From contig JABDMI010000102.1 in the NCBI GenBank assembly GCA_013001575.1, positions 1 through 47,993 on the forward strand: a DNA stretch of 47,993 bases, given 5' to 3'. Both the position numbers and the translations under genes were made by a program. Position 1 is the first letter of the stretch. Each line of letters starts with the position of its first letter. The notes beneath the pieces were generated by a model. It saw only the letters and a program-made list of their open reading frames with translations. It had not been told where the DNA came from and searched no databases. This DNA is from Gammaproteobacteria bacterium. Lineage in GTDB: Bacteria; Pseudomonadota; Gammaproteobacteria; Steroidobacterales; JABDMI01. This document shows, piece after piece, positions 1 to 47,993 of the stretch.

Positions 1-465
1 CTGCAACAGATCCTGTTACGCCCGGAAGAGTATGACGTGATCGCGACCTTGAATTTGAACGGCGATTATATTTCTGATGCCCTCGCGGCACAGGTTGGAG
101 GCATTGGTATCTCGCCAGGTGGTAATATCGGTTCAGGCGTTGCGGTGTTTGAGGCCACCCATGGAACGGCACCGGGCTTTGCCGGTCAAGACAAGGTCAA
201 TCCGGGTTCACTAATTCTGTCAGCAGACATGATGCTCAGACATCTGGGCTGGACCGAAGCCGCGGATCTGGTCTTGGCGGGTGTGAAGGGCGCGATCGGG
301 GCGCTGGAAGTGACTTTTGACCTGGCTCGTGAGCCGGCCTCCAAGCGTACCAAGCGCGAAGCTGCCGACCGTAAAGCTGGTGCGCCCGAAACCAAATTGC
401 GTGAAGGCGTTACACTGGTTGGAACCGATGGTTTTGCCGAGTCTGTCATTCGTCACATGAGTTGA
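1..465 (+). CDS. icd: NADP-dependent isocitrate dehydrogenase, dimeric type (3' part)
   Basis: This is the C-terminal part of the dimeric isocitrate dehydrogenase, which converts isocitrate to 2-oxoglutarate in the TCA cycle in the cytoplasm. The reading frame is open from base 1, so the gene begins outside the window. About 154 residues are present. The stretch [20 protein letters not shown], then the FEATHGTAP motif and the following GQDKVNPGS, are diagnostic of the Icd family and contribute to cofactor binding. Compared with my memory of E. coli Icd, the tail after the VTFDL segment is longer and rich in Lys, Arg and Ala (about residues 105-130 of the visible part), so this is a variant C-terminus. 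The gene is followed by 106 bases before the next start. A second, unrelated monomeric IDH lies at 14172-16391. Confidence 0.95.
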
Positions 466-571
466 TGTATTTCCGACTTAAATGTCACAATATTTTCATA
501 TAAAGTTATACTAAAATAAATATTCAAAACATTAATACACGAATTAATCTGTCACTGCAGGAGTGAACCCT

Positions 572-1216
572 ATGTCACAAGCGATTTCCGTTTGCATTGC
601 TGATGATCACGATATCATCCGTCAGGCTTTGCAAATGGTGCTGGGAGAAACCGAAGACATTGTGGTTGTTAATGAAGCCACTACAGGCATTGAGGCATTG
701 GAGTTTTGTCGGCAAGAAAATCCGGACGTGTTGATCCTGGACAATCATATGCCTGGCATGAATGGTTTGTCGGCGGCTGAGCGGATACTGCGTCAAAGCA
801 GTACAAAAATCATATTCCTGACCAGTCAGGAGAAGGGCCCATTACCGCGCCTGGTCCTGGAAATGGGGGTGCTCGGATTTTTAAGTAAGACTTCCGCGGT
901 TAGCGAAATTGCCAATGCTGTCCGCCAGGTGTATTCCGGTGAAAAATATTTGTCACAACCGATCGCAGAGCTCCTGGCCAAGCAATTCATCGGCGACATC
1001 AAAGATGAACGCTTTGATGATCTCTCACGTCGGGAACTGGAAGTCTTGCAATTAATGGCACGCGGCAAGCGCAATATCGAGATCGCGGAACTATTGCATG
1101 TCAGTCCCAAGACCATCAGTACCTATTGCACCCGCATGCGCGATAAAGTAGATGCCAGCAACAATGCCGAATTGATCAAATTGGCCATTGCCAATGAAGT
1201 GGTTACCCCAAATTAA
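572..1216 (+). CDS. GacA/UvrY-like response regulator (NarL/LuxR family)
   Basis: This is a two-component response regulator of 214 residues: an N-terminal receiver domain (about 5-120) and a C-terminal LuxR-type helix-turn-helix (about 150-205). The receiver has the acidic pair D11-D12, phospho-acceptor D57 in LILDNHMPG, T84 and K106. The helix-turn-helix carries the LSRRELEVLQLMARG and VSPKTISTY motifs typical of GacA/UvrY/NarL proteins. ATG 572 is preferred over GTG 563 because an AGGAG at 559-563 sits 8 bases before the ATG and overlaps the GTG. Its place ahead of uvrC and pgsA is the arrangement known for gacA and uvrY, so a GacA-like role under a BarA/GacS-like kinase is a reasonable inference. 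The sequence is divergent enough that the exact regulon is uncertain. No kinase gene is in the window. Confidence 0.88.
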   Translation: MSQAISVCIADDHDIIRQALQMVLGETEDIVVVNEATTGIEALEFCRQENPDVLILDNHMPGMNGLSAAERILRQSSTKIIFLTSQEKGPLPRLVLEMGVLGFLSKTSAVSEIANAVRQVYSGEKYLSQPIAELLAKQFIGDIKDERFDDLSRRELEVLQLMARGKRNIEIAELLHVSPKTISTYCTRMRDKVDASNNAELIKLAIANEVVTPN

Positions 1217-1249
1217 TCGCCAACTTTAAAGTCAGTTTTGTAATTTATC

Positions 1250-1897
1250 ATGACAAGTAGTTTTGACTTGCAATGCACCGCCTGTCCGAGGCTGGCCGGG
1301 TTTTTGCTAGATCTGCGAGAGCAATATCCGGAATATCATAATCTACCCGTGGCACCATTCGGTGATCCGCATGCACGCTTTTTGATTGTCGGGCTGGCAC
1401 CCGGTTTGCATGGTGCGAATGCAACCGGACGTCCGTTCACCGGTGATTATGCAGGGGAATTGTTATACGATACCTTGTACCGTTACGGTTTTAGTAACCA
1501 GGCAATGCAGATAGAGCGTGGCCAGACCCATGCGAATGATGACTTGCGTTTACGCAATTGTCGTATCAGTAATGCCGTGAAATGTTTGCCGCCACAAAAC
1601 AAGGTTACTACTCAAGAAGTAAATACCTGTAATCACTTTTTACAGCATGAGATCAATGCCCTGCCGGAGAATTCAATTTTACTGGCGCTTGGCGGAGTGG
1701 CGCACAAAGCCATTCTCAAAGCCTGTGGTTTTAAACAGTCAGCTTTCAAGTTTGCCCATAATGCACGCCACGAATTGCGTGAGAATTTGATCATGTATGA
1801 CAGTTATCATTGCAGTCGTTACAACACCAATACCAAACGCTTGACCCCGGCCATGTTCGATCAGGTATTTGCCGACATTAAGCAGGAACTCGATTAG
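1250..1897 (+). CDS. Family 5 uracil-DNA glycosylase (UDGb-like, 4Fe-4S)
   Basis: This is probably a uracil-DNA glycosylase of the 4Fe-4S family 5 (UDGb), which removes uracil and other deaminated bases to start base-excision repair. It has 215 residues. The four cluster cysteines are C9 and C12 near the N-terminus, then C112 and C127 with a CLPPQNK segment between them. Motif A is GLAPGLHGANATGRPFTGD (about 48-66), with the family 5 Ala-Pro-Gly arrangement instead of the Asp found in family 1 enzymes. Motif B is SYHCSRYNTNT near the C-terminus. The gene lies between the response regulator and uvrC in the same direction, 33 bases after the first; its stop is just before the uvrC start, so co-transcription is likely. 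This places a base-excision enzyme and a nucleotide-excision enzyme together. Confidence 0.9.
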   Translation: MTSSFDLQCTACPRLAGFLLDLREQYPEYHNLPVAPFGDPHARFLIVGLAPGLHGANATGRPFTGDYAGELLYDTLYRYGFSNQAMQIERGQTHANDDLRLRNCRISNAVKCLPPQNKVTTQEVNTCNHFLQHEINALPENSILLALGGVAHKAILKACGFKQSAFKFAHNARHELRENLIMYDSYHCSRYNTNTKRLTPAMFDQVFADIKQELD

Positions 1898-1901
1898 CTG
1901 T

Positions 1902-3749
1902 ATGAATGAATTTGACCCTTCGGCACAGATCAATAAAATGACCTCGCGTCCGGGTATTTACCGGATGCTGGATGCCAGATCGGAGATTATTTATATCGGT
2001 AAAGCCAAAAACCTGAAAAAGAGGGTAGCGAGTTATTTCAGTGGCAGCCCTAAAACCAAAAAAACCATGCGCATGCTGGCCTTGGTGAAGTGCATAGAAG
2101 TTACTGTAACCAATACCGAAACCGAGGCCTTGTTACTCGAATCGAATTTGATCAAAAAGTTCAAGCCAAGATATAACGTTTTGTTGAAAGATGACAAAAG
2201 TTTTCCCTATATTCATGTTTCTACCGATCAGAAATTTCCACGCATAACGTCATACCGCGGCAGCAAGAGTAAAAAAGGGGACTATTTTGGACCATTTCCC
2301 AGTACTGTAGCAGTCCGTGAAACCCTGTATCAATTGCAAAAACTGTTCCGCTTAAGAAAATGTAAAGACAGCGAGTTTGCCAATCGTTCCAGGCCCTGTT
2401 TGCAATACCAGATCAAACGCTGCAGTGCTCCCTGTGTGGGCAAGATAAGCGCGGAACACTATGCACAGGATATAGAGAATGCGATGCAGTTTTTACGTGG
2501 GAAAAATGCCCAGATCGTTAAAGCATTACAAAATAAAATGCAATCATCCTCCGACGCTCAGGATTATGAGCTTGCAGCGTTTTATCGTGATCAAATTGCT
2601 AACTTGAAAAAGATCCAGGCACAACAGTTAATGTCGGGATTTGCCAAAGATCTGGATTGTATCGCTGCGTATTCTAATAATGGAGTAACCGGCATTACCA
2701 TATTGTTTATCCGCCAGGGACGTAATCTGGGCAGTCGCACTTATTTTCCCCGTTATGCGAAAGATACCGAACTTGAAGAAATTATTGATGCGTTTTTAAC
2801 CCAGTATTACTTGCATCATTATCCGCCGCACGAAATTTTATTGAACACATCTTTGCAGGAAAAAGATTTGCTGGAAGAGGTATTAAGCGAACAGGCAAAA
2901 CACACTGTACGCATCAAGGCGAATGTGCGTGGCAAGCGCAAACAATTAATGCACATGACAGCCATGAATGCAGAGCACGCCGTCACCCAACACTTGAACA
3001 AGCAAACCCAACTGGATTCTCGCTTTGCCGATCTGACAAATACATTGAATTTGAGTGAAACACCGGGCCTGATCTGTTGTTTTGATATCAGTCACACCAT
3101 GGGGGAGGCGACTACGGCTTCCTGTGTGGTTTTTGATAACAAGGGCGCTAAAAAGAGTGCCTATCGGCGATTCAATATCCGTGCGGTCACAGAGGGTGAT
3201 GATTATCTTGCTTTGCAAGAGGCGGTAACGCGCTATCTAAAGCGTATTTACCAGGATCAAAATGATGAAAGCAAGCCGTCCAAGCCGCGCTATCCGGATC
3301 TGATGTTGATCGATGGTGGCGTTGGTCAGGTGAACTCTGTACTAAAAGCGATTGATAATCTTGCTGACCTCGAGTTGCCGCCATTTCTGGTGGCCGGTGT
3401 GTCCAAAAGTCCTGAGCGCAAAGCTGGTGCGGAAAAAATAGTAATGCCACATTTACAAAAAGAGTTAATTCTCGGACCCGAATCCCTTGCTTTACAGCTT
3501 ATACAACAAGTACGTGATGAAGCTCATCGCTTTGCCTTGTCTGGTCACCGTAAACGTCGCGGAAAGTCACGCACGCGCTCGGTACTGGAAGAGATTGAAG
3601 GGCTTGGGGTTAAGCGACGTAGCTTGTTATTAAGGCACTTTGGGGGCTTGCATGAAGTTACCGATGCCAGCATAGAGGATTTGTCCAAGGTGGAGGGAAT
3701 TAGCAAGCTCATTGCCGAACGTATCTACAAACATTTGCATGAAAAATGA
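1902..3749 (+). CDS. uvrC: UvrABC system protein C (excinuclease subunit)
   Basis: UvrC makes both incisions around a DNA lesion in nucleotide excision repair after handover from UvrB. The 615-residue product is close to the usual 610. Domains in order: a GIY-YIG nuclease at about 14-90 (PGIYRML and YIGKAKNLKKR), a cysteine-containing linker (CSAPC), a UVR motif for UvrB contact (about 200-240), an RNase H-like endonuclease with the Asp-Asp-His residues in CFDISH, LMLIDGG and RDEAHRFAL, and C-terminal tandem helix-hairpin-helix motifs (about 555-613). ATG 1902 is chosen because the family N-terminus begins here; an in-frame TTG at 1869 would overlap the upstream gene and add nonhomologous residues. 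It continues the regulator-UDG-uvrC-pgsA set, with pgsA 52 bases downstream. Confidence 0.97.
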   Translation: MNEFDPSAQINKMTSRPGIYRMLDARSEIIYIGKAKNLKKRVASYFSGSPKTKKTMRMLALVKCIEVTVTNTETEALLLESNLIKKFKPRYNVLLKDDKSFPYIHVSTDQKFPRITSYRGSKSKKGDYFGPFPSTVAVRETLYQLQKLFRLRKCKDSEFANRSRPCLQYQIKRCSAPCVGKISAEHYAQDIENAMQFLRGKNAQIVKALQNKMQSSSDAQDYELAAFYRDQIANLKKIQAQQLMSGFAKDLDCIAAYSNNGVTGITILFIRQGRNLGSRTYFPRYAKDTELEEIIDAFLTQYYLHHYPPHEILLNTSLQEKDLLEEVLSEQAKHTVRIKANVRGKRKQLMHMTAMNAEHAVTQHLNKQTQLDSRFADLTNTLNLSETPGLICCFDISHTMGEATTASCVVFDNKGAKKSAYRRFNIRAVTEGDDYLALQEAVTRYLKRIYQDQNDESKPSKPRYPDLMLIDGGVGQVNSVLKAIDNLADLELPPFLVAGVSKSPERKAGAEKIVMPHLQKELILGPESLALQLIQQVRDEAHRFALSGHRKRRGKSRTRSVLEEIEGLGVKRRSLLLRHFGGLHEVTDASIEDLSKVEGISKLIAERIYKHLHEK

Positions 3750-3801
3750 ACGTGCGGCTAATAGTATTTTTTGCTGATGACATAGACGGTATAATTCAAA
3801 C

Positions 3802-4377
3802 ATGAAAGCCAAAATCCCCAATCTCCTGACTTGGATGCGCATTGTATTGATCCCGGTATTCATATTGATATTTTTATCCGGTTGGAGCTATTCACGACCC
3901 ATTGCAGCCGTTATATTTGCTATTGCAGGCATTAGTGATTGGCTAGATGGGTATCTTGCCAGACGCTGGAATCAGGAGTCCTTGTTTGGTGCGTTTCTGG
4001 ACCCGGTTGCGGATAAATTACTGGTATCAACGGCCTTGATCCTGATTGTCAGCGATGCGCCACCGGGATTATCACTATGGATCATTCTTGCCGCAATAAT
4101 CATAGTGGGTCGCGAGATAGCAGTGTCTGCTTTACGTGAATGGATGGCAAATAGTGGTATGAGTAGCGCGGTAAAAGTTAAATTTATTGGTAAGGTCAAA
4201 ACCACTTTCCAGATCGGTGCACTCATTGCCATGCTTTATCAGCAACCCTTGTTTGGACTGCCGACCTATGCAATCGGTTTTGCCTCTTTGGTCTTGGCCG
4301 CCGTATTGACCATGGTTTCTATGAGTATGTATTTACAAACGGCATTTGCTGCCATTAAAAACAAACCGGCCACGTAG
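3802..4377 (+). CDS. pgsA: CDP-diacylglycerol--glycerol-3-phosphate 3-phosphatidyltransferase
   Basis: PgsA makes phosphatidylglycerol phosphate from CDP-diacylglycerol and glycerol 3-phosphate, the committed step to phosphatidylglycerol and cardiolipin, in the inner membrane. The product has 191 residues and several hydrophobic helices. The CDP-alcohol phosphotransferase signature (D-G-x2-A-R-x8-G-x3-D-x3-D) is clear at about residues 48-72, beginning DWLDGYLARR and ending FLDPVADK. Following uvrC is the standard gammaproteobacterial order. The stop codon lies in the loop of a strong hairpin that acts as the terminator. Confidence 0.96.
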   Translation: MKAKIPNLLTWMRIVLIPVFILIFLSGWSYSRPIAAVIFAIAGISDWLDGYLARRWNQESLFGAFLDPVADKLLVSTALILIVSDAPPGLSLWIILAAIIIVGREIAVSALREWMANSGMSSAVKVKFIGKVKTTFQIGALIAMLYQQPLFGLPTYAIGFASLVLAAVLTMVSMSMYLQTAFAAIKNKPAT

Positions 4378-4389
4378 GGCCGGTTTGTT
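4360..4389. terminator. Bidirectional rho-independent terminator
   Basis: A perfect 12-bp inverted repeat (AACAAACCGGCC / GGCCGGTTTGTT) with a 6-base loop that contains the pgsA stop codon. On the minus strand the hairpin is followed by a T-rich run, and on the plus strand by a short ATTT. It lies between convergent pgsA (+) and the DUF1232 gene (-), so it probably stops both transcripts. Confidence 0.85.
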
Positions 4390-4411
4390 ATTTCCTTGCA
4401 GCAAGTATGGT

Positions 4412-4945
4412 TTATAAAATACTGCCGGTTGTGCCGCGTCGGTTACGCATGCGTTGAAACATTGACACCCGATTATGCTCTTCCCATTCCTCACGGTTCG
4501 GGTGACTATCAGGATGCACTTTTTTCTCAAGTTCAACATAGTGCTGAAATTCACAATAATGTTTGAACTCTTTGGATAATTCCGAGACCACCATTTCAAT
4601 CATGATGGCATCGTCCAGGTAACCGATGCCTGGAATGTCATCCGGTATCAGGTCATAGCTGTCAACAAAATACGCCAAAGCATTCAAAACCTGGATTTTT
4701 TCTTCATCCGGTAGACTCCAGTCTTTGTCTTCCAGCATTTCAATCAAAGTGTGTAAATACTTAAAACGTGTTGCGACAAATTCAGGAAACTTTTCGCGGT
4801 TTTCAATTTCATCCAGCAATTGCGTTGCTTTTCCTAAAATTATACTTTCTGTTTCCAATGCCGCTGTGTTTCTGGCCTTGTCCAGAGTGTCATGAAAATA
4901 TTTAAGATCGTGATCACTTAATTCAATTTGTATTGACATACCCAT
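4412..4945 (-). CDS. DUF1232 (YkvA-like) protein
   Basis: This 177-residue protein contains a DUF1232 domain at about residues 88-120: hydrophobic helices around YDLIPDDIPGIGYLDD, matching the usual DLIPD-x-IP-x-x-GYLDD pattern. The function of the family is not established. The N-terminal half is helical and charged; the C-terminus is acidic then basic, ending in an RMRNRRG stretch. ATG at 4945 is supported by a GGGAG 8 bases upstream; a second in-frame ATG two codons later is too far from it. It is the last gene before the terminator shared with pgsA. A CTACGTA inverted repeat lies about 120 bases upstream. Domain call is good; role unknown. Confidence 0.8.
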   Translation of the reverse strand: MGMSIQIELSDHDLKYFHDTLDKARNTAALETESIILGKATQLLDEIENREKFPEFVATRFKYLHTLIEMLEDKDWSLPDEEKIQVLNALAYFVDSYDLIPDDIPGIGYLDDAIMIEMVVSELSKEFKHYCEFQHYVELEKKVHPDSHPNREEWEEHNRVSMFQRMRNRRGTTGSIL

Positions 4946-5067
4946 ACATCAAACTCCCGAGATTATTATCTCCGTTGTGCCTATGAAACAGCAAAATTTA
5001 TAGTTTGAATATGAGCATTCTACCGCGTTTTGAAACAGAATTTGGTGATTCGGGTGTATGACTTGTC

Positions 5068-5085
5068 CTACGTAAAACTACGTAG
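5068..5085. promoter_or_regulatory. Inverted repeat CTACGTA-4-TACGTAG, candidate operator
   Basis: A perfect 7-bp inverted repeat with an AAAC spacer lies in the 191-base gap between the DUF1232 gene and gcdH. It has no T-run, so it is not a typical terminator. Each arm contains the palindrome TACGTA. A dimeric activator or repressor site for the DUF1232 gene is inferred; the cognate regulator is not known. Confidence 0.35.
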
Positions 5086-5136
5086 TATCACGGTTAAATT
5101 TGTGGCAATGCAATATTACTCAAATCTGCCTGTGAT

Positions 5137-6315
5137 TTAACTAAAAGCTTGCAGTCCGGTTTGACCACGACCAAGAATTAATGCATGCACATCATGCGTA
5201 CCTTCATAGGTGTTCACGGTTTCGAGATTCATGCTATGACGGATCACATGATACTCATCCATTATGCCATTTCCACCATGCATGTCGCGTGCAGTACGCG
5301 CGATATCCAAAGCCTTTCCGCAGCTATTGCGCTTGATGAGTGAAATGGCGGTTGGGTGTAATTTGCCTGCATCTTTCATGCGTCCGGCTTGTAGTACGGT
5401 GTGCAGTGCGAGGGTGATCTCGGTTTGCATATCGGCCAGTTTTTTCTGGATCAACTGGGTTGCGGCGAGAGGTTTACCAAATTGTATGCGTTCCATGGTG
5501 TAGTTGCGTGCTGCGTGCCAACAAAACTCTGCCGCACCTAAGGCGCCCCAGGCAATACCGTAACGGGCATTGTTTAAACAACCAAACGGACCTTTGAGGC
5601 CTTGTACTTTTGGTAATAACTGTTCCTCAGGAACAAATACATTGTCCATTACAATTTCGCCGGTTATAGACGCACGTAAAGAGAATTTTCCTTCAATTTT
5701 TGGAGCCGTCAGACCTTGCATGCTTTTTTCGAGAATAAATCCGCGAATAGCCTCATCATCACATTTGGCCCAGACCACAAATACATCGGCAATTGGGGAA
5801 TTGGTTATCCACATTTTAGCGCCATTCAGGCGGTAACCGCCGTCAACGCTTTTTGCCCGGGTTTTCATTGAAGCAGGGTCAGAGCCGGCATCCGGTTCAG
5901 TGAGTCCAAAACAGCCAACCCATTCGCCGCTGGCAAGTTTGGGCAAATATTTTTCTTTTTGAGTGTCCGTGCCATAGGCATAGATCGGGTACATAACAAG
6001 AGAAGATTGCACACTCATGGCAGAACGATAGCCAGAATCCACGCGTTCTACTTCACGCGCTATCAGCCCGTAACTGACATAATTCAGCCCCGCACAGCCA
6101 TATCCTTCAATGGTAGTCCCTAACAATCCGAGCTCACCCATTTCCGACATGATCGCGCGATCAAAATGTTCATTACGGTTGGCATCCAGGACACGTGGCA
6201 TCAATTTTTCTTGACAATAGTTACGCGCGCTTTCCATAACGATGCGCTCGTCTTCGCTCAATTGTTCATCAAAATTTAACGGGTCTTGCCAGTGATATGG
6301 AGGTAATGAAGACAT
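5137..6315 (-). CDS. gcdH: Glutaryl-CoA dehydrogenase
   Basis: This FAD enzyme of the acyl-CoA dehydrogenase family oxidises and decarboxylates glutaryl-CoA to crotonyl-CoA in lysine, hydroxylysine and tryptophan breakdown. It has 392 residues, the usual length. FAD and substrate motifs include [13 protein letters not shown] (about 135-147) and WITNSP. The catalytic base is the Glu at about 371 in [16 protein letters not shown], a C-terminal signature that separates GcdH from most other acyl-CoA dehydrogenases. The N-terminal [14 protein letters not shown] stretch is also typical. It stands 118 bases downstream of glcB with its own likely -10 box at 6347-6352. No GcdR-type LysR regulator or CoA-transferase partner is adjacent. 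Confidence 0.94.
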
Positions 6316-6346
6316 AGGCTTGCATGGTGTGAATTAAAGAACGCGT

Positions 6347-6352
6347 ATTATA
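6347..6352 (-). promoter_or_regulatory. Candidate -10 box of gcdH
   Basis: TATAAT on the minus strand, 31 bases before the gcdH start. A short ATGCC/GGCAT hairpin lies just upstream, and no good -35 hexamer is visible, so the promoter may need an activator. Confidence 0.35.
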
Positions 6353-6433
6353 GCCAAATGCAGGATGCCTGTGGCATTCACGCTTTGGTAAAAATTATGC
6401 TTGTATTGGTGCGCAAGAGATCGATATCAGCAA

Positions 6434-8632
6434 TCAGGCATTCTTTAACTTTAAACGGTGTTTATGGAGCAGGGGCTCTGTATAACCATTCGGTTGTGCA
6501 ACGCCCTCAAACACCAGGTCGCAGGCCGCCTTGAACGCGTGTCCGTCAAAGTCAGGTGACATATTTTTATACAATGGGTCTCCGGCGTTTTGTTTGTCCA
6601 CCACGGCTGCCATGCGTTGCATGGTTTGTAATATCTGTTGCTTGCTGACAATGTCATGCAGTAACCAGTTTGCCATGTGCTGACTGGAGATGCGCAAGGT
6701 GGCACGGTCTTCCATCAGGCCAACATCTTTTATATTTGGAACTTTTGAGCAACCTACGCCCTGATCAACCCAGCGCACTACGTATCCAAGAATTCCCTGG
6801 GCGTTATTATCCAGTTCAGCTTGAATTTCATCTGCGCTTAGGCTGCTTGGATCTTGCAGCAAAGGAATGGTCAAAATGTCATCCAGCTTGGCATGCTCGC
6901 GCAGTTTTAACTGCTCTTGCTGTGCAAATACATTAACAGCATGGTAGTGCAGACTGTGCAAGGTCGCGCCATTGGGTGATGGCACCCAAGCCGTGTTTGC
7001 GCCTGACTTCGGGTGTGCAATTTTCTGTTTTAACATGGCGGCCATTTCATCCGGCATGGCCCACATGCCTTTGCCGATCTGTGCCTTGCCGGGCAGGCCG
7101 CATTTCAGTCCAACATCGACATTCCAGTCTTCATAGGCTTTTATCCATTCTTCATTCTTCATGGCGGTTTTGGGCACAAACGGCCCAGCATGCATGCTGG
7201 TGTGTATCTCGTCGCCAGTACGATCCAGAAAGCCGGTATTGATAAAGGCCAGACGATCTTTGGCGATGCGGATGCACTCTTTGAGATTGACCGTGGTGCG
7301 ACGTTCTTCATCCATGATGCCGACTTTTATGGTATTGGGTTTCAGGTTTAGTATTTGTTCAATACGGGAAAACAGGTCGCAAGTAAACCGGACCTCATCG
7401 GGTCCATGCATTTTTGGTTTCACGATATAAATTGAACCGCGCCGGGAATTGTGCAAAACATCTTTGTCAGACGACAAGGAATTGAGATCATGTAAGGCTG
7501 CCGTTGTCGTGATCATGGCATCCAGAATGCCTTCCGGAATTTCTTGATCATCGCCAAATAAAATCGCATTATTTGTCATTAAATGACCCACATTCCGCAC
7601 AAACAATAAACTGCGGCCAGGTAAACTTAATGAAAAACTGTCTTTGGCGGTGTAGGTACGGTCAGGATTCATTTGGCGGGTAATGGTTTTGCCATTTTTG
7701 TCAAAACTTGACTCCAGGTTGCCACGCATCAGGCCTAACCAGTTACTGTAGACCTCGACTTTGTCTTCGGCGTCTACAGCTGCCACCGAATCTTCGCAGT
7801 CCATGATGGTAGTTACGGCCGCTTCGACCAAGACATCTTTAATTCCGGCCGGGTCTTCACTTCCGATTGGATGGTTCTTGTCTATCTGTATCTCCACATG
7901 CAAAGCGTTATTCTTTAATAAAATTGCCTCTGGCTGAATACGATCTCCTCGATAGGCAATAAATCTTTCCGGGTGTCGCAAACTGGTGGTTTTGCCATTG
8001 CTCATGTAGATCTCGAGCTCGAAATCCTTGGTTGGATTGACATCTTGTACCGTATAGCGACTGACTTGTGCATGTGATCCTTCAAGCAATGGTGCAACCA
8101 CATCGAGGTGGCGACGGGCAAAGGCAATCACTTTATCACCGCGTACTTTGTTGTAACTACCTGCGCGTTCCGCGCCGTTAGTTTCAGGGATCACATCAGT
8201 GCCATATAAGGCATCGTATAAACTGCCCCAGCGAGCATTCGCGGCGTTTAGGGCAAAACGGGCATTTTTCACCGGTACCACGAGTTGTGGTCCAGCTTGC
8301 GTAGCAATTTCAGAATCAATATTTTGTGTATTGATCATAAAATCCTCGCCCTCCGGCAGCAAGTACCCAATCTCTTGTAAATACGCTTTGTACGCTACCG
8401 GATCGTGTGCCTGAGCCGCGCGTTGTTGATGCCAGGCATCTATCTTTTGTTGTAACTCATCACGCTTTACCAGCAAGGAAGCATTTTTAGGCGCAAATTC
8501 AATGATCAATTGTTCAAATTCATCCCAAAAACGTCCCGGACTGATGTCCAGGCCCGGCAAGATTTCTGCATGAATGAGTTTTTTAAGCGAATTGGCAACT
8601 TGCAAGCCGCCGATATTGGTTCGAGAGATCAT
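6434..8632 (-). CDS. glcB: Malate synthase G
   Basis: Malate synthase G condenses glyoxylate with acetyl-CoA to malate, serving the glyoxylate bypass and growth on glycolate or C2 compounds. The 732-residue length fits the long monomeric G isoform (E. coli about 723) and not the shorter A isoform. Recognisable segments are the [16 protein letters not shown] block (about 278-293), the NVGHLMTN stretch, the [13 protein letters not shown] block, GPFVPK and the [13 protein letters not shown] segment near residue 560. No isocitrate lyase or glycolate oxidase gene is adjacent. It is divergent from a pirin gene, and the 110-base gap holds a TATAAT on each strand and a TTGTGC/GCACAA palindrome. Confidence 0.96.
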
Positions 8633-8706
8633 GATCAGGCCTTTGTTCAGATATCGCGGTGGAAGAATCGTGTTTGGGACGATATTATAATCGAATACTC
8701 AACGAT

Positions 8707-8721
8707 TTGTGCGCCGCACAA
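8707..8721. promoter_or_regulatory. Palindrome TTGTGC-GCC-GCACAA between glcB and pirin gene
   Basis: A 15-base near-perfect palindrome in the divergent glcB/pirin intergenic region, about 75 bases upstream of the glcB start and about 22 upstream of the pirin start. It looks like a dimeric repressor or activator site (GntR- or LysR-like spacing), but the cognate regulator cannot be named. Confidence 0.35.
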
Positions 8722-8742
8722 GTTGCACATGTAACGGTATTA

Positions 8743-9588
8743 ATGACAATTATGCAGCGAAGTATTCAACAGATTCGAATTCCGGTAGAGGCTACCGATG
8801 GCGCGGGGGTTAAGCTCAAACGTTTTTTTCCGGTTCCGGGGTTTCAAGCCGTTGATCCATTTTTATTGTTTGATCATTTTGGTTCGAATGATCCAGACGA
8901 TTATGTGGCGGGTTTTCCCCTACACCCACATCGTGGTATAGAAACCATTACTTACATGCTAAAAGGCAAAATGCGTCATAAGGACTCTACGGGGCGTAGT
9001 GGCGTGATTAAAGCAGGTGATGTGCAATGGATGAGTGCCGGACGCGGAATAATGCACGAAGAAATGCCTGAATTGGAAGCAGGGGAGTTATCTGGTTTCC
9101 AGTTGTGGGTCAATTTATCAGCAACAGAGAAAATGAACCCACCGGATTATCAGGAGTACCGCGCAGATCAAATTCCCGAGTTCGAGATCGATGGGAACAA
9201 GTTTCGCCTGGTGTGCGGTGACTTATTCGGTCATACCGGACCGGTCAGCAAGATCAGTCGCAAGCCCATGCTGGTTGAAATTGAGATCAACTCTACGCTG
9301 ACAATACCCCTGAGTGATAATTTAAGTGTTTTGCTGTATGTGTTTGAAGGTCAGCTGCAGGTCGTTAAGCAAAGCTCGCATGAAGTCCTAAAAGCACCGC
9401 AAATGGCGGTGCTGTCGCACGGGACTCAACTGGATCTGACTACAGATGATTCTGCTCGAATTTTACTGGCGGCTGGTGAAGCGCTTAATGAACCTATGGT
9501 ACGTTGGGGGCCATTTGTAATGAATACGCGGGAAGAGATTGAGCAAACATTACAAGAGCTAAAAAGTGGCACTTTCCCGCCTGTTTGA
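8743..9588 (+). CDS. Pirin family protein, intact metal site
   Basis: Pirins are bicupin proteins that bind iron in the N-terminal cupin; some have quercetin 2,3-dioxygenase activity and others regulate metabolism by protein contacts. From ATG 8743 the product has 281 residues. The four metal ligands can be placed: H61 and H63 in HPHRGIETITY, H105 and E107 in RGIMHEEMP. The second cupin occupies about 170-270. The frame is open further upstream to 8659 but those residues do not match pirins, so ATG 8743 (or 8752) is taken; neither has a strong ribosome-binding site. The gene is divergent from glcB and convergent with the small membrane protein gene at 9598. Confidence 0.9.
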   Translation: MTIMQRSIQQIRIPVEATDGAGVKLKRFFPVPGFQAVDPFLLFDHFGSNDPDDYVAGFPLHPHRGIETITYMLKGKMRHKDSTGRSGVIKAGDVQWMSAGRGIMHEEMPELEAGELSGFQLWVNLSATEKMNPPDYQEYRADQIPEFEIDGNKFRLVCGDLFGHTGPVSKISRKPMLVEIEINSTLTIPLSDNLSVLLYVFEGQLQVVKQSSHEVLKAPQMAVLSHGTQLDLTTDDSARILLAAGEALNEPMVRWGPFVMNTREEIEQTLQELKSGTFPPV

Positions 9589-9597
9589 GAACACGCT

Positions 9598-9828
9598 TTA
9601 GTCTTTTGGCTCTTCATCGTCAGATGGTTTGGAAAAAAACGCACTGAGCATTAGCAAAAAACCCAGTCCGGTAATGATCCCGGTGCCGATCAATTCCTGA
9701 TCCTGATATTTAACCGCGGCAGAATACCCTGAAACACTGTCATTCAAAACATGCCAATACATCATGCTGCCGGCAAGGAGCAAGCTGGCCCCCAGGAAAA
9801 ATCTTAATATGCGCCATACAACTTTCAT
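9598..9828 (-). CDS. Small two-helix membrane protein, unknown
   Basis: I do not recognise this 76-residue protein. It has a hydrophobic helix near the N-terminus (about 5-25, WRILRFFLGASLLLAGSMMY), a short polar stretch and a second helix (about 45-64, ending in GLGFLLMLSAFF), then an acidic tail ending DDEEPKD. ATG 9828 is taken; the open frame extends to a TTG at 9873, but this would overlap the upstream gene. It is the last of a minus-strand run of small genes starting at 11532, and its stop is only about 10 bases from the end of the convergent pirin gene. Confidence 0.6.
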   Translation of the reverse strand: MKVVWRILRFFLGASLLLAGSMMYWHVLNDSVSGYSAAVKYQDQELIGTGIITGLGFLLMLSAFFSKPSDDEEPKD

Positions 9829-9847
9829 AAATAGACTAGGGTGTAAC

Positions 9848-10327
9848 TTAACCGTCAGAGTTGTAGTTATCAACTTTAAAACATTTTGTTAGATCATTGT
9901 CATTTTTGATTTCAGCCATCATTTGCATGTTGAATATTTTTGCATATAAACGGCTTGCACGTGGATCGGTATTTTGCAATTTGAGACGTGACACATGGTT
10001 TTCAGGAATGCCGGCATCTACCCAGTCTCCGTAACAACGTAACTCGACTTTGGGATGCATACAGGAGTGAAATTTCTCCAATGTAATATTGTGTTCGGAT
10101 AATTCTGGAACGTCGGTTATGAACATGCCGCAACTGGTTACAATCCTGTACTGCTTATTATTCAGATATTCCTGCACATTGGCATTGGCTAGATCGATAA
10201 TTACACCGGTATTTCGGGCCTCTTTCTGGATCCCGTGCGCTTCGAAGGTTTTGGCTACAATGCCGAAAATTATGATCCCGAGTATGATGATTCCAGAAAT
10301 CAGTAAGTTTTTTATGGTGTGGTCCAC
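9848..10327 (-). CDS. Membrane-anchored hypothetical protein
   Basis: This 159-residue protein has one N-terminal transmembrane helix (about 8-28, very rich in Ile) and a polar domain that should face the periplasm. The domain holds four cysteines (around residues 66, 89, 98 and 148), possibly forming disulfides. I see no known catalytic motif. The start is GTG at 10327 in a TAGTG overlap with the stop of the upstream GFA-family gene, with a GAGGG about 9 bases before it, so translational coupling is likely. Confidence 0.6.
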   Translation of the reverse strand: MDHTIKNLLISGIIILGIIIFGIVAKTFEAHGIQKEARNTGVIIDLANANVQEYLNNKQYRIVTSCGMFITDVPELSEHNITLEKFHSCMHPKVELRCYGDWVDAGIPENHVSRLKLQNTDPRASRLYAKIFNMQMMAEIKNDNDLTKCFKVDNYNSDG

Positions 10328-10716
10328 TAGGGGTAACCCTCGTATTGTGGCAAGTCGTCAATAATTTCATCCCAAGTTGCTCTGGATTCGACAAAAATGT
10401 GACGAACAAGTTCTATGCTAGAGTCATCAGCCATTAAGCCGGCAGGCACCCAGAAATATTTGTCTTTATACCGGTTGGGAACTGTACAGACGCAGCTTGA
10501 ACAAAAATAATTACTAAAACCCTGACCATTTTTTTGAAATCGTTTAATGCCATCCGTTTTGCCGGTCCAGACAAAGCTATCAGCATCCAGGGTAAACGCG
10601 GTATTAAATTTCGAACCGGTGACTTTTCGACAAATCGAACAATGGCAATGATAGGCCTCAATTTTATTCAGTTTTATTTCGAAACTGACTTCACCGCAAA
10701 AACATGAACCTTGCAT
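10327..10716 (-). CDS. GFA-family (DUF636) zinc protein
   Basis: A 129-residue protein of the glutathione-dependent formaldehyde-activating enzyme (GFA) family. The zinc-binding cysteines are visible: C5 and C7 (CFCG), C24, C26 and C29 (CHCSICR), and C72 and C75 (FCSSC). The last pair is followed by Val-Cys instead of the common Gly. Most members outside the Paracoccus Gfa group have no proven activity, so formaldehyde detoxification should not be assumed. It overlaps the next gene (TAGTG), and a second GFA protein is encoded at 11116-11532. Confidence 0.85.
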   Translation of the reverse strand: MQGSCFCGEVSFEIKLNKIEAYHCHCSICRKVTGSKFNTAFTLDADSFVWTGKTDGIKRFQKNGQGFSNYFCSSCVCTVPNRYKDKYFWVPAGLMADDSSIELVRHIFVESRATWDEIIDDLPQYEGYP

Positions 10717-10759
10717 GAGCGCTTCCTCAAAGTAATATCAAATTCCTAAAATTTATATT

Positions 10760-11119
10760 TCAGCTCAAGAGTAACATGCCCAAGATGCCAAAGATGCCCC
10801 ATACCCAAACCGGCAAAAACAGGATATGCCCACCGCTATAAGAGAGTAATGCTCCAAAGTGGGTCGGCAATTTAGTGATTAGACCTTTAGTTTGAGCTTG
10901 CTCTTTTTCAGGATAAGTAGCTTGAACAATTTGTTTTCGATTTGAAATTTCTTTTTTAACCAAACTGAAACGGTAAATCAGATCCAGTAGAAACAAACAG
11001 GCAAATAGGATGCTGAATTCCTGTGACGTTTCCAGACGTTCTGGAAGTTGCATTAAGCCAATCAATACCAGAAGAGCCGTTATTAACATTCCCGCGCCAG
11101 CAAGATTGAAAAATATCAT
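10760..11119 (-). CDS. Hypothetical integral membrane protein
   Basis: A 119-residue protein with about three hydrophobic helices: residues 1-23, about 36-52 and about 88-118, with a charged middle loop (about 53-85). I do not recognise a family. Its ATG overlaps the TGA of the upstream GFA gene (ATGA), which indicates a shared transcript and coupled translation. Confidence 0.6.
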   Translation of the reverse strand: MIFFNLAGAGMLITALLVLIGLMQLPERLETSQEFSILFACLFLLDLIYRFSLVKKEISNRKQIVQATYPEKEQAQTKGLITKLPTHFGALLSYSGGHILFLPVWVWGIFGILGMLLLS

Positions 11120-11532
11120 TGGCGGCCTTCGGCATGCTGTGGCAAATGACCTTCAATATCAAACCAGTTTGCTTTATAGCCGGTAAAAATATGAGCGTCG
11201 GGTCGTTCGTTAATCGGTGAATCAAGTGTGCCCAAGGTAAACTCGATCAAACCGTCGTTATCATATGATGGTTGAAACGTCATGCTCGACCCACAGGTTT
11301 TACAAAAACGTCGTATTGAGTTATTCGTACCTACATATTCTGCAAGATCTTCTTCTCCCTGAGTCCATCTGAAATTCTCGGGCTTAGCTTCACCAAAGGA
11401 GGCAAACGCGGCACCGTGGAATTTACGACACATATTGCAGTGGCAATGCGCCATACGCGGCTCAATGGCATCGACTTCATATTGTATGTTTCCACATAAG
11501 CAGCTGCCTGAGTAGGAATTTAAGGTTTTCAT
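11116..11532 (-). CDS. GFA-family (DUF636) zinc protein
   Basis: A 138-residue GFA-family protein, clearly the same fold as the product of 10327-10716. It has the cysteines C11 and C13 (CLCG), C30, C32 and C35 (CHCNMCR), and C77 and C80 in RRFCKTCGSS, here with the usual CxxCG form. Function in the narrow sense is unknown for most members. It is the first gene of the minus-strand cluster, with the ATG of the following membrane-protein gene overlapping its stop. The start lies 90 bases from the divergent aspartic-protease-like gene. Confidence 0.87.
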   Translation of the reverse strand: MKTLNSYSGSCLCGNIQYEVDAIEPRMAHCHCNMCRKFHGAAFASFGEAKPENFRWTQGEEDLAEYVGTNNSIRRFCKTCGSSMTFQPSYDNDGLIEFTLGTLDSPINERPDAHIFTGYKANWFDIEGHLPQHAEGRQ

Positions 11533-11622
11533 AGTGAATTTTCTATTGGCATCGAAATTTCTATTGTAAGCTATAATAATTTTAACTTGATGTTAATCTA
11601 ACAATAAATAGGGACATTCCAT

Positions 11623-12531
11623 ATGGCACTTAAAAAATTGATAATAACCATATTATTACTTGCAACAAGCAATGTATACGCTGGTAGTACTGACTGGCTA
11701 GAATTCGAAATTTACAATGGACTCATGCTAATCGATGTTGAAATTGCAGGTATTCCGACAAAAGCCATGCTAGACACTGGAGCGAGTATTGTTGGTATTG
11801 ATATTGATTTCCTTGAAAAGAATAAAATTAACTATAAAAAGGGCAGGAAAATTATATTGCAGGGTATTTTTGGTGAAAAGCGTACCAAGCTCATCAAGGA
11901 AATAGATGTGTCATTATATGACGTAAATTTTCCATTAAAAAATGTAGTGCCAATCAATTCAGGAGATGCTTATCAAATGATAATTGGCTTGCCGTTTTTT
12001 AAAGATATGATTTTTCAAATAGATTATCCAAATAGCAGATTCAAAATGATCACTCGGGACAGTGTTGATATGAAACAAGTTGCAAATGTAGAAATGCAAC
12101 ATGGTAATAACAAAAGATCACTTGTTATCACGGCAAACTTGGAAGATGGTGAAAATCTTGACCTTTTGTTTGACACTGGGTCATCCAGTGGCCTCTACTT
12201 GGAAAGAAAATTCGCAGCGCGCCGTGGCTGGATAGAAAAATATTCGAAGGCAAGTGGTGAAACTTCCGGGATAGTTGAAACCATAGAGAATGAAATACTG
12301 GTTTTACCTAAATTGAAGTTAGGGCCATATACGCTTGAGAATGTAATTGTCACAGTGCCTGCTCAAGATCGACCCACAAATATATCTTCACAAGCAAGTC
12401 GGGCCGAATTGGGAACTCGATTATCAAAAGGCGTAAGTACAATTGGTATATTAGGCTATGATGTATTGAAACACTTTGTTATCACACTTGACGCTAGAAC
12501 TGCAAGAATGCATGTATATGCTGCAGAATAA
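11623..12531 (+). CDS. Secreted protein with two retropepsin-like aspartyl domains
   Basis: A 302-residue protein with a signal peptide (about 1-20, likely cut after VYA) and two aspartic-protease-like domains in tandem. The first has DTGAS at 51-55 after a hydrophobic strand; the second has DTGSS at 184-188. Retropepsin-like clan AA proteins usually carry one DTG per chain and dimerise, whereas pepsins have two in one chain, so a single-chain pseudo-dimer is plausible. Hydrophobic-hydrophobic-Gly segments later in each half (IIGLPFF near 120-126, TIGILGYDVL near 277) fit the second conserved motif of each lobe. A site AGGGA lies 8 bases before the ATG, and a TATAAT at 11573-11578 may be the -10 box. 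The gene is visibly more AT-rich than its neighbours. Periplasmic peptidase activity is an inference. Confidence 0.75.
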   Translation: MALKKLIITILLLATSNVYAGSTDWLEFEIYNGLMLIDVEIAGIPTKAMLDTGASIVGIDIDFLEKNKINYKKGRKIILQGIFGEKRTKLIKEIDVSLYDVNFPLKNVVPINSGDAYQMIIGLPFFKDMIFQIDYPNSRFKMITRDSVDMKQVANVEMQHGNNKRSLVITANLEDGENLDLLFDTGSSSGLYLERKFAARRGWIEKYSKASGETSGIVETIENEILVLPKLKLGPYTLENVIVTVPAQDRPTNISSQASRAELGTRLSKGVSTIGILGYDVLKHFVITLDARTARMHVYAAE

Positions 12532-12603
12532 GCTGTTCATATTTGAAAAATGCGCATTTCATAGTCAATAAATCTAAATCGACAAAACAGATGCTTTAAC
12601 TGC

Positions 12604-12631
12604 TTGACTTAATGGGCTTTGCGACTACAAT
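12604..12631 (+). promoter_or_regulatory. Promoter of tRNA-Gly
   Basis: TTGACT (12604-12609) and TACAAT (12626-12631) with a 16-base spacer, followed by a GC-rich discriminator (GTGCGGC) before the tRNA at 12645. The discriminator is typical of stable-RNA promoters under stringent control. Confidence 0.6.
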
Positions 12632-12644
12632 GTGCGGCTCATTT

Positions 12645-12720
12645 GCGGGAATAGCTCAGCTGGTAGAGCACAACCTTGCCAAGGTTGGGGTCGCGAGTTC
12701 GAATCTCGTTTCCCGCTCCA
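12645..12720 (+). tRNA. tRNA-Gly (GCC anticodon)
   Basis: A 76-base tRNA with encoded CCA. Acceptor arms GCGGGAA/TTCCCGC pair perfectly; the anticodon loop reads CTTGCCAAG, giving anticodon GCC; the T-loop GTTCGAATC is standard. Confidence 0.97.
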
Positions 12721-12728
12721 GATTCTGG

Positions 12729-12761
12729 CCCCGGTCTTATTCAGGTAAGTCCGGGGTTTTT
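12729..12761 (+). terminator. Terminator after tRNA-Gly
   Basis: CCCCGG/CCGGGG stem with an inner CTTA/TAAG stem, followed by TTTTT. It separates tRNA-Gly from tRNA-Cys. Confidence 0.85.
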
Positions 12762-12813
12762 ATTGTCTGATATGATTAATGAACAAACAATAAGTTTTTA
12801 ATTAAGAATTTCT

Positions 12814-12842
12814 TATAACTTATTGATAAATAATAAGTTATA
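12814..12842. repeat. AT-rich inverted repeat upstream of tRNA-Cys
   Basis: An 11-bp perfect inverted repeat, TATAACTTATT / AATAAGTTATA, with a 7-base loop. It has no GC core or T-run, so it is not a convincing terminator; it overlaps where a tRNA-Cys promoter should lie. Confidence 0.5.
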
Positions 12843-12853
12843 CAAAAGTACAT

Positions 12854-12927
12854 GGCTGAGTGGCAGAGTGGTTATGCAGCGGATTGCAAATCCGTCAACG
12901 CCGGTTCGATTCCGACCTCAGCCTCCA
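12854..12927 (+). tRNA. tRNA-Cys (GCA anticodon)
   Basis: A 74-base tRNA with encoded CCA. Acceptor GGCTGAG/CTCAGCC pairs; the anticodon arm CGGATTGCAAATCCG gives GCA; the T-loop GTTCGATTC is standard. Confidence 0.96.
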
Positions 12928-12960
12928 TTTTCGATTTGGGTCGAAAAAGGTGTTAATAGA

Positions 12961-13000
12961 AAAGACCACCTCATATTGCCCGGGTGGCGAAATTGGTAGA
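12961..13000 (+). repeat. Direct repeat, copy 1 (tRNA-Leu leader and 5' part)
   Basis: Forty bases identical to 13147-13186: 17 bases of leader plus the first 23 bases of tRNA-Leu (GCCCGGGTGGCGAAATTGGT and three more). The match resumes for 12 further bases at 13101-13112 after a 100-base insert, so the original duplication was at least 52 bases. Confidence 0.95.
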
Positions 13001-13112
13001 TGACGTACAGGATGTACTAATGCCGTGAGAGACAGGGAGTCGGAAACGGCGGACGTACAGGATGTTCTAATGCCGTGAGAGACAGGGAGTCGGAAACGGC
13101 CGCAAGGGACTT
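12978..13112 (+). pseudogene. Truncated tRNA-Leu copy interrupted by a 100-bp repeat insert
   Basis: The 5' 23 bases of tRNA-Leu (12978-13000) and the next 12 bases (CGCAAGGGACTT, 13101-13112) are present, split in the D-loop region by two tandem 50-base units. The anticodon, variable arm, T arm and acceptor 3' strand are missing, so it cannot make a functional tRNA. The intact gene lies 186 bases downstream. Confidence 0.85.
13001..13100. repeat. Two tandem 50-bp palindromic repeat units inside the tRNA-Leu fragment
   Basis: Units 13001-13050 and 13051-13100 differ only at their first base and at one internal position (GATGTA versus GATGTT). Each unit contains a small GTAC-AGGAT-GTAC hairpin (perfect in unit 1) and a nested hairpin GCCGT...GAC-AGGGA-GTC...ACGGC. 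No ORF, transposase or clear target-site duplication is seen. This looks like a dispersed REP/MITE-like palindromic element, which is an inference. Confidence 0.85.
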
Positions 13113-13146
13113 GCGATAGAAGAATTTGAGATCAGATCAGATATAC

Positions 13147-13186
13147 AAAGACCACCTCATATTGCCCGGGTGGCGAAATTGGTAGA
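13147..13186 (+). repeat. Direct repeat, copy 2 (tRNA-Leu leader and 5' part)
   Basis: Identical to 12961-13000. This copy continues uninterrupted into the intact tRNA-Leu gene. Confidence 0.95.
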
Positions 13187-13250
13187 CGCAAGGGACTTAA
13201 AATCCCTCGGTGGCAACACCGTGCCGGTTCGAGTCCGGCCCCGGGCACCA
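13164..13250 (+). tRNA. tRNA-Leu (TAA anticodon)
   Basis: An 87-base class II tRNA with encoded CCA. Acceptor GCCCGGG/CCCGGGC pairs; the anticodon arm GGGACTTAAAATCCC gives TAA; a long variable arm (CGGTGGCAACACCG) and the T-loop GTTCGAGTC are present. Confidence 0.97.
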
Positions 13251-13290
13251 TTGAAGACCAGGTTAAAAAAATTTCACAACATCACTGCAC

Positions 13291-14148
13291 ATGACTCAAC
13301 CCAATAGTTACATATTTACCATGCATTGCCCGGATCGACTGGGCGTGGTGGCTGTGGTTTCCGACGTGTTCTACAAACACAGTGCATTCATCACAGAAGT
13401 TTCCAATTACAGTGATCCTGTTTCGCAACGGTTTTTTCTGCGCTTTGTGTTTGATGACAGAGACTTGGCGTGTGAGATCAGTGAGTTCGAACAACACATC
13501 AAAAGTCTGGCTCATAGCTGGTTGATAGAATATCGTTTACGTCGAGTATCCAGTCCGATGCGTGTGTTGATCGCGGTGAGTAAATTTGACCATTGTCTAA
13601 ATGCTTTACTGAATAAATGGCGCTCCGGAGTGTTGCCGATTGACGTGGTTGGAGTAGTCTCGAACCACGAAACATGCCGCGACTTGGCCGAGTGGTACAA
13701 AGTACCGTATCACCATCTACCCGTTAGCCCGGAAACAAAGCTTGAGCAAGAACAACAAATACTCGAGATCATGCAAACCGAGAAAGTGGATCTACTGGTA
13801 TTGGCGCGCTATATGCAAATTCTGTCGGACGACATGTGTGGGCAGCTTCAGAACCATGCAATCAATATTCACCATTCATTTTTACCCAGTTTCAAAGGTG
13901 CACGGCCTTATGATCGTGCCTATGCGCGTGGCGTTAAAGTGATCGGGGCAACCGCGCATTATGTGACAAAAGATCTGGACGAAGGTCCTATAATCGTTCA
14001 GGAGGTCAAGCCGATAGATCATGAGGTCAGTATTGATCAAATGATCCACATGGGGCACGACATTGAATCGTCAGCCCTGTGTGAGGCAGTGCGCTTACAC
14101 ACAACCCAGCGTGTGGTACAAAACGGTCAGCGCACAGTAGTGCTTTAA
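13291..14148 (+). CDS. purU: Formyltetrahydrofolate deformylase
   Basis: PurU hydrolyses 10-formyltetrahydrofolate to formate and tetrahydrofolate, balancing one-carbon pools and supplying formate to PurT. The product has 285 residues: an N-terminal ACT domain (about 6-85, beginning with the HCPDRLGVVA motif) and a C-terminal formyltransferase-like domain (about 90-285). The catalytic set N192 and H194 (in NIHHSFLPSFKGA) and D230 (in DLDEGPII) is intact. It starts 40 bases after the tRNA-Leu gene and ends convergent with the monomeric IDH gene. Confidence 0.96.
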   Translation: MTQPNSYIFTMHCPDRLGVVAVVSDVFYKHSAFITEVSNYSDPVSQRFFLRFVFDDRDLACEISEFEQHIKSLAHSWLIEYRLRRVSSPMRVLIAVSKFDHCLNALLNKWRSGVLPIDVVGVVSNHETCRDLAEWYKVPYHHLPVSPETKLEQEQQILEIMQTEKVDLLVLARYMQILSDDMCGQLQNHAINIHHSFLPSFKGARPYDRAYARGVKVIGATAHYVTKDLDEGPIIVQEVKPIDHEVSIDQMIHMGHDIESSALCEAVRLHTTQRVVQNGQRTVVL

Positions 14149-14171
14149 ATTCTGAATTTCAATTCATAAAT

Positions 14172-16394
<2,223 letters not shown>

Positions 16395-16412
16395 TCACCG
16401 CGCGTGTAATGT

Positions 16413-16444
16413 TATTCAAACAATTGTTTGCATTATTCAAACAA
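16413..16444. promoter_or_regulatory. Candidate operator upstream of monomeric IDH gene
   Basis: TATTCAAACAA occurs twice (16413-16423 and 16434-16444), 21 bases apart, i.e. two helical turns. The first copy overlaps a perfect 14-base palindrome CAAACAATTGTTTG (16417-16430). The group lies 22-53 bases before the start codon, where a repressor or activator could act. Confidence 0.4.
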
Positions 16445-16499
16445 ATTTAAGACAGGGGCGGCATTGTAGCGAAAGTAGCTATCAAAAGTGAAATTTCTC

Positions 16500-16525
16500 T
16501 TATATATTAATAATTTAATATATAA
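16500..16525. repeat. AT-only inverted repeat downstream of alaA
   Basis: An 11-bp perfect inverted repeat (TTATATATTAA / TTAATATATAA) with loop TAAT, between the alaA stop and the monomeric IDH promoter region. Without GC pairs or a T-run it is a weak terminator candidate. Confidence 0.4.
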
Positions 16526-16543
16526 AACTTTTAGCAGGATTGA

Positions 16544-17767
16544 TTAAAAATTTTTATGCAAAAATTCTTCCAGTCGATTGAACAGTATGTCCAGTTGCTC
16601 CAGATGGCCCAGGGTGACCACTCGAAAGTGATCATTACTCGATAAATTAAAGCCGGTTCCTTGTACCAGCAAACAATGCTGCTGATTCAAAAACTCCAAT
16701 ACGAACTTTTCATCATCCTTGATCGGATAACGCTCGGAGTCGAGCTTGGGGAATAAGTAGATTGCCCCTTTTGGCTGCACACAACTTAGACCTTCGATAG
16801 CGATTACTCGCTTATAGGCGTACTCAATTTGCTCGTACAAGCGTCCTTGAGGCAAGACCAGGTCATTGATACTTTGATAACCCCCCAGTGAGGTTTGTAC
16901 CGCGTATTGGCCTGGCGCATTGGCGCACAAACGCATGGAAACCATCATATCCAGGCCTTCGATATAGTCCGCCGCATGCAATTTGTCGCCGGACAGCACC
17001 ATCCAGCCAGAACGAAAACCGGCTAAACGATAGGCTTTGGATAAACCGTTAAAGCTCACACATAAAGTGTGCTCCACCAGGCTCGCCATGGGCGTATGTA
17101 TGGCATCATGATAAAGAATGCGGTCATAGATCTCGTCGGCAAAAACCACCAGACGGTGTTTTTCAGCCAGGGTGGCAATCTTTTGTAATACCTCTTTGGA
17201 ATATACCGCACCCGTTGGATTGTTGGGGTTGATAACGACAATCGCTTTGGTTTTTACTGTTATCTTGCTTTCGATGTCGCTTATATCCGGCTGCCAGTCC
17301 TTGGTTTCATCGCATTTGTAGTGTACGGGTTTCCCTCCGGCCAAAGACGTTGCAGCTGTCCATAGCGGATAATCCGGAGTCGGGATCAATACTTCATCGC
17401 CCTGGTTAAGCAAGGCCAGGGTAACAATGCCGATCAGTTCACTGACGCCATTACCCATGTAAATATCTTCAATCTCGGTATCCAGAAGTCCATCGAGTTG
17501 GCAGCGTTGCATAATGGCTTTGCGGGCTGAAAATATGCCTTTGGAGTCGGTATAGCCTTGGGCATTTTGCAAATTACGCACTACGTCCTGGATAATCTCT
17601 TCAGGCGCCTCGAAACCGAAATGTGCCGGGTTGCCAATATTAAACTTGTGCACACGCTGTCCGGACGCTTCCAGACGGTTAGCGGTTTGTAATACTGGAC
17701 CCCGGATTTCATAGCAAACGTCTTTAAGCTTATGCGCTTTGCTAAAGGGTTTTTCGGAAAGGGTCAT
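16544..17767 (-). CDS. alaA: Alanine transaminase-like aminotransferase (AlaA)
   Basis: A class I/II PLP aminotransferase of 407 residues, very close in pattern to AlaA, which makes alanine from pyruvate and glutamate. Visible motifs: NIGNPAHFGFEAPEEI (about 43-58), GYTDSKGIFSARKAI, the NPNNPTGAVYS segment, FADEIYDRILY and the PLP lysine in SFNGLSKAYRLAGFRSGWM. The start ATG overlaps the TGA of argH (ATGA), so it is translated as the last gene of the arginine operon. Because its donor, glutamate, is also the precursor of ornithine, control with the arginine genes is conceivable. A substrate other than alanine cannot be excluded. Confidence 0.88.
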   Translation of the reverse strand: MTLSEKPFSKAHKLKDVCYEIRGPVLQTANRLEASGQRVHKFNIGNPAHFGFEAPEEIIQDVVRNLQNAQGYTDSKGIFSARKAIMQRCQLDGLLDTEIEDIYMGNGVSELIGIVTLALLNQGDEVLIPTPDYPLWTAATSLAGGKPVHYKCDETKDWQPDISDIESKITVKTKAIVVINPNNPTGAVYSKEVLQKIATLAEKHRLVVFADEIYDRILYHDAIHTPMASLVEHTLCVSFNGLSKAYRLAGFRSGWMVLSGDKLHAADYIEGLDMMVSMRLCANAPGQYAVQTSLGGYQSINDLVLPQGRLYEQIEYAYKRVIAIEGLSCVQPKGAIYLFPKLDSERYPIKDDEKFVLEFLNQQHCLLVQGTGFNLSSNDHFRVVTLGHLEQLDILFNRLEEFLHKNF

Positions 17768-19101
17768 TTGAGTTGTTCCATTAGTGATGCAAGGCGTTGA
17801 CGCATTTCTTCAAGCATCAAATTGCCGTTTGCACCCGGTGAGTTTCTGTGCGCCAATGTATTGGTGATATCAGCAGATTGCATGGCGTCACTTTCTTGCA
17901 TTATGTCTTGATACACGTCACGAAAGGCTCTGCCTTGTTTAACCGCATCGACGGCCTGATCAGTCGCGTACATTTCAGAGCTGATGGCCTGTTGCATTTT
18001 TTCGGAATTGAATTGCATAGACTTGATCAGTTCGGGCAGTAGGCCTAAGGCTTGTAAACCGGTTTCCAACGCGCGCATTAAAGGTGCTTTGGTGAACTGC
18101 AGGTCACGATGATAACTTGATGGCAGTGACAAAATCCCCTGTAGTTCTGTGCTGGCTGCTTGCACGCTTGCATGTACTGCACGTAGGAGCTCAACACTGT
18201 CCGGATTTTTTTTGTTTGGCATGATCGATGAGCCGGTGGTGTATTCCTCCGGTAAATGCACAAAATCAAATTCTTGTGATGTGTATAAACTCAGATCCCA
18301 GGCCAGGCGTCTGAGATCCAGAGTACACATCGACATTGCTTGCAAAACCTGTAATTCGTACTTGCCGCGTGAGTTTTGCACATTTTGCGGGTTAATTTGT
18401 AAACGCTCAAAGCCGAGTTCTTGCGCCACTTGGTCTCGAGGCAAAGGCAGGTTGATCCCGAATCCCGACGCGGTGCCCAGTGGCGAAGCGTTTATCCAGT
18501 TAAGCGTGGATAATGTGAGTTCAAGATTTTCGATAAATGCTTCGGCAAATCCGGCCATCCATAAACCAACCGATGAGGGCATGGCGCGTTGTAAATGGGT
18601 GTAGCCCGGCAAAGGCAAGAACTCAAACTCGGTTGCTTTGTGCAAACAACTCAATGCAATCGCGTGACAGTTATGCGCAAGAATTTCCAGACGATCTCGC
18701 ATATACAATCTAATCGCCACCATGACCTGATCGTTGCGGCTGCGACCCGTATGCACTTTGCCACTCAATTCACCCAATACTTCGGAGAGGTACCACTCGA
18801 TGGCCGAATGTGAGTCTTCAAAACGCTGATCAAGGACAAATTCGCCATTCTCGAAATCTATCAAGAGTTGGCTTAAGGCCTGATGCAATTGTTGATATTC
18901 GATTTGACTCAAAACGCCAATAGTCAGCAGACCGTTAATGTGGGCTTGGCTGGCTTGAATGTCATATTGCATTAAAGCGCGATCCAAAATCACATCTTGA
19001 CCAGATAAAAACTCCATCAAGGCTTCACTGGGAAGGGTGCAAGTTGTGGATTTTTTCCAAAGTGGCGCATTTCGTATTATTTTGCTTGATTTATTGTTCA
19101 T
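17764..19101 (-). CDS. argH: Argininosuccinate lyase
   Basis: ArgH cleaves argininosuccinate to arginine and fumarate, the last step of arginine synthesis. The product has 445 residues. The fumarase/aspartase-superfamily signature GSSIMPNKKNP is clear at about residues 293-303, along with HTGRSRNDQV (about 117-126) and GYTHLQRAMPSS. It is slightly shorter than E. coli ArgH (457), as in the Xanthomonas type. It starts 55 bases after the argC stop and overlaps alaA by four bases. Confidence 0.96.
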   Translation of the reverse strand: MNNKSSKIIRNAPLWKKSTTCTLPSEALMEFLSGQDVILDRALMQYDIQASQAHINGLLTIGVLSQIEYQQLHQALSQLLIDFENGEFVLDQRFEDSHSAIEWYLSEVLGELSGKVHTGRSRNDQVMVAIRLYMRDRLEILAHNCHAIALSCLHKATEFEFLPLPGYTHLQRAMPSSVGLWMAGFAEAFIENLELTLSTLNWINASPLGTASGFGINLPLPRDQVAQELGFERLQINPQNVQNSRGKYELQVLQAMSMCTLDLRRLAWDLSLYTSQEFDFVHLPEEYTTGSSIMPNKKNPDSVELLRAVHASVQAASTELQGILSLPSSYHRDLQFTKAPLMRALETGLQALGLLPELIKSMQFNSEKMQQAISSEMYATDQAVDAVKQGRAFRDVYQDIMQESDAMQSADITNTLAHRNSPGANGNLMLEEMRQRLASLMEQLK

Positions 19102-19156
19102 GCTTAATTAATTCAGATTGAGTTATTTAGTATCCTTTTAGCTTCCAAGTTTCGCT

Positions 19157-20155
19157 TTAATCGCTCGTGTTAACGGTGAGTAAAGGCGCAAGTCCCAGTG
19201 CCAGGTTCATGTTTTGCAGCGCTTGTATGGCAGCGCCTTTGAGCAAGTTATCCAAGACACACACTAATCGGACATTCTTTCCATCCCGTTCATCAATGGC
19301 AAACCCGCCAATGATTGCACCAGGCTTTTTGGCAATGTCCTGAAGGAACGGTATTTCTTTTTGCACCTTGATCAGCTCATGGCCTTGGTAGGTTTGGGTG
19401 TATAGATCGAGCAGATCAGATGAACTGATCTTGCTGCTAAGTTCTGCGCTAACCGTCACACTTAAGCCTTGAAAATGGGGAGCAACGTGTGGCATGAAAT
19501 TTACCGCCCGACCAAGGTGTTTGGAGATCTCCTGTTCGTGCAGATGTCCGGCAAGTGCATAAGGTACTAGATTGTCTTTAAGTTTGTTCGGGTCGTTCTT
19601 GTCACTTGGTGTGCTGCCAGCACCACTGTAGCCGGAAACACCGAACACACTGGGTTTACCGCACAAGTGATCACGCAAGGGATAGAGAGCCAATTGTGCG
19701 GCGCTTGCATAACACCCCGGATTTGCGATCGACCTTGATTGCTGGAGTTGCAGAGTATTGAGTTCACTTAAACCGTACGACCAGCTGGTATCTGACAGGC
19801 TTTCAGCTATTTGACTGCATTGCATGCGATGATCAAATGACAAGTCGACAATGACTGCGCTTGCCGAGTGTTTACGAATTTCTTCCACATAGGTATGTGA
19901 AACATTATTAGGTAAAGCCAGGAACACCACATCCGCCTGTAATTCGCCAACCTCGGCAGGATTAAGCGCGGTAAAAGTTAAATTTGGGTCTGAAAACGAA
20001 GGAATCTGTGCCTGAACCTTTTTCCCACCCGCAGTACGGGAACTGACGGCCAGCAAATTACAATACGGGTGTTGGTCAAGCAGTTTGATCAACTCATTGC
20101 CCACATAACCTCGTGCGCCGATGATCGCAACCTTGTACTGTTTATGACTACTCAT
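19157..20155 (-). CDS. argC: N-acetyl-gamma-glutamyl-phosphate reductase
   Basis: ArgC reduces N-acetylglutamyl phosphate to the semialdehyde with NADPH, third step of the pathway. The product has 332 residues from ATG 20155. It has the NAD(P)-binding GARGYVGNELIKLL (about 14-27), the active-site cysteine in SIANPGCYASAAQLAL, the SGYSGAG stretch and HVAPHFQGLS. The frame is open to 20218, but ATG 20155 overlaps the TGA of the preceding gene (ATGA) and gives the family N-terminus, so the longer start is rejected. Confidence 0.95.
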   Translation of the reverse strand: MSSHKQYKVAIIGARGYVGNELIKLLDQHPYCNLLAVSSRTAGGKKVQAQIPSFSDPNLTFTALNPAEVGELQADVVFLALPNNVSHTYVEEIRKHSASAVIVDLSFDHRMQCSQIAESLSDTSWSYGLSELNTLQLQQSRSIANPGCYASAAQLALYPLRDHLCGKPSVFGVSGYSGAGSTPSDKNDPNKLKDNLVPYALAGHLHEQEISKHLGRAVNFMPHVAPHFQGLSVTVSAELSSKISSSDLLDLYTQTYQGHELIKVQKEIPFLQDIAKKPGAIIGGFAIDERDGKNVRLVCVLDNLLKGAAIQALQNMNLALGLAPLLTVNTSD

Positions 20156-21483
20156 GTGCGCACTACTTGCATGGAGTCTTTCCAGGCAGAACAACGTTGA
20201 AAGGCATCGTTTACGCAATCGTGCAAATAATCGAAATCCTTTACCCCGTAACTAAAACTCACCCATTGTTGGTTTTTCATACTGAAATCCGACTTGTGAT
20301 AATACCAGGGAGTAAAGGCATTGCTTTTACGCGAGCGCCAATACAATTGCGGACATTCTTTTTTTAATGCACGCCACAATGCCGCTGCATAACCCTTGCC
20401 ACGCGCTTCGGGGGTGACCGCGAATTTGTCGAGATAGGGCACTCCATTAAAGCCGGTAACCACCACAGCGGCAGCACCTCCAGACTCGGAGATCAGTACT
20501 TTATGAATCTCGTGTTGCTTGAAATAATCGTCTTTTAAGCTACGCGCAAACGCCGATTCGATCAAGCTTGTGAGTTCGCTTTCTTGCTGTTTGTTCAGCT
20601 GGGTAAGAACTTGAATATTTTCGCCCTGATTGATCAAGGTTCCAGCGCCGCGATGCGTGAATAGCTCACGCACCAGATGGTCTACCGAGGTTATCGACAC
20701 AGATGCGTTTGCGGGTAGGGGTTTGAGCAAGTCGTGTATTTGTTCCAGTTTAAGGCGCATCCCAGAATGCACCCAGTCGGCCTGCATCAAGTTGGCATAA
20801 TCATTTTTCAAACTAATTGCTGAGATGAGTTTATTGTCTTCATCCAATAGGCCACCTGTGGGTGTGATAAAAATTATTTTACTGGGCGAGATTGCCCAGA
20901 CCAGTTCGCGTGCGGCTACGTCGGCGTTGATGTTCACAACTTGTCCGGATGAGGTTTCGCCCAGGCTGGAGATCACCGGCAGCAGGTCGGCTTCAATGGC
21001 GTCGCGAATGCTGTCCAGATTAATGTGTTTGATCTTGCCAACCAGGCCGTAGCGTTCCTTGTCGTCATAGTCACAGGTGAACACACCGTGCTGCATGCCA
21101 ACTGCGCGCACCTGATGTTTTTCCAGGGTATTGACCAGATCACGATTCACTTTGTAAATAGTCGGGCGGACGACTTCCATCACCGCTTCACTGGTAACCC
21201 GGAATCCATCCACTTTATTTGAAGAGATGCCGGCCGCATTAATGGCCTGATCCAGCTGTGGTCCGGCACCATGGATCAATATAGGATGCAGGCCCAAGTG
21301 GCGCAACACAGAAAGGGCAGCACATAAGTCATCCAGGCGCTCATGGATTATGCCGCCGCCTACTTTGATCACGGCAAAACGCATTTCATCATTAACGTTG
21401 TATTGCTCGAGATAGTATTGCGCTTCATGACTGGAGCTTAACTGGCTTAGTACTTCTCGAATTAGTTGTCGGGTATGTTGCAT
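20152..21483 (-). CDS. argB: Bifunctional N-acetylglutamate kinase/synthase (Xanthomonas-type ArgA/B fusion)
   Basis: This 443-residue protein fuses an amino-acid kinase domain (about 30-290) to a C-terminal acetyltransferase domain (about 300-443). It should make N-acetylglutamate from acetyl-CoA and glutamate and then phosphorylate it, the first two steps of arginine synthesis. Kinase motifs are VIKVGGGII, HGAGPQLDQA, NINADVAARELV and FITPTGGLLD. The acetyltransferase part has TPEARGKGYAAALW (acetyl-CoA loop) and YWRSRKSNAFTPWYYHKS, the signature of the vertebrate-like NAGS/NAGK family known from Xanthomonas. In that family arginine inhibits the synthase, so feedback control is expected. 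No separate argA or argJ is in the window. The stop overlaps the argC start. Confidence 0.93.
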   Translation of the reverse strand: MQHTRQLIREVLSQLSSSHEAQYYLEQYNVNDEMRFAVIKVGGGIIHERLDDLCAALSVLRHLGLHPILIHGAGPQLDQAINAAGISSNKVDGFRVTSEAVMEVVRPTIYKVNRDLVNTLEKHQVRAVGMQHGVFTCDYDDKERYGLVGKIKHINLDSIRDAIEADLLPVISSLGETSSGQVVNINADVAARELVWAISPSKIIFITPTGGLLDEDNKLISAISLKNDYANLMQADWVHSGMRLKLEQIHDLLKPLPANASVSITSVDHLVRELFTHRGAGTLINQGENIQVLTQLNKQQESELTSLIESAFARSLKDDYFKQHEIHKVLISESGGAAAVVVTGFNGVPYLDKFAVTPEARGKGYAAALWRALKKECPQLYWRSRKSNAFTPWYYHKSDFSMKNQQWVSFSYGVKDFDYLHDCVNDAFQRCSAWKDSMQVVRT

Positions 21484-21529
21484 GTTATTCTCGGGTAATT
21501 ATTCAATGCTTAGGCGGAAATAATTACTT

Positions 21530-22609
21530 TCACGGTCGGGAAATTTTTTCGTAAAGTTCGAAGGCAGTCTGTAACTGGGTTTTTAATACAAATTCATCGG
21601 CACTGTGAGCCTGTTTGATGTCGCCGGGTCCAAGCACGATTGCAGGCAATCCGCCCGCATTGAACAGCGAGGCCTCGGTCCAGAATCCAACGGGTTCACC
21701 GGTCTTGAGGGCATGCCGTGTAATAAAGGCCTGCGAGGCTAGATTATCGTAACCCTTACTGGGCAAGGAGGGTCCAGCGAAAGAAGGATGCCACTCGATA
21801 TTCGCTTCAACAGGAGCACAGTCTTTGATGTCTAATAAAAACTGTTGCATGTCAGAACCGGGCGCGAGACGCGCACTCCATTTGCAGTAAGCACGGTCTG
21901 CACTGATGTTGCTTTTAATCCCGCCTTGCAGCACCCCGATGTTAAAGCGCGCGTTGCTATTGTTTTGATATTCCTGATTCACATAATCCAAAGCGGCTTG
22001 CGCCCAAGTCACCAAGTGGTGATTGGCGCTTTGGCGTAAGGCCTCAACATTCGAGGAGTGACCGGCAAGACCCGAGAAATCCATCGCTACAGACAAAAAA
22101 CCGCAATGTTCGGTAATGGCCTCGCAATTGGTGGGTTCGGCAACCACAGCTTGAGCATAGCCCTGACTGAATCCCGCTTGAATGAATTCACTGATGCAGA
22201 TGCCATCGGCGCCTTCTTCATCGGTGGTAAACAGGAAAGCCAGATCGCGTGAATCGAGTTTGGAAAGTTCAATCAAACAGGCGGCTGCACCTTTGATATC
22301 GCAACTGCCCAATCCGATGACGCGGTCTTGAATTTCAACAAGTTGATGTGGCGATTGAGTCCATTCATTGACTGCGGGTACGGTATCCAGATGCACATTA
22401 AACAGTATGTCCGGATTTCCACGCGTGGCGTAAAAGCTCACACTGCCATTGCCCAAATCAAAGATCTGGATGCTGAAGTCGGACAGAACTTTGGACAAAT
22501 ACAGGAAAATGTCACTATTCTCATGCAGGTCGCGTGGTGGATTCTGAGTGTCGTAGCCAACCAGAGCACGGGTATATTCAATGATATTGGCGAGATGCGA
22601 ATTGCTCAT
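21530..22609 (-). CDS. argE': N-acetyl-L-citrulline deacetylase (Xanthomonas ArgE' type)
   Basis: A 359-residue M20-family zinc hydrolase. Metal motifs are NVHLDTVPA (about 70-78), GLGSCDIKGAA (about 94-104) and TDEEGADG (about 128-135). It resembles Xanthomonas N-acetylcitrulline deacetylase more than E. coli ArgE, with VIGLGSCDIKGAAA and the C-terminal FWTEASLFNAGG and GPGDIKQAHSADEFV stretches. The presence of an N-acetylornithine carbamoyltransferase gene in the same operon makes acetylcitrulline the expected substrate, giving citrulline and acetate; acetylornithine may also be accepted. Its ATG overlaps the argG stop (ATGA). Confidence 0.9.
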   Translation of the reverse strand: MSNSHLANIIEYTRALVGYDTQNPPRDLHENSDIFLYLSKVLSDFSIQIFDLGNGSVSFYATRGNPDILFNVHLDTVPAVNEWTQSPHQLVEIQDRVIGLGSCDIKGAAACLIELSKLDSRDLAFLFTTDEEGADGICISEFIQAGFSQGYAQAVVAEPTNCEAITEHCGFLSVAMDFSGLAGHSSNVEALRQSANHHLVTWAQAALDYVNQEYQNNSNARFNIGVLQGGIKSNISADRAYCKWSARLAPGSDMQQFLLDIKDCAPVEANIEWHPSFAGPSLPSKGYDNLASQAFITRHALKTGEPVGFWTEASLFNAGGLPAIVLGPGDIKQAHSADEFVLKTQLQTAFELYEKISRP

Positions 22610-23826
22610 TGCGTGTTGTCCTTTTGTCGTCGCAATCGTTGCGCCATTACGGTGCTTTGCCCGCTGAGTTTAATAAAACCAACCGCTTCAGAGGGTGACC
22701 AGGTACAACTTTGGGCATACACGGCCTCCGGGTCTTGCAAAATGTGCTCACTCTCGATGTCTGTGGCCAGTAAGGATCCGCCCTCGGTTGATAAAGTGAC
22801 CGTGCCGTTGATGTAGGATTGGGAGTTACTCAAATACGCTTCAAGATCGTGCTTGTGAGGTTCGTAGAAATATCCGGTGTAAACCAACTCGGCCCAGCGT
22901 GCTGCAATTTGGGCATGAAACTGATTTTGCAATTTGGTATTGACGGTATTCATCAAGGCTTTATGTGCGATCAACAGGGCATCAATACCGGGGCATTCGA
23001 AAACGATACGACCTTTAAGCCCCAAGGAAACATCACCGGTGTAAATGTGTCTTCCCACACCATAAGCGCCGAGGCTTTTATTCAACTCCTGGATCATTTC
23101 CGGACCACTCACGGTTTGTCCGTTTAGCGCGACTGCAATTCCGTTTTGAAATGTCAGTTGAACCTGTAGAGACTGTAGTGGCCATTGGGCACGCGGTTTA
23201 CACCACACATACGCGTCTTCAGCGGGCGCTTTGAATTCATCGATCTCACTACCGGAAATGGTTATGCCAAGCAGATTTTCATTGATGGAGTAGCGTTTAC
23301 TTGAAGCGCTGATATCGACAGGCGTATTTTTCAAACACTCCAATTCAAAATCACGAACCTTGTCGACCTTTTCTTGTAATTCTCGTACAGGCGCATGAAT
23401 GACATAGTCACCCAGGCTCATCACGGTCAGGTCAAAACGCATTTGGTCATTACCCATACCGGTACAACCATGGGCAAAACGCTTGGTTTGCAACTGATCA
23501 CACAGTTCCAGACACAAGCGCACAATGACGTAGCGATCCGAGCACAGTAAGGGATATTCGCCCAACATGCGTGCGCCTGACCAGACCAGCGGTATTACGA
23601 ATTCATCCCAAATGGCCTGTTCGGCGTTTAAGGTGTGGTGTCGAGTAGAGCCGAGTAGTTGGGCGCGTTTTTCGATCTCGTCAATCTCGCTTTGCTCAAT
23701 CCCGCCTGTGGACACAAAAACCGTATGCACCTCGTAGCCATCCTTGACCAATTGCCAAAGACAATAGCAGGTGTCCAGACCACCGGAAAATGCGAGTACT
23801 AATTTATTATTTTCTATATTATTCAT
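22606..23826 (-). CDS. argG: Argininosuccinate synthase
   Basis: ArgG joins citrulline and aspartate to argininosuccinate with ATP. The product has 406 residues, with the PP-loop LAFSGGLDTCYCLW (about 11-24), the CTGMGNDQMRFD segment (about 120-131) and an N-terminal Rossmann-like ATP pyrophosphatase fold. It starts 9 bases after the argF' stop and its TGA overlaps the argE' ATG, so it is firmly inside the operon. It uses the citrulline released by argE'. Confidence 0.95.
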   Translation of the reverse strand: MNNIENNKLVLAFSGGLDTCYCLWQLVKDGYEVHTVFVSTGGIEQSEIDEIEKRAQLLGSTRHHTLNAEQAIWDEFVIPLVWSGARMLGEYPLLCSDRYVIVRLCLELCDQLQTKRFAHGCTGMGNDQMRFDLTVMSLGDYVIHAPVRELQEKVDKVRDFELECLKNTPVDISASSKRYSINENLLGITISGSEIDEFKAPAEDAYVWCKPRAQWPLQSLQVQLTFQNGIAVALNGQTVSGPEMIQELNKSLGAYGVGRHIYTGDVSLGLKGRIVFECPGIDALLIAHKALMNTVNTKLQNQFHAQIAARWAELVYTGYFYEPHKHDLEAYLSNSQSYINGTVTLSTEGGSLLATDIESEHILQDPEAVYAQSCTWSPSEAVGFIKLSGQSTVMAQRLRRQKDNTQ

Positions 23827-23835
23827 TAAGATATG

Positions 23836-24837
23836 TTAATTATTTAAAAGATTTATCATTAAGGATTTTTGCACATGCAAGCGATTTTCCGCTTCATCTA
23901 TCGCTAAACAATAGTCAGCATCCATCACCGCATCGGTGGCTTGAATATTCCGCCGTAGCGGCAAACAATGACTGAAATAGGCGTTATTGGTCAGAGCCAT
24001 TTTTTTCTCATCGACGGTGAAATGCTTATATTGCTGACGATGCGCCTGTTCGGTCTTGACGTCGCCATATAAATCCAGCGAGCCCCAACTTTTGGCATAC
24101 ACCACATCGGCATCAGCGTAAGCGCTTTCGATATCGTGACTGAGTGTGAAACTACCTCCATGGGCGCTGGTGAACTCTTGGGCTTTATCGAGATAGTGTG
24201 AATCGAGTAAGTAATGCTGATCCGGGTATAGCAGGGTTACATCCATGCCGAATTTGCTCGCAATCAGTAGCGCCGAGTTAGCGACCGCGGTATTCAAGGG
24301 TTTGGGATGATAAGCCCAGGTCAGCACAAACTTTTTGTTCTGCACCGAGCCGAGCTTTTCTTGCAGTGTTTGCATAAGCGCCAGTTCTTGGCAAGGATGC
24401 ACTATGGTTTCCATATTGATCACCGGAACACTGGAATGCTGGGCCAAAGCATTGATCAGAAGGTCTTGGCGGTCTACAGACCAGTCGGTGAAACTGGGGA
24501 AAGCTCTTAGCGCGATCAGGTCACAATAGCGAGAAAGAACTCCGGCGACTTCAATGATGTGCTCTTCGGCGTCGCCGTCCATGATTACATTGGGTTTGAA
24601 TTCGATGCCCCAGGCGTCTTTACCCGGTTGCAATACCACAGCAATTCCGCCCAATTGTTGCATGCCGATCTCAAACGAGGTGCGAGTTCGCAAGGAAGAG
24701 TTCAAAAACAACATTGCGATAGACTTTCCTTCGAGCGCCTTATTCAAGGGACTCTGTTTTAATTCGCTCGCCAGATCCAGGATCTTTTGCAGATCATCCT
24801 GGCTCCAGTTCTCGGTGCTTAAAAAATGCTTTTCCAT
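23836..24837 (-). CDS. argF': N-acetylornithine carbamoyltransferase (AOTCase)
   Basis: This enzyme transfers a carbamoyl group to N-acetylornithine, giving N-acetylcitrulline, instead of the usual ornithine reaction. From ATG 24837 it has 333 residues starting MEKHFLSTENW, which matches the Xanthomonas AOTCase N-terminus; the frame extends to 24909 but those codons overlap the leader terminator and are not homologous. Carbamoyl-phosphate motif SLRTRTSFE is at about 48-56. The segment LQPGKDAWGIEF and the Glu at 91 in MDGDAEEH correspond to the acetyl-group recognition region and to E92 of the Xanthomonas enzyme; the succinylornithine enzymes lack this Glu. HCLPLRRN is near the C-terminus. 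It is first in the operon, behind an Arg-rich leader ORF and terminator. Confidence 0.94.
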   Translation of the reverse strand: MEKHFLSTENWSQDDLQKILDLASELKQSPLNKALEGKSIAMLFLNSSLRTRTSFEIGMQQLGGIAVVLQPGKDAWGIEFKPNVIMDGDAEEHIIEVAGVLSRYCDLIALRAFPSFTDWSVDRQDLLINALAQHSSVPVINMETIVHPCQELALMQTLQEKLGSVQNKKFVLTWAYHPKPLNTAVANSALLIASKFGMDVTLLYPDQHYLLDSHYLDKAQEFTSAHGGSFTLSHDIESAYADADVVYAKSWGSLDLYGDVKTEQAHRQQYKHFTVDEKKMALTNNAYFSHCLPLRRNIQATDAVMDADYCLAIDEAENRLHVQKSLMINLLNN

Positions 24838-24894
24838 AGTTTCAGTAGCTGTATTTCTTTGGTTTCGGCTTATGATCTTGATTTGCATACTTAT

Positions 24895-24920
24895 AAAAAA
24901 ACCCGGCATTTAGCCGGGTT
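24895..24920 (-). terminator. Rho-independent terminator in the argF' leader (attenuator)
   Basis: On the minus strand AACCCGGC (24920-24913), loop TAAAT, GCCGGGTT (24907-24900), then a T-run. It lies inside the 5' leader, 58 bases before the argF' ATG and 25 bases after the stop of the Arg-rich leader ORF. No gene ends here from upstream, so its position suits attenuation, not gene-end termination. Confidence 0.88.
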
Positions 24921-24945
24921 ATGTAAATATGTTATGAAATCTTTA

Positions 24946-25035
24946 TCAACTATATTTACCCGGCATAAATAAACGCGCACGCGCTGGTCGAGGGCGTGCC
25001 GGAGCGGCTGGGCGGATTGCGCTGATAAACGTCAT
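24946..25035 (-). CDS. Arg-rich leader peptide of the arginine operon (29 aa)
   Basis: A short ORF, ATG at 25035 to TGA at 24948-24946, reads 29 residues beginning MTFISAIRPAAPAR and ending KYS. Arginine is at positions 8, 14, 16, 19 and 21 (codons CGC, CGC, CGA, CGT, CGT), with Pro and Ala between. It precedes the leader terminator of argF'. Segment CCGGCA (25002-24997) can pair with TGCCGG (24965-24960); GCCGGGT (24964-24958) can instead pair with ACCCGGC, the first arm of the terminator (24919-24913). This is the protector/antiterminator/terminator set of classical attenuation: ribosomes stalled at Arg codons free the antiterminator and allow transcription. No convincing Shine-Dalgarno sequence precedes the ATG, the main weakness. 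Confidence 0.72.
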   Translation of the reverse strand: MTFISAIRPAAPARPRPARARLFMPGKYS

Positions 25036-25275
25036 GGATTGGACTGTACAGAAGTAATTACTGCATGGCAACAAATAATTAAATTACAAATGTAACTAAA
25101 TATCGAGGGAAAATCGCCAAAGCAATGAGATTGTGGGTTGTTGTCATAACTGTGAAATTTACATAAACCGGATTAACTGGATTTGTAAACACCTCACGCT
25201 GTGTCTTTCCCTAATAAAGTAACGTATGATTCGCGATGATTTTTTAGAATTTAATTTGATGGACGAATTACTTTT

Positions 25276-26460
25276 ATGCAACTTTCAGAACTCATTCAAA
25301 TCGCCGATTCACAATTGCTTAGCGTAACCAAACGCCACAATGCCGTCATGCAATCGGGCAAGGGCATGCGAATGACCGATACAGCAGGCAATGAGTATCT
25401 GGACTTTGTAGGTGGCTGGGCAGTGACCTGTTTGGGGCATTCGCCGATGGCTATTATTGATGCCATAACCGAACAGGCAGATCAATTGATCAATTCGAGT
25501 CCGTCCTATTACAACCTGCCCATGTTGGAATACACCAAGCTGCTGGTTGATAACACTTGTCTGGATCGTGTGTTTTTTGCGTCGTCTGGAGCCGAAGCCA
25601 ATGAAGGCGCCATTAAGCTGGCTCGCAAGTACGGTCAGAAGCACAAAAATGGCGCCTATGAGATTATCACCACCAGCAACGCATTTCATGGCCGTACTCT
25701 AACTACCATGGCAGCCACTGGCAAAGCCAAATGGAAAGATCTGTACGAACCCAAGACCAAGGGCTTTAAGCAAGCGGTTTTTAACGACCTGGAATCGGTT
25801 GCATCCTTGGTCAATGAAAACACCGTGGCTATCATGCTTGAACCAGTACAAGGCGAGGGTGGTGTGAATGTTGCCACCCAAGAGTTTATGCAGGGCCTAC
25901 GCAATCTGTGTGACGAGCAAGGCTTATTGTTGATCCTGGACGAAGTACAAACCGGCTTTGGGCGTACGGGCAAACTGTTTGCCTACGAGCACTACGGGAT
26001 TGAGCCCGACATCATGAGTCTGGCCAAAGGAATCGCCGGTGGGTTTCCTTTATCCGCTTTGCTGGCCAAAGAATTCTTGAATATATTTGAAGCGGGAGAC
26101 CAGGGCGCTACCTACAGCAGTCAACCCCTGGGCATGGCGGTGGGTAAGGCTGTACTGCAGGAATTGTTGGACAAGGATATTCCCGAACACGCCGCCCACA
26201 TGGGCCGGTATTTAAAATCCATGCTGCAAGAGCTTTCCGAGATTTACCGCATTTCCAATATTCGTGGAGAAGGCTTATTGCTGGCCTTTGATGTGGGTAG
26301 CAATATTGCCGGCAAGATCTCGGACCAGTGTTTTGCCAATGGACTGTTGATCAATGCCTGTAAGCCCGATTCCTTGCGACTGATGCCGCCCTTGATCGTG
26401 AATAAAAACGAGATCGACGAGATGTTGGAAATAGTCGCTCAATTCCTCACCAGGCGATAA
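25276..26460 (+). CDS. argD: Acetylornithine aminotransferase
   Basis: ArgD converts N-acetylglutamate semialdehyde to N-acetylornithine with glutamate as amino donor. The product has 394 residues of the class III PLP aminotransferase family. Motifs: FVGGWAVTCLGH near 44-55, SSGAEANEGAIKLAR (about 101-115), FHGRTL, EPVQGEGGV, LILDEVQTGFGRTG and the PLP lysine in SLAKGIAGGFPLSALLA. It is divergent from the arg operon and supplies the enzyme missing from it. No good ribosome-binding site is seen. A terminator follows about 60 bases after the stop. Confidence 0.93.
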   Translation: MQLSELIQIADSQLLSVTKRHNAVMQSGKGMRMTDTAGNEYLDFVGGWAVTCLGHSPMAIIDAITEQADQLINSSPSYYNLPMLEYTKLLVDNTCLDRVFFASSGAEANEGAIKLARKYGQKHKNGAYEIITTSNAFHGRTLTTMAATGKAKWKDLYEPKTKGFKQAVFNDLESVASLVNENTVAIMLEPVQGEGGVNVATQEFMQGLRNLCDEQGLLLILDEVQTGFGRTGKLFAYEHYGIEPDIMSLAKGIAGGFPLSALLAKEFLNIFEAGDQGATYSSQPLGMAVGKAVLQELLDKDIPEHAAHMGRYLKSMLQELSEIYRISNIRGEGLLLAFDVGSNIAGKISDQCFANGLLINACKPDSLRLMPPLIVNKNEIDEMLEIVAQFLTRR

Positions 26461-26519
26461 TAATAATAAACATAATATAAGACAGAATTAGCCTGATTAA
26501 GCTATAATATTCAGATTGA

Positions 26520-26543
26520 ACGGGGTCGTAAGGCCCTGTTTTT
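26520..26543 (+). terminator. Terminator downstream of argD
   Basis: ACGGGG / CCCTGT stem with one G-T pair and an 8-base loop, then TTTTT. It ends 58 bases before the ccmA start. A TATAAT at 26503-26508 lies just before it, so a leader role for the ccm operon is a less likely alternative. Confidence 0.6.
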
Positions 26544-26601
26544 CTATGTAAATGTCTGTGAGATTATCCGGACACCATCACTTGATTTCGAGTTTTTCGA
26601 T

Positions 26602-27228
26602 TTGATCACCTTAAGCGCCAATAATCTGAGTAAATGGCGGGACCACCATTGTGTCTTGGACAGTGTGAGCTTTTCCCTGTCATCGGGAGAATGCTTGTGG
26701 GTGCAAGGAGATAACGGGGCGGGTAAAACCAGTCTGTTACGCATATTGACCGGCCTTAGTCAGGCCGATGAAGGCGAAATTTATTGGACAGAAACCGCGG
26801 TTGACGCGCACAGTCATGATTATCGCGCCAACATGCATTATGTGTCGCACCGATCAAGTTTGGTACCACATCTGACGGTGCATGAAACCATTGATCTGTT
26901 GTTTCCATTGCTCGGGGCAACAGCCAGTAGTGACATTGAATTATTACTTGAGGATGTTGGTCTGTCCCGGCAGCTTGGGCAATCAGTCGCCACACTGTCG
27001 GCAGGCCAACAACAAAGACTGGGCTTATTGCGTTTGCTGGCTAGAAACAAACCTTTGTGGATTCTGGATGAACCACAAAGCCATTTAGACCTGAGCGGTC
27101 AAGCGTGGTTGCAAAAACTGTTGTCTGATCACGTGCAGAATAATGGCCTATTGATCGTAGTAAGTCATAGTGTGGCAATGAATTTGCCCAATTTGCATAA
27201 TCTGGTATTGGAAAATCATGCCGAATGA
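26602..27228 (+). CDS. ccmA: Heme exporter ATP-binding protein CcmA
   Basis: CcmA is the ATPase of the CcmABCD complex that releases heme-loaded CcmE during cytochrome c maturation. It has 208 residues with Walker A GDNGAGKTSLLR (about 36-47), the ABC signature LSAGQQQRLGL (about 131-141), Walker B LWILDEP and the switch His in VVSHS. The start is TTG at 26602; no in-frame ATG gives the family N-terminus. It overlaps ccmB by 11 bases and begins the ccm operon. Confidence 0.93.
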   Translation: MITLSANNLSKWRDHHCVLDSVSFSLSSGECLWVQGDNGAGKTSLLRILTGLSQADEGEIYWTETAVDAHSHDYRANMHYVSHRSSLVPHLTVHETIDLLFPLLGATASSDIELLLEDVGLSRQLGQSVATLSAGQQQRLGLLRLLARNKPLWILDEPQSHLDLSGQAWLQKLLSDHVQNNGLLIVVSHSVAMNLPNLHNLVLENHAE

Positions 27229-27883
27229 TCTGAAAGCCTTGTATCAACTCGAATGGCGTAACTTCAGTCGCTCGCAAGGGCAATGGTTATTCCCTGTGAT
27301 GTTTTTTGTGCTGGTGATCGTGTTGTTCACACTGGGAGTTGATCCGGAAGCACAACGCTTGCAACAAATGGCACCGGCCGTCATCTGGTGTGCGTTTTTG
27401 TTGTCTTTGTTGTTAGCCCTGGATCATTTGTGGCGGGATGATTATTTGTCAGGCGTGTTGGAACAACAGTTGTTGCATACTCAAGCGCCTTTGCAATTGC
27501 TGTTACATAAAATTGTCATTCGCTGGGTCTTGTGTGTATTGCCATTGCTGTTATTTTTGCCAGTAGCTTTTAGCATGTTGCAATTGCCACTGTCAGCGAT
27601 TCTGGTCAGTGCACTTGGTTTGATAGCCGGCTCGTTTGTATTTTGGTCCTTGGGAGCGGGCTTAAGTGCCTTGACCTTAACGGATCGTCGACCGGCACTG
27701 ATGAGTTTATTATTGCTGCCACTGGCTGTGCCCTTGCTCATCTTTGGCAGTCGGGTGATCAAAGAAGCTGTCGTAGGCAATAGCGTTAGCGGGTTTTTAT
27801 TGCTACTGACAGGACTGTGTGTGTTGAGTATAAGTATTGTGCCCTGGGTTACGCACGCTGGTATTCGTTTAAATCTGGATTAG
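27218..27883 (+). CDS. ccmB: Heme exporter membrane protein CcmB
   Basis: CcmB is the membrane partner of CcmA. The 221-residue product has about six hydrophobic helices and the family's pattern: a short cytoplasmic N-terminus, the WCAFLLSLLLALDHLWRDD stretch (about 52-70), and GVLEQQLLHTQAPLQLLLHK. It overlaps ccmA and is followed by ccmC after 18 bases. Confidence 0.93.
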   Translation: MPNDLKALYQLEWRNFSRSQGQWLFPVMFFVLVIVLFTLGVDPEAQRLQQMAPAVIWCAFLLSLLLALDHLWRDDYLSGVLEQQLLHTQAPLQLLLHKIVIRWVLCVLPLLLFLPVAFSMLQLPLSAILVSALGLIAGSFVFWSLGAGLSALTLTDRRPALMSLLLLPLAVPLLIFGSRVIKEAVVGNSVSGFLLLLTGLCVLSISIVPWVTHAGIRLNLD

Positions 27884-27901
27884 TAATAAATTTATTTTGA
27901 T

Positions 27902-28651
27902 ATGAAAAAATGGTTTCATCAATGGGTTTCGCCTCCGCATCTCTACGAACGGGCGGATCGCTATGCATCGGTGTTTTTTGTTCTTGCAATGATCGGCATG
28001 CTAATAGCCTTATATGGTGGTCTGGTCTTGGCGCCGCCAGATTACCAGCAGGGTGACGCATTCCGTATCATTTATGTGCATGTACCGTCTGCCTGGTTAT
28101 CGATGTTTGCTTACGCCTTTATGGCCGGAGCCTCATTGGTGGCACTGGTGTGGCGTTTCAGTGCCGCGCATGCCGTAGCGGCATCTATAGCGCCGGTAGG
28201 TGCGGTGTTTACTGCAATGTGCCTACTAACCGGTTCCTTCTGGGGTAAACCCATGTGGGGCACCTGGTGGGAATGGGACGCACGCATGACCTCCGAGTTA
28301 GTGTTATTGCTGATCTATCTCGCATACATGGCCTTGCGTTCGGCCTTTGCAGAACAGGCCAAGGCCGATAAGGCGGCGGCCATTTTTGCCTTGATCGGTG
28401 TGGTCAATTTGCCCATTATTCATTACTCCGTGTATTGGTGGAATACATTGCATCAAGGCGCCACGGTTAGCAAGATTGGAAAACCTTCGATTACCTGGGA
28501 TATGGGTTGGCCATTACTGGTCATGACCATTGCATTTATGCTGTTCTTTGGCGCTGTTGTCCTGATGCGAACCCGGGGTGAATTATTATCACGTGATCGA
28601 CGCACCAAATGGGTCAGGGAAATTTTAATGCCTGAGGGGGGGTCACACTAA
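27902..28651 (+). CDS. ccmC: Heme handling protein CcmC
   Basis: CcmC brings heme to CcmE in the inner membrane. The 249-residue product has six transmembrane helices and the tryptophan-rich WWD motif (WGTWWEWDARMTSEL, about 120-134), with heme-binding His residues in periplasmic loops (YVHVPSAW near 59-66). The stop overlaps the ccmD start (TAATG). Confidence 0.94.
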   Translation: MKKWFHQWVSPPHLYERADRYASVFFVLAMIGMLIALYGGLVLAPPDYQQGDAFRIIYVHVPSAWLSMFAYAFMAGASLVALVWRFSAAHAVAASIAPVGAVFTAMCLLTGSFWGKPMWGTWWEWDARMTSELVLLLIYLAYMALRSAFAEQAKADKAAAIFALIGVVNLPIIHYSVYWWNTLHQGATVSKIGKPSITWDMGWPLLVMTIAFMLFFGAVVLMRTRGELLSRDRRTKWVREILMPEGGSH

Positions 28652-28821
28652 TGCAGGAATTTTTTGCCATGGGCGGTTATGCCCTGTATGTATGGTCATC
28701 CTTTGGGATCAGTCTGCTTGGTATAGTTTATCTATATTTTGAAGCCAGGAAGTACCACAAGAAACAACAGCGTCTGGTCAGATACTGGTTACACCGTCAA
28801 TCCAAAAAGAAATCTTCATGA
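28651..28821 (+). CDS. ccmD: Heme exporter protein CcmD
   Basis: A 56-residue protein starting MQEFFAMGGYALYVWSSFG, the typical CcmD N-terminus, followed by one transmembrane helix (about 10-30) and a very basic C-terminal tail (KKQQRLVRYWLHRQSKKK). CcmD helps to release CcmE from CcmC. Its start overlaps the ccmC stop (TAATG) and its TGA overlaps the ccmE ATG (ATGA), a tight place that confirms the gene despite its size. Confidence 0.93.
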   Translation: MQEFFAMGGYALYVWSSFGISLLGIVYLYFEARKYHKKQQRLVRYWLHRQSKKKSS

Positions 28822-29324
28822 AACCACGACAAAAAAGACTTTTTGCAATATTAGCCACTCTGGCTGGTGTGGGTGTCGCAGTGGCGATCATCCTGATCGC
28901 TTTTGAACAGAACCTATTGTATTACGTAACCCCGAGTGAATTACACGTGGAATTACTGGTAAGTGAAAACAATACGCAAAATAATGCAACAAACAGCACA
29001 CCGGCAAAAAAATATCATCTCGGCGGAATGGTCAAACAAGGATCCGTACTACGCACCGCAAATTCGCTAAATGTGACATTCGTGTTAACCGATTATGAAA
29101 AAGAAGTGCCGGTCAGTTATTCTGGCATTCTTCCGGACCTGTTCAGGGAAGGTCAAGGCATAATCGCCATCGGCAGTTTGCAAGCGGATGGAAGCCTTAA
29201 GGCCGAAAAGGTTTTGGCCAAACACGATGAGAATTACATGCCACCCAAATTGGACAAGGACTCCATGAACAAAAAGATGCTCGAACAAAGATCCAACTCG
29301 TCGGGTACTGATAAAAAGCCTTGA
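28818..29324 (+). CDS. ccmE: Periplasmic heme chaperone CcmE
   Basis: CcmE binds heme covalently and passes it to the CcmFGH ligase. The 168-residue product has an N-terminal membrane anchor (about 8-30), an OB-fold domain and the heme-attachment motif with H136 and Y140 in LAKHDENYMPP. The region at about 50-65 is a Asn/Thr-rich insertion (NNTQNNATNSTPA), which may be a loop. The C-terminal tail is flexible and charged. The start overlaps the ccmD stop. Confidence 0.95.
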   Translation: MKPRQKRLFAILATLAGVGVAVAIILIAFEQNLLYYVTPSELHVELLVSENNTQNNATNSTPAKKYHLGGMVKQGSVLRTANSLNVTFVLTDYEKEVPVSYSGILPDLFREGQGIIAIGSLQADGSLKAEKVLAKHDENYMPPKLDKDSMNKKMLEQRSNSSGTDKKP

Positions 29325-29325
29325 T

Positions 29326-31287
29326 ATGCTCGCACAACTCGGAACCTTCAGTTTAATTCTAGCCACAGTGTTTTCTGCACTGATGGTTGTGTTCGGCGCG
29401 CAGGTTACCGAGCAAAATTCACAATGGCGTCCGGCATTGCGACGAGCGACCTGCTTACAGGTGTTTTTCACGGTCAGTGCCTTCGTTATTCTTGTCAGTT
29501 TATTGGTGCGTAGTGATTTCTCGGTCGCTTATGTGGTGCAACACTCCAATTTGCGTTCACCTTTATTTTATAAGATCACCGCAGCCTGGGGAGCGCATGA
29601 AGGCTCACTGTTGTTATGGAACTCGGTTTTGTCACTATGGGCGCTGAGTTTATTCAGATTGAAGCAATTACCGGCATTTGTGGTTGACCGTACTTTGGCG
29701 GTACAGGGTATTTTGTTACTCGGTTTTTCTCTATTTACCTTGTTGACCTCCAGTCCGTTCGTACCTGTGAGTGAAGTGCCACTCAATGGCATGGATCTGA
29801 ATCCGGTATTGCAAGATCCGGCGATGGTCATACATCCTCCGATACTGTATGTGGGTTATGTGGGTTTTTCCGTACCGTTCTCACTGGTGGTTGCCATGTT
29901 GTGGGTTGGGCAAACCCAACAGCAATGGTTACGCTGGATCCGTCCCTGGGTTGTTATTCCGTGGATATTTCTAACCATTGGTATCACCTTGGGTAGCTGG
30001 TGGGCGTACTACGAACTCGGTTGGGGTGGTTGGTGGTTTTGGGATCCGGTTGAGAATGCATCTTTAATGCCCTGGATCGCAGCAACTGCATTAATTCACT
30101 CCCTTGCGGTTACGGAAAAACGCGGTCTGTTTTTACATTGGACCTTATTACTGGCGGTTATGGCGTTTGCCTTTAGTGTGCTGGGAAGTTTCCTGGTGCG
30201 TTCCGGGGTTCTGATCTCGGTGCATTCTTTTGCCAGTGATCCAACCCGTGGTATGTTTATTTTGGCTATGTTCGCCGTTTTCGTCGGTGGTGCATTAGGT
30301 CTTTACGCATTAAAAACCCCGATCGGATTTGCCTCATCCGGTTTCAAGTTGTTCTCGCGTGAAGCACTTTTGCTATTAAATAACCTGTTGTTGATCGCCA
30401 TGTTGCTGTTGGTCATGCTAGGTACTTTATACCCACTGGTGGTGGAAGCCATGGGTTGGGGCAAGATCTCGGTAGGCCCGCCGTATTTTGATCATGTGAT
30501 GCTTTATGTGACTTTGCCGTTATTACTTGCGATTGGTTTGGGCCAGCGACTGAATTGGAAAGGCACATCCAAACTGCCAACTAAACTTGCAAAGATCTTA
30601 TTGCTTGCATTCGCATTAGCGGTGGTGACGGGTTTGATTATCGCAATCCCGCTGACTGATATCAGCTGGCTGACATTACTTGCAATCGTGTTTGCACTCT
30701 GGGTTCTGTACAGCGCCGGGCAAGCCATAGTGAATACCAAGCTTAATAACAATAAACTGGGTAAATCACAGATTGGGATGTTCACTGCTCATATCGGTGT
30801 TGCGGTATTTGCCCTGGGTGTTGCTTTGAGCAATCAGTTAGCCCAGGTTGAGACGGTACCGATCAGTCCGGGTGATACACGAACAGTCGGGCAATACAGT
30901 TTTCACTTTTCCAAGGTACAACAGGCCACTGAAAGTAATTATCAGATGACCCAGGCCGTGTTCGACGTAAAACGTCATTCGCAACCGATTACCAGTCTGA
31001 CCAGTGAGAAACGTTTTTATCCGGGACGTCAAACCTCAACGACCGAAGCTGGCATCAAAGCCGGGTTTATTCGGGATCTGTACGTGACTTTAGGTGAGCA
31101 GTTACCAAATAGTCAAAAAGGCGCCGTTTGGAGTGTACGTTTTCAAGTACGGCCTTTTGTTCGCTGGATCTGGCTTGGATGCTTGCTCATGGCCTTGGGC
31201 GGCTTGATTGCAATATTGGACAAGCGTTATCGTGTCACTAAGCCCGATTCTGGCAATTTGACAAAAAATGGATTATCCAATGCTTAA
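29326..31287 (+). CDS. ccmF: Heme lyase subunit CcmF
   Basis: CcmF is the large membrane subunit that attaches heme to apocytochrome c and reduces it through its own heme b. The product has 653 residues with about 14-15 transmembrane helices. The WWD signature GGWWFWDPVENASLMPW is at about 235-251, and conserved His residues lie in HEGSLLLWN and HSLAVTEKRG. It begins immediately after the ccmE stop and overlaps ccmG. Confidence 0.95.
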   Translation: MLAQLGTFSLILATVFSALMVVFGAQVTEQNSQWRPALRRATCLQVFFTVSAFVILVSLLVRSDFSVAYVVQHSNLRSPLFYKITAAWGAHEGSLLLWNSVLSLWALSLFRLKQLPAFVVDRTLAVQGILLLGFSLFTLLTSSPFVPVSEVPLNGMDLNPVLQDPAMVIHPPILYVGYVGFSVPFSLVVAMLWVGQTQQQWLRWIRPWVVIPWIFLTIGITLGSWWAYYELGWGGWWFWDPVENASLMPWIAATALIHSLAVTEKRGLFLHWTLLLAVMAFAFSVLGSFLVRSGVLISVHSFASDPTRGMFILAMFAVFVGGALGLYALKTPIGFASSGFKLFSREALLLLNNLLLIAMLLLVMLGTLYPLVVEAMGWGKISVGPPYFDHVMLYVTLPLLLAIGLGQRLNWKGTSKLPTKLAKILLLAFALAVVTGLIIAIPLTDISWLTLLAIVFALWVLYSAGQAIVNTKLNNNKLGKSQIGMFTAHIGVAVFALGVALSNQLAQVETVPISPGDTRTVGQYSFHFSKVQQATESNYQMTQAVFDVKRHSQPITSLTSEKRFYPGRQTSTTEAGIKAGFIRDLYVTLGEQLPNSQKGAVWSVRFQVRPFVRWIWLGCLLMALGGLIAILDKRYRVTKPDSGNLTKNGLSNA

Positions 31288-31825
31288 AAAATTATTCATC
31301 TGGATACCGTTTGTTGTATTGCTAGGATTGATCGCATTATTCTGGAAAGGTCTTTCACTGGACACGGATAAAGTTCCTTCACCGTTTATTGGCAAAAGCG
31401 CACCCGCGCTGATCTTGCCCGATCTATTAAGCAGCGATTCAACTGTCGATCTGTCGCAATGGCGAGGCCAAGTAGTTTTGTTAAATGTATGGGCTACCTG
31501 GTGCAGCGGTTGTTTACTGGAACACCCGGTATTGAATGCTATGGCAGCCGAACGACTGGTTCCAATAATTGGCCTGAATTATAAAGATGATCCGGTTAAG
31601 GCCAAAGCCTGGTTACAAGAGCAGGGCAACCCTTACGTTGCAATCCCGAACGACGCGAATGGCAATGTGGCGATTGACTGGGGTGTGTACGGTGCACCGG
31701 AAACTTTTGTCATCGATAAACAAGGCGTGATCCGGTATAAACACATCGCTCCAATAAGCTTGCAGGAATGGCAAAACACATTGCGTCCATTGGTACTTGC
31801 CCTGCAACAAGAGCAAATACCATGA
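31268..31825 (+). CDS. ccmG: Thiol:disulfide interchange protein CcmG/DsbE
   Basis: CcmG reduces the CxxCH cysteines of apocytochrome c in the periplasm. The 185-residue product has an N-terminal anchor (about 7-28) and a thioredoxin fold with active site WCSGC (C79, C82) and the GAPET motif (YGAPETFVID) typical of CcmG. The Ser-Gly pair between the cysteines is unusual among CcmG proteins I know. Start ATG 31268 or in-frame ATG 31280; both overlap the ccmF end. The stop overlaps the ccmH start (ATGA). Confidence 0.93.
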   Translation: MDYPMLKKLFIWIPFVVLLGLIALFWKGLSLDTDKVPSPFIGKSAPALILPDLLSSDSTVDLSQWRGQVVLLNVWATWCSGCLLEHPVLNAMAAERLVPIIGLNYKDDPVKAKAWLQEQGNPYVAIPNDANGNVAIDWGVYGAPETFVIDKQGVIRYKHIAPISLQEWQNTLRPLVLALQQEQIP

Positions 31826-32247
31826 CCCGATATCTATTTACAATGATTAGCGGCTTCCTGATGGTATTCCTGACAATCAGTTTGCATGCCTTGGATCCGA
31901 CCAGCTTTGATGATGCCGCTTTGCAACAGCGTTATGAACTACTAACGGAAGAATTACGCTGTCTGGTGTGTCAAAACGAAACCATTGCCGGTTCCAATGC
32001 ACCTTTGGCCGTTGACTTGCGACAACAAGTTGCAAATCAATTACGTGCTGGAAAAACTAACCACGAGATACGTGAATACATGAGTGCACGCTATGGCGAA
32101 TTTGTGCATTACCGTCCGGCCAACAGCGGAAAAACCAAAGTGTTGTGGCTTGCTCCTGTAATTCTTCTGACGATACTGCTTGTCATATTCATCGCTGTGG
32201 TAAAAAAAATGCAATCCACCGATTCCGGCAGTGAGCATACAGCATGA
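31822..32247 (+). CDS. ccmH: Cytochrome c maturation protein CcmH (CcmL type)
   Basis: A 141-residue thiol-oxidoreductase of the heme lyase complex. It has a signal peptide (about 1-22), the LRCLVCQNETIAGSNAP motif with its CxxC (about 47-63), and a C-terminal transmembrane helix (about 107-128). The CcmI-like TPR part that is fused in E. coli CcmH is a separate gene here. ATG 31822 overlaps the ccmG stop; the longer frame from 31768 would lack a signal peptide. Confidence 0.93.
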   Translation: MTRYLFTMISGFLMVFLTISLHALDPTSFDDAALQQRYELLTEELRCLVCQNETIAGSNAPLAVDLRQQVANQLRAGKTNHEIREYMSARYGEFVHYRPANSGKTKVLWLAPVILLTILLVIFIAVVKKMQSTDSGSEHTA

Positions 32248-33224
32248 CCAATTCAATGTTGTTTACCTTGCTGGTAATACTCAGTCTTGGCTATTGTTTG
32301 CAGCCTGTACTCGTTAAAAAACCTGACAATTCGTCAAAAACACGGATTGTCGCAATTCTGTCGGGGCTGCTTGGTTTGGCCGGAATAATATTCTTGTTTC
32401 AACAAGTGAAGCAACAGGAGGCGGTGATCAAACCGACCGGTAAAAATTCCGATACACAGCAGGCTTTGGCAGAAGCACAAAATAATCCCGGGAGTGTGGA
32501 GAAGTGGAATGCTCTAGGACGCAAATTGATACTCGAACGCGAATATTTGTATGCCTATTTGGCGTATTCTGAATCACAACAGCTGGACCAGTTTGCGCCA
32601 CTGACGGCGACCAAGCGTGGTTCACGCATTGACTGGCTTACCGGCCTGGCCGAGTCCAGAATACTGGCCAGACAGGGCGCTATAGATGAGGACAGTTACA
32701 ACTTGATCGAGCAGGCCAGTGAACTGGCTGAGAATAATCCCAAAGTGCTTTGGTATGGAGGCTTGGCGGCCGCACAACGTGGAAATACCCAGCTGGCCAA
32801 ACAACGCTGGGAATTATTACTACGGCAAAACCCGCCACAGGCATTACAGAATGTAGTTATAAAACGTCTGGATTCATTGTGGGAAATGAAACTCGAGATC
32901 TCACTGGCACCTGAATTAGTGTCTCAAAGCCAGGCGCAAAGCCGAATTTTTCTTAGTCTGCGCCAACCAGAGACTGCGCCACCTGTCGTGGCCAAGAGCC
33001 TTTCAATCAATGATCTCAATAAACCTGTAAACCTGGATTACCGTAACACAATTGCCCAAATGTCTGATAAATCGCAATTAAACTGGGATAAGCCCGTGTC
33101 ACTCAGCATAATCTGGTCTCCGCAAGGCTCGGCGAATGCGGCCGGAAACATAAAACGCAGTCAAACTGTCACCCGCGAACAATTGAAATCAGCCCTTAAC
33201 GTGGAAATAACTGCTGCAGAGTAG
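32244..33224 (+). CDS. ccmI: Cytochrome c biogenesis protein CcmI (TPR)
   Basis: CcmI (CycH) holds apocytochrome c for the heme ligase. The 326-residue product has two N-terminal membrane helices (about 3-20 and 31-50), then TPR-like helices (about 70-205, with WNALGRKLILEREYLYAYLAYSE-type repeats) and a C-terminal beta-rich periplasmic domain. The ATG overlaps the ccmH stop. It closes the ccm operon; no strong terminator is visible in the 80 bases before iadA. Confidence 0.85.
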   Translation: MTNSMLFTLLVILSLGYCLQPVLVKKPDNSSKTRIVAILSGLLGLAGIIFLFQQVKQQEAVIKPTGKNSDTQQALAEAQNNPGSVEKWNALGRKLILEREYLYAYLAYSESQQLDQFAPLTATKRGSRIDWLTGLAESRILARQGAIDEDSYNLIEQASELAENNPKVLWYGGLAAAQRGNTQLAKQRWELLLRQNPPQALQNVVIKRLDSLWEMKLEISLAPELVSQSQAQSRIFLSLRQPETAPPVVAKSLSINDLNKPVNLDYRNTIAQMSDKSQLNWDKPVSLSIIWSPQGSANAAGNIKRSQTVTREQLKSALNVEITAAE

Positions 33225-33304
33225 GATAATGGCGGATTGCTCAGGTTGTACTTGGGTATGAATAATCCAGCGTCACGTGATAATAAATATAAGCGAAGAA
33301 TTCA

Positions 33305-34471
33305 ATGCTAAAACTAATTAAAAACGCACATGTGTTTGCACCAGATAATTTAGGTATCCAACATCTATTGATCGGTGGCGGAAAAATTCTCTGGATGGGA
33401 GCGGACTTACCAGCACTCGAAAAAACAGTGCTTGCTGAAACATACGATGCACAGGGTCTGGTGCTAATGCCTGGTTTGATTGACGGTCATGCCCACATCA
33501 CGGGTGGTGGTGGGGAATCCGGTTATGCCAGTCGTGTACCTGCGGTTGGTTTATCGCGCTTTACCCAAAGCGGGGTCACAACTGTGGTTGGCTTGCTTGG
33601 AACGGATGACACAACACGAGATACCAAAAGTTTACTTGCTGAGGTCAGAGCTTTGCGTGCCCAGGGCATGCACGCCCTGTGTTACACCGGTGGCTATCAC
33701 ATCCCGCCCACAACTTTCACCGGCTGTGTGCGCAGTGACATCGTAAACCTTGAACCGGTAATTGGTGTCGGTGAGATCGCTATATGTGATCACCGTTCCA
33801 GTCAACCAACTCTGCAGGAGATCTTGCGCTTGGCCAGCGATGCGCACGTGGCCGGCATGATGACCGGGAAAGCCGGTATTTTGCATATCCATTTGGGCGA
33901 CGGGGAAAGCGGTCTGCAATTGGTTCGGGATGCATTATCGAATAGTGAATTACCCGCGCGCGTGTTTCATCCAACCCATATTAATCGTCGCAAGGCCTTG
34001 TTTATCGAAGCCTGTGAATTGGCGAAACTGGGTTGCAGTGTGGATATTACCGCGTTCCCGGTTGCCGATGGCGAAGATGCCTGGTGTGCCGCCGACGCCT
34101 GGGAAAATTATCACGCGTCAGGCGCTCCAGCGGACAAGTTAACCATCAGTTCCGATGGTGGAGGGTGTTTACCGGAATTCGATGCAGACGGGCAGATTGT
34201 GCACATGGACATTGGCGACCCGTGCAGCTTGTTTGATTCCATCAAGGATTTGTTGCAACGAGGAATTTCCCTGGAAAAAATATTACCGGCCTACACCAGC
34301 AATGTCGCCAGATTATTACGCTTATCTTCAAAAGGTCACATTGCACACAATGTCGATGCGGATCTGGTACTTATGGATAAAGAGCATCAGATCCATTCAG
34401 TGATGTGCCAAGGCAATTGGCATCGGAAGTATCACCAGCAAATTATCACTGGCAGCTTTGAGAATTCTTAA
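33305..34471 (+). CDS. iadA: Isoaspartyl dipeptidase, Glu-bridged variant
   Basis: This amidohydrolase splits beta-aspartyl dipeptides; beside cyanophycin genes its likely substrate is beta-Asp-Arg, released by cyanophycinase, giving free Asp and Arg. It has 388 residues. Metal ligands H62 and H64 are in GLIDGHAHITGGGGESG; later ligands are H196 (HLGDGESG) and H225 (PTHINR). In E. coli IadA a carboxylated Lys162 bridges the two zinc ions within VIGVKCAISDHRS. Here the same segment reads VIGVGEIAICDHRS, with E157 in place of the Lys, so the bridging ligand is probably a glutamate. The catalytic Asp region SSDGGG is retained. The gene heads the cyanophycin cluster. Confidence 0.9.
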   Translation: MLKLIKNAHVFAPDNLGIQHLLIGGGKILWMGADLPALEKTVLAETYDAQGLVLMPGLIDGHAHITGGGGESGYASRVPAVGLSRFTQSGVTTVVGLLGTDDTTRDTKSLLAEVRALRAQGMHALCYTGGYHIPPTTFTGCVRSDIVNLEPVIGVGEIAICDHRSSQPTLQEILRLASDAHVAGMMTGKAGILHIHLGDGESGLQLVRDALSNSELPARVFHPTHINRRKALFIEACELAKLGCSVDITAFPVADGEDAWCAADAWENYHASGAPADKLTISSDGGGCLPEFDADGQIVHMDIGDPCSLFDSIKDLLQRGISLEKILPAYTSNVARLLRLSSKGHIAHNVDADLVLMDKEHQIHSVMCQGNWHRKYHQQIITGSFENS

Positions 34472-34533
34472 GCTGACCACAATTACACCATTTCCAATTA
34501 ATTTAAAAAAATCACTAAACAGGACACTTTCAA

Positions 34534-35355
34534 ATGCCTCCATCTCCCGCAAAAGACCCCGCCAATCGTGGTTACATTATCCCGATTGGCGGAGCCGAGG
34601 AAAAACTGAGTAACCCGGAAATACTGGATAAATTTATCTCTATTTGCGGGGGTAATAACTCACGCATCGCAATTATACCCACCGCATCCCAGTTGGAAGA
34701 TACCGGCAGAAATTACGAAAAGCTTTTTCGTCGTATCGGGGTGCAACACGCAAGAGTGTTGCCATTTATTACACGAGATGATTGCAAATCCAGTGAACAT
34801 CTGGACTATATCGAAAAATCCGATGGGGTATTCATGACGGGTGGAAACCAGTTAAGACTGTCAACCACTTTGGGTGGTACGGCGGTTGCCCAAATGATCC
34901 GTCGACGCAATGCCCAGGGTATGCATGTAGCGGGCACATCGGCCGGTGCAGCATTTATGCCCGAGCACATGATCGCGAGCGGCAGTGAAGGCAGTACGCC
35001 ATCGCCTAACAAAGTGACCTTGGCACCGGGACTGGGATTAACCAATAATTTTATTATTGACCAGCATTTCCGGCAACGTGATCGCCTAGGGCGTTTATTG
35101 ACCGCGCTGGCCTATAATCCTTTTGCGATAGGCATTGGCCTGGATGAAGACACCGCAGCTTTTATTCGTCCCGGGGATAATCTTGAGGTCATCGGTAGTG
35201 GTGGGATCACCATTATAGATCCAACTGATCTGAGCTATTCCTCAATGGACCGTGCCGGTGAAAACGAGCCGGTAAGTTTGATTGATATAAAAGTGCATAT
35301 TTTGGTCTCGGGCGGACGTTTTGATATTTCAGAGCGAAAGGCTTATCCTGAATAG
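34534..35355 (+). CDS. cphB: Cyanophycinase
   Basis: Cyanophycinase is a serine peptidase (family S51) that degrades cyanophycin to beta-Asp-Arg dipeptides. The 273-residue length is normal. The nucleophile S136 is in AGTSAGAAF (family pattern GTSAGA), with the preceding FMTGGNQLRLS stretch at about 100-110 and the substrate-region DQHFRQRDRLGRL. No signal peptide is visible, so it acts in the cytoplasm where the polymer is stored. It sits between iadA and cphA in the same direction, with an AGGA before the start. Confidence 0.95.
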   Translation: MPPSPAKDPANRGYIIPIGGAEEKLSNPEILDKFISICGGNNSRIAIIPTASQLEDTGRNYEKLFRRIGVQHARVLPFITRDDCKSSEHLDYIEKSDGVFMTGGNQLRLSTTLGGTAVAQMIRRRNAQGMHVAGTSAGAAFMPEHMIASGSEGSTPSPNKVTLAPGLGLTNNFIIDQHFRQRDRLGRLLTALAYNPFAIGIGLDEDTAAFIRPGDNLEVIGSGGITIIDPTDLSYSSMDRAGENEPVSLIDIKVHILVSGGRFDISERKAYPE

Positions 35356-35436
35356 CAACTTACAAAACGGCACAAATAAATAACGGCGAAATGCCGACTA
35401 AAATAATGCTGCGGCATAAAGTAATGGAGAAAAACC

Positions 35437-38223
35437 ATGCGTATTGTTTCAACCAATGTTTATCTCGGACCCAATTTATATGCACATTTCCCGGTTATCC
35501 GGCATGTAATTGATCTGGGTGAACTTGAAAGCTGGCCGACCTCTAAACTGGGTTCTGAATTCATTGATCCATTGCTGGAATTATTACCGGGATTGCATGA
35601 GCATGGCTGTTCATACAAGGAGCCCGGGGGATTTGTCCGTCGCCTGCGTGAGGATGAGGGAACCTGGCTTGGTCATGTCATGGAACATATCGCTATTGAA
35701 CTGCAAAATGTTGCCGGATTGCCAGTGACCTTCGGGCGCACTCGTTCGATTGACGGACAGCCTGGTCATTACAATATGGTGTTTGAATATCGCAACGAGC
35801 ACGTTGGCCGTGAAGCCAGTCGTCTGGCGATGAGATTGATCCAGTATTTGTTACCGGCAAAATTGAGATCCAGTGATGCGCCCGATCAAGACTGGGATTT
35901 TGCCAGTGAACGCGATGACTTTATTCGTTTTACCCAACGCCGTGCACTGGGCCCCAGTACCGCATCCCTGGTGGCTGCGGCAGAAGAACGCGATATTCCA
36001 TGGATACGTTTAAACGAGCACAGCTTGATCCAGTTTGGTCACGGTCGCTACCAAAAACGAATTCAAGCGACGTGTACCGGCAACACCAGTAATATCGCAG
36101 TTGAACTGGCTTCGGACAAAGAAGAAACCAACATTATTTTACGTGACCTCGGTTTACCTGTGCCCCAACAGTATCTGGTTCGTTCAGAAAGCAAAGCGGT
36201 GCGCGCCGCAGAACGTATCGGCTATCCGGTTGTGGTGAAGCCGTTAAACGCCAATCATGGGCGGGGTGTTTCAATTAATTTGAATGATGCCGAGCAAGTC
36301 AAGCTTGCGTATAGCAAAGCACGTGAACACAGTCGTTCGGTTTTGGTGGAAAGTTTTATCCAGGGCATGGATCATCGCTTATTGGTGGTCAATGGCGAGT
36401 TGGTTGCCGCGGCCAAACGCATGCCCGGGCACGTGGTTGGCGATGCTAAACACACGATCAAGGAATTGGTCGATATTGTGAATCAAGACCCGCGCCGCGG
36501 TGTCGGGCATGAGAAAGTGCTAACGCGTCTTGAGTTTGATCATCAGGCCGAACGATTATTGCAAAAACTGGGTTATAGCCAGGACACCGTCCCTGAAGAG
36601 GGCGAAACCGTGTTTCTACGTTCCACTGGCAATCTCTCGACTGGCGGCACGGCCATAGATGTCACCGATTCCATTCATCCGGACAATCGCAATATGGCAA
36701 TTCGCACCATTAAAGCCATTGGTCTGGATGTGGGTGGCGTGGATTTCTTAACCGATGATATTACCCGTTCCTATCGTGAAACCGGTGGCGCCATCTGTGA
36801 AGTGAATGCCGGCCCTGGTTTCCGCATGCATGTTGCGCCCAGTGAAGGCACACCGCGCGATGTGGCCGGCCCCGTGATCGAAGGATTGTTCCCCAGTGGC
36901 TCACCCAGTCGCATTCCAGTTGCGGTTGTGACTGGCACCAACGGGAAAACCACCACGTCACGCATGTTGGCCCATATATTAAAACTCAGCGGCAATACCG
37001 TTGGCTTAACCTCGACCGACGGGGTATACATCGATGGAAAGCTTTCGGTTGAAGGCGACATGACTGGTCCGATCTCGGCGCAGATGGTGTTACGCGACCC
37101 CTCAATTGATGCTGCGGTGATGGAAACCGCTCGCGGTGGATTATTGCGTGGTGGCATGGGGTATGCAACATGTGACGTCGCATGTTGTTTGAATGTGAGC
37201 GCGGACCACCTCGGAATAAAAGGCATTGACACGCTAGAGCAATTGGCCGAGATCAAACGCATTCCCATTGAAGTTGCCAAAGACGCAGCGGTATTGAACG
37301 CAGACGATGCATTGTGTTTACAAATGGCGGATTACACCGAGGCCAGCACCGTATGTTATGTGACCATGAACGCCAGCCATCCATTAGTTAAACAGCACAT
37401 ACAGGCAGGCGGTCAAGCCTTTGTGCTTGAGCAAGGGATGAACGGGCACATGATCACAATTTATGACGGGGACAATCACTTCCCCTTGCTTTGGACGCAT
37501 TTGATACCGGCCACAATTGAAGGAAAGGCGTTGCATAATGTGCAAAACGCAATGTTTGCGGCAGCGCTTGCTTATAACATGAATATCAAACTGGATAACA
37601 TCCGTCAGGGCTTGCGTACCTTTGATACCAGCTTTTTCCAGGCGCCAGGACGCATGAATATTTACAATGAACACGGGTTTAAAGTTATTCTGGATTACGC
37701 ACACAATCCGGCGGCCGTAAAGGCCATGTGTCATTTGGTTGATCAACTCAAGCCCGAAGGTCGGCGCCTCGTGGTTTTAGCCGCACCGGGTGATCGCCGC
37801 GACGAAGACATTCAGGAGATCGCGCGCATTGCCGCACCGCATTTTGACTATTTTATTTGTCGGCGTGATGATCATCTACGCGGACGCCAGGGTGATGAAG
37901 TTCCGCTGATTTTAAAACGCGCATTGCAAGATGCCGGTGTTGATGCCAGTAAAATTGAACTCGTACACGACGAACAAGACGCCGTTAATCATGCCCTGGA
38001 GTTAGCACAACACGATGACCTGGTTTTGGTGTTAGGCGATAACATCAGTCGTTGCTGGAAACAGATCATTTATTTTAATTCCGAGCAAATCGAACCCGCC
38101 ACTAAAACAAGTGAACCCGTACGGCCAGAACTCCCCGAAGAACTGCAATTTGAACTGGACGATGATCTGGAATTGATTGTTGACGATCGTGGTGTGCGAA
38201 TCGCCCGTGAAGCCGGCGATTAA
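35437..38223 (+). CDS. cphA: Cyanophycin synthetase
   Basis: CphA builds multi-L-arginyl-poly-L-aspartate from Asp, Arg and ATP, a nitrogen and energy store. The 928 residues cover the three usual modules: an N-terminal domain (about 1-160, starting MRIVSTNVYLGPNLYAH), an ATP-grasp domain that adds Asp to the backbone (about 220-470, with VVVKPLNANHGRGVS and EVNAGPGFRMH), and a Mur-ligase domain that adds Arg to the side chain (P-loop GTNGKTTTSRM near residue 498, ETARGGLLRGG, DYAHNPAAV). An extra acidic tail follows (about 895-928). A TGGAG lies 8 bases before the ATG. The polymer's arginine comes from the pathway encoded at 17764-26460. Confidence 0.96.
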   Translation: MRIVSTNVYLGPNLYAHFPVIRHVIDLGELESWPTSKLGSEFIDPLLELLPGLHEHGCSYKEPGGFVRRLREDEGTWLGHVMEHIAIELQNVAGLPVTFGRTRSIDGQPGHYNMVFEYRNEHVGREASRLAMRLIQYLLPAKLRSSDAPDQDWDFASERDDFIRFTQRRALGPSTASLVAAAEERDIPWIRLNEHSLIQFGHGRYQKRIQATCTGNTSNIAVELASDKEETNIILRDLGLPVPQQYLVRSESKAVRAAERIGYPVVVKPLNANHGRGVSINLNDAEQVKLAYSKAREHSRSVLVESFIQGMDHRLLVVNGELVAAAKRMPGHVVGDAKHTIKELVDIVNQDPRRGVGHEKVLTRLEFDHQAERLLQKLGYSQDTVPEEGETVFLRSTGNLSTGGTAIDVTDSIHPDNRNMAIRTIKAIGLDVGGVDFLTDDITRSYRETGGAICEVNAGPGFRMHVAPSEGTPRDVAGPVIEGLFPSGSPSRIPVAVVTGTNGKTTTSRMLAHILKLSGNTVGLTSTDGVYIDGKLSVEGDMTGPISAQMVLRDPSIDAAVMETARGGLLRGGMGYATCDVACCLNVSADHLGIKGIDTLEQLAEIKRIPIEVAKDAAVLNADDALCLQMADYTEASTVCYVTMNASHPLVKQHIQAGGQAFVLEQGMNGHMITIYDGDNHFPLLWTHLIPATIEGKALHNVQNAMFAAALAYNMNIKLDNIRQGLRTFDTSFFQAPGRMNIYNEHGFKVILDYAHNPAAVKAMCHLVDQLKPEGRRLVVLAAPGDRRDEDIQEIARIAAPHFDYFICRRDDHLRGRQGDEVPLILKRALQDAGVDASKIELVHDEQDAVNHALELAQHDDLVLVLGDNISRCWKQIIYFNSEQIEPATKTSEPVRPELPEELQFELDDDLELIVDDRGVRIAREAGD

Positions 38224-38260
38224 GTTGTTCAGACTTTTTGCTCTAATCACATAGCCAGTA

Positions 38261-39961
38261 ATGAAATTACTTGATGCCAGACGTTTGACCGGATTGAATG
38301 TGATCTGGGAACGTCCCTGTGCAATTGTGGATGTGGAGATCACCAATCCGGAAATGATCCCCGCACTCGTCTCGCATTGGCAACAACAGGTACAGGATGT
38401 ACTGCACGCAATTGGCTGGACGGCTGAACAAACCACCATGCATGAATTCACCGGTGGCATAAGTCTGGCACTTTCTGCACCTATCGACTGCATGTACTCT
38501 GCCGTGGAAATTGCCGAATGGGCTTATCATCGCAGCGAAAAATTATTAATCCCGGAAAGTGACAGCGATAGCCCTGATGAATTGTCTGAGTTTTTAGCAC
38601 GTTTGCAAACTCAAATTGCAGAAGAACAAAACCACGACTTATTGGCTTTAAAACAACAAGCCCGCGCACATCAAGTCGCTTTTTTATGGGACGATGATCT
38701 TGTCTCGGTGGGGTACGGTAAGGGTTCACAAACCTGGCCTGTGACAGAGATTCCAAACCAGGTCGAATGGCAAAATATTCACAACATCCCGCTTGCCATG
38801 ATCACAGGAACAAACGGTAAAACTACGACCGTGCGAATGACCAGTCAGATCATGCAGGCTGCGGGAGACACGGTTGGAATCAGTTCAACTGACTGGATTG
38901 GAATCAACAATGACATTATTGAACGAGGTGACTATTCCGGTCCAGGCGGGGCGCGCAGTATTCTGCGTCAAGCCTCAATCGATAAAGCTATTTTGGAAAC
39001 CGCCCGTGGTGGTGCCTTGCGACGCGGTTTGGGGGTTGCCCGTGCGGATGTCGCCTTGATCACTAATATCAGTGAAGACCATTTAGGAGATTTTGGTTCA
39101 CGTACTGTGGAAGAGTTGTTGGCGATCAAATGGCTGGTGATGCAAGCCCTGGATGAAAGATCGATTGCCATACTCAATGCTGACGATCCCATGCTGGTAG
39201 CAAAAAGTGCAAACCTAAACAAACCGGAACTGCTTTGGTTCAGTCTGGACCCGGAAAAACCACTCATGCAGGAGCAAGCGCAACAAGGCAAGCGTTTGGT
39301 CAGTGTGATTGAAGATCATGTTGCCCGCTATGATGGGCAGCAGTGGGTCAAGTTATGTGCGATCAATTCGATACCGCTCACTCTCAATGGTATTGCCCGG
39401 CATAATATCGCCAACGCATTAGCTGCCGCCAGCGTTTGTGTGGCCATGCAAATTCCGGATGCAGCAATAATTAAGGGATTGCAATCCATGACCGCGAGTG
39501 ACAATCCCGGTCGTTGTAATTTGTTCAAAGTGAATAATTGCGAGGTCTTGCTGGATTTTGCCCACAACCCGGAAGGCATTTCGAGTATTCTGGAAATTGC
39601 CCGTCAGCATCCGGCCAAACGTCGGTTTTTATGTTTTGGGCAAGCGGGTGATCGTACCGATGAGCTGATTCGGGACCTGGCGCGAACTGCCTGGGCCTCT
39701 GGTCTAGAGCATGTATTTATTTGTGAAATGGCGGACTATTATCGTGGACGAGAAAGTGGTGAAGTGTATAAACTGTTACGCGATGAGTTGCTTAACAGTG
39801 GTGCGCGTGCAGACCAGGTTACGCATACCCAGCGGGAATCAGAGTCACTAGAGCTGGCCATGGCCATGGCTGGAGAAGGCGACCTGATTATTATGCTTGC
39901 ATTATCTGAGGCAAAATCGCTTTTGCAGCACTTGCACGATGTGGGCAAATTGGTGTCTTGA
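38261..39961 (+). CDS. CphA-like Mur ligase without ATP-grasp domain
   Basis: A 566-residue paralogue of the C-terminal half of CphA. The Mur-ligase module starts at about residue 175: P-loop GTNGKTTTVRM (near 181), ETARGGALRRGLG, NISEDHLGD, LNADDP and DFAHNPEG are all intact, so ATP-dependent ligation is likely. The first 170 residues resemble only loosely the N-terminal domain of CphA and contain no ATP-grasp motif. It begins 37 bases after cphA, so it should be co-expressed. Possible roles: a second Arg (or Lys) ligase, a primer-making or polymer-modifying enzyme, or a partner of CphA. Cyanobacterial CphA2 differs because it keeps the ATP-grasp domain. The family is known beside cphA in some Proteobacteria; I do not know a proven function. 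Confidence 0.82.
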   Translation: MKLLDARRLTGLNVIWERPCAIVDVEITNPEMIPALVSHWQQQVQDVLHAIGWTAEQTTMHEFTGGISLALSAPIDCMYSAVEIAEWAYHRSEKLLIPESDSDSPDELSEFLARLQTQIAEEQNHDLLALKQQARAHQVAFLWDDDLVSVGYGKGSQTWPVTEIPNQVEWQNIHNIPLAMITGTNGKTTTVRMTSQIMQAAGDTVGISSTDWIGINNDIIERGDYSGPGGARSILRQASIDKAILETARGGALRRGLGVARADVALITNISEDHLGDFGSRTVEELLAIKWLVMQALDERSIAILNADDPMLVAKSANLNKPELLWFSLDPEKPLMQEQAQQGKRLVSVIEDHVARYDGQQWVKLCAINSIPLTLNGIARHNIANALAAASVCVAMQIPDAAIIKGLQSMTASDNPGRCNLFKVNNCEVLLDFAHNPEGISSILEIARQHPAKRRFLCFGQAGDRTDELIRDLARTAWASGLEHVFICEMADYYRGRESGEVYKLLRDELLNSGARADQVTHTQRESESLELAMAMAGEGDLIIMLALSEAKSLLQHLHDVGKLVS

Positions 39962-40004
39962 ATAAATTGACATGAACAGAGTGGTTTGATATTTTGGTTA
40001 TAAG

Positions 40005-40032
40005 TTGTGTGACGGAATAGAATTGATATAAA
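40005..40032 (+). promoter_or_regulatory. Candidate promoter of the acyl-CoA-binding protein gene
   Basis: TTGTGT (40005-40010) and TATAAA (40027-40032), spacer 16, in the 140-base gap after the cyanophycin cluster, about 70 bases before the gene start. Confidence 0.35.
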
Positions 40033-40101
40033 TATACTATCAACATAACACTTATGTTTGAATGTGATTGTGAATATACATGGAAATAAAGGAGTAACAA
40101 C

Positions 40102-40362
40102 ATGAGTGATCTCGAAGAATTATTTAGTCGAGCCCAGGATGAGGCCTATCAATTAAGTGAGCGACCAAGTAATAAGAATATGTTGAAAATGTACGGTCTG
40201 TTCAAGCAGGCGACTGTAGGCGATGCAATTGGTAAACGTCCCGGGATTCTGGACGTGAAAGGCCGGGCAAAATATGATGCCTGGTACGGTTATTGCGGGA
40301 TGCAAGGCAATAATGCCAAACAGGCGTATATCGACCTGGTGAATGAATTAAAACAAGGCTGA
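40102..40362 (+). CDS. Acyl-CoA-binding protein
   Basis: An 86-residue ACBP that binds long-chain acyl-CoA esters in the cytosol as a pool and carrier. The signature is clear: MYGLFKQATVGD (about 30-41), RPGILDVKGRAKYDAW and a C-terminal AYIDLV helix. An AAGGAG lies 8 bases before the ATG. ACBP is common in eukaryotes and rarer in bacteria. The next gene, a MaoC-type protein, starts 3 bases after its stop, indicating linked acyl-CoA metabolism. Confidence 0.95.
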   Translation: MSDLEELFSRAQDEAYQLSERPSNKNMLKMYGLFKQATVGDAIGKRPGILDVKGRAKYDAWYGYCGMQGNNAKQAYIDLVNELKQG

Positions 40363-40365
40363 GTT

Positions 40366-41268
40366 TTGACTAATACAGTAACCCTAGAATTGAACAGTAT
40401 CCCGTCGGTATTGAAAATGTACCCCAAGATGATGTTGTCGCGTAAACCGGGCAGATTGAAAGAGGGTGCATCTTACCCACGCCTGGAAGCCAGTATTCAT
40501 GGTGTACGTCCAGATAGATCACACGTAAATGATTTTGCTAAAGTGTCAGGCTTTCCTGAAGATCGTGATTTTTTGCCATTACCCTATCCGCATGTACTTG
40601 CAGCCCCATTGCACTATGCCTTGTTAACCCACCAGGCCTTTCCTTTGAAGTTGCTGGGACTCGTGCATATAAGCAATAGTATTACTCAACATCGACCGAT
40701 CGGTTTAGAAGAAGAGCTGTCAATTGCCTGTCATATACAGGAATATGACGACACCATACGAGGGCAGGTATTTCATTTACACACCCACATGCAGGTTGGT
40801 GATGAATTAGTTTGGGAAGAGACTACCAGTTTTATCGCACGCAAAAAGACACCCAAAAATAAACGCAGCAATAAAAGTCCTAAAAAAATCCAAGCAGTTG
40901 AAAAATCCGACGCCCAGATAATTAGTTGGGAAGTGCCAGGTAACATGGGCAGGAAATTTGCTAAAGTCTCCGGCGATATCAATCCAATCCACTTGACCAA
41001 CATCACGGCAAAACTGTTTGGTTTTAAACAGGCCATTATCCACGGGGTCTGGTCAATGTCACGTACTTTGGCAGAACTTGAGCCGCAATTACTCAAACGC
41101 CAGACCGGTTTGAATAAGCTGCGTTTTGATGTGAACTTTAAACTTCCGGTGTTTATTCCGTCTTGGGTTATGCTGGAGACCCATGACAATAATGATGGTT
41201 TGGAATTCGTGATGAAGGATTCTGCAGGTGTTAAACCCCACATGAGTGGCCAGATCGAATATTTGTGA
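40366..41268 (+). CDS. MaoC-like hot-dog dehydratase domain protein
   Basis: A 300-residue double hot-dog protein. The C-terminal half (about 185-300) has the MaoC hydratase motif: AKVSGDINPIHL (about 205-216) and FGFKQAIIHGVWSMSRTL, with the Asp and His of the catalytic dyad in GDINPIH. The N-terminal half (about 50-155) looks like a second hot-dog domain lacking this motif. A basic, Lys/Asn/Ser-rich linker (about 160-178) joins them. Hydration or dehydration of an acyl-CoA or acyl-ACP is expected; the substrate is unknown. The start is a TTG three bases after the ACBP stop; an internal ATG at residue 18 is an alternative. Confidence 0.83.
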   Translation: MTNTVTLELNSIPSVLKMYPKMMLSRKPGRLKEGASYPRLEASIHGVRPDRSHVNDFAKVSGFPEDRDFLPLPYPHVLAAPLHYALLTHQAFPLKLLGLVHISNSITQHRPIGLEEELSIACHIQEYDDTIRGQVFHLHTHMQVGDELVWEETTSFIARKKTPKNKRSNKSPKKIQAVEKSDAQIISWEVPGNMGRKFAKVSGDINPIHLTNITAKLFGFKQAIIHGVWSMSRTLAELEPQLLKRQTGLNKLRFDVNFKLPVFIPSWVMLETHDNNDGLEFVMKDSAGVKPHMSGQIEYL

Positions 41269-41335
41269 CTTAAAGTGTTAATTAATATAATAATAACAAT
41301 AAGATACATACTATAATTAAAGTGATATATAGATA

Positions 41336-42055
41336 ATGTTGGCAATACTCCCTGGCACCGAACGTGGTCAATCTGACTCGGACCATCACACCAGTTTGCA
41401 CAGTTTCAGTTTTGGGACCTATCTTAATCACACGCGTATGGGGTATTCGGTCTTACAGGCGCTGAATGCCGTCAGTGTAAAACCAGGCGTCAGTCTGGGC
41501 GAAAAGTCGCATGTGAACATGGAAATTCTGACTTATGTCACGCAAGGTGAATTGGTGCATACCGATAGCTTGGGCACTGAACAAATTGTACCAGCCGGTG
41601 ATTTTCAATTAATGGCGTCGGGGGCGGGAATCGAACATAGCGAAAGCAATGGTTCAGAAACAGAGATGCTGGAATTTCTGGAAATGTGGATCATTCCCAA
41701 TCAGATCAATATCCGCCCGGGTTACCAACAGCGTTCCATTGAGCCGAGCTCGAATTTTCAGTTAGTAGCTTCACACATGCCGCGCGATGAAGCGATGTTT
41801 TTAAACCAGGAATCCGAGATATATCGTTTTCATCTGGACCAGAATCGTTATTTTTATCTGGCGCGTGCCGCGGACCACCACAAAGCCTATGTGCATGTCA
41901 TAAGAGGCAAGTTGGATCTTTGCGATGGCGACTCAACAATTAGTATTTCCGCTGGTGACGGGGTGATGTGTTCGGATATTACCCGTCTGGAATTCATCAA
42001 AACCGATGACGCAATCGCGGAAGGCATGCTTTTTGTCTTACCGGGCTTTTACTAA
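41336..42055 (+). CDS. YhaK-type pirin with altered metal site
   Basis: A 239-residue bicupin of the YhaK/pirin group: LHSFSFGTYLNHTRMGY (about 21-37), MEILTYVTQGELVHTDSLG (about 62-80) and QLMASGAGIEHSES (about 91-104). Pirin metal ligands are two His in an HPH motif, one later His and a Glu. Here the HPH segment reads KSH, so the first His is Lys (K57) while H59, H101 and E103 remain. E. coli YhaK also lacks a complete pirin site, so a non-quercetinase role (redox sensing or regulation) is possible. It is the second pirin of the window; the first keeps all four ligands. Confidence 0.87.
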   Translation: MLAILPGTERGQSDSDHHTSLHSFSFGTYLNHTRMGYSVLQALNAVSVKPGVSLGEKSHVNMEILTYVTQGELVHTDSLGTEQIVPAGDFQLMASGAGIEHSESNGSETEMLEFLEMWIIPNQINIRPGYQQRSIEPSSNFQLVASHMPRDEAMFLNQESEIYRFHLDQNRYFYLARAADHHKAYVHVIRGKLDLCDGDSTISISAGDGVMCSDITRLEFIKTDDAIAEGMLFVLPGFY

Positions 42056-42107
42056 GTATTTCATTGTCCATCCTGTGTCCTGGACAGGCGTGCCCGGTAA
42101 TACCGCA

Positions 42108-42743
42108 TTAATTGCTACTGTCAAAATTGATCTTGTTGTGACTACCGTCACAGAAGGGTTTATTTTGCGATTCACCACAACGACATAAGGCAGGATCTAT
42201 AACTCGTTGGGTTTGACCATCGGCTGCGATCACATCAACCGTTGCCCGACACATGAATGGCCCGTTTTCCACACAAATAATATTCGCGTGTTCAGCGGCC
42301 TCCTGTTTTGAGGTACCTGCAGGAACTTTGTTAAAAGTGCCGGAGTCTTTAAAGATTTTCATATGTCGTGCATCGCAAAAAGGCTTGTTCTTGGATAGAC
42401 CACATCGACACAAAGCGACACGTTGATGCTGTGTGCCCTCGGAATTGTAGTTCTCCTTCACGGATACGTTGCCACGTACTTGTAATGGGCCGTCTTTTAC
42501 CACGCGAATCGACACTTGTTGGTCACAGGCCTCGTGAAATTGCAACGCGCCACTCGGGCATTGTCTGACCGCATTAATCACAGCTGCGGTATCGCAATCC
42601 TCAAGATTGATCCAGGGTCTGGCCTTGAGATCGAACACCCCTGGTAAATTGCGCACACAGTCACCCCCGTGGGAACAGATCCCTGCATCAAAACTGACGT
42701 CAATATGTTTGCCGTGAAAATGTTTTGGGGTTTTGTCACTCAT
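42108..42743 (-). CDS. Ferredoxin-like domain fused to two CDGSH iron-sulfur domains
   Basis: A 211-residue protein with three iron-sulfur modules. Residues about 10-72 form a Fer4_19 (DUF1271) domain with C23, C29 and C62 (ICSHGGDC and QCPSGAL). Two CDGSH (mitoNEET-like) zinc-finger-type 2Fe-2S sites follow: C112, C114, C123, H127 and C187, C189, C198, H202, each in the form CRCG-x4-KPFCD-x2-H. The first has CDARH where the second has the standard CDGSH. Electron transfer or iron-sulfur handling is the likely role. ATG 42743 is chosen; upstream codons to 42830 do not match. The gene is divergent from a reductase that begins 92 bases away, a plausible redox partner. Confidence 0.88.
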   Translation of the reverse strand: MSDKTPKHFHGKHIDVSFDAGICSHGGDCVRNLPGVFDLKARPWINLEDCDTAAVINAVRQCPSGALQFHEACDQQVSIRVVKDGPLQVRGNVSVKENYNSEGTQHQRVALCRCGLSKNKPFCDARHMKIFKDSGTFNKVPAGTSKQEAAEHANIICVENGPFMCRATVDVIAADGQTQRVIDPALCRCGESQNKPFCDGSHNKINFDSSN

Positions 42744-42835
42744 GTTTTTGCTCCAGACCACGATGCATGCAGATGCTCTATAATGACCCCTCTGTGGATC
42801 AATTCCAAGACTTATACGCAAAAAAAACAAAAATT

Positions 42836-43981
42836 ATGACCGACCGACATTTTCATCCGCTCCGGATAGCCAAAATAATCAAACGCACTGAATTAGCCAG
42901 CAGTCTGGAATTCGAAGTACCAGATAATCTGCAGGAACTTTATCGATTCAAAGCCGGACAATACCTGACCTTTAAAGTGAATCATAATGGCCAGGAGTTG
43001 CGTCGCTCATATTCCATCAACAGTTCCGAATATAATTCCGATCCCTTGCAGGTCACAGTGAAAAAGGTCGCTCAGGGAAAAGTGTCCAACCATTTTGTGG
43101 ATGACCTGCAGGTTAATGACATTCTCGAAGCCATGCCACCCTTGGGTCAATTTGTATTGCCGGATGCAGTACCTGACAAAGTGTATTTATACGCTGCCGG
43201 TAGTGGGGTAACCCCGATCTTTGGGATTCTCAAAACCCTGTTGCAAGGCCATGAGAACTGTCAGGTTAATATGCAATACGGAAATTTCAATCGCGAACAA
43301 GTTATTTTTCATGAGGAATTACAAGCGCTTGAAAATGCTTATTCCGAGCGTTTTGTATTAACCCATCATTACACTGACGCAAAAACAACCGAAAGCAAAG
43401 GCTTATTTGGGAAATTTTTTGGTAATAAACAAGTAGAAACTCATGATACCGAAGCTCAGCCAGGTGACTTTACCGTTGATAAATTGCTAAAGCTTGCACA
43501 GACCGATACAAACTTTAACCAGGCGCATCATTATATTTGTGGCCCGGGACAAATGATCCCTGAATTGGAAGCCGCCTTATTATCAATAGGCGTGTCAGAA
43601 AGTAATATCCATCATGAATATTTCGCTGCCGCTGATGCAGCCAGTAGCGCTACCCGGGATGAAGTTTCTGCCAATAATAACTCGGAAACGTCTGACTTAC
43701 TCACCACGCAACTAACCGTCACTCTGGATGGTGACACCGAAACCTTCGACCTGCCAGCAGGTGAAACGGTTCTACGCGCCAGTATTGATGAAGGATTGTC
43801 TGTGCCTTACGCCTGTGAATCGGGTGTGTGCGCAACCTGTAAGGCCCTGTGTAAAAAAGGCAAAGTGAAATTACGCAGTAATGCAGTCTTGAGTGACGAT
43901 GAACTTGAACAAGGCTATATTCTTACCTGTCAGGCTGAAGCGCTAACCGCTGAACTTGAGGTGGATTACGACGCGGTTTAA
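42836..43981 (+). CDS. PaaE-like flavin/2Fe-2S oxidoreductase
   Basis: A 381-residue phthalate-dioxygenase-reductase-like protein in three parts: an FAD domain (about 8-105, RSYSINS at 57-63), an NAD(P)H domain (about 110-275, YAAGSGVTPIFGILKTL and YICGPGQMI) and a C-terminal plant-type 2Fe-2S ferredoxin (about 300-381) with C327, C332, C335 and C365. The architecture fits PaaE/PaaK and HCR-type reductases that feed electrons to oxygenases or hydroxylases. No paa or oxygenase gene is adjacent. A insertion in the NAD domain (about 175-205, containing GLFGKFFGNKQ) is not in all relatives. ATG 42836 is used since upstream codons lack family similarity; a TATAAT at 42779-42784 may be its -10 box. 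Confidence 0.88.
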   Translation: MTDRHFHPLRIAKIIKRTELASSLEFEVPDNLQELYRFKAGQYLTFKVNHNGQELRRSYSINSSEYNSDPLQVTVKKVAQGKVSNHFVDDLQVNDILEAMPPLGQFVLPDAVPDKVYLYAAGSGVTPIFGILKTLLQGHENCQVNMQYGNFNREQVIFHEELQALENAYSERFVLTHHYTDAKTTESKGLFGKFFGNKQVETHDTEAQPGDFTVDKLLKLAQTDTNFNQAHHYICGPGQMIPELEAALLSIGVSESNIHHEYFAAADAASSATRDEVSANNNSETSDLLTTQLTVTLDGDTETFDLPAGETVLRASIDEGLSVPYACESGVCATCKALCKKGKVKLRSNAVLSDDELEQGYILTCQAEALTAELEVDYDAV

Positions 43982-43995
43982 TCAAGTCTGTGGAA

Positions 43996-45402
43996 TCAAT
44001 TATTCTCTTTTTTCTCTAGTAGTGATGCCCTGTATTTGCGGTATTTTGGCTCACTTTTTAGAACCACTTTTTGATTTTTGATCTCAATTCCCAGTTTTGC
44101 ATAGGCCTGTTCAAATGGTACAAATTCATCATTGTTGGCATATCGTGTGTAGAGATCGCTAAATACAGTGGTCTCACTGAGTTGATCGAGTTTACGCATC
44201 AGCTGCGAACCGGACCAGCTGCGGGTGGATGGTAGGCAACAGCGTTGCAAGGCATCCAACGCGGTGTCCAGACTTTTTGTGTGATTACTTAGTTCACGTA
44301 ATTGCACATCCGCCAAAAATGCCAAAGCAGCGCCGCTCCAGTAGATCTTCATGGTGCCGCCCCAACTACCTTGTGCCGCGGCATTGGGTGAAAGTTCGGG
44401 TACCGCGCGTTTACCGCGCATAAATCCATCGTGCAATTTTTGCCAGGCACTTTGTTCGGTATAAAAACCATTACGTGCCATGAGAATATTCTGGTAATAG
44501 CTTGCAAAGCCCTCGGAAAGCCAGCGGTTCTTCCATTTCACATAAGGCAGCAGCAAATGACTGAACTCATGCGTGGCGGTCCAGTCGGCATTGAATTGTT
44601 TCAGTGATTGGCGTTGATCGATATAAAACTGTACCGACTCGCCATAATCGCGCACCACACGCCCAAACGGTACCGGTGAACGCTGTCGAGACCAGGATGA
44701 TGCACTGGGTGACACAATGATCTGCGGACTCGGGTGTGGAAAACGACCATAAACTTGACTGACATTGTCCACGGTCTGTTGCAACCAGTCGCGCATGGTC
44801 GGTTTGTCGATCTTGCGGCCGGGTAAATACGCGACTCGTAATGTGGTGCCTTTGTGCTGAATATAATCTTGTTCAAAAGCGCCAATGATCACCAAGCCAT
44901 CCGCACTTTGCGGTGAGGCGCGCAGGCGATACGTTTGTTTGCCTGCGTCAATAACTTCCCAGGGTACCGACAACTCGTGTTGAGCATGCTTTTTAACCGT
45001 GATCAAAACACTGTCACTGGCTCGCAAGCCGGGTAAAAACAACCATTCCGCCGGTGTGCTCACCATGGTTGTCGAGTTCAGGGAAAAAGCTCTGCGATCC
45101 TGTTTTTGCAAAAGACGCATGCGGTAATTCAGGCAAGTGACAGAACGATAAAGATACAAGCGCGAATCACGATAATCGATCGCTTCACTGGAATCACAGG
45201 CTTGCGGGAATCTGAGGAACAGGTCGGAATACGCATTACGGGCTTTTAGACTACGTACTGGATAAGCCAAGCGAATTTCAACCTCAACATAGTCAAGCGA
45301 CTCGGGAAAAGTCAAGTCAATGTGATGTTCGACCGCCGATGCCGCGTGGGCAACTGAGAGCAAGATTATCAAGCACAGGAATTGACTTAAGATTCTAAAC
45401 AT
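43996..45402 (-). CDS. Exported gluzincin-like zinc metallopeptidase
   Basis: A 468-residue exported protein: signal peptide of about 20-23 residues from ATG 45402 (MFRILSQFLCLIILLSVAHA), a beta-rich region (about 25-200), and a metallopeptidase-like domain. The zinc motif HEFSH is at about 277-281, and the third ligand is probably the Glu in RWLSEGFASYY. The WLxEGFA pattern is that of M1/M61 gluzincins, but the spacing from HEXXH to this Glu is 14 residues instead of the usual 17-18. Seven or so cysteines may form disulfides. Substrate is unknown. Upstream in-frame starts at 45417 and 45438 are possible; none has a good ribosome-binding site, and 45402 gives the cleanest signal peptide. Confidence 0.75.
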   Translation of the reverse strand: MFRILSQFLCLIILLSVAHAASAVEHHIDLTFPESLDYVEVEIRLAYPVRSLKARNAYSDLFLRFPQACDSSEAIDYRDSRLYLYRSVTCLNYRMRLLQKQDRRAFSLNSTTMVSTPAEWLFLPGLRASDSVLITVKKHAQHELSVPWEVIDAGKQTYRLRASPQSADGLVIIGAFEQDYIQHKGTTLRVAYLPGRKIDKPTMRDWLQQTVDNVSQVYGRFPHPSPQIIVSPSASSWSRQRSPVPFGRVVRDYGESVQFYIDQRQSLKQFNADWTATHEFSHLLLPYVKWKNRWLSEGFASYYQNILMARNGFYTEQSAWQKLHDGFMRGKRAVPELSPNAAAQGSWGGTMKIYWSGAALAFLADVQLRELSNHTKSLDTALDALQRCCLPSTRSWSGSQLMRKLDQLSETTVFSDLYTRYANNDEFVPFEQAYAKLGIEIKNQKVVLKSEPKYRKYRASLLEKKENN

Positions 45403-45526
45403 TATAACTAAGACCATGCGGATGCAAGCTTGTTCCATTAAAGGTATTACAAGTACTGAATAGGTGAATAGTGACTGTTGAATGCGTATACTATGAGCTC
45501 ACATTGACCCCAGCGACAGGAAACAT

Positions 45527-46168
45527 ATGACGCCGTATCAGAAAATATTTGCCAATAACAAGCAATGGGCAGCTACTAAACAGGCCAATGACCAGGAATT
45601 TTTTACCCATTTGGCCAAGGGCCAGGATCCCGATTTTTTATACATTGGTTGCAGCGACAGCCGGGTAACCGCTGAAGACATGATGGGCGCTACACCGGGT
45701 GAAGTTTTTGTGCATCGAAATATTGCCAATGTGATCAGTAATTCGGATCTTAGCGCGATGTCGGTGATCGAATACGCGGTGAAGTATCTTAAAGTTAAAC
45801 ACATTGTAGTGTGCGGCCATTACGGTTGTGGTGGCGTACAAGCGGCTATGCAACCACTGGATATGGGTGTTCTGAACCCGTGGTTACGCAATATCCGGGA
45901 TGTGTATCGATTACACCATGATGAACTGGACGCAATGACGGACGAGAGTGATCGTTACCAACGTCTGGTCGAACTCAATGTGGAAGAACAGGCCTTTAAT
46001 GTGATTAAAACCGCGGTTGTACAAAACGCCTATTTGCAAAGTGGCTATCCGCAGGTGCATGGCTGGATCTTTGACGTTTCCACGGGTTTACTCAAAGATC
46101 TGGACATTGATTTCTTAGCAAAACTCGACAGTGTCCGTGAGGTATATGACCTCGGCGGAAATCGCTGA
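45527..46168 (+). CDS. can: Beta-class carbonic anhydrase
   Basis: A 213-residue zinc enzyme that interconverts CO2 and bicarbonate, supplying bicarbonate for carboxylations including carbamoyl phosphate synthesis. Zinc ligands are C42, H98 and C101, with the D44-R46 dyad, in CSDSR and HYGCGG. The length and pattern match E. coli Can (YadF) and its cytoplasmic relatives. A good AGGAAAC ribosome-binding site precedes the ATG, and TATACT at 45487-45492 may be the -10 box. Confidence 0.95.
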   Translation: MTPYQKIFANNKQWAATKQANDQEFFTHLAKGQDPDFLYIGCSDSRVTAEDMMGATPGEVFVHRNIANVISNSDLSAMSVIEYAVKYLKVKHIVVCGHYGCGGVQAAMQPLDMGVLNPWLRNIRDVYRLHHDELDAMTDESDRYQRLVELNVEEQAFNVIKTAVVQNAYLQSGYPQVHGWIFDVSTGLLKDLDIDFLAKLDSVREVYDLGGNR

Positions 46169-46195
46169 TTATTAGCTCACTTCTGGAGGTGCAAT

Positions 46196-46798
46196 ATGTC
46201 AACGCAAAAAATTCAGGATATTCAGAAACAAATTTTTGATCTCAAGCAGGAATTATCCAGCTTGCAAGCCGGGCATATCGGTGACGAAGTGAATGATTAT
46301 CAGTTCACAAGTCTTGAGGGCGAGGTCAAAATGTCGGATCTGTTTGGCGATAAAGACTCATTACTGTTGATTCATAACATGGGGCAGGGGTGTCGTTATT
46401 GCACTTTATGGGCAGACGGCTTTAACGGCTTTTTACCGCATCTAGAGTCGGCCTTATCCGTTGCACTGGTCTCGAAAGATGCACCGGCTGTGCAACGCGA
46501 CTTTGCCAACTCACGTGCTTGGCGATTCCGTCTGGCGTCACACGGTGGCGGCGAATACATTCAAGAGCAAACGGTCGTGCCAGGTGAAAAAAATATGCCT
46601 GGTGTGGTGGTGTACGAGCGTAAAGACGGAAAGATCTACCGTAAAAACTCGGCATATTTCGGACCCGGTGATAATTATTGCTCAATCTGGGATCTGCTCA
46701 ACCTGGCTGGAATGAGTGAAACAAACTGGACACCACAATATCGTTATTGGCAAAAACCGGGGACCATGGATGATGGCGGCCAGAATTTGAATGAGTGA
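46196..46798 (+). CDS. DUF899 thioredoxin-like protein
   Basis: A 200-residue protein of the DUF899 group, a thioredoxin-like fold. It has an N-terminal coiled-coil-like helix (about 1-24, QKIQDIQKQIFDLKQELSSL), then the MGQGCRYCTLWADGFNG motif with a CxxC (C68 and C71, approximately) and a GPGDNYCSIWDLLNLAG segment near the C-terminus. Dithiol redox activity is likely but unproven for the family. GGAGG precedes the ATG. It follows the carbonic anhydrase gene after 27 bases and may share its transcript. Confidence 0.88.
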   Translation: MSTQKIQDIQKQIFDLKQELSSLQAGHIGDEVNDYQFTSLEGEVKMSDLFGDKDSLLLIHNMGQGCRYCTLWADGFNGFLPHLESALSVALVSKDAPAVQRDFANSRAWRFRLASHGGGEYIQEQTVVPGEKNMPGVVVYERKDGKIYRKNSAYFGPGDNYCSIWDLLNLAGMSETNWTPQYRYWQKPGTMDDGGQNLNE

Positions 46799-46845
46799 TG
46801 CTTAAGATAAGCTTGATCCAGTATTCAATCGCTGCAGTAGGCGTA

Positions 46846-47993
46846 TTACAAAACTCCTTTATTGGCGGTCCGGATATTTTTCATCAACTTCTCGTCCGAA
46901 TACCTGTACAAACTTAGATCTTTTGCATAGTCCGCTAAGTCTGCGTTCAATACCCAGTTTGCACACAATTCCCCTGCCGCACAGGCCGCCATGGTACCAA
47001 AGCCCGAGAGTGCCCCGACCACAAACGCATTCTCGACCCCCAGTGGCCCGATCAAGGGCCAGTTCTCTTCGGTCATACTGTAATAACCACCGTAATGCGT
47101 CATTTTTGACGGCATTTTATCGAGATAATGTTTTAGTGCGGGGTTTAGATTCGAGGCGCCGCGAATGACAATTTCTGGAAAACTTGGATCAAAGGCTGTG
47201 TCATTCATCAGGTCTTCAGCGGGTTCGCTTGGGCGCGTGTTATAGGCCCATCCCAGTTTGACCCAATTGGCCTTGTCACCGCCTTCCGGACGGCAGTGCA
47301 CACTTCCGCCGATTTCCCGGGTTAGCCAGATTGAATCGGGATCTTGTTCAAGTAATGCACGTTCTTCCTCAGTCCAGTCGAGATGTTGTTTGTCAATGTC
47401 GATCACAAAAGGCTGCGTACGTGGAACGGCATTCACTTCATCGGCGAATAATATTTTTTGTTGATAGAGATTTTCCAGGGGTAATTCCTGGCCCAGCATA
47501 TTTGCAATTTGGTGCGCAAAAGGGCCCGCCGCGTTTATTACATAATCGGCATGCAGGGATTGGGTCTGCTGCGCATCACTTAATGCAATTTGAAAACCGT
47601 TTGAATGTTGTATATCCGTGACTTTGTAGCGCAGCTTGGCAGCGCCACTCGTTTTAACTGCTTGCAACATAAATTGTCCCAGCGCCTGGCCATCAAGGTC
47701 ACCGGCTTTGCGGATATGGATCAGGCTGCTGATCTCACTACTCAAATGCGGATAAAGCTGTTGAATGTGTGCGCGGTTTTGCAGTACATCTATGGCGTCA
47801 GGAACCTCGCTCCAGAGCGTATCTAGACTGTTTGAATATTTGGATATACTTTTGTCGCTGTATTCACGGATCAGGTTTTGATCCAGGCCGTACACATCAT
47901 CAATCGTGTTGTTGCGACTCGCCAGAAGATACCCGCTGCGATTTAGCTTGATGGCATTATCTGAAATTACAGCAATCTCATCCATCAAATCGA
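46846..47993 (-). CDS. DAO-family FAD-dependent oxidoreductase (N-terminus outside window)
   Basis: About 382 residues of an FAD-dependent amino-acid oxidase/dehydrogenase (DAO family, like glycine or D-amino-acid oxidases and sarcosine dehydrogenases). The frame stays open through the window edge upstream of the first ATG (47985), and the GxGxxG dinucleotide-binding loop is absent, so the gene is cut at its 5' end. Visible features are the substrate-side domain in the middle (LHADYVINAAGPFAHQIANM, about 145-164) and the C-terminal FAD-binding stretch (NWPLIGPLGVENAFVVGALS followed by GFGTMAACAAGELCA). The substrate cannot be told from this part. It is convergent with the DUF899 gene. Confidence 0.85.
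   Translation of the reverse strand, partial: DLMDEIAVISDNAIKLNRSGYLLASRNNTIDDVYGLDQNLIREYSDKSISKYSNSLDTLWSEVPDAIDVLQNRAHIQQLYPHLSSEISSLIHIRKAGDLDGQALGQFMLQAVKTSGAAKLRYKVTDIQHSNGFQIALSDAQQTQSLHADYVINAAGPFAHQIANMLGQELPLENLYQQKILFADEVNAVPRTQPFVIDIDKQHLDWTEEERALLEQDPDSIWLTREIGGSVHCRPEGGDKANWVKLGWAYNTRPSEPAEDLMNDTAFDPSFPEIVIRGASNLNPALKHYLDKMPSKMTHYGGYYSMTEENWPLIGPLGVENAFVVGALSGFGTMAACAAGELCANWVLNADLADYAKDLSLYRYSDEKLMKNIRTANKGVL

Follow-up and report, generated by a model that had tools for sequence, protein, structure and literature searches.

The locus analysed here raises the question of how an arginine biosynthetic operon is controlled in a gammaproteobacterium that has no ArgR. Arginine control in the Gammaproteobacteria is generally described in terms of this repressor, which is conserved in many gammaproteobacterial groups (PMC5343134), and the ArgR-less genomes studied here carry what appears to be an RNA device before the same pathway. 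The window, that is, the whole stretch of 47,993 nucleotides that was analysed, is contig C102 of an assembly of 2.25 Mb in 132 contigs that is 96% complete. Our results suggest that in bacteria without ArgR the argF' operon is likely to be controlled by an arginine-specific, ribosome-mediated transcription attenuator. The sequence elements of such a device, their conservation, covariation and geometry, and the absence of ArgR are shown in what follows.

The operon itself is an array of genes on one strand, in the order argF'-argG-argE'-argB(NAGK/S)-argC-argH-aminotransferase and with tight spacing:

23836-24837, minus strand: argF', N-acetylornithine carbamoyltransferase, which opens the operon proposed to be controlled (NF003384, 526 bits, cut-off 288)
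22606-23826, minus strand: argG, argininosuccinate synthase (NF003385, 541 bits, under its cut-off of 603)
21530-22609, minus strand: argE', deacetylase (NF006439)
20152-21483, minus strand: argB-type acetylglutamate kinase (NAGK/S) with a C-terminal acetyltransferase-like part (NF003387)
19157-20218, minus strand: argC (TIGR01850), given as the open frame, its true start possibly lying further in
17764-19101, minus strand: argH, argininosuccinate lyase (TIGR00838)
16544-17767, minus strand: aminotransferase, last gene of the array (alanine-aminotransferase-like match below cut-off)

The start of argF' is the ATG at 24837 and not the first ATG of its open frame. The terminal aminotransferase (16544-17767, minus strand) is of the alanine/tyrosine type and overlaps argH by 4 nt; argD is separate and divergent, at 25276-26460, and no Arg leader was seen for it.

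Ahead of argF' lie a short ORF and an intrinsic terminator:

25035-24946, minus strand: leader-peptide ORF of 29 codons and a stop, encoding MTFISAIRPAAPARPRPARARLFMPGKYS
24973-24996, minus strand: main Arg-codon cluster and predicted stall site (codons 14-21, CGC CCT CGA CCA GCG CGT GCG CGT)
24900-24920, minus strand: intrinsic terminator stem-loop, AACCCGGCTAAATGCCGGGTT, with a T-run at its end

The Arg codons of the ORF are numbers 8, 14, 16, 19 and 21 (CGC, CGC, CGA, CGT and CGT), five within 14 positions, and 25 nt separate its stop from the terminator. An earlier sequence-only reading had proposed this ORF as the leader of a seven-gene array on the minus strand, with four pairing segments (A to D) deciding termination; its account of the array, the ORF coordinates, the number of Arg codons, the positions of the four segments, the 25-nt gap and the terminator with its T-run all held. 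Folding of the entire window leader gives z = -3.4. By itself, the cluster of Arg codons is only borderline unusual (p = 0.057; 5.7% of dinucleotide shuffles hold an equally Arg-dense short ORF), and the case is carried by the comparison with relatives.

Relatives of argF' were taken from contig sequences and whole genomes, giving 94 usable loci. In 73 of them, a count from which two weaker automatic picks were removed, a short Arg-rich ORF is followed by an intrinsic terminator and then by argF', with the stop codon about 30 nt before the terminator. These loci span Lysobacterales-type MAGs, Marinicella, Aliikangiella and Xanthomonas. Two genomes of the same genus (L003 and L004), whose argF' are 82% and 80% identical, share the homologous leader MN[FY]SKA[IL]APAFPRRRPA[DA]VTVLLLG[KR]YCC, then a terminator. 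Other examples are ...VVVRRRRPVKRMELFG before the stop in Marinicella, ...IRRRRRR... and ...YLRRSW...PGWVAM before the stop in Lysobacterales MAGs, ...ISVVRRRRTYWAGCDGV before the stop in Aliikangiella coralliicola, and, in Xanthomonadaceae-type leaders including that of Xanthomonas sacchari, ...ARMASGMTSRARRPE[SP]H..AG before the stop, with [..]SRARRP[..]AG before the stop in loci L112-L115. The arrangement is specific: when both strands of the fetched loci were considered, an Arg-rich ATG ORF was found before 59 of 60 argF' terminators, as against 10 of 104 others. Comparisons within 13 sets of gap-free relatives found Arg kept in 83% of cases and other residues in 55%; in the two alternative reading frames, the figures for Arg were 53% and 43%. 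No excess of differences at the third codon position was found in the leaders (250/229/251 by codon position); this even spread means that there is no protein-type selection on the peptide itself, and the features kept in the leaders are the Arg codons and the RNA pairing. A search of NCBIfam and Pfam with four leader peptides gave no match. It is also common across relatives for the leader Arg run to be followed by Pro (RRP, RRRRP), and a slow Arg-Pro step might contribute to the stall.

The choice of Arg codons is itself biased. CGU, CGC and CGA make up 89% of leader Arg codons, whereas the long ORFs at these loci would predict 64%; CGA occurs about 3 times as often as expected (98 times versus 33), and CGG, AGA and AGG are under-represented. 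A single tRNA-Arg, carrying inosine at position 34, decodes CGU, CGC and CGA, the last of them slowly. That these three codons serve as the sensor is an inference.

The RNA pairing involves three segments, with an extension in the window genome:

24958-24965, minus strand: segment B (TGCCGGGT), 5' arm of the antiterminator, predicted to lie under a ribosome that has reached the stop codon (pairing; folding with ribosome)
24952-24958, minus strand: TAAATAT, 5' side of a helix extending the antiterminator hairpin in the window genome, predicted to pair with ATATTTA on ribosome stalling at R14-R19
24924-24930, minus strand: ATATTTA, 3' side of the antiterminator extension (folding)
24913-24919, minus strand: segment C (ACCCGGC), common to antiterminator (B:C) and terminator (C:D) (pairing; covariation)
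24901-24907, minus strand: segment D (GCCGGGT), 3' arm of the terminator, followed by the T-run (pairing; covariation)

Segment B is a near-copy of D, and C can pair with either. In the window, B:C pairing amounts to -16.2 kcal/mol (p = 0.005 against shuffles) and the terminator to -13.8 kcal/mol. In a duplex test across the 73 loci, B:C beats shuffles with a median z of -3.1, 53 of the 73 at p<0.05. Moreover, B, C and D vary jointly between lineages (GCTGGG/CCCAGC/GCTGGG, GCCGGG/CCCGGC/GCCGGG, GCCAGG/CCTGGT/GCCAGG, GTCGGG/CCCGAC/GTCGGG): in 12 distinct triples every cell of both helices is paired, two-sided changes occur at three positions of B:C and four of C:D, and the covariation scores exceed those of all 500 shuffles. 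A bias must be considered here, since the search for B used its ability to pair with C, and loci whose B core is bulged were left out of the count; as a guard against it, together with the shuffles, non-matching C partners were tried, and a locus's own C was favoured in 57 of 73. In Marinicella B is different: it is CTCTTTGG, again at the ORF's end, and its partner is CCAAAGA, in the 5' arm and loop of the terminator.

The geometry also fits. The median distance from the first clustered Arg codon to the start of B is 29 nt. If the edge of the ribosome is taken to lie 13 nt from the A site, B is covered in 73 of 73 loci once the ribosome stands at the stop codon. When the window leader was folded as it would be before D is made, a ribosome at R14, R16 or R19 left a long antiterminator, GCCGGGUAAAUAU...AUAUUUAC(AUAA)CCCGGC, whereas with a ribosome at the stop no antiterminator formed, so that the terminator is predicted to ensue. 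In equilibrium folding with a ribosome mask and with D present, the terminator often wins despite a stall at Arg (the median of the lowest P(term) is 0.44), and the model therefore hinges on B:C forming first, folding being ordered as in known attenuators.

The sequence-only reading had further claimed that segment A, by a 6-bp pairing, sequesters B. The A:B pairing is present in the sequence, but as a protector it is unsupported both in the window, where B pairs with upstream RNA scarcely more than it does in shuffles (0.51 versus 0.46), and in relatives, where such pairing exceeds the control in 40 of 73 loci, with medians of 0.67 and 0.67. Since A:B does no better than shuffles, we describe the switch as one of three segments. 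The B:C antiterminator and C:D terminator of that reading held by pairing, covariation and folding, and the check that it proposed, a search in relatives for a conserved ORF with clustered Arg codons and for covarying pairs, is positive for the ORF and for B, C and D. Its inference that the supply of arginyl-tRNA controls the operon is supported by the comparison, being right in substance though wrong about A:B. What it overlooked is the probable leaderless nature of the ORF, which is suggested by the promoter:

25043-25071, minus strand: sigma70-type promoter, TTGCCA-17-TACAGT, its -10 box ending 7 nt ahead of the leader ATG

With the -10 box 7 nt ahead of the ATG, transcription is predicted to start at or beside the leader ATG, and the leader ORF of the window is likely to be leaderless, beginning at the 5' end of the mRNA, with the reservation that this start is inferred from the promoter. 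A spacing of 5-9 nt between the best promoter-like site and an in-frame start is seen in 27 of 73 loci and in 2.1% of shuffles, and the form TTGCAA-17-TANATT is frequent among the loci; in other clades the spacing from promoter to start is about 25 or 45 nt. A precedent for a leaderless attenuator is trpL of Sinorhizobium meliloti (rnTrpL/peTrpL, PMC7298713), where the 5' end of the attenuator transcript is the ATG of the leader ORF and the operon likewise has no repressor, but which senses tryptophan and belongs to the Alphaproteobacteria.

The distribution of ArgR was examined in 59 genomes, that of the window included. None of the 17 with the close argF' type has the ArgR N-terminal domain (PF01316), and the leader is present in 16 of them (one locus, L088, is unclear). 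All 32 genomes with a carbamoyltransferase of the 37-40% identical type have ArgR, about 5 kb from the carbamoyltransferase gene, and no leader-terminator unit was found at 13 loci from ArgR-bearing genomes. The remaining 10 of the 59 have neither ArgR nor a strong argF' match; these genomes of the same order (G011, G015, G024, G028, G031, G036, G039, G046, G050 and G056) may be auxotrophic for arginine or incompletely assembled. Of 370 genomes of the class, 14 score above the NF003384 cut-off, nine with ArgR and five without, and the leader is found in all five of the latter (the window's, three of family f26, and G374). The C-terminal domain of ArgR (PF02863) was not found in any of 21 searched genomes of the close argF' type, nor was ArgR found in 22 further genomes, Wenzhouxiangella without a leader included. 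Several of the ArgR-less genomes are incomplete MAGs, and the pattern rests on their agreement and not on single genomes. Lack of ArgR thus coincides with possession of the leader, but some lineages seem to have neither. The sequence-only reading had seen no ArgR box at this locus, and the ArgR protein is missing from this genome and its kin.

A leader with terminator was not detected in 19 of the 94 loci, mostly of Wenzhouxiangella type. Loci of this kind (L033, L034, L038, L044, L051, L054, L058, L061, L062, L064, L068, L070 and L075, mostly Wenzhouxiangella-type) come from genomes that, where tested, have no ArgR, and in some of them argF' lies behind the end of an S4-domain-like gene. At the SAR86 locus (L081), the ORF MNIVTRSLNQEILLKKLSSTVAFAPCSTPTRRRRRSI, with five consecutive Arg codons, ends 39 nt before the argF' match with no terminator detected; it could represent a translational version of Arg control. 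At L035, an Arg-rich ORF, MNRALSFEFVPATVRRSPRRRRMMPVARGWSSR, lies about 209-107 nt before the argF' match, again with no terminator detected; it was scored as lacking the leader-terminator unit, although the similar leader of L047 has the complete unit. No Arg leader was found before carA in ten genomes with a carA match. Most examined genomes (carA of the window genome, L148, and L143-L152) have a G+C-rich hairpin and then a T-rich stretch roughly 60-110 nt before the carA match, for example GGGACGAGC..GCTCGTCCCGCTTTCT in L143, where there is no Arg-rich ORF; a pyrimidine-type attenuator is one possibility. In an Rfam scan of the window only three tRNAs reached the gathering score, and matches in the leader lay below it at chance level; those to Trp_leader and Leu_leader were sub-threshold and were rejected.

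In the mechanism that we favour, the stalling, the termination and the response to arginine are all inferred, and there are no expression data. RNA polymerase would start at or beside the leader ATG, as inferred from the promoter, and a ribosome would load at the 5' end of the mRNA without a Shine-Dalgarno site. With ample charged tRNA-Arg, the ribosome would reach the stop codon and cover B; C would then be free to pair with D, and transcription would stop before argF'. With charged tRNA-Arg scarce, mainly the isoacceptor for CGU/CGC/CGA, the ribosome would wait in the Arg run and leave B exposed, B:C would form before D is made, and transcription would proceed into argF'-argG-argE'-argB-argC-argH. 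A bolder reading is that a broad set of Gammaproteobacteria, including Xanthomonas-type bacteria, lacks ArgR and uses an attenuator that reads mainly one isoacceptor (CGU/CGC/CGA), with the slow CGA as sensor and partly leaderless; whether it applies in this full form could, in our view, go either way.

Other explanations fare worse. One is that of an arrest peptide, in which the nascent chain would stall the ribosome on binding free arginine, or ornithine or another related metabolite, and the position of the stall would set the terminator. Motifs are indeed conserved within clades (VVVRRRRP in Marinicella, SRARRPEPH in Xanthomonadaceae-type leaders) and Pro often comes next after Arg. However, little except Arg is shared across clades (non-Arg retention is 0.55, with no third-position excess), and the response would run in the wrong direction: with a ribosome held in the Arg run, B is exposed and antitermination favoured, so that an excess of arginine would raise synthesis. 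We consider this very unlikely, and hold the same view of a general sensor of translation stress, in which slow, CGA-rich Arg runs would report the rate of translation or the activity of EF-P or ABC-F proteins and not arginine. The roughly 3-fold over-use of CGA and the frequency of Arg-Pro speak for it, but the leader codons specify the very amino acid that the operon makes, the leader accompanies the arginine operon and was not seen ahead of carA in any of the ten genomes looked at, and ArgR is missing from these genomes.

Two further alternatives are, in our view, extremely unlikely. An ordinary terminator, for instance one that ends antisense or upstream transcription, accompanied by an Arg-rich frame arisen by chance and with argF' having a promoter of its own downstream, would accord with the p of 0.057 for the window's Arg cluster and with Arg frames being common in high-GC DNA, but the unit is conserved in 73 loci with the specificity given above (59/60 versus 10/104) and with B, C and D co-changing, the upstream neighbour argD points away from the leader, and a promoter precedes the leader ORF. 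An arginine riboswitch, whose aptamer would control the terminator with the ORF being irrelevant, could draw on the existence of a terminator with an alternative fold, but Rfam gave no match that reached the gathering score, no conserved fold besides the B/C/D helices was seen, and the Arg codons are kept in frame.

An attenuator reading arginyl-tRNA thus remains our preferred explanation. No arginine biosynthetic operon under ribosome-mediated attenuation was found in the open-access literature that we searched; coverage of the older literature was incomplete, and the novelty is provisional. A survey of Actinobacteria saw no arginine attenuation there and named T-boxes for arginine elsewhere (PMC1262725). 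If the proposal is true, arginine joins the amino acids sensed by attenuators of biosynthetic operons, and the regulation of arg genes in Xanthomonas-type bacteria would be explained. The swap of a DNA-binding repressor for an attenuator becomes directly studyable, and more than 70 natural variants are available for asking how leaderless ORFs and CGA codons set the sensitivity of an attenuator.

Among known systems, ArgR/AhrC does the same job, arginine control of arg genes, but is a DNA-binding protein and was not found in the leader-bearing genomes searched. The speF leader of Salmonella (orf34, PMC6386406) also has two consecutive Arg codons, and ribosome pausing at low arginine alters the fold of its mRNA; however, its target is ornithine decarboxylase, which it controls by way of RNase G decay, Rho and translation, with no intrinsic terminator before an arginine biosynthetic operon. 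Enterobacterial SpeFL is an arrest-peptide leader. In Pseudomonas aeruginosa, a leader peptide and stem-loop likewise precede a gene for arginine and pyrimidine supply, carAB (cited in PMC4997734), but attenuation there is ascribed to pyrimidine, and arginine exerts its effect at the level of transcription. The fungal arginine attenuator peptide (the uORF of arg-2/CPA1) makes an arginine gene responsive to arginine as an arrest peptide acting on translation, and its logic is opposite to that of the argF' leader.

The closest likeness is to the trp, his, leu, ilv, phe and thr attenuators (trpL, hisL, etc.), which have a short ORF with clustered codons for the end product, a terminator ahead of the first structural gene, and an antiterminator and terminator made mutually exclusive by a common arm, with a ribosome at the stall site or at the stop deciding between them. 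Unlike them, the argF' leader would sense arginine and is found where ArgR is absent, it has no detectable 1:2 protector hairpin, and the family is partly leaderless; a 1:2 hairpin occurs in trp and his but not in every attenuator, and its lack was not counted as excluding membership. Although dependence on leader translation and on tRNA charging is inferred, the features that were tested make it likely that the argF' leader belongs with the trp/his-type attenuators, as a variant marked by its arginine specificity, its bias towards CGU/CGC/CGA, its partly leaderless character and the absence of ArgR.
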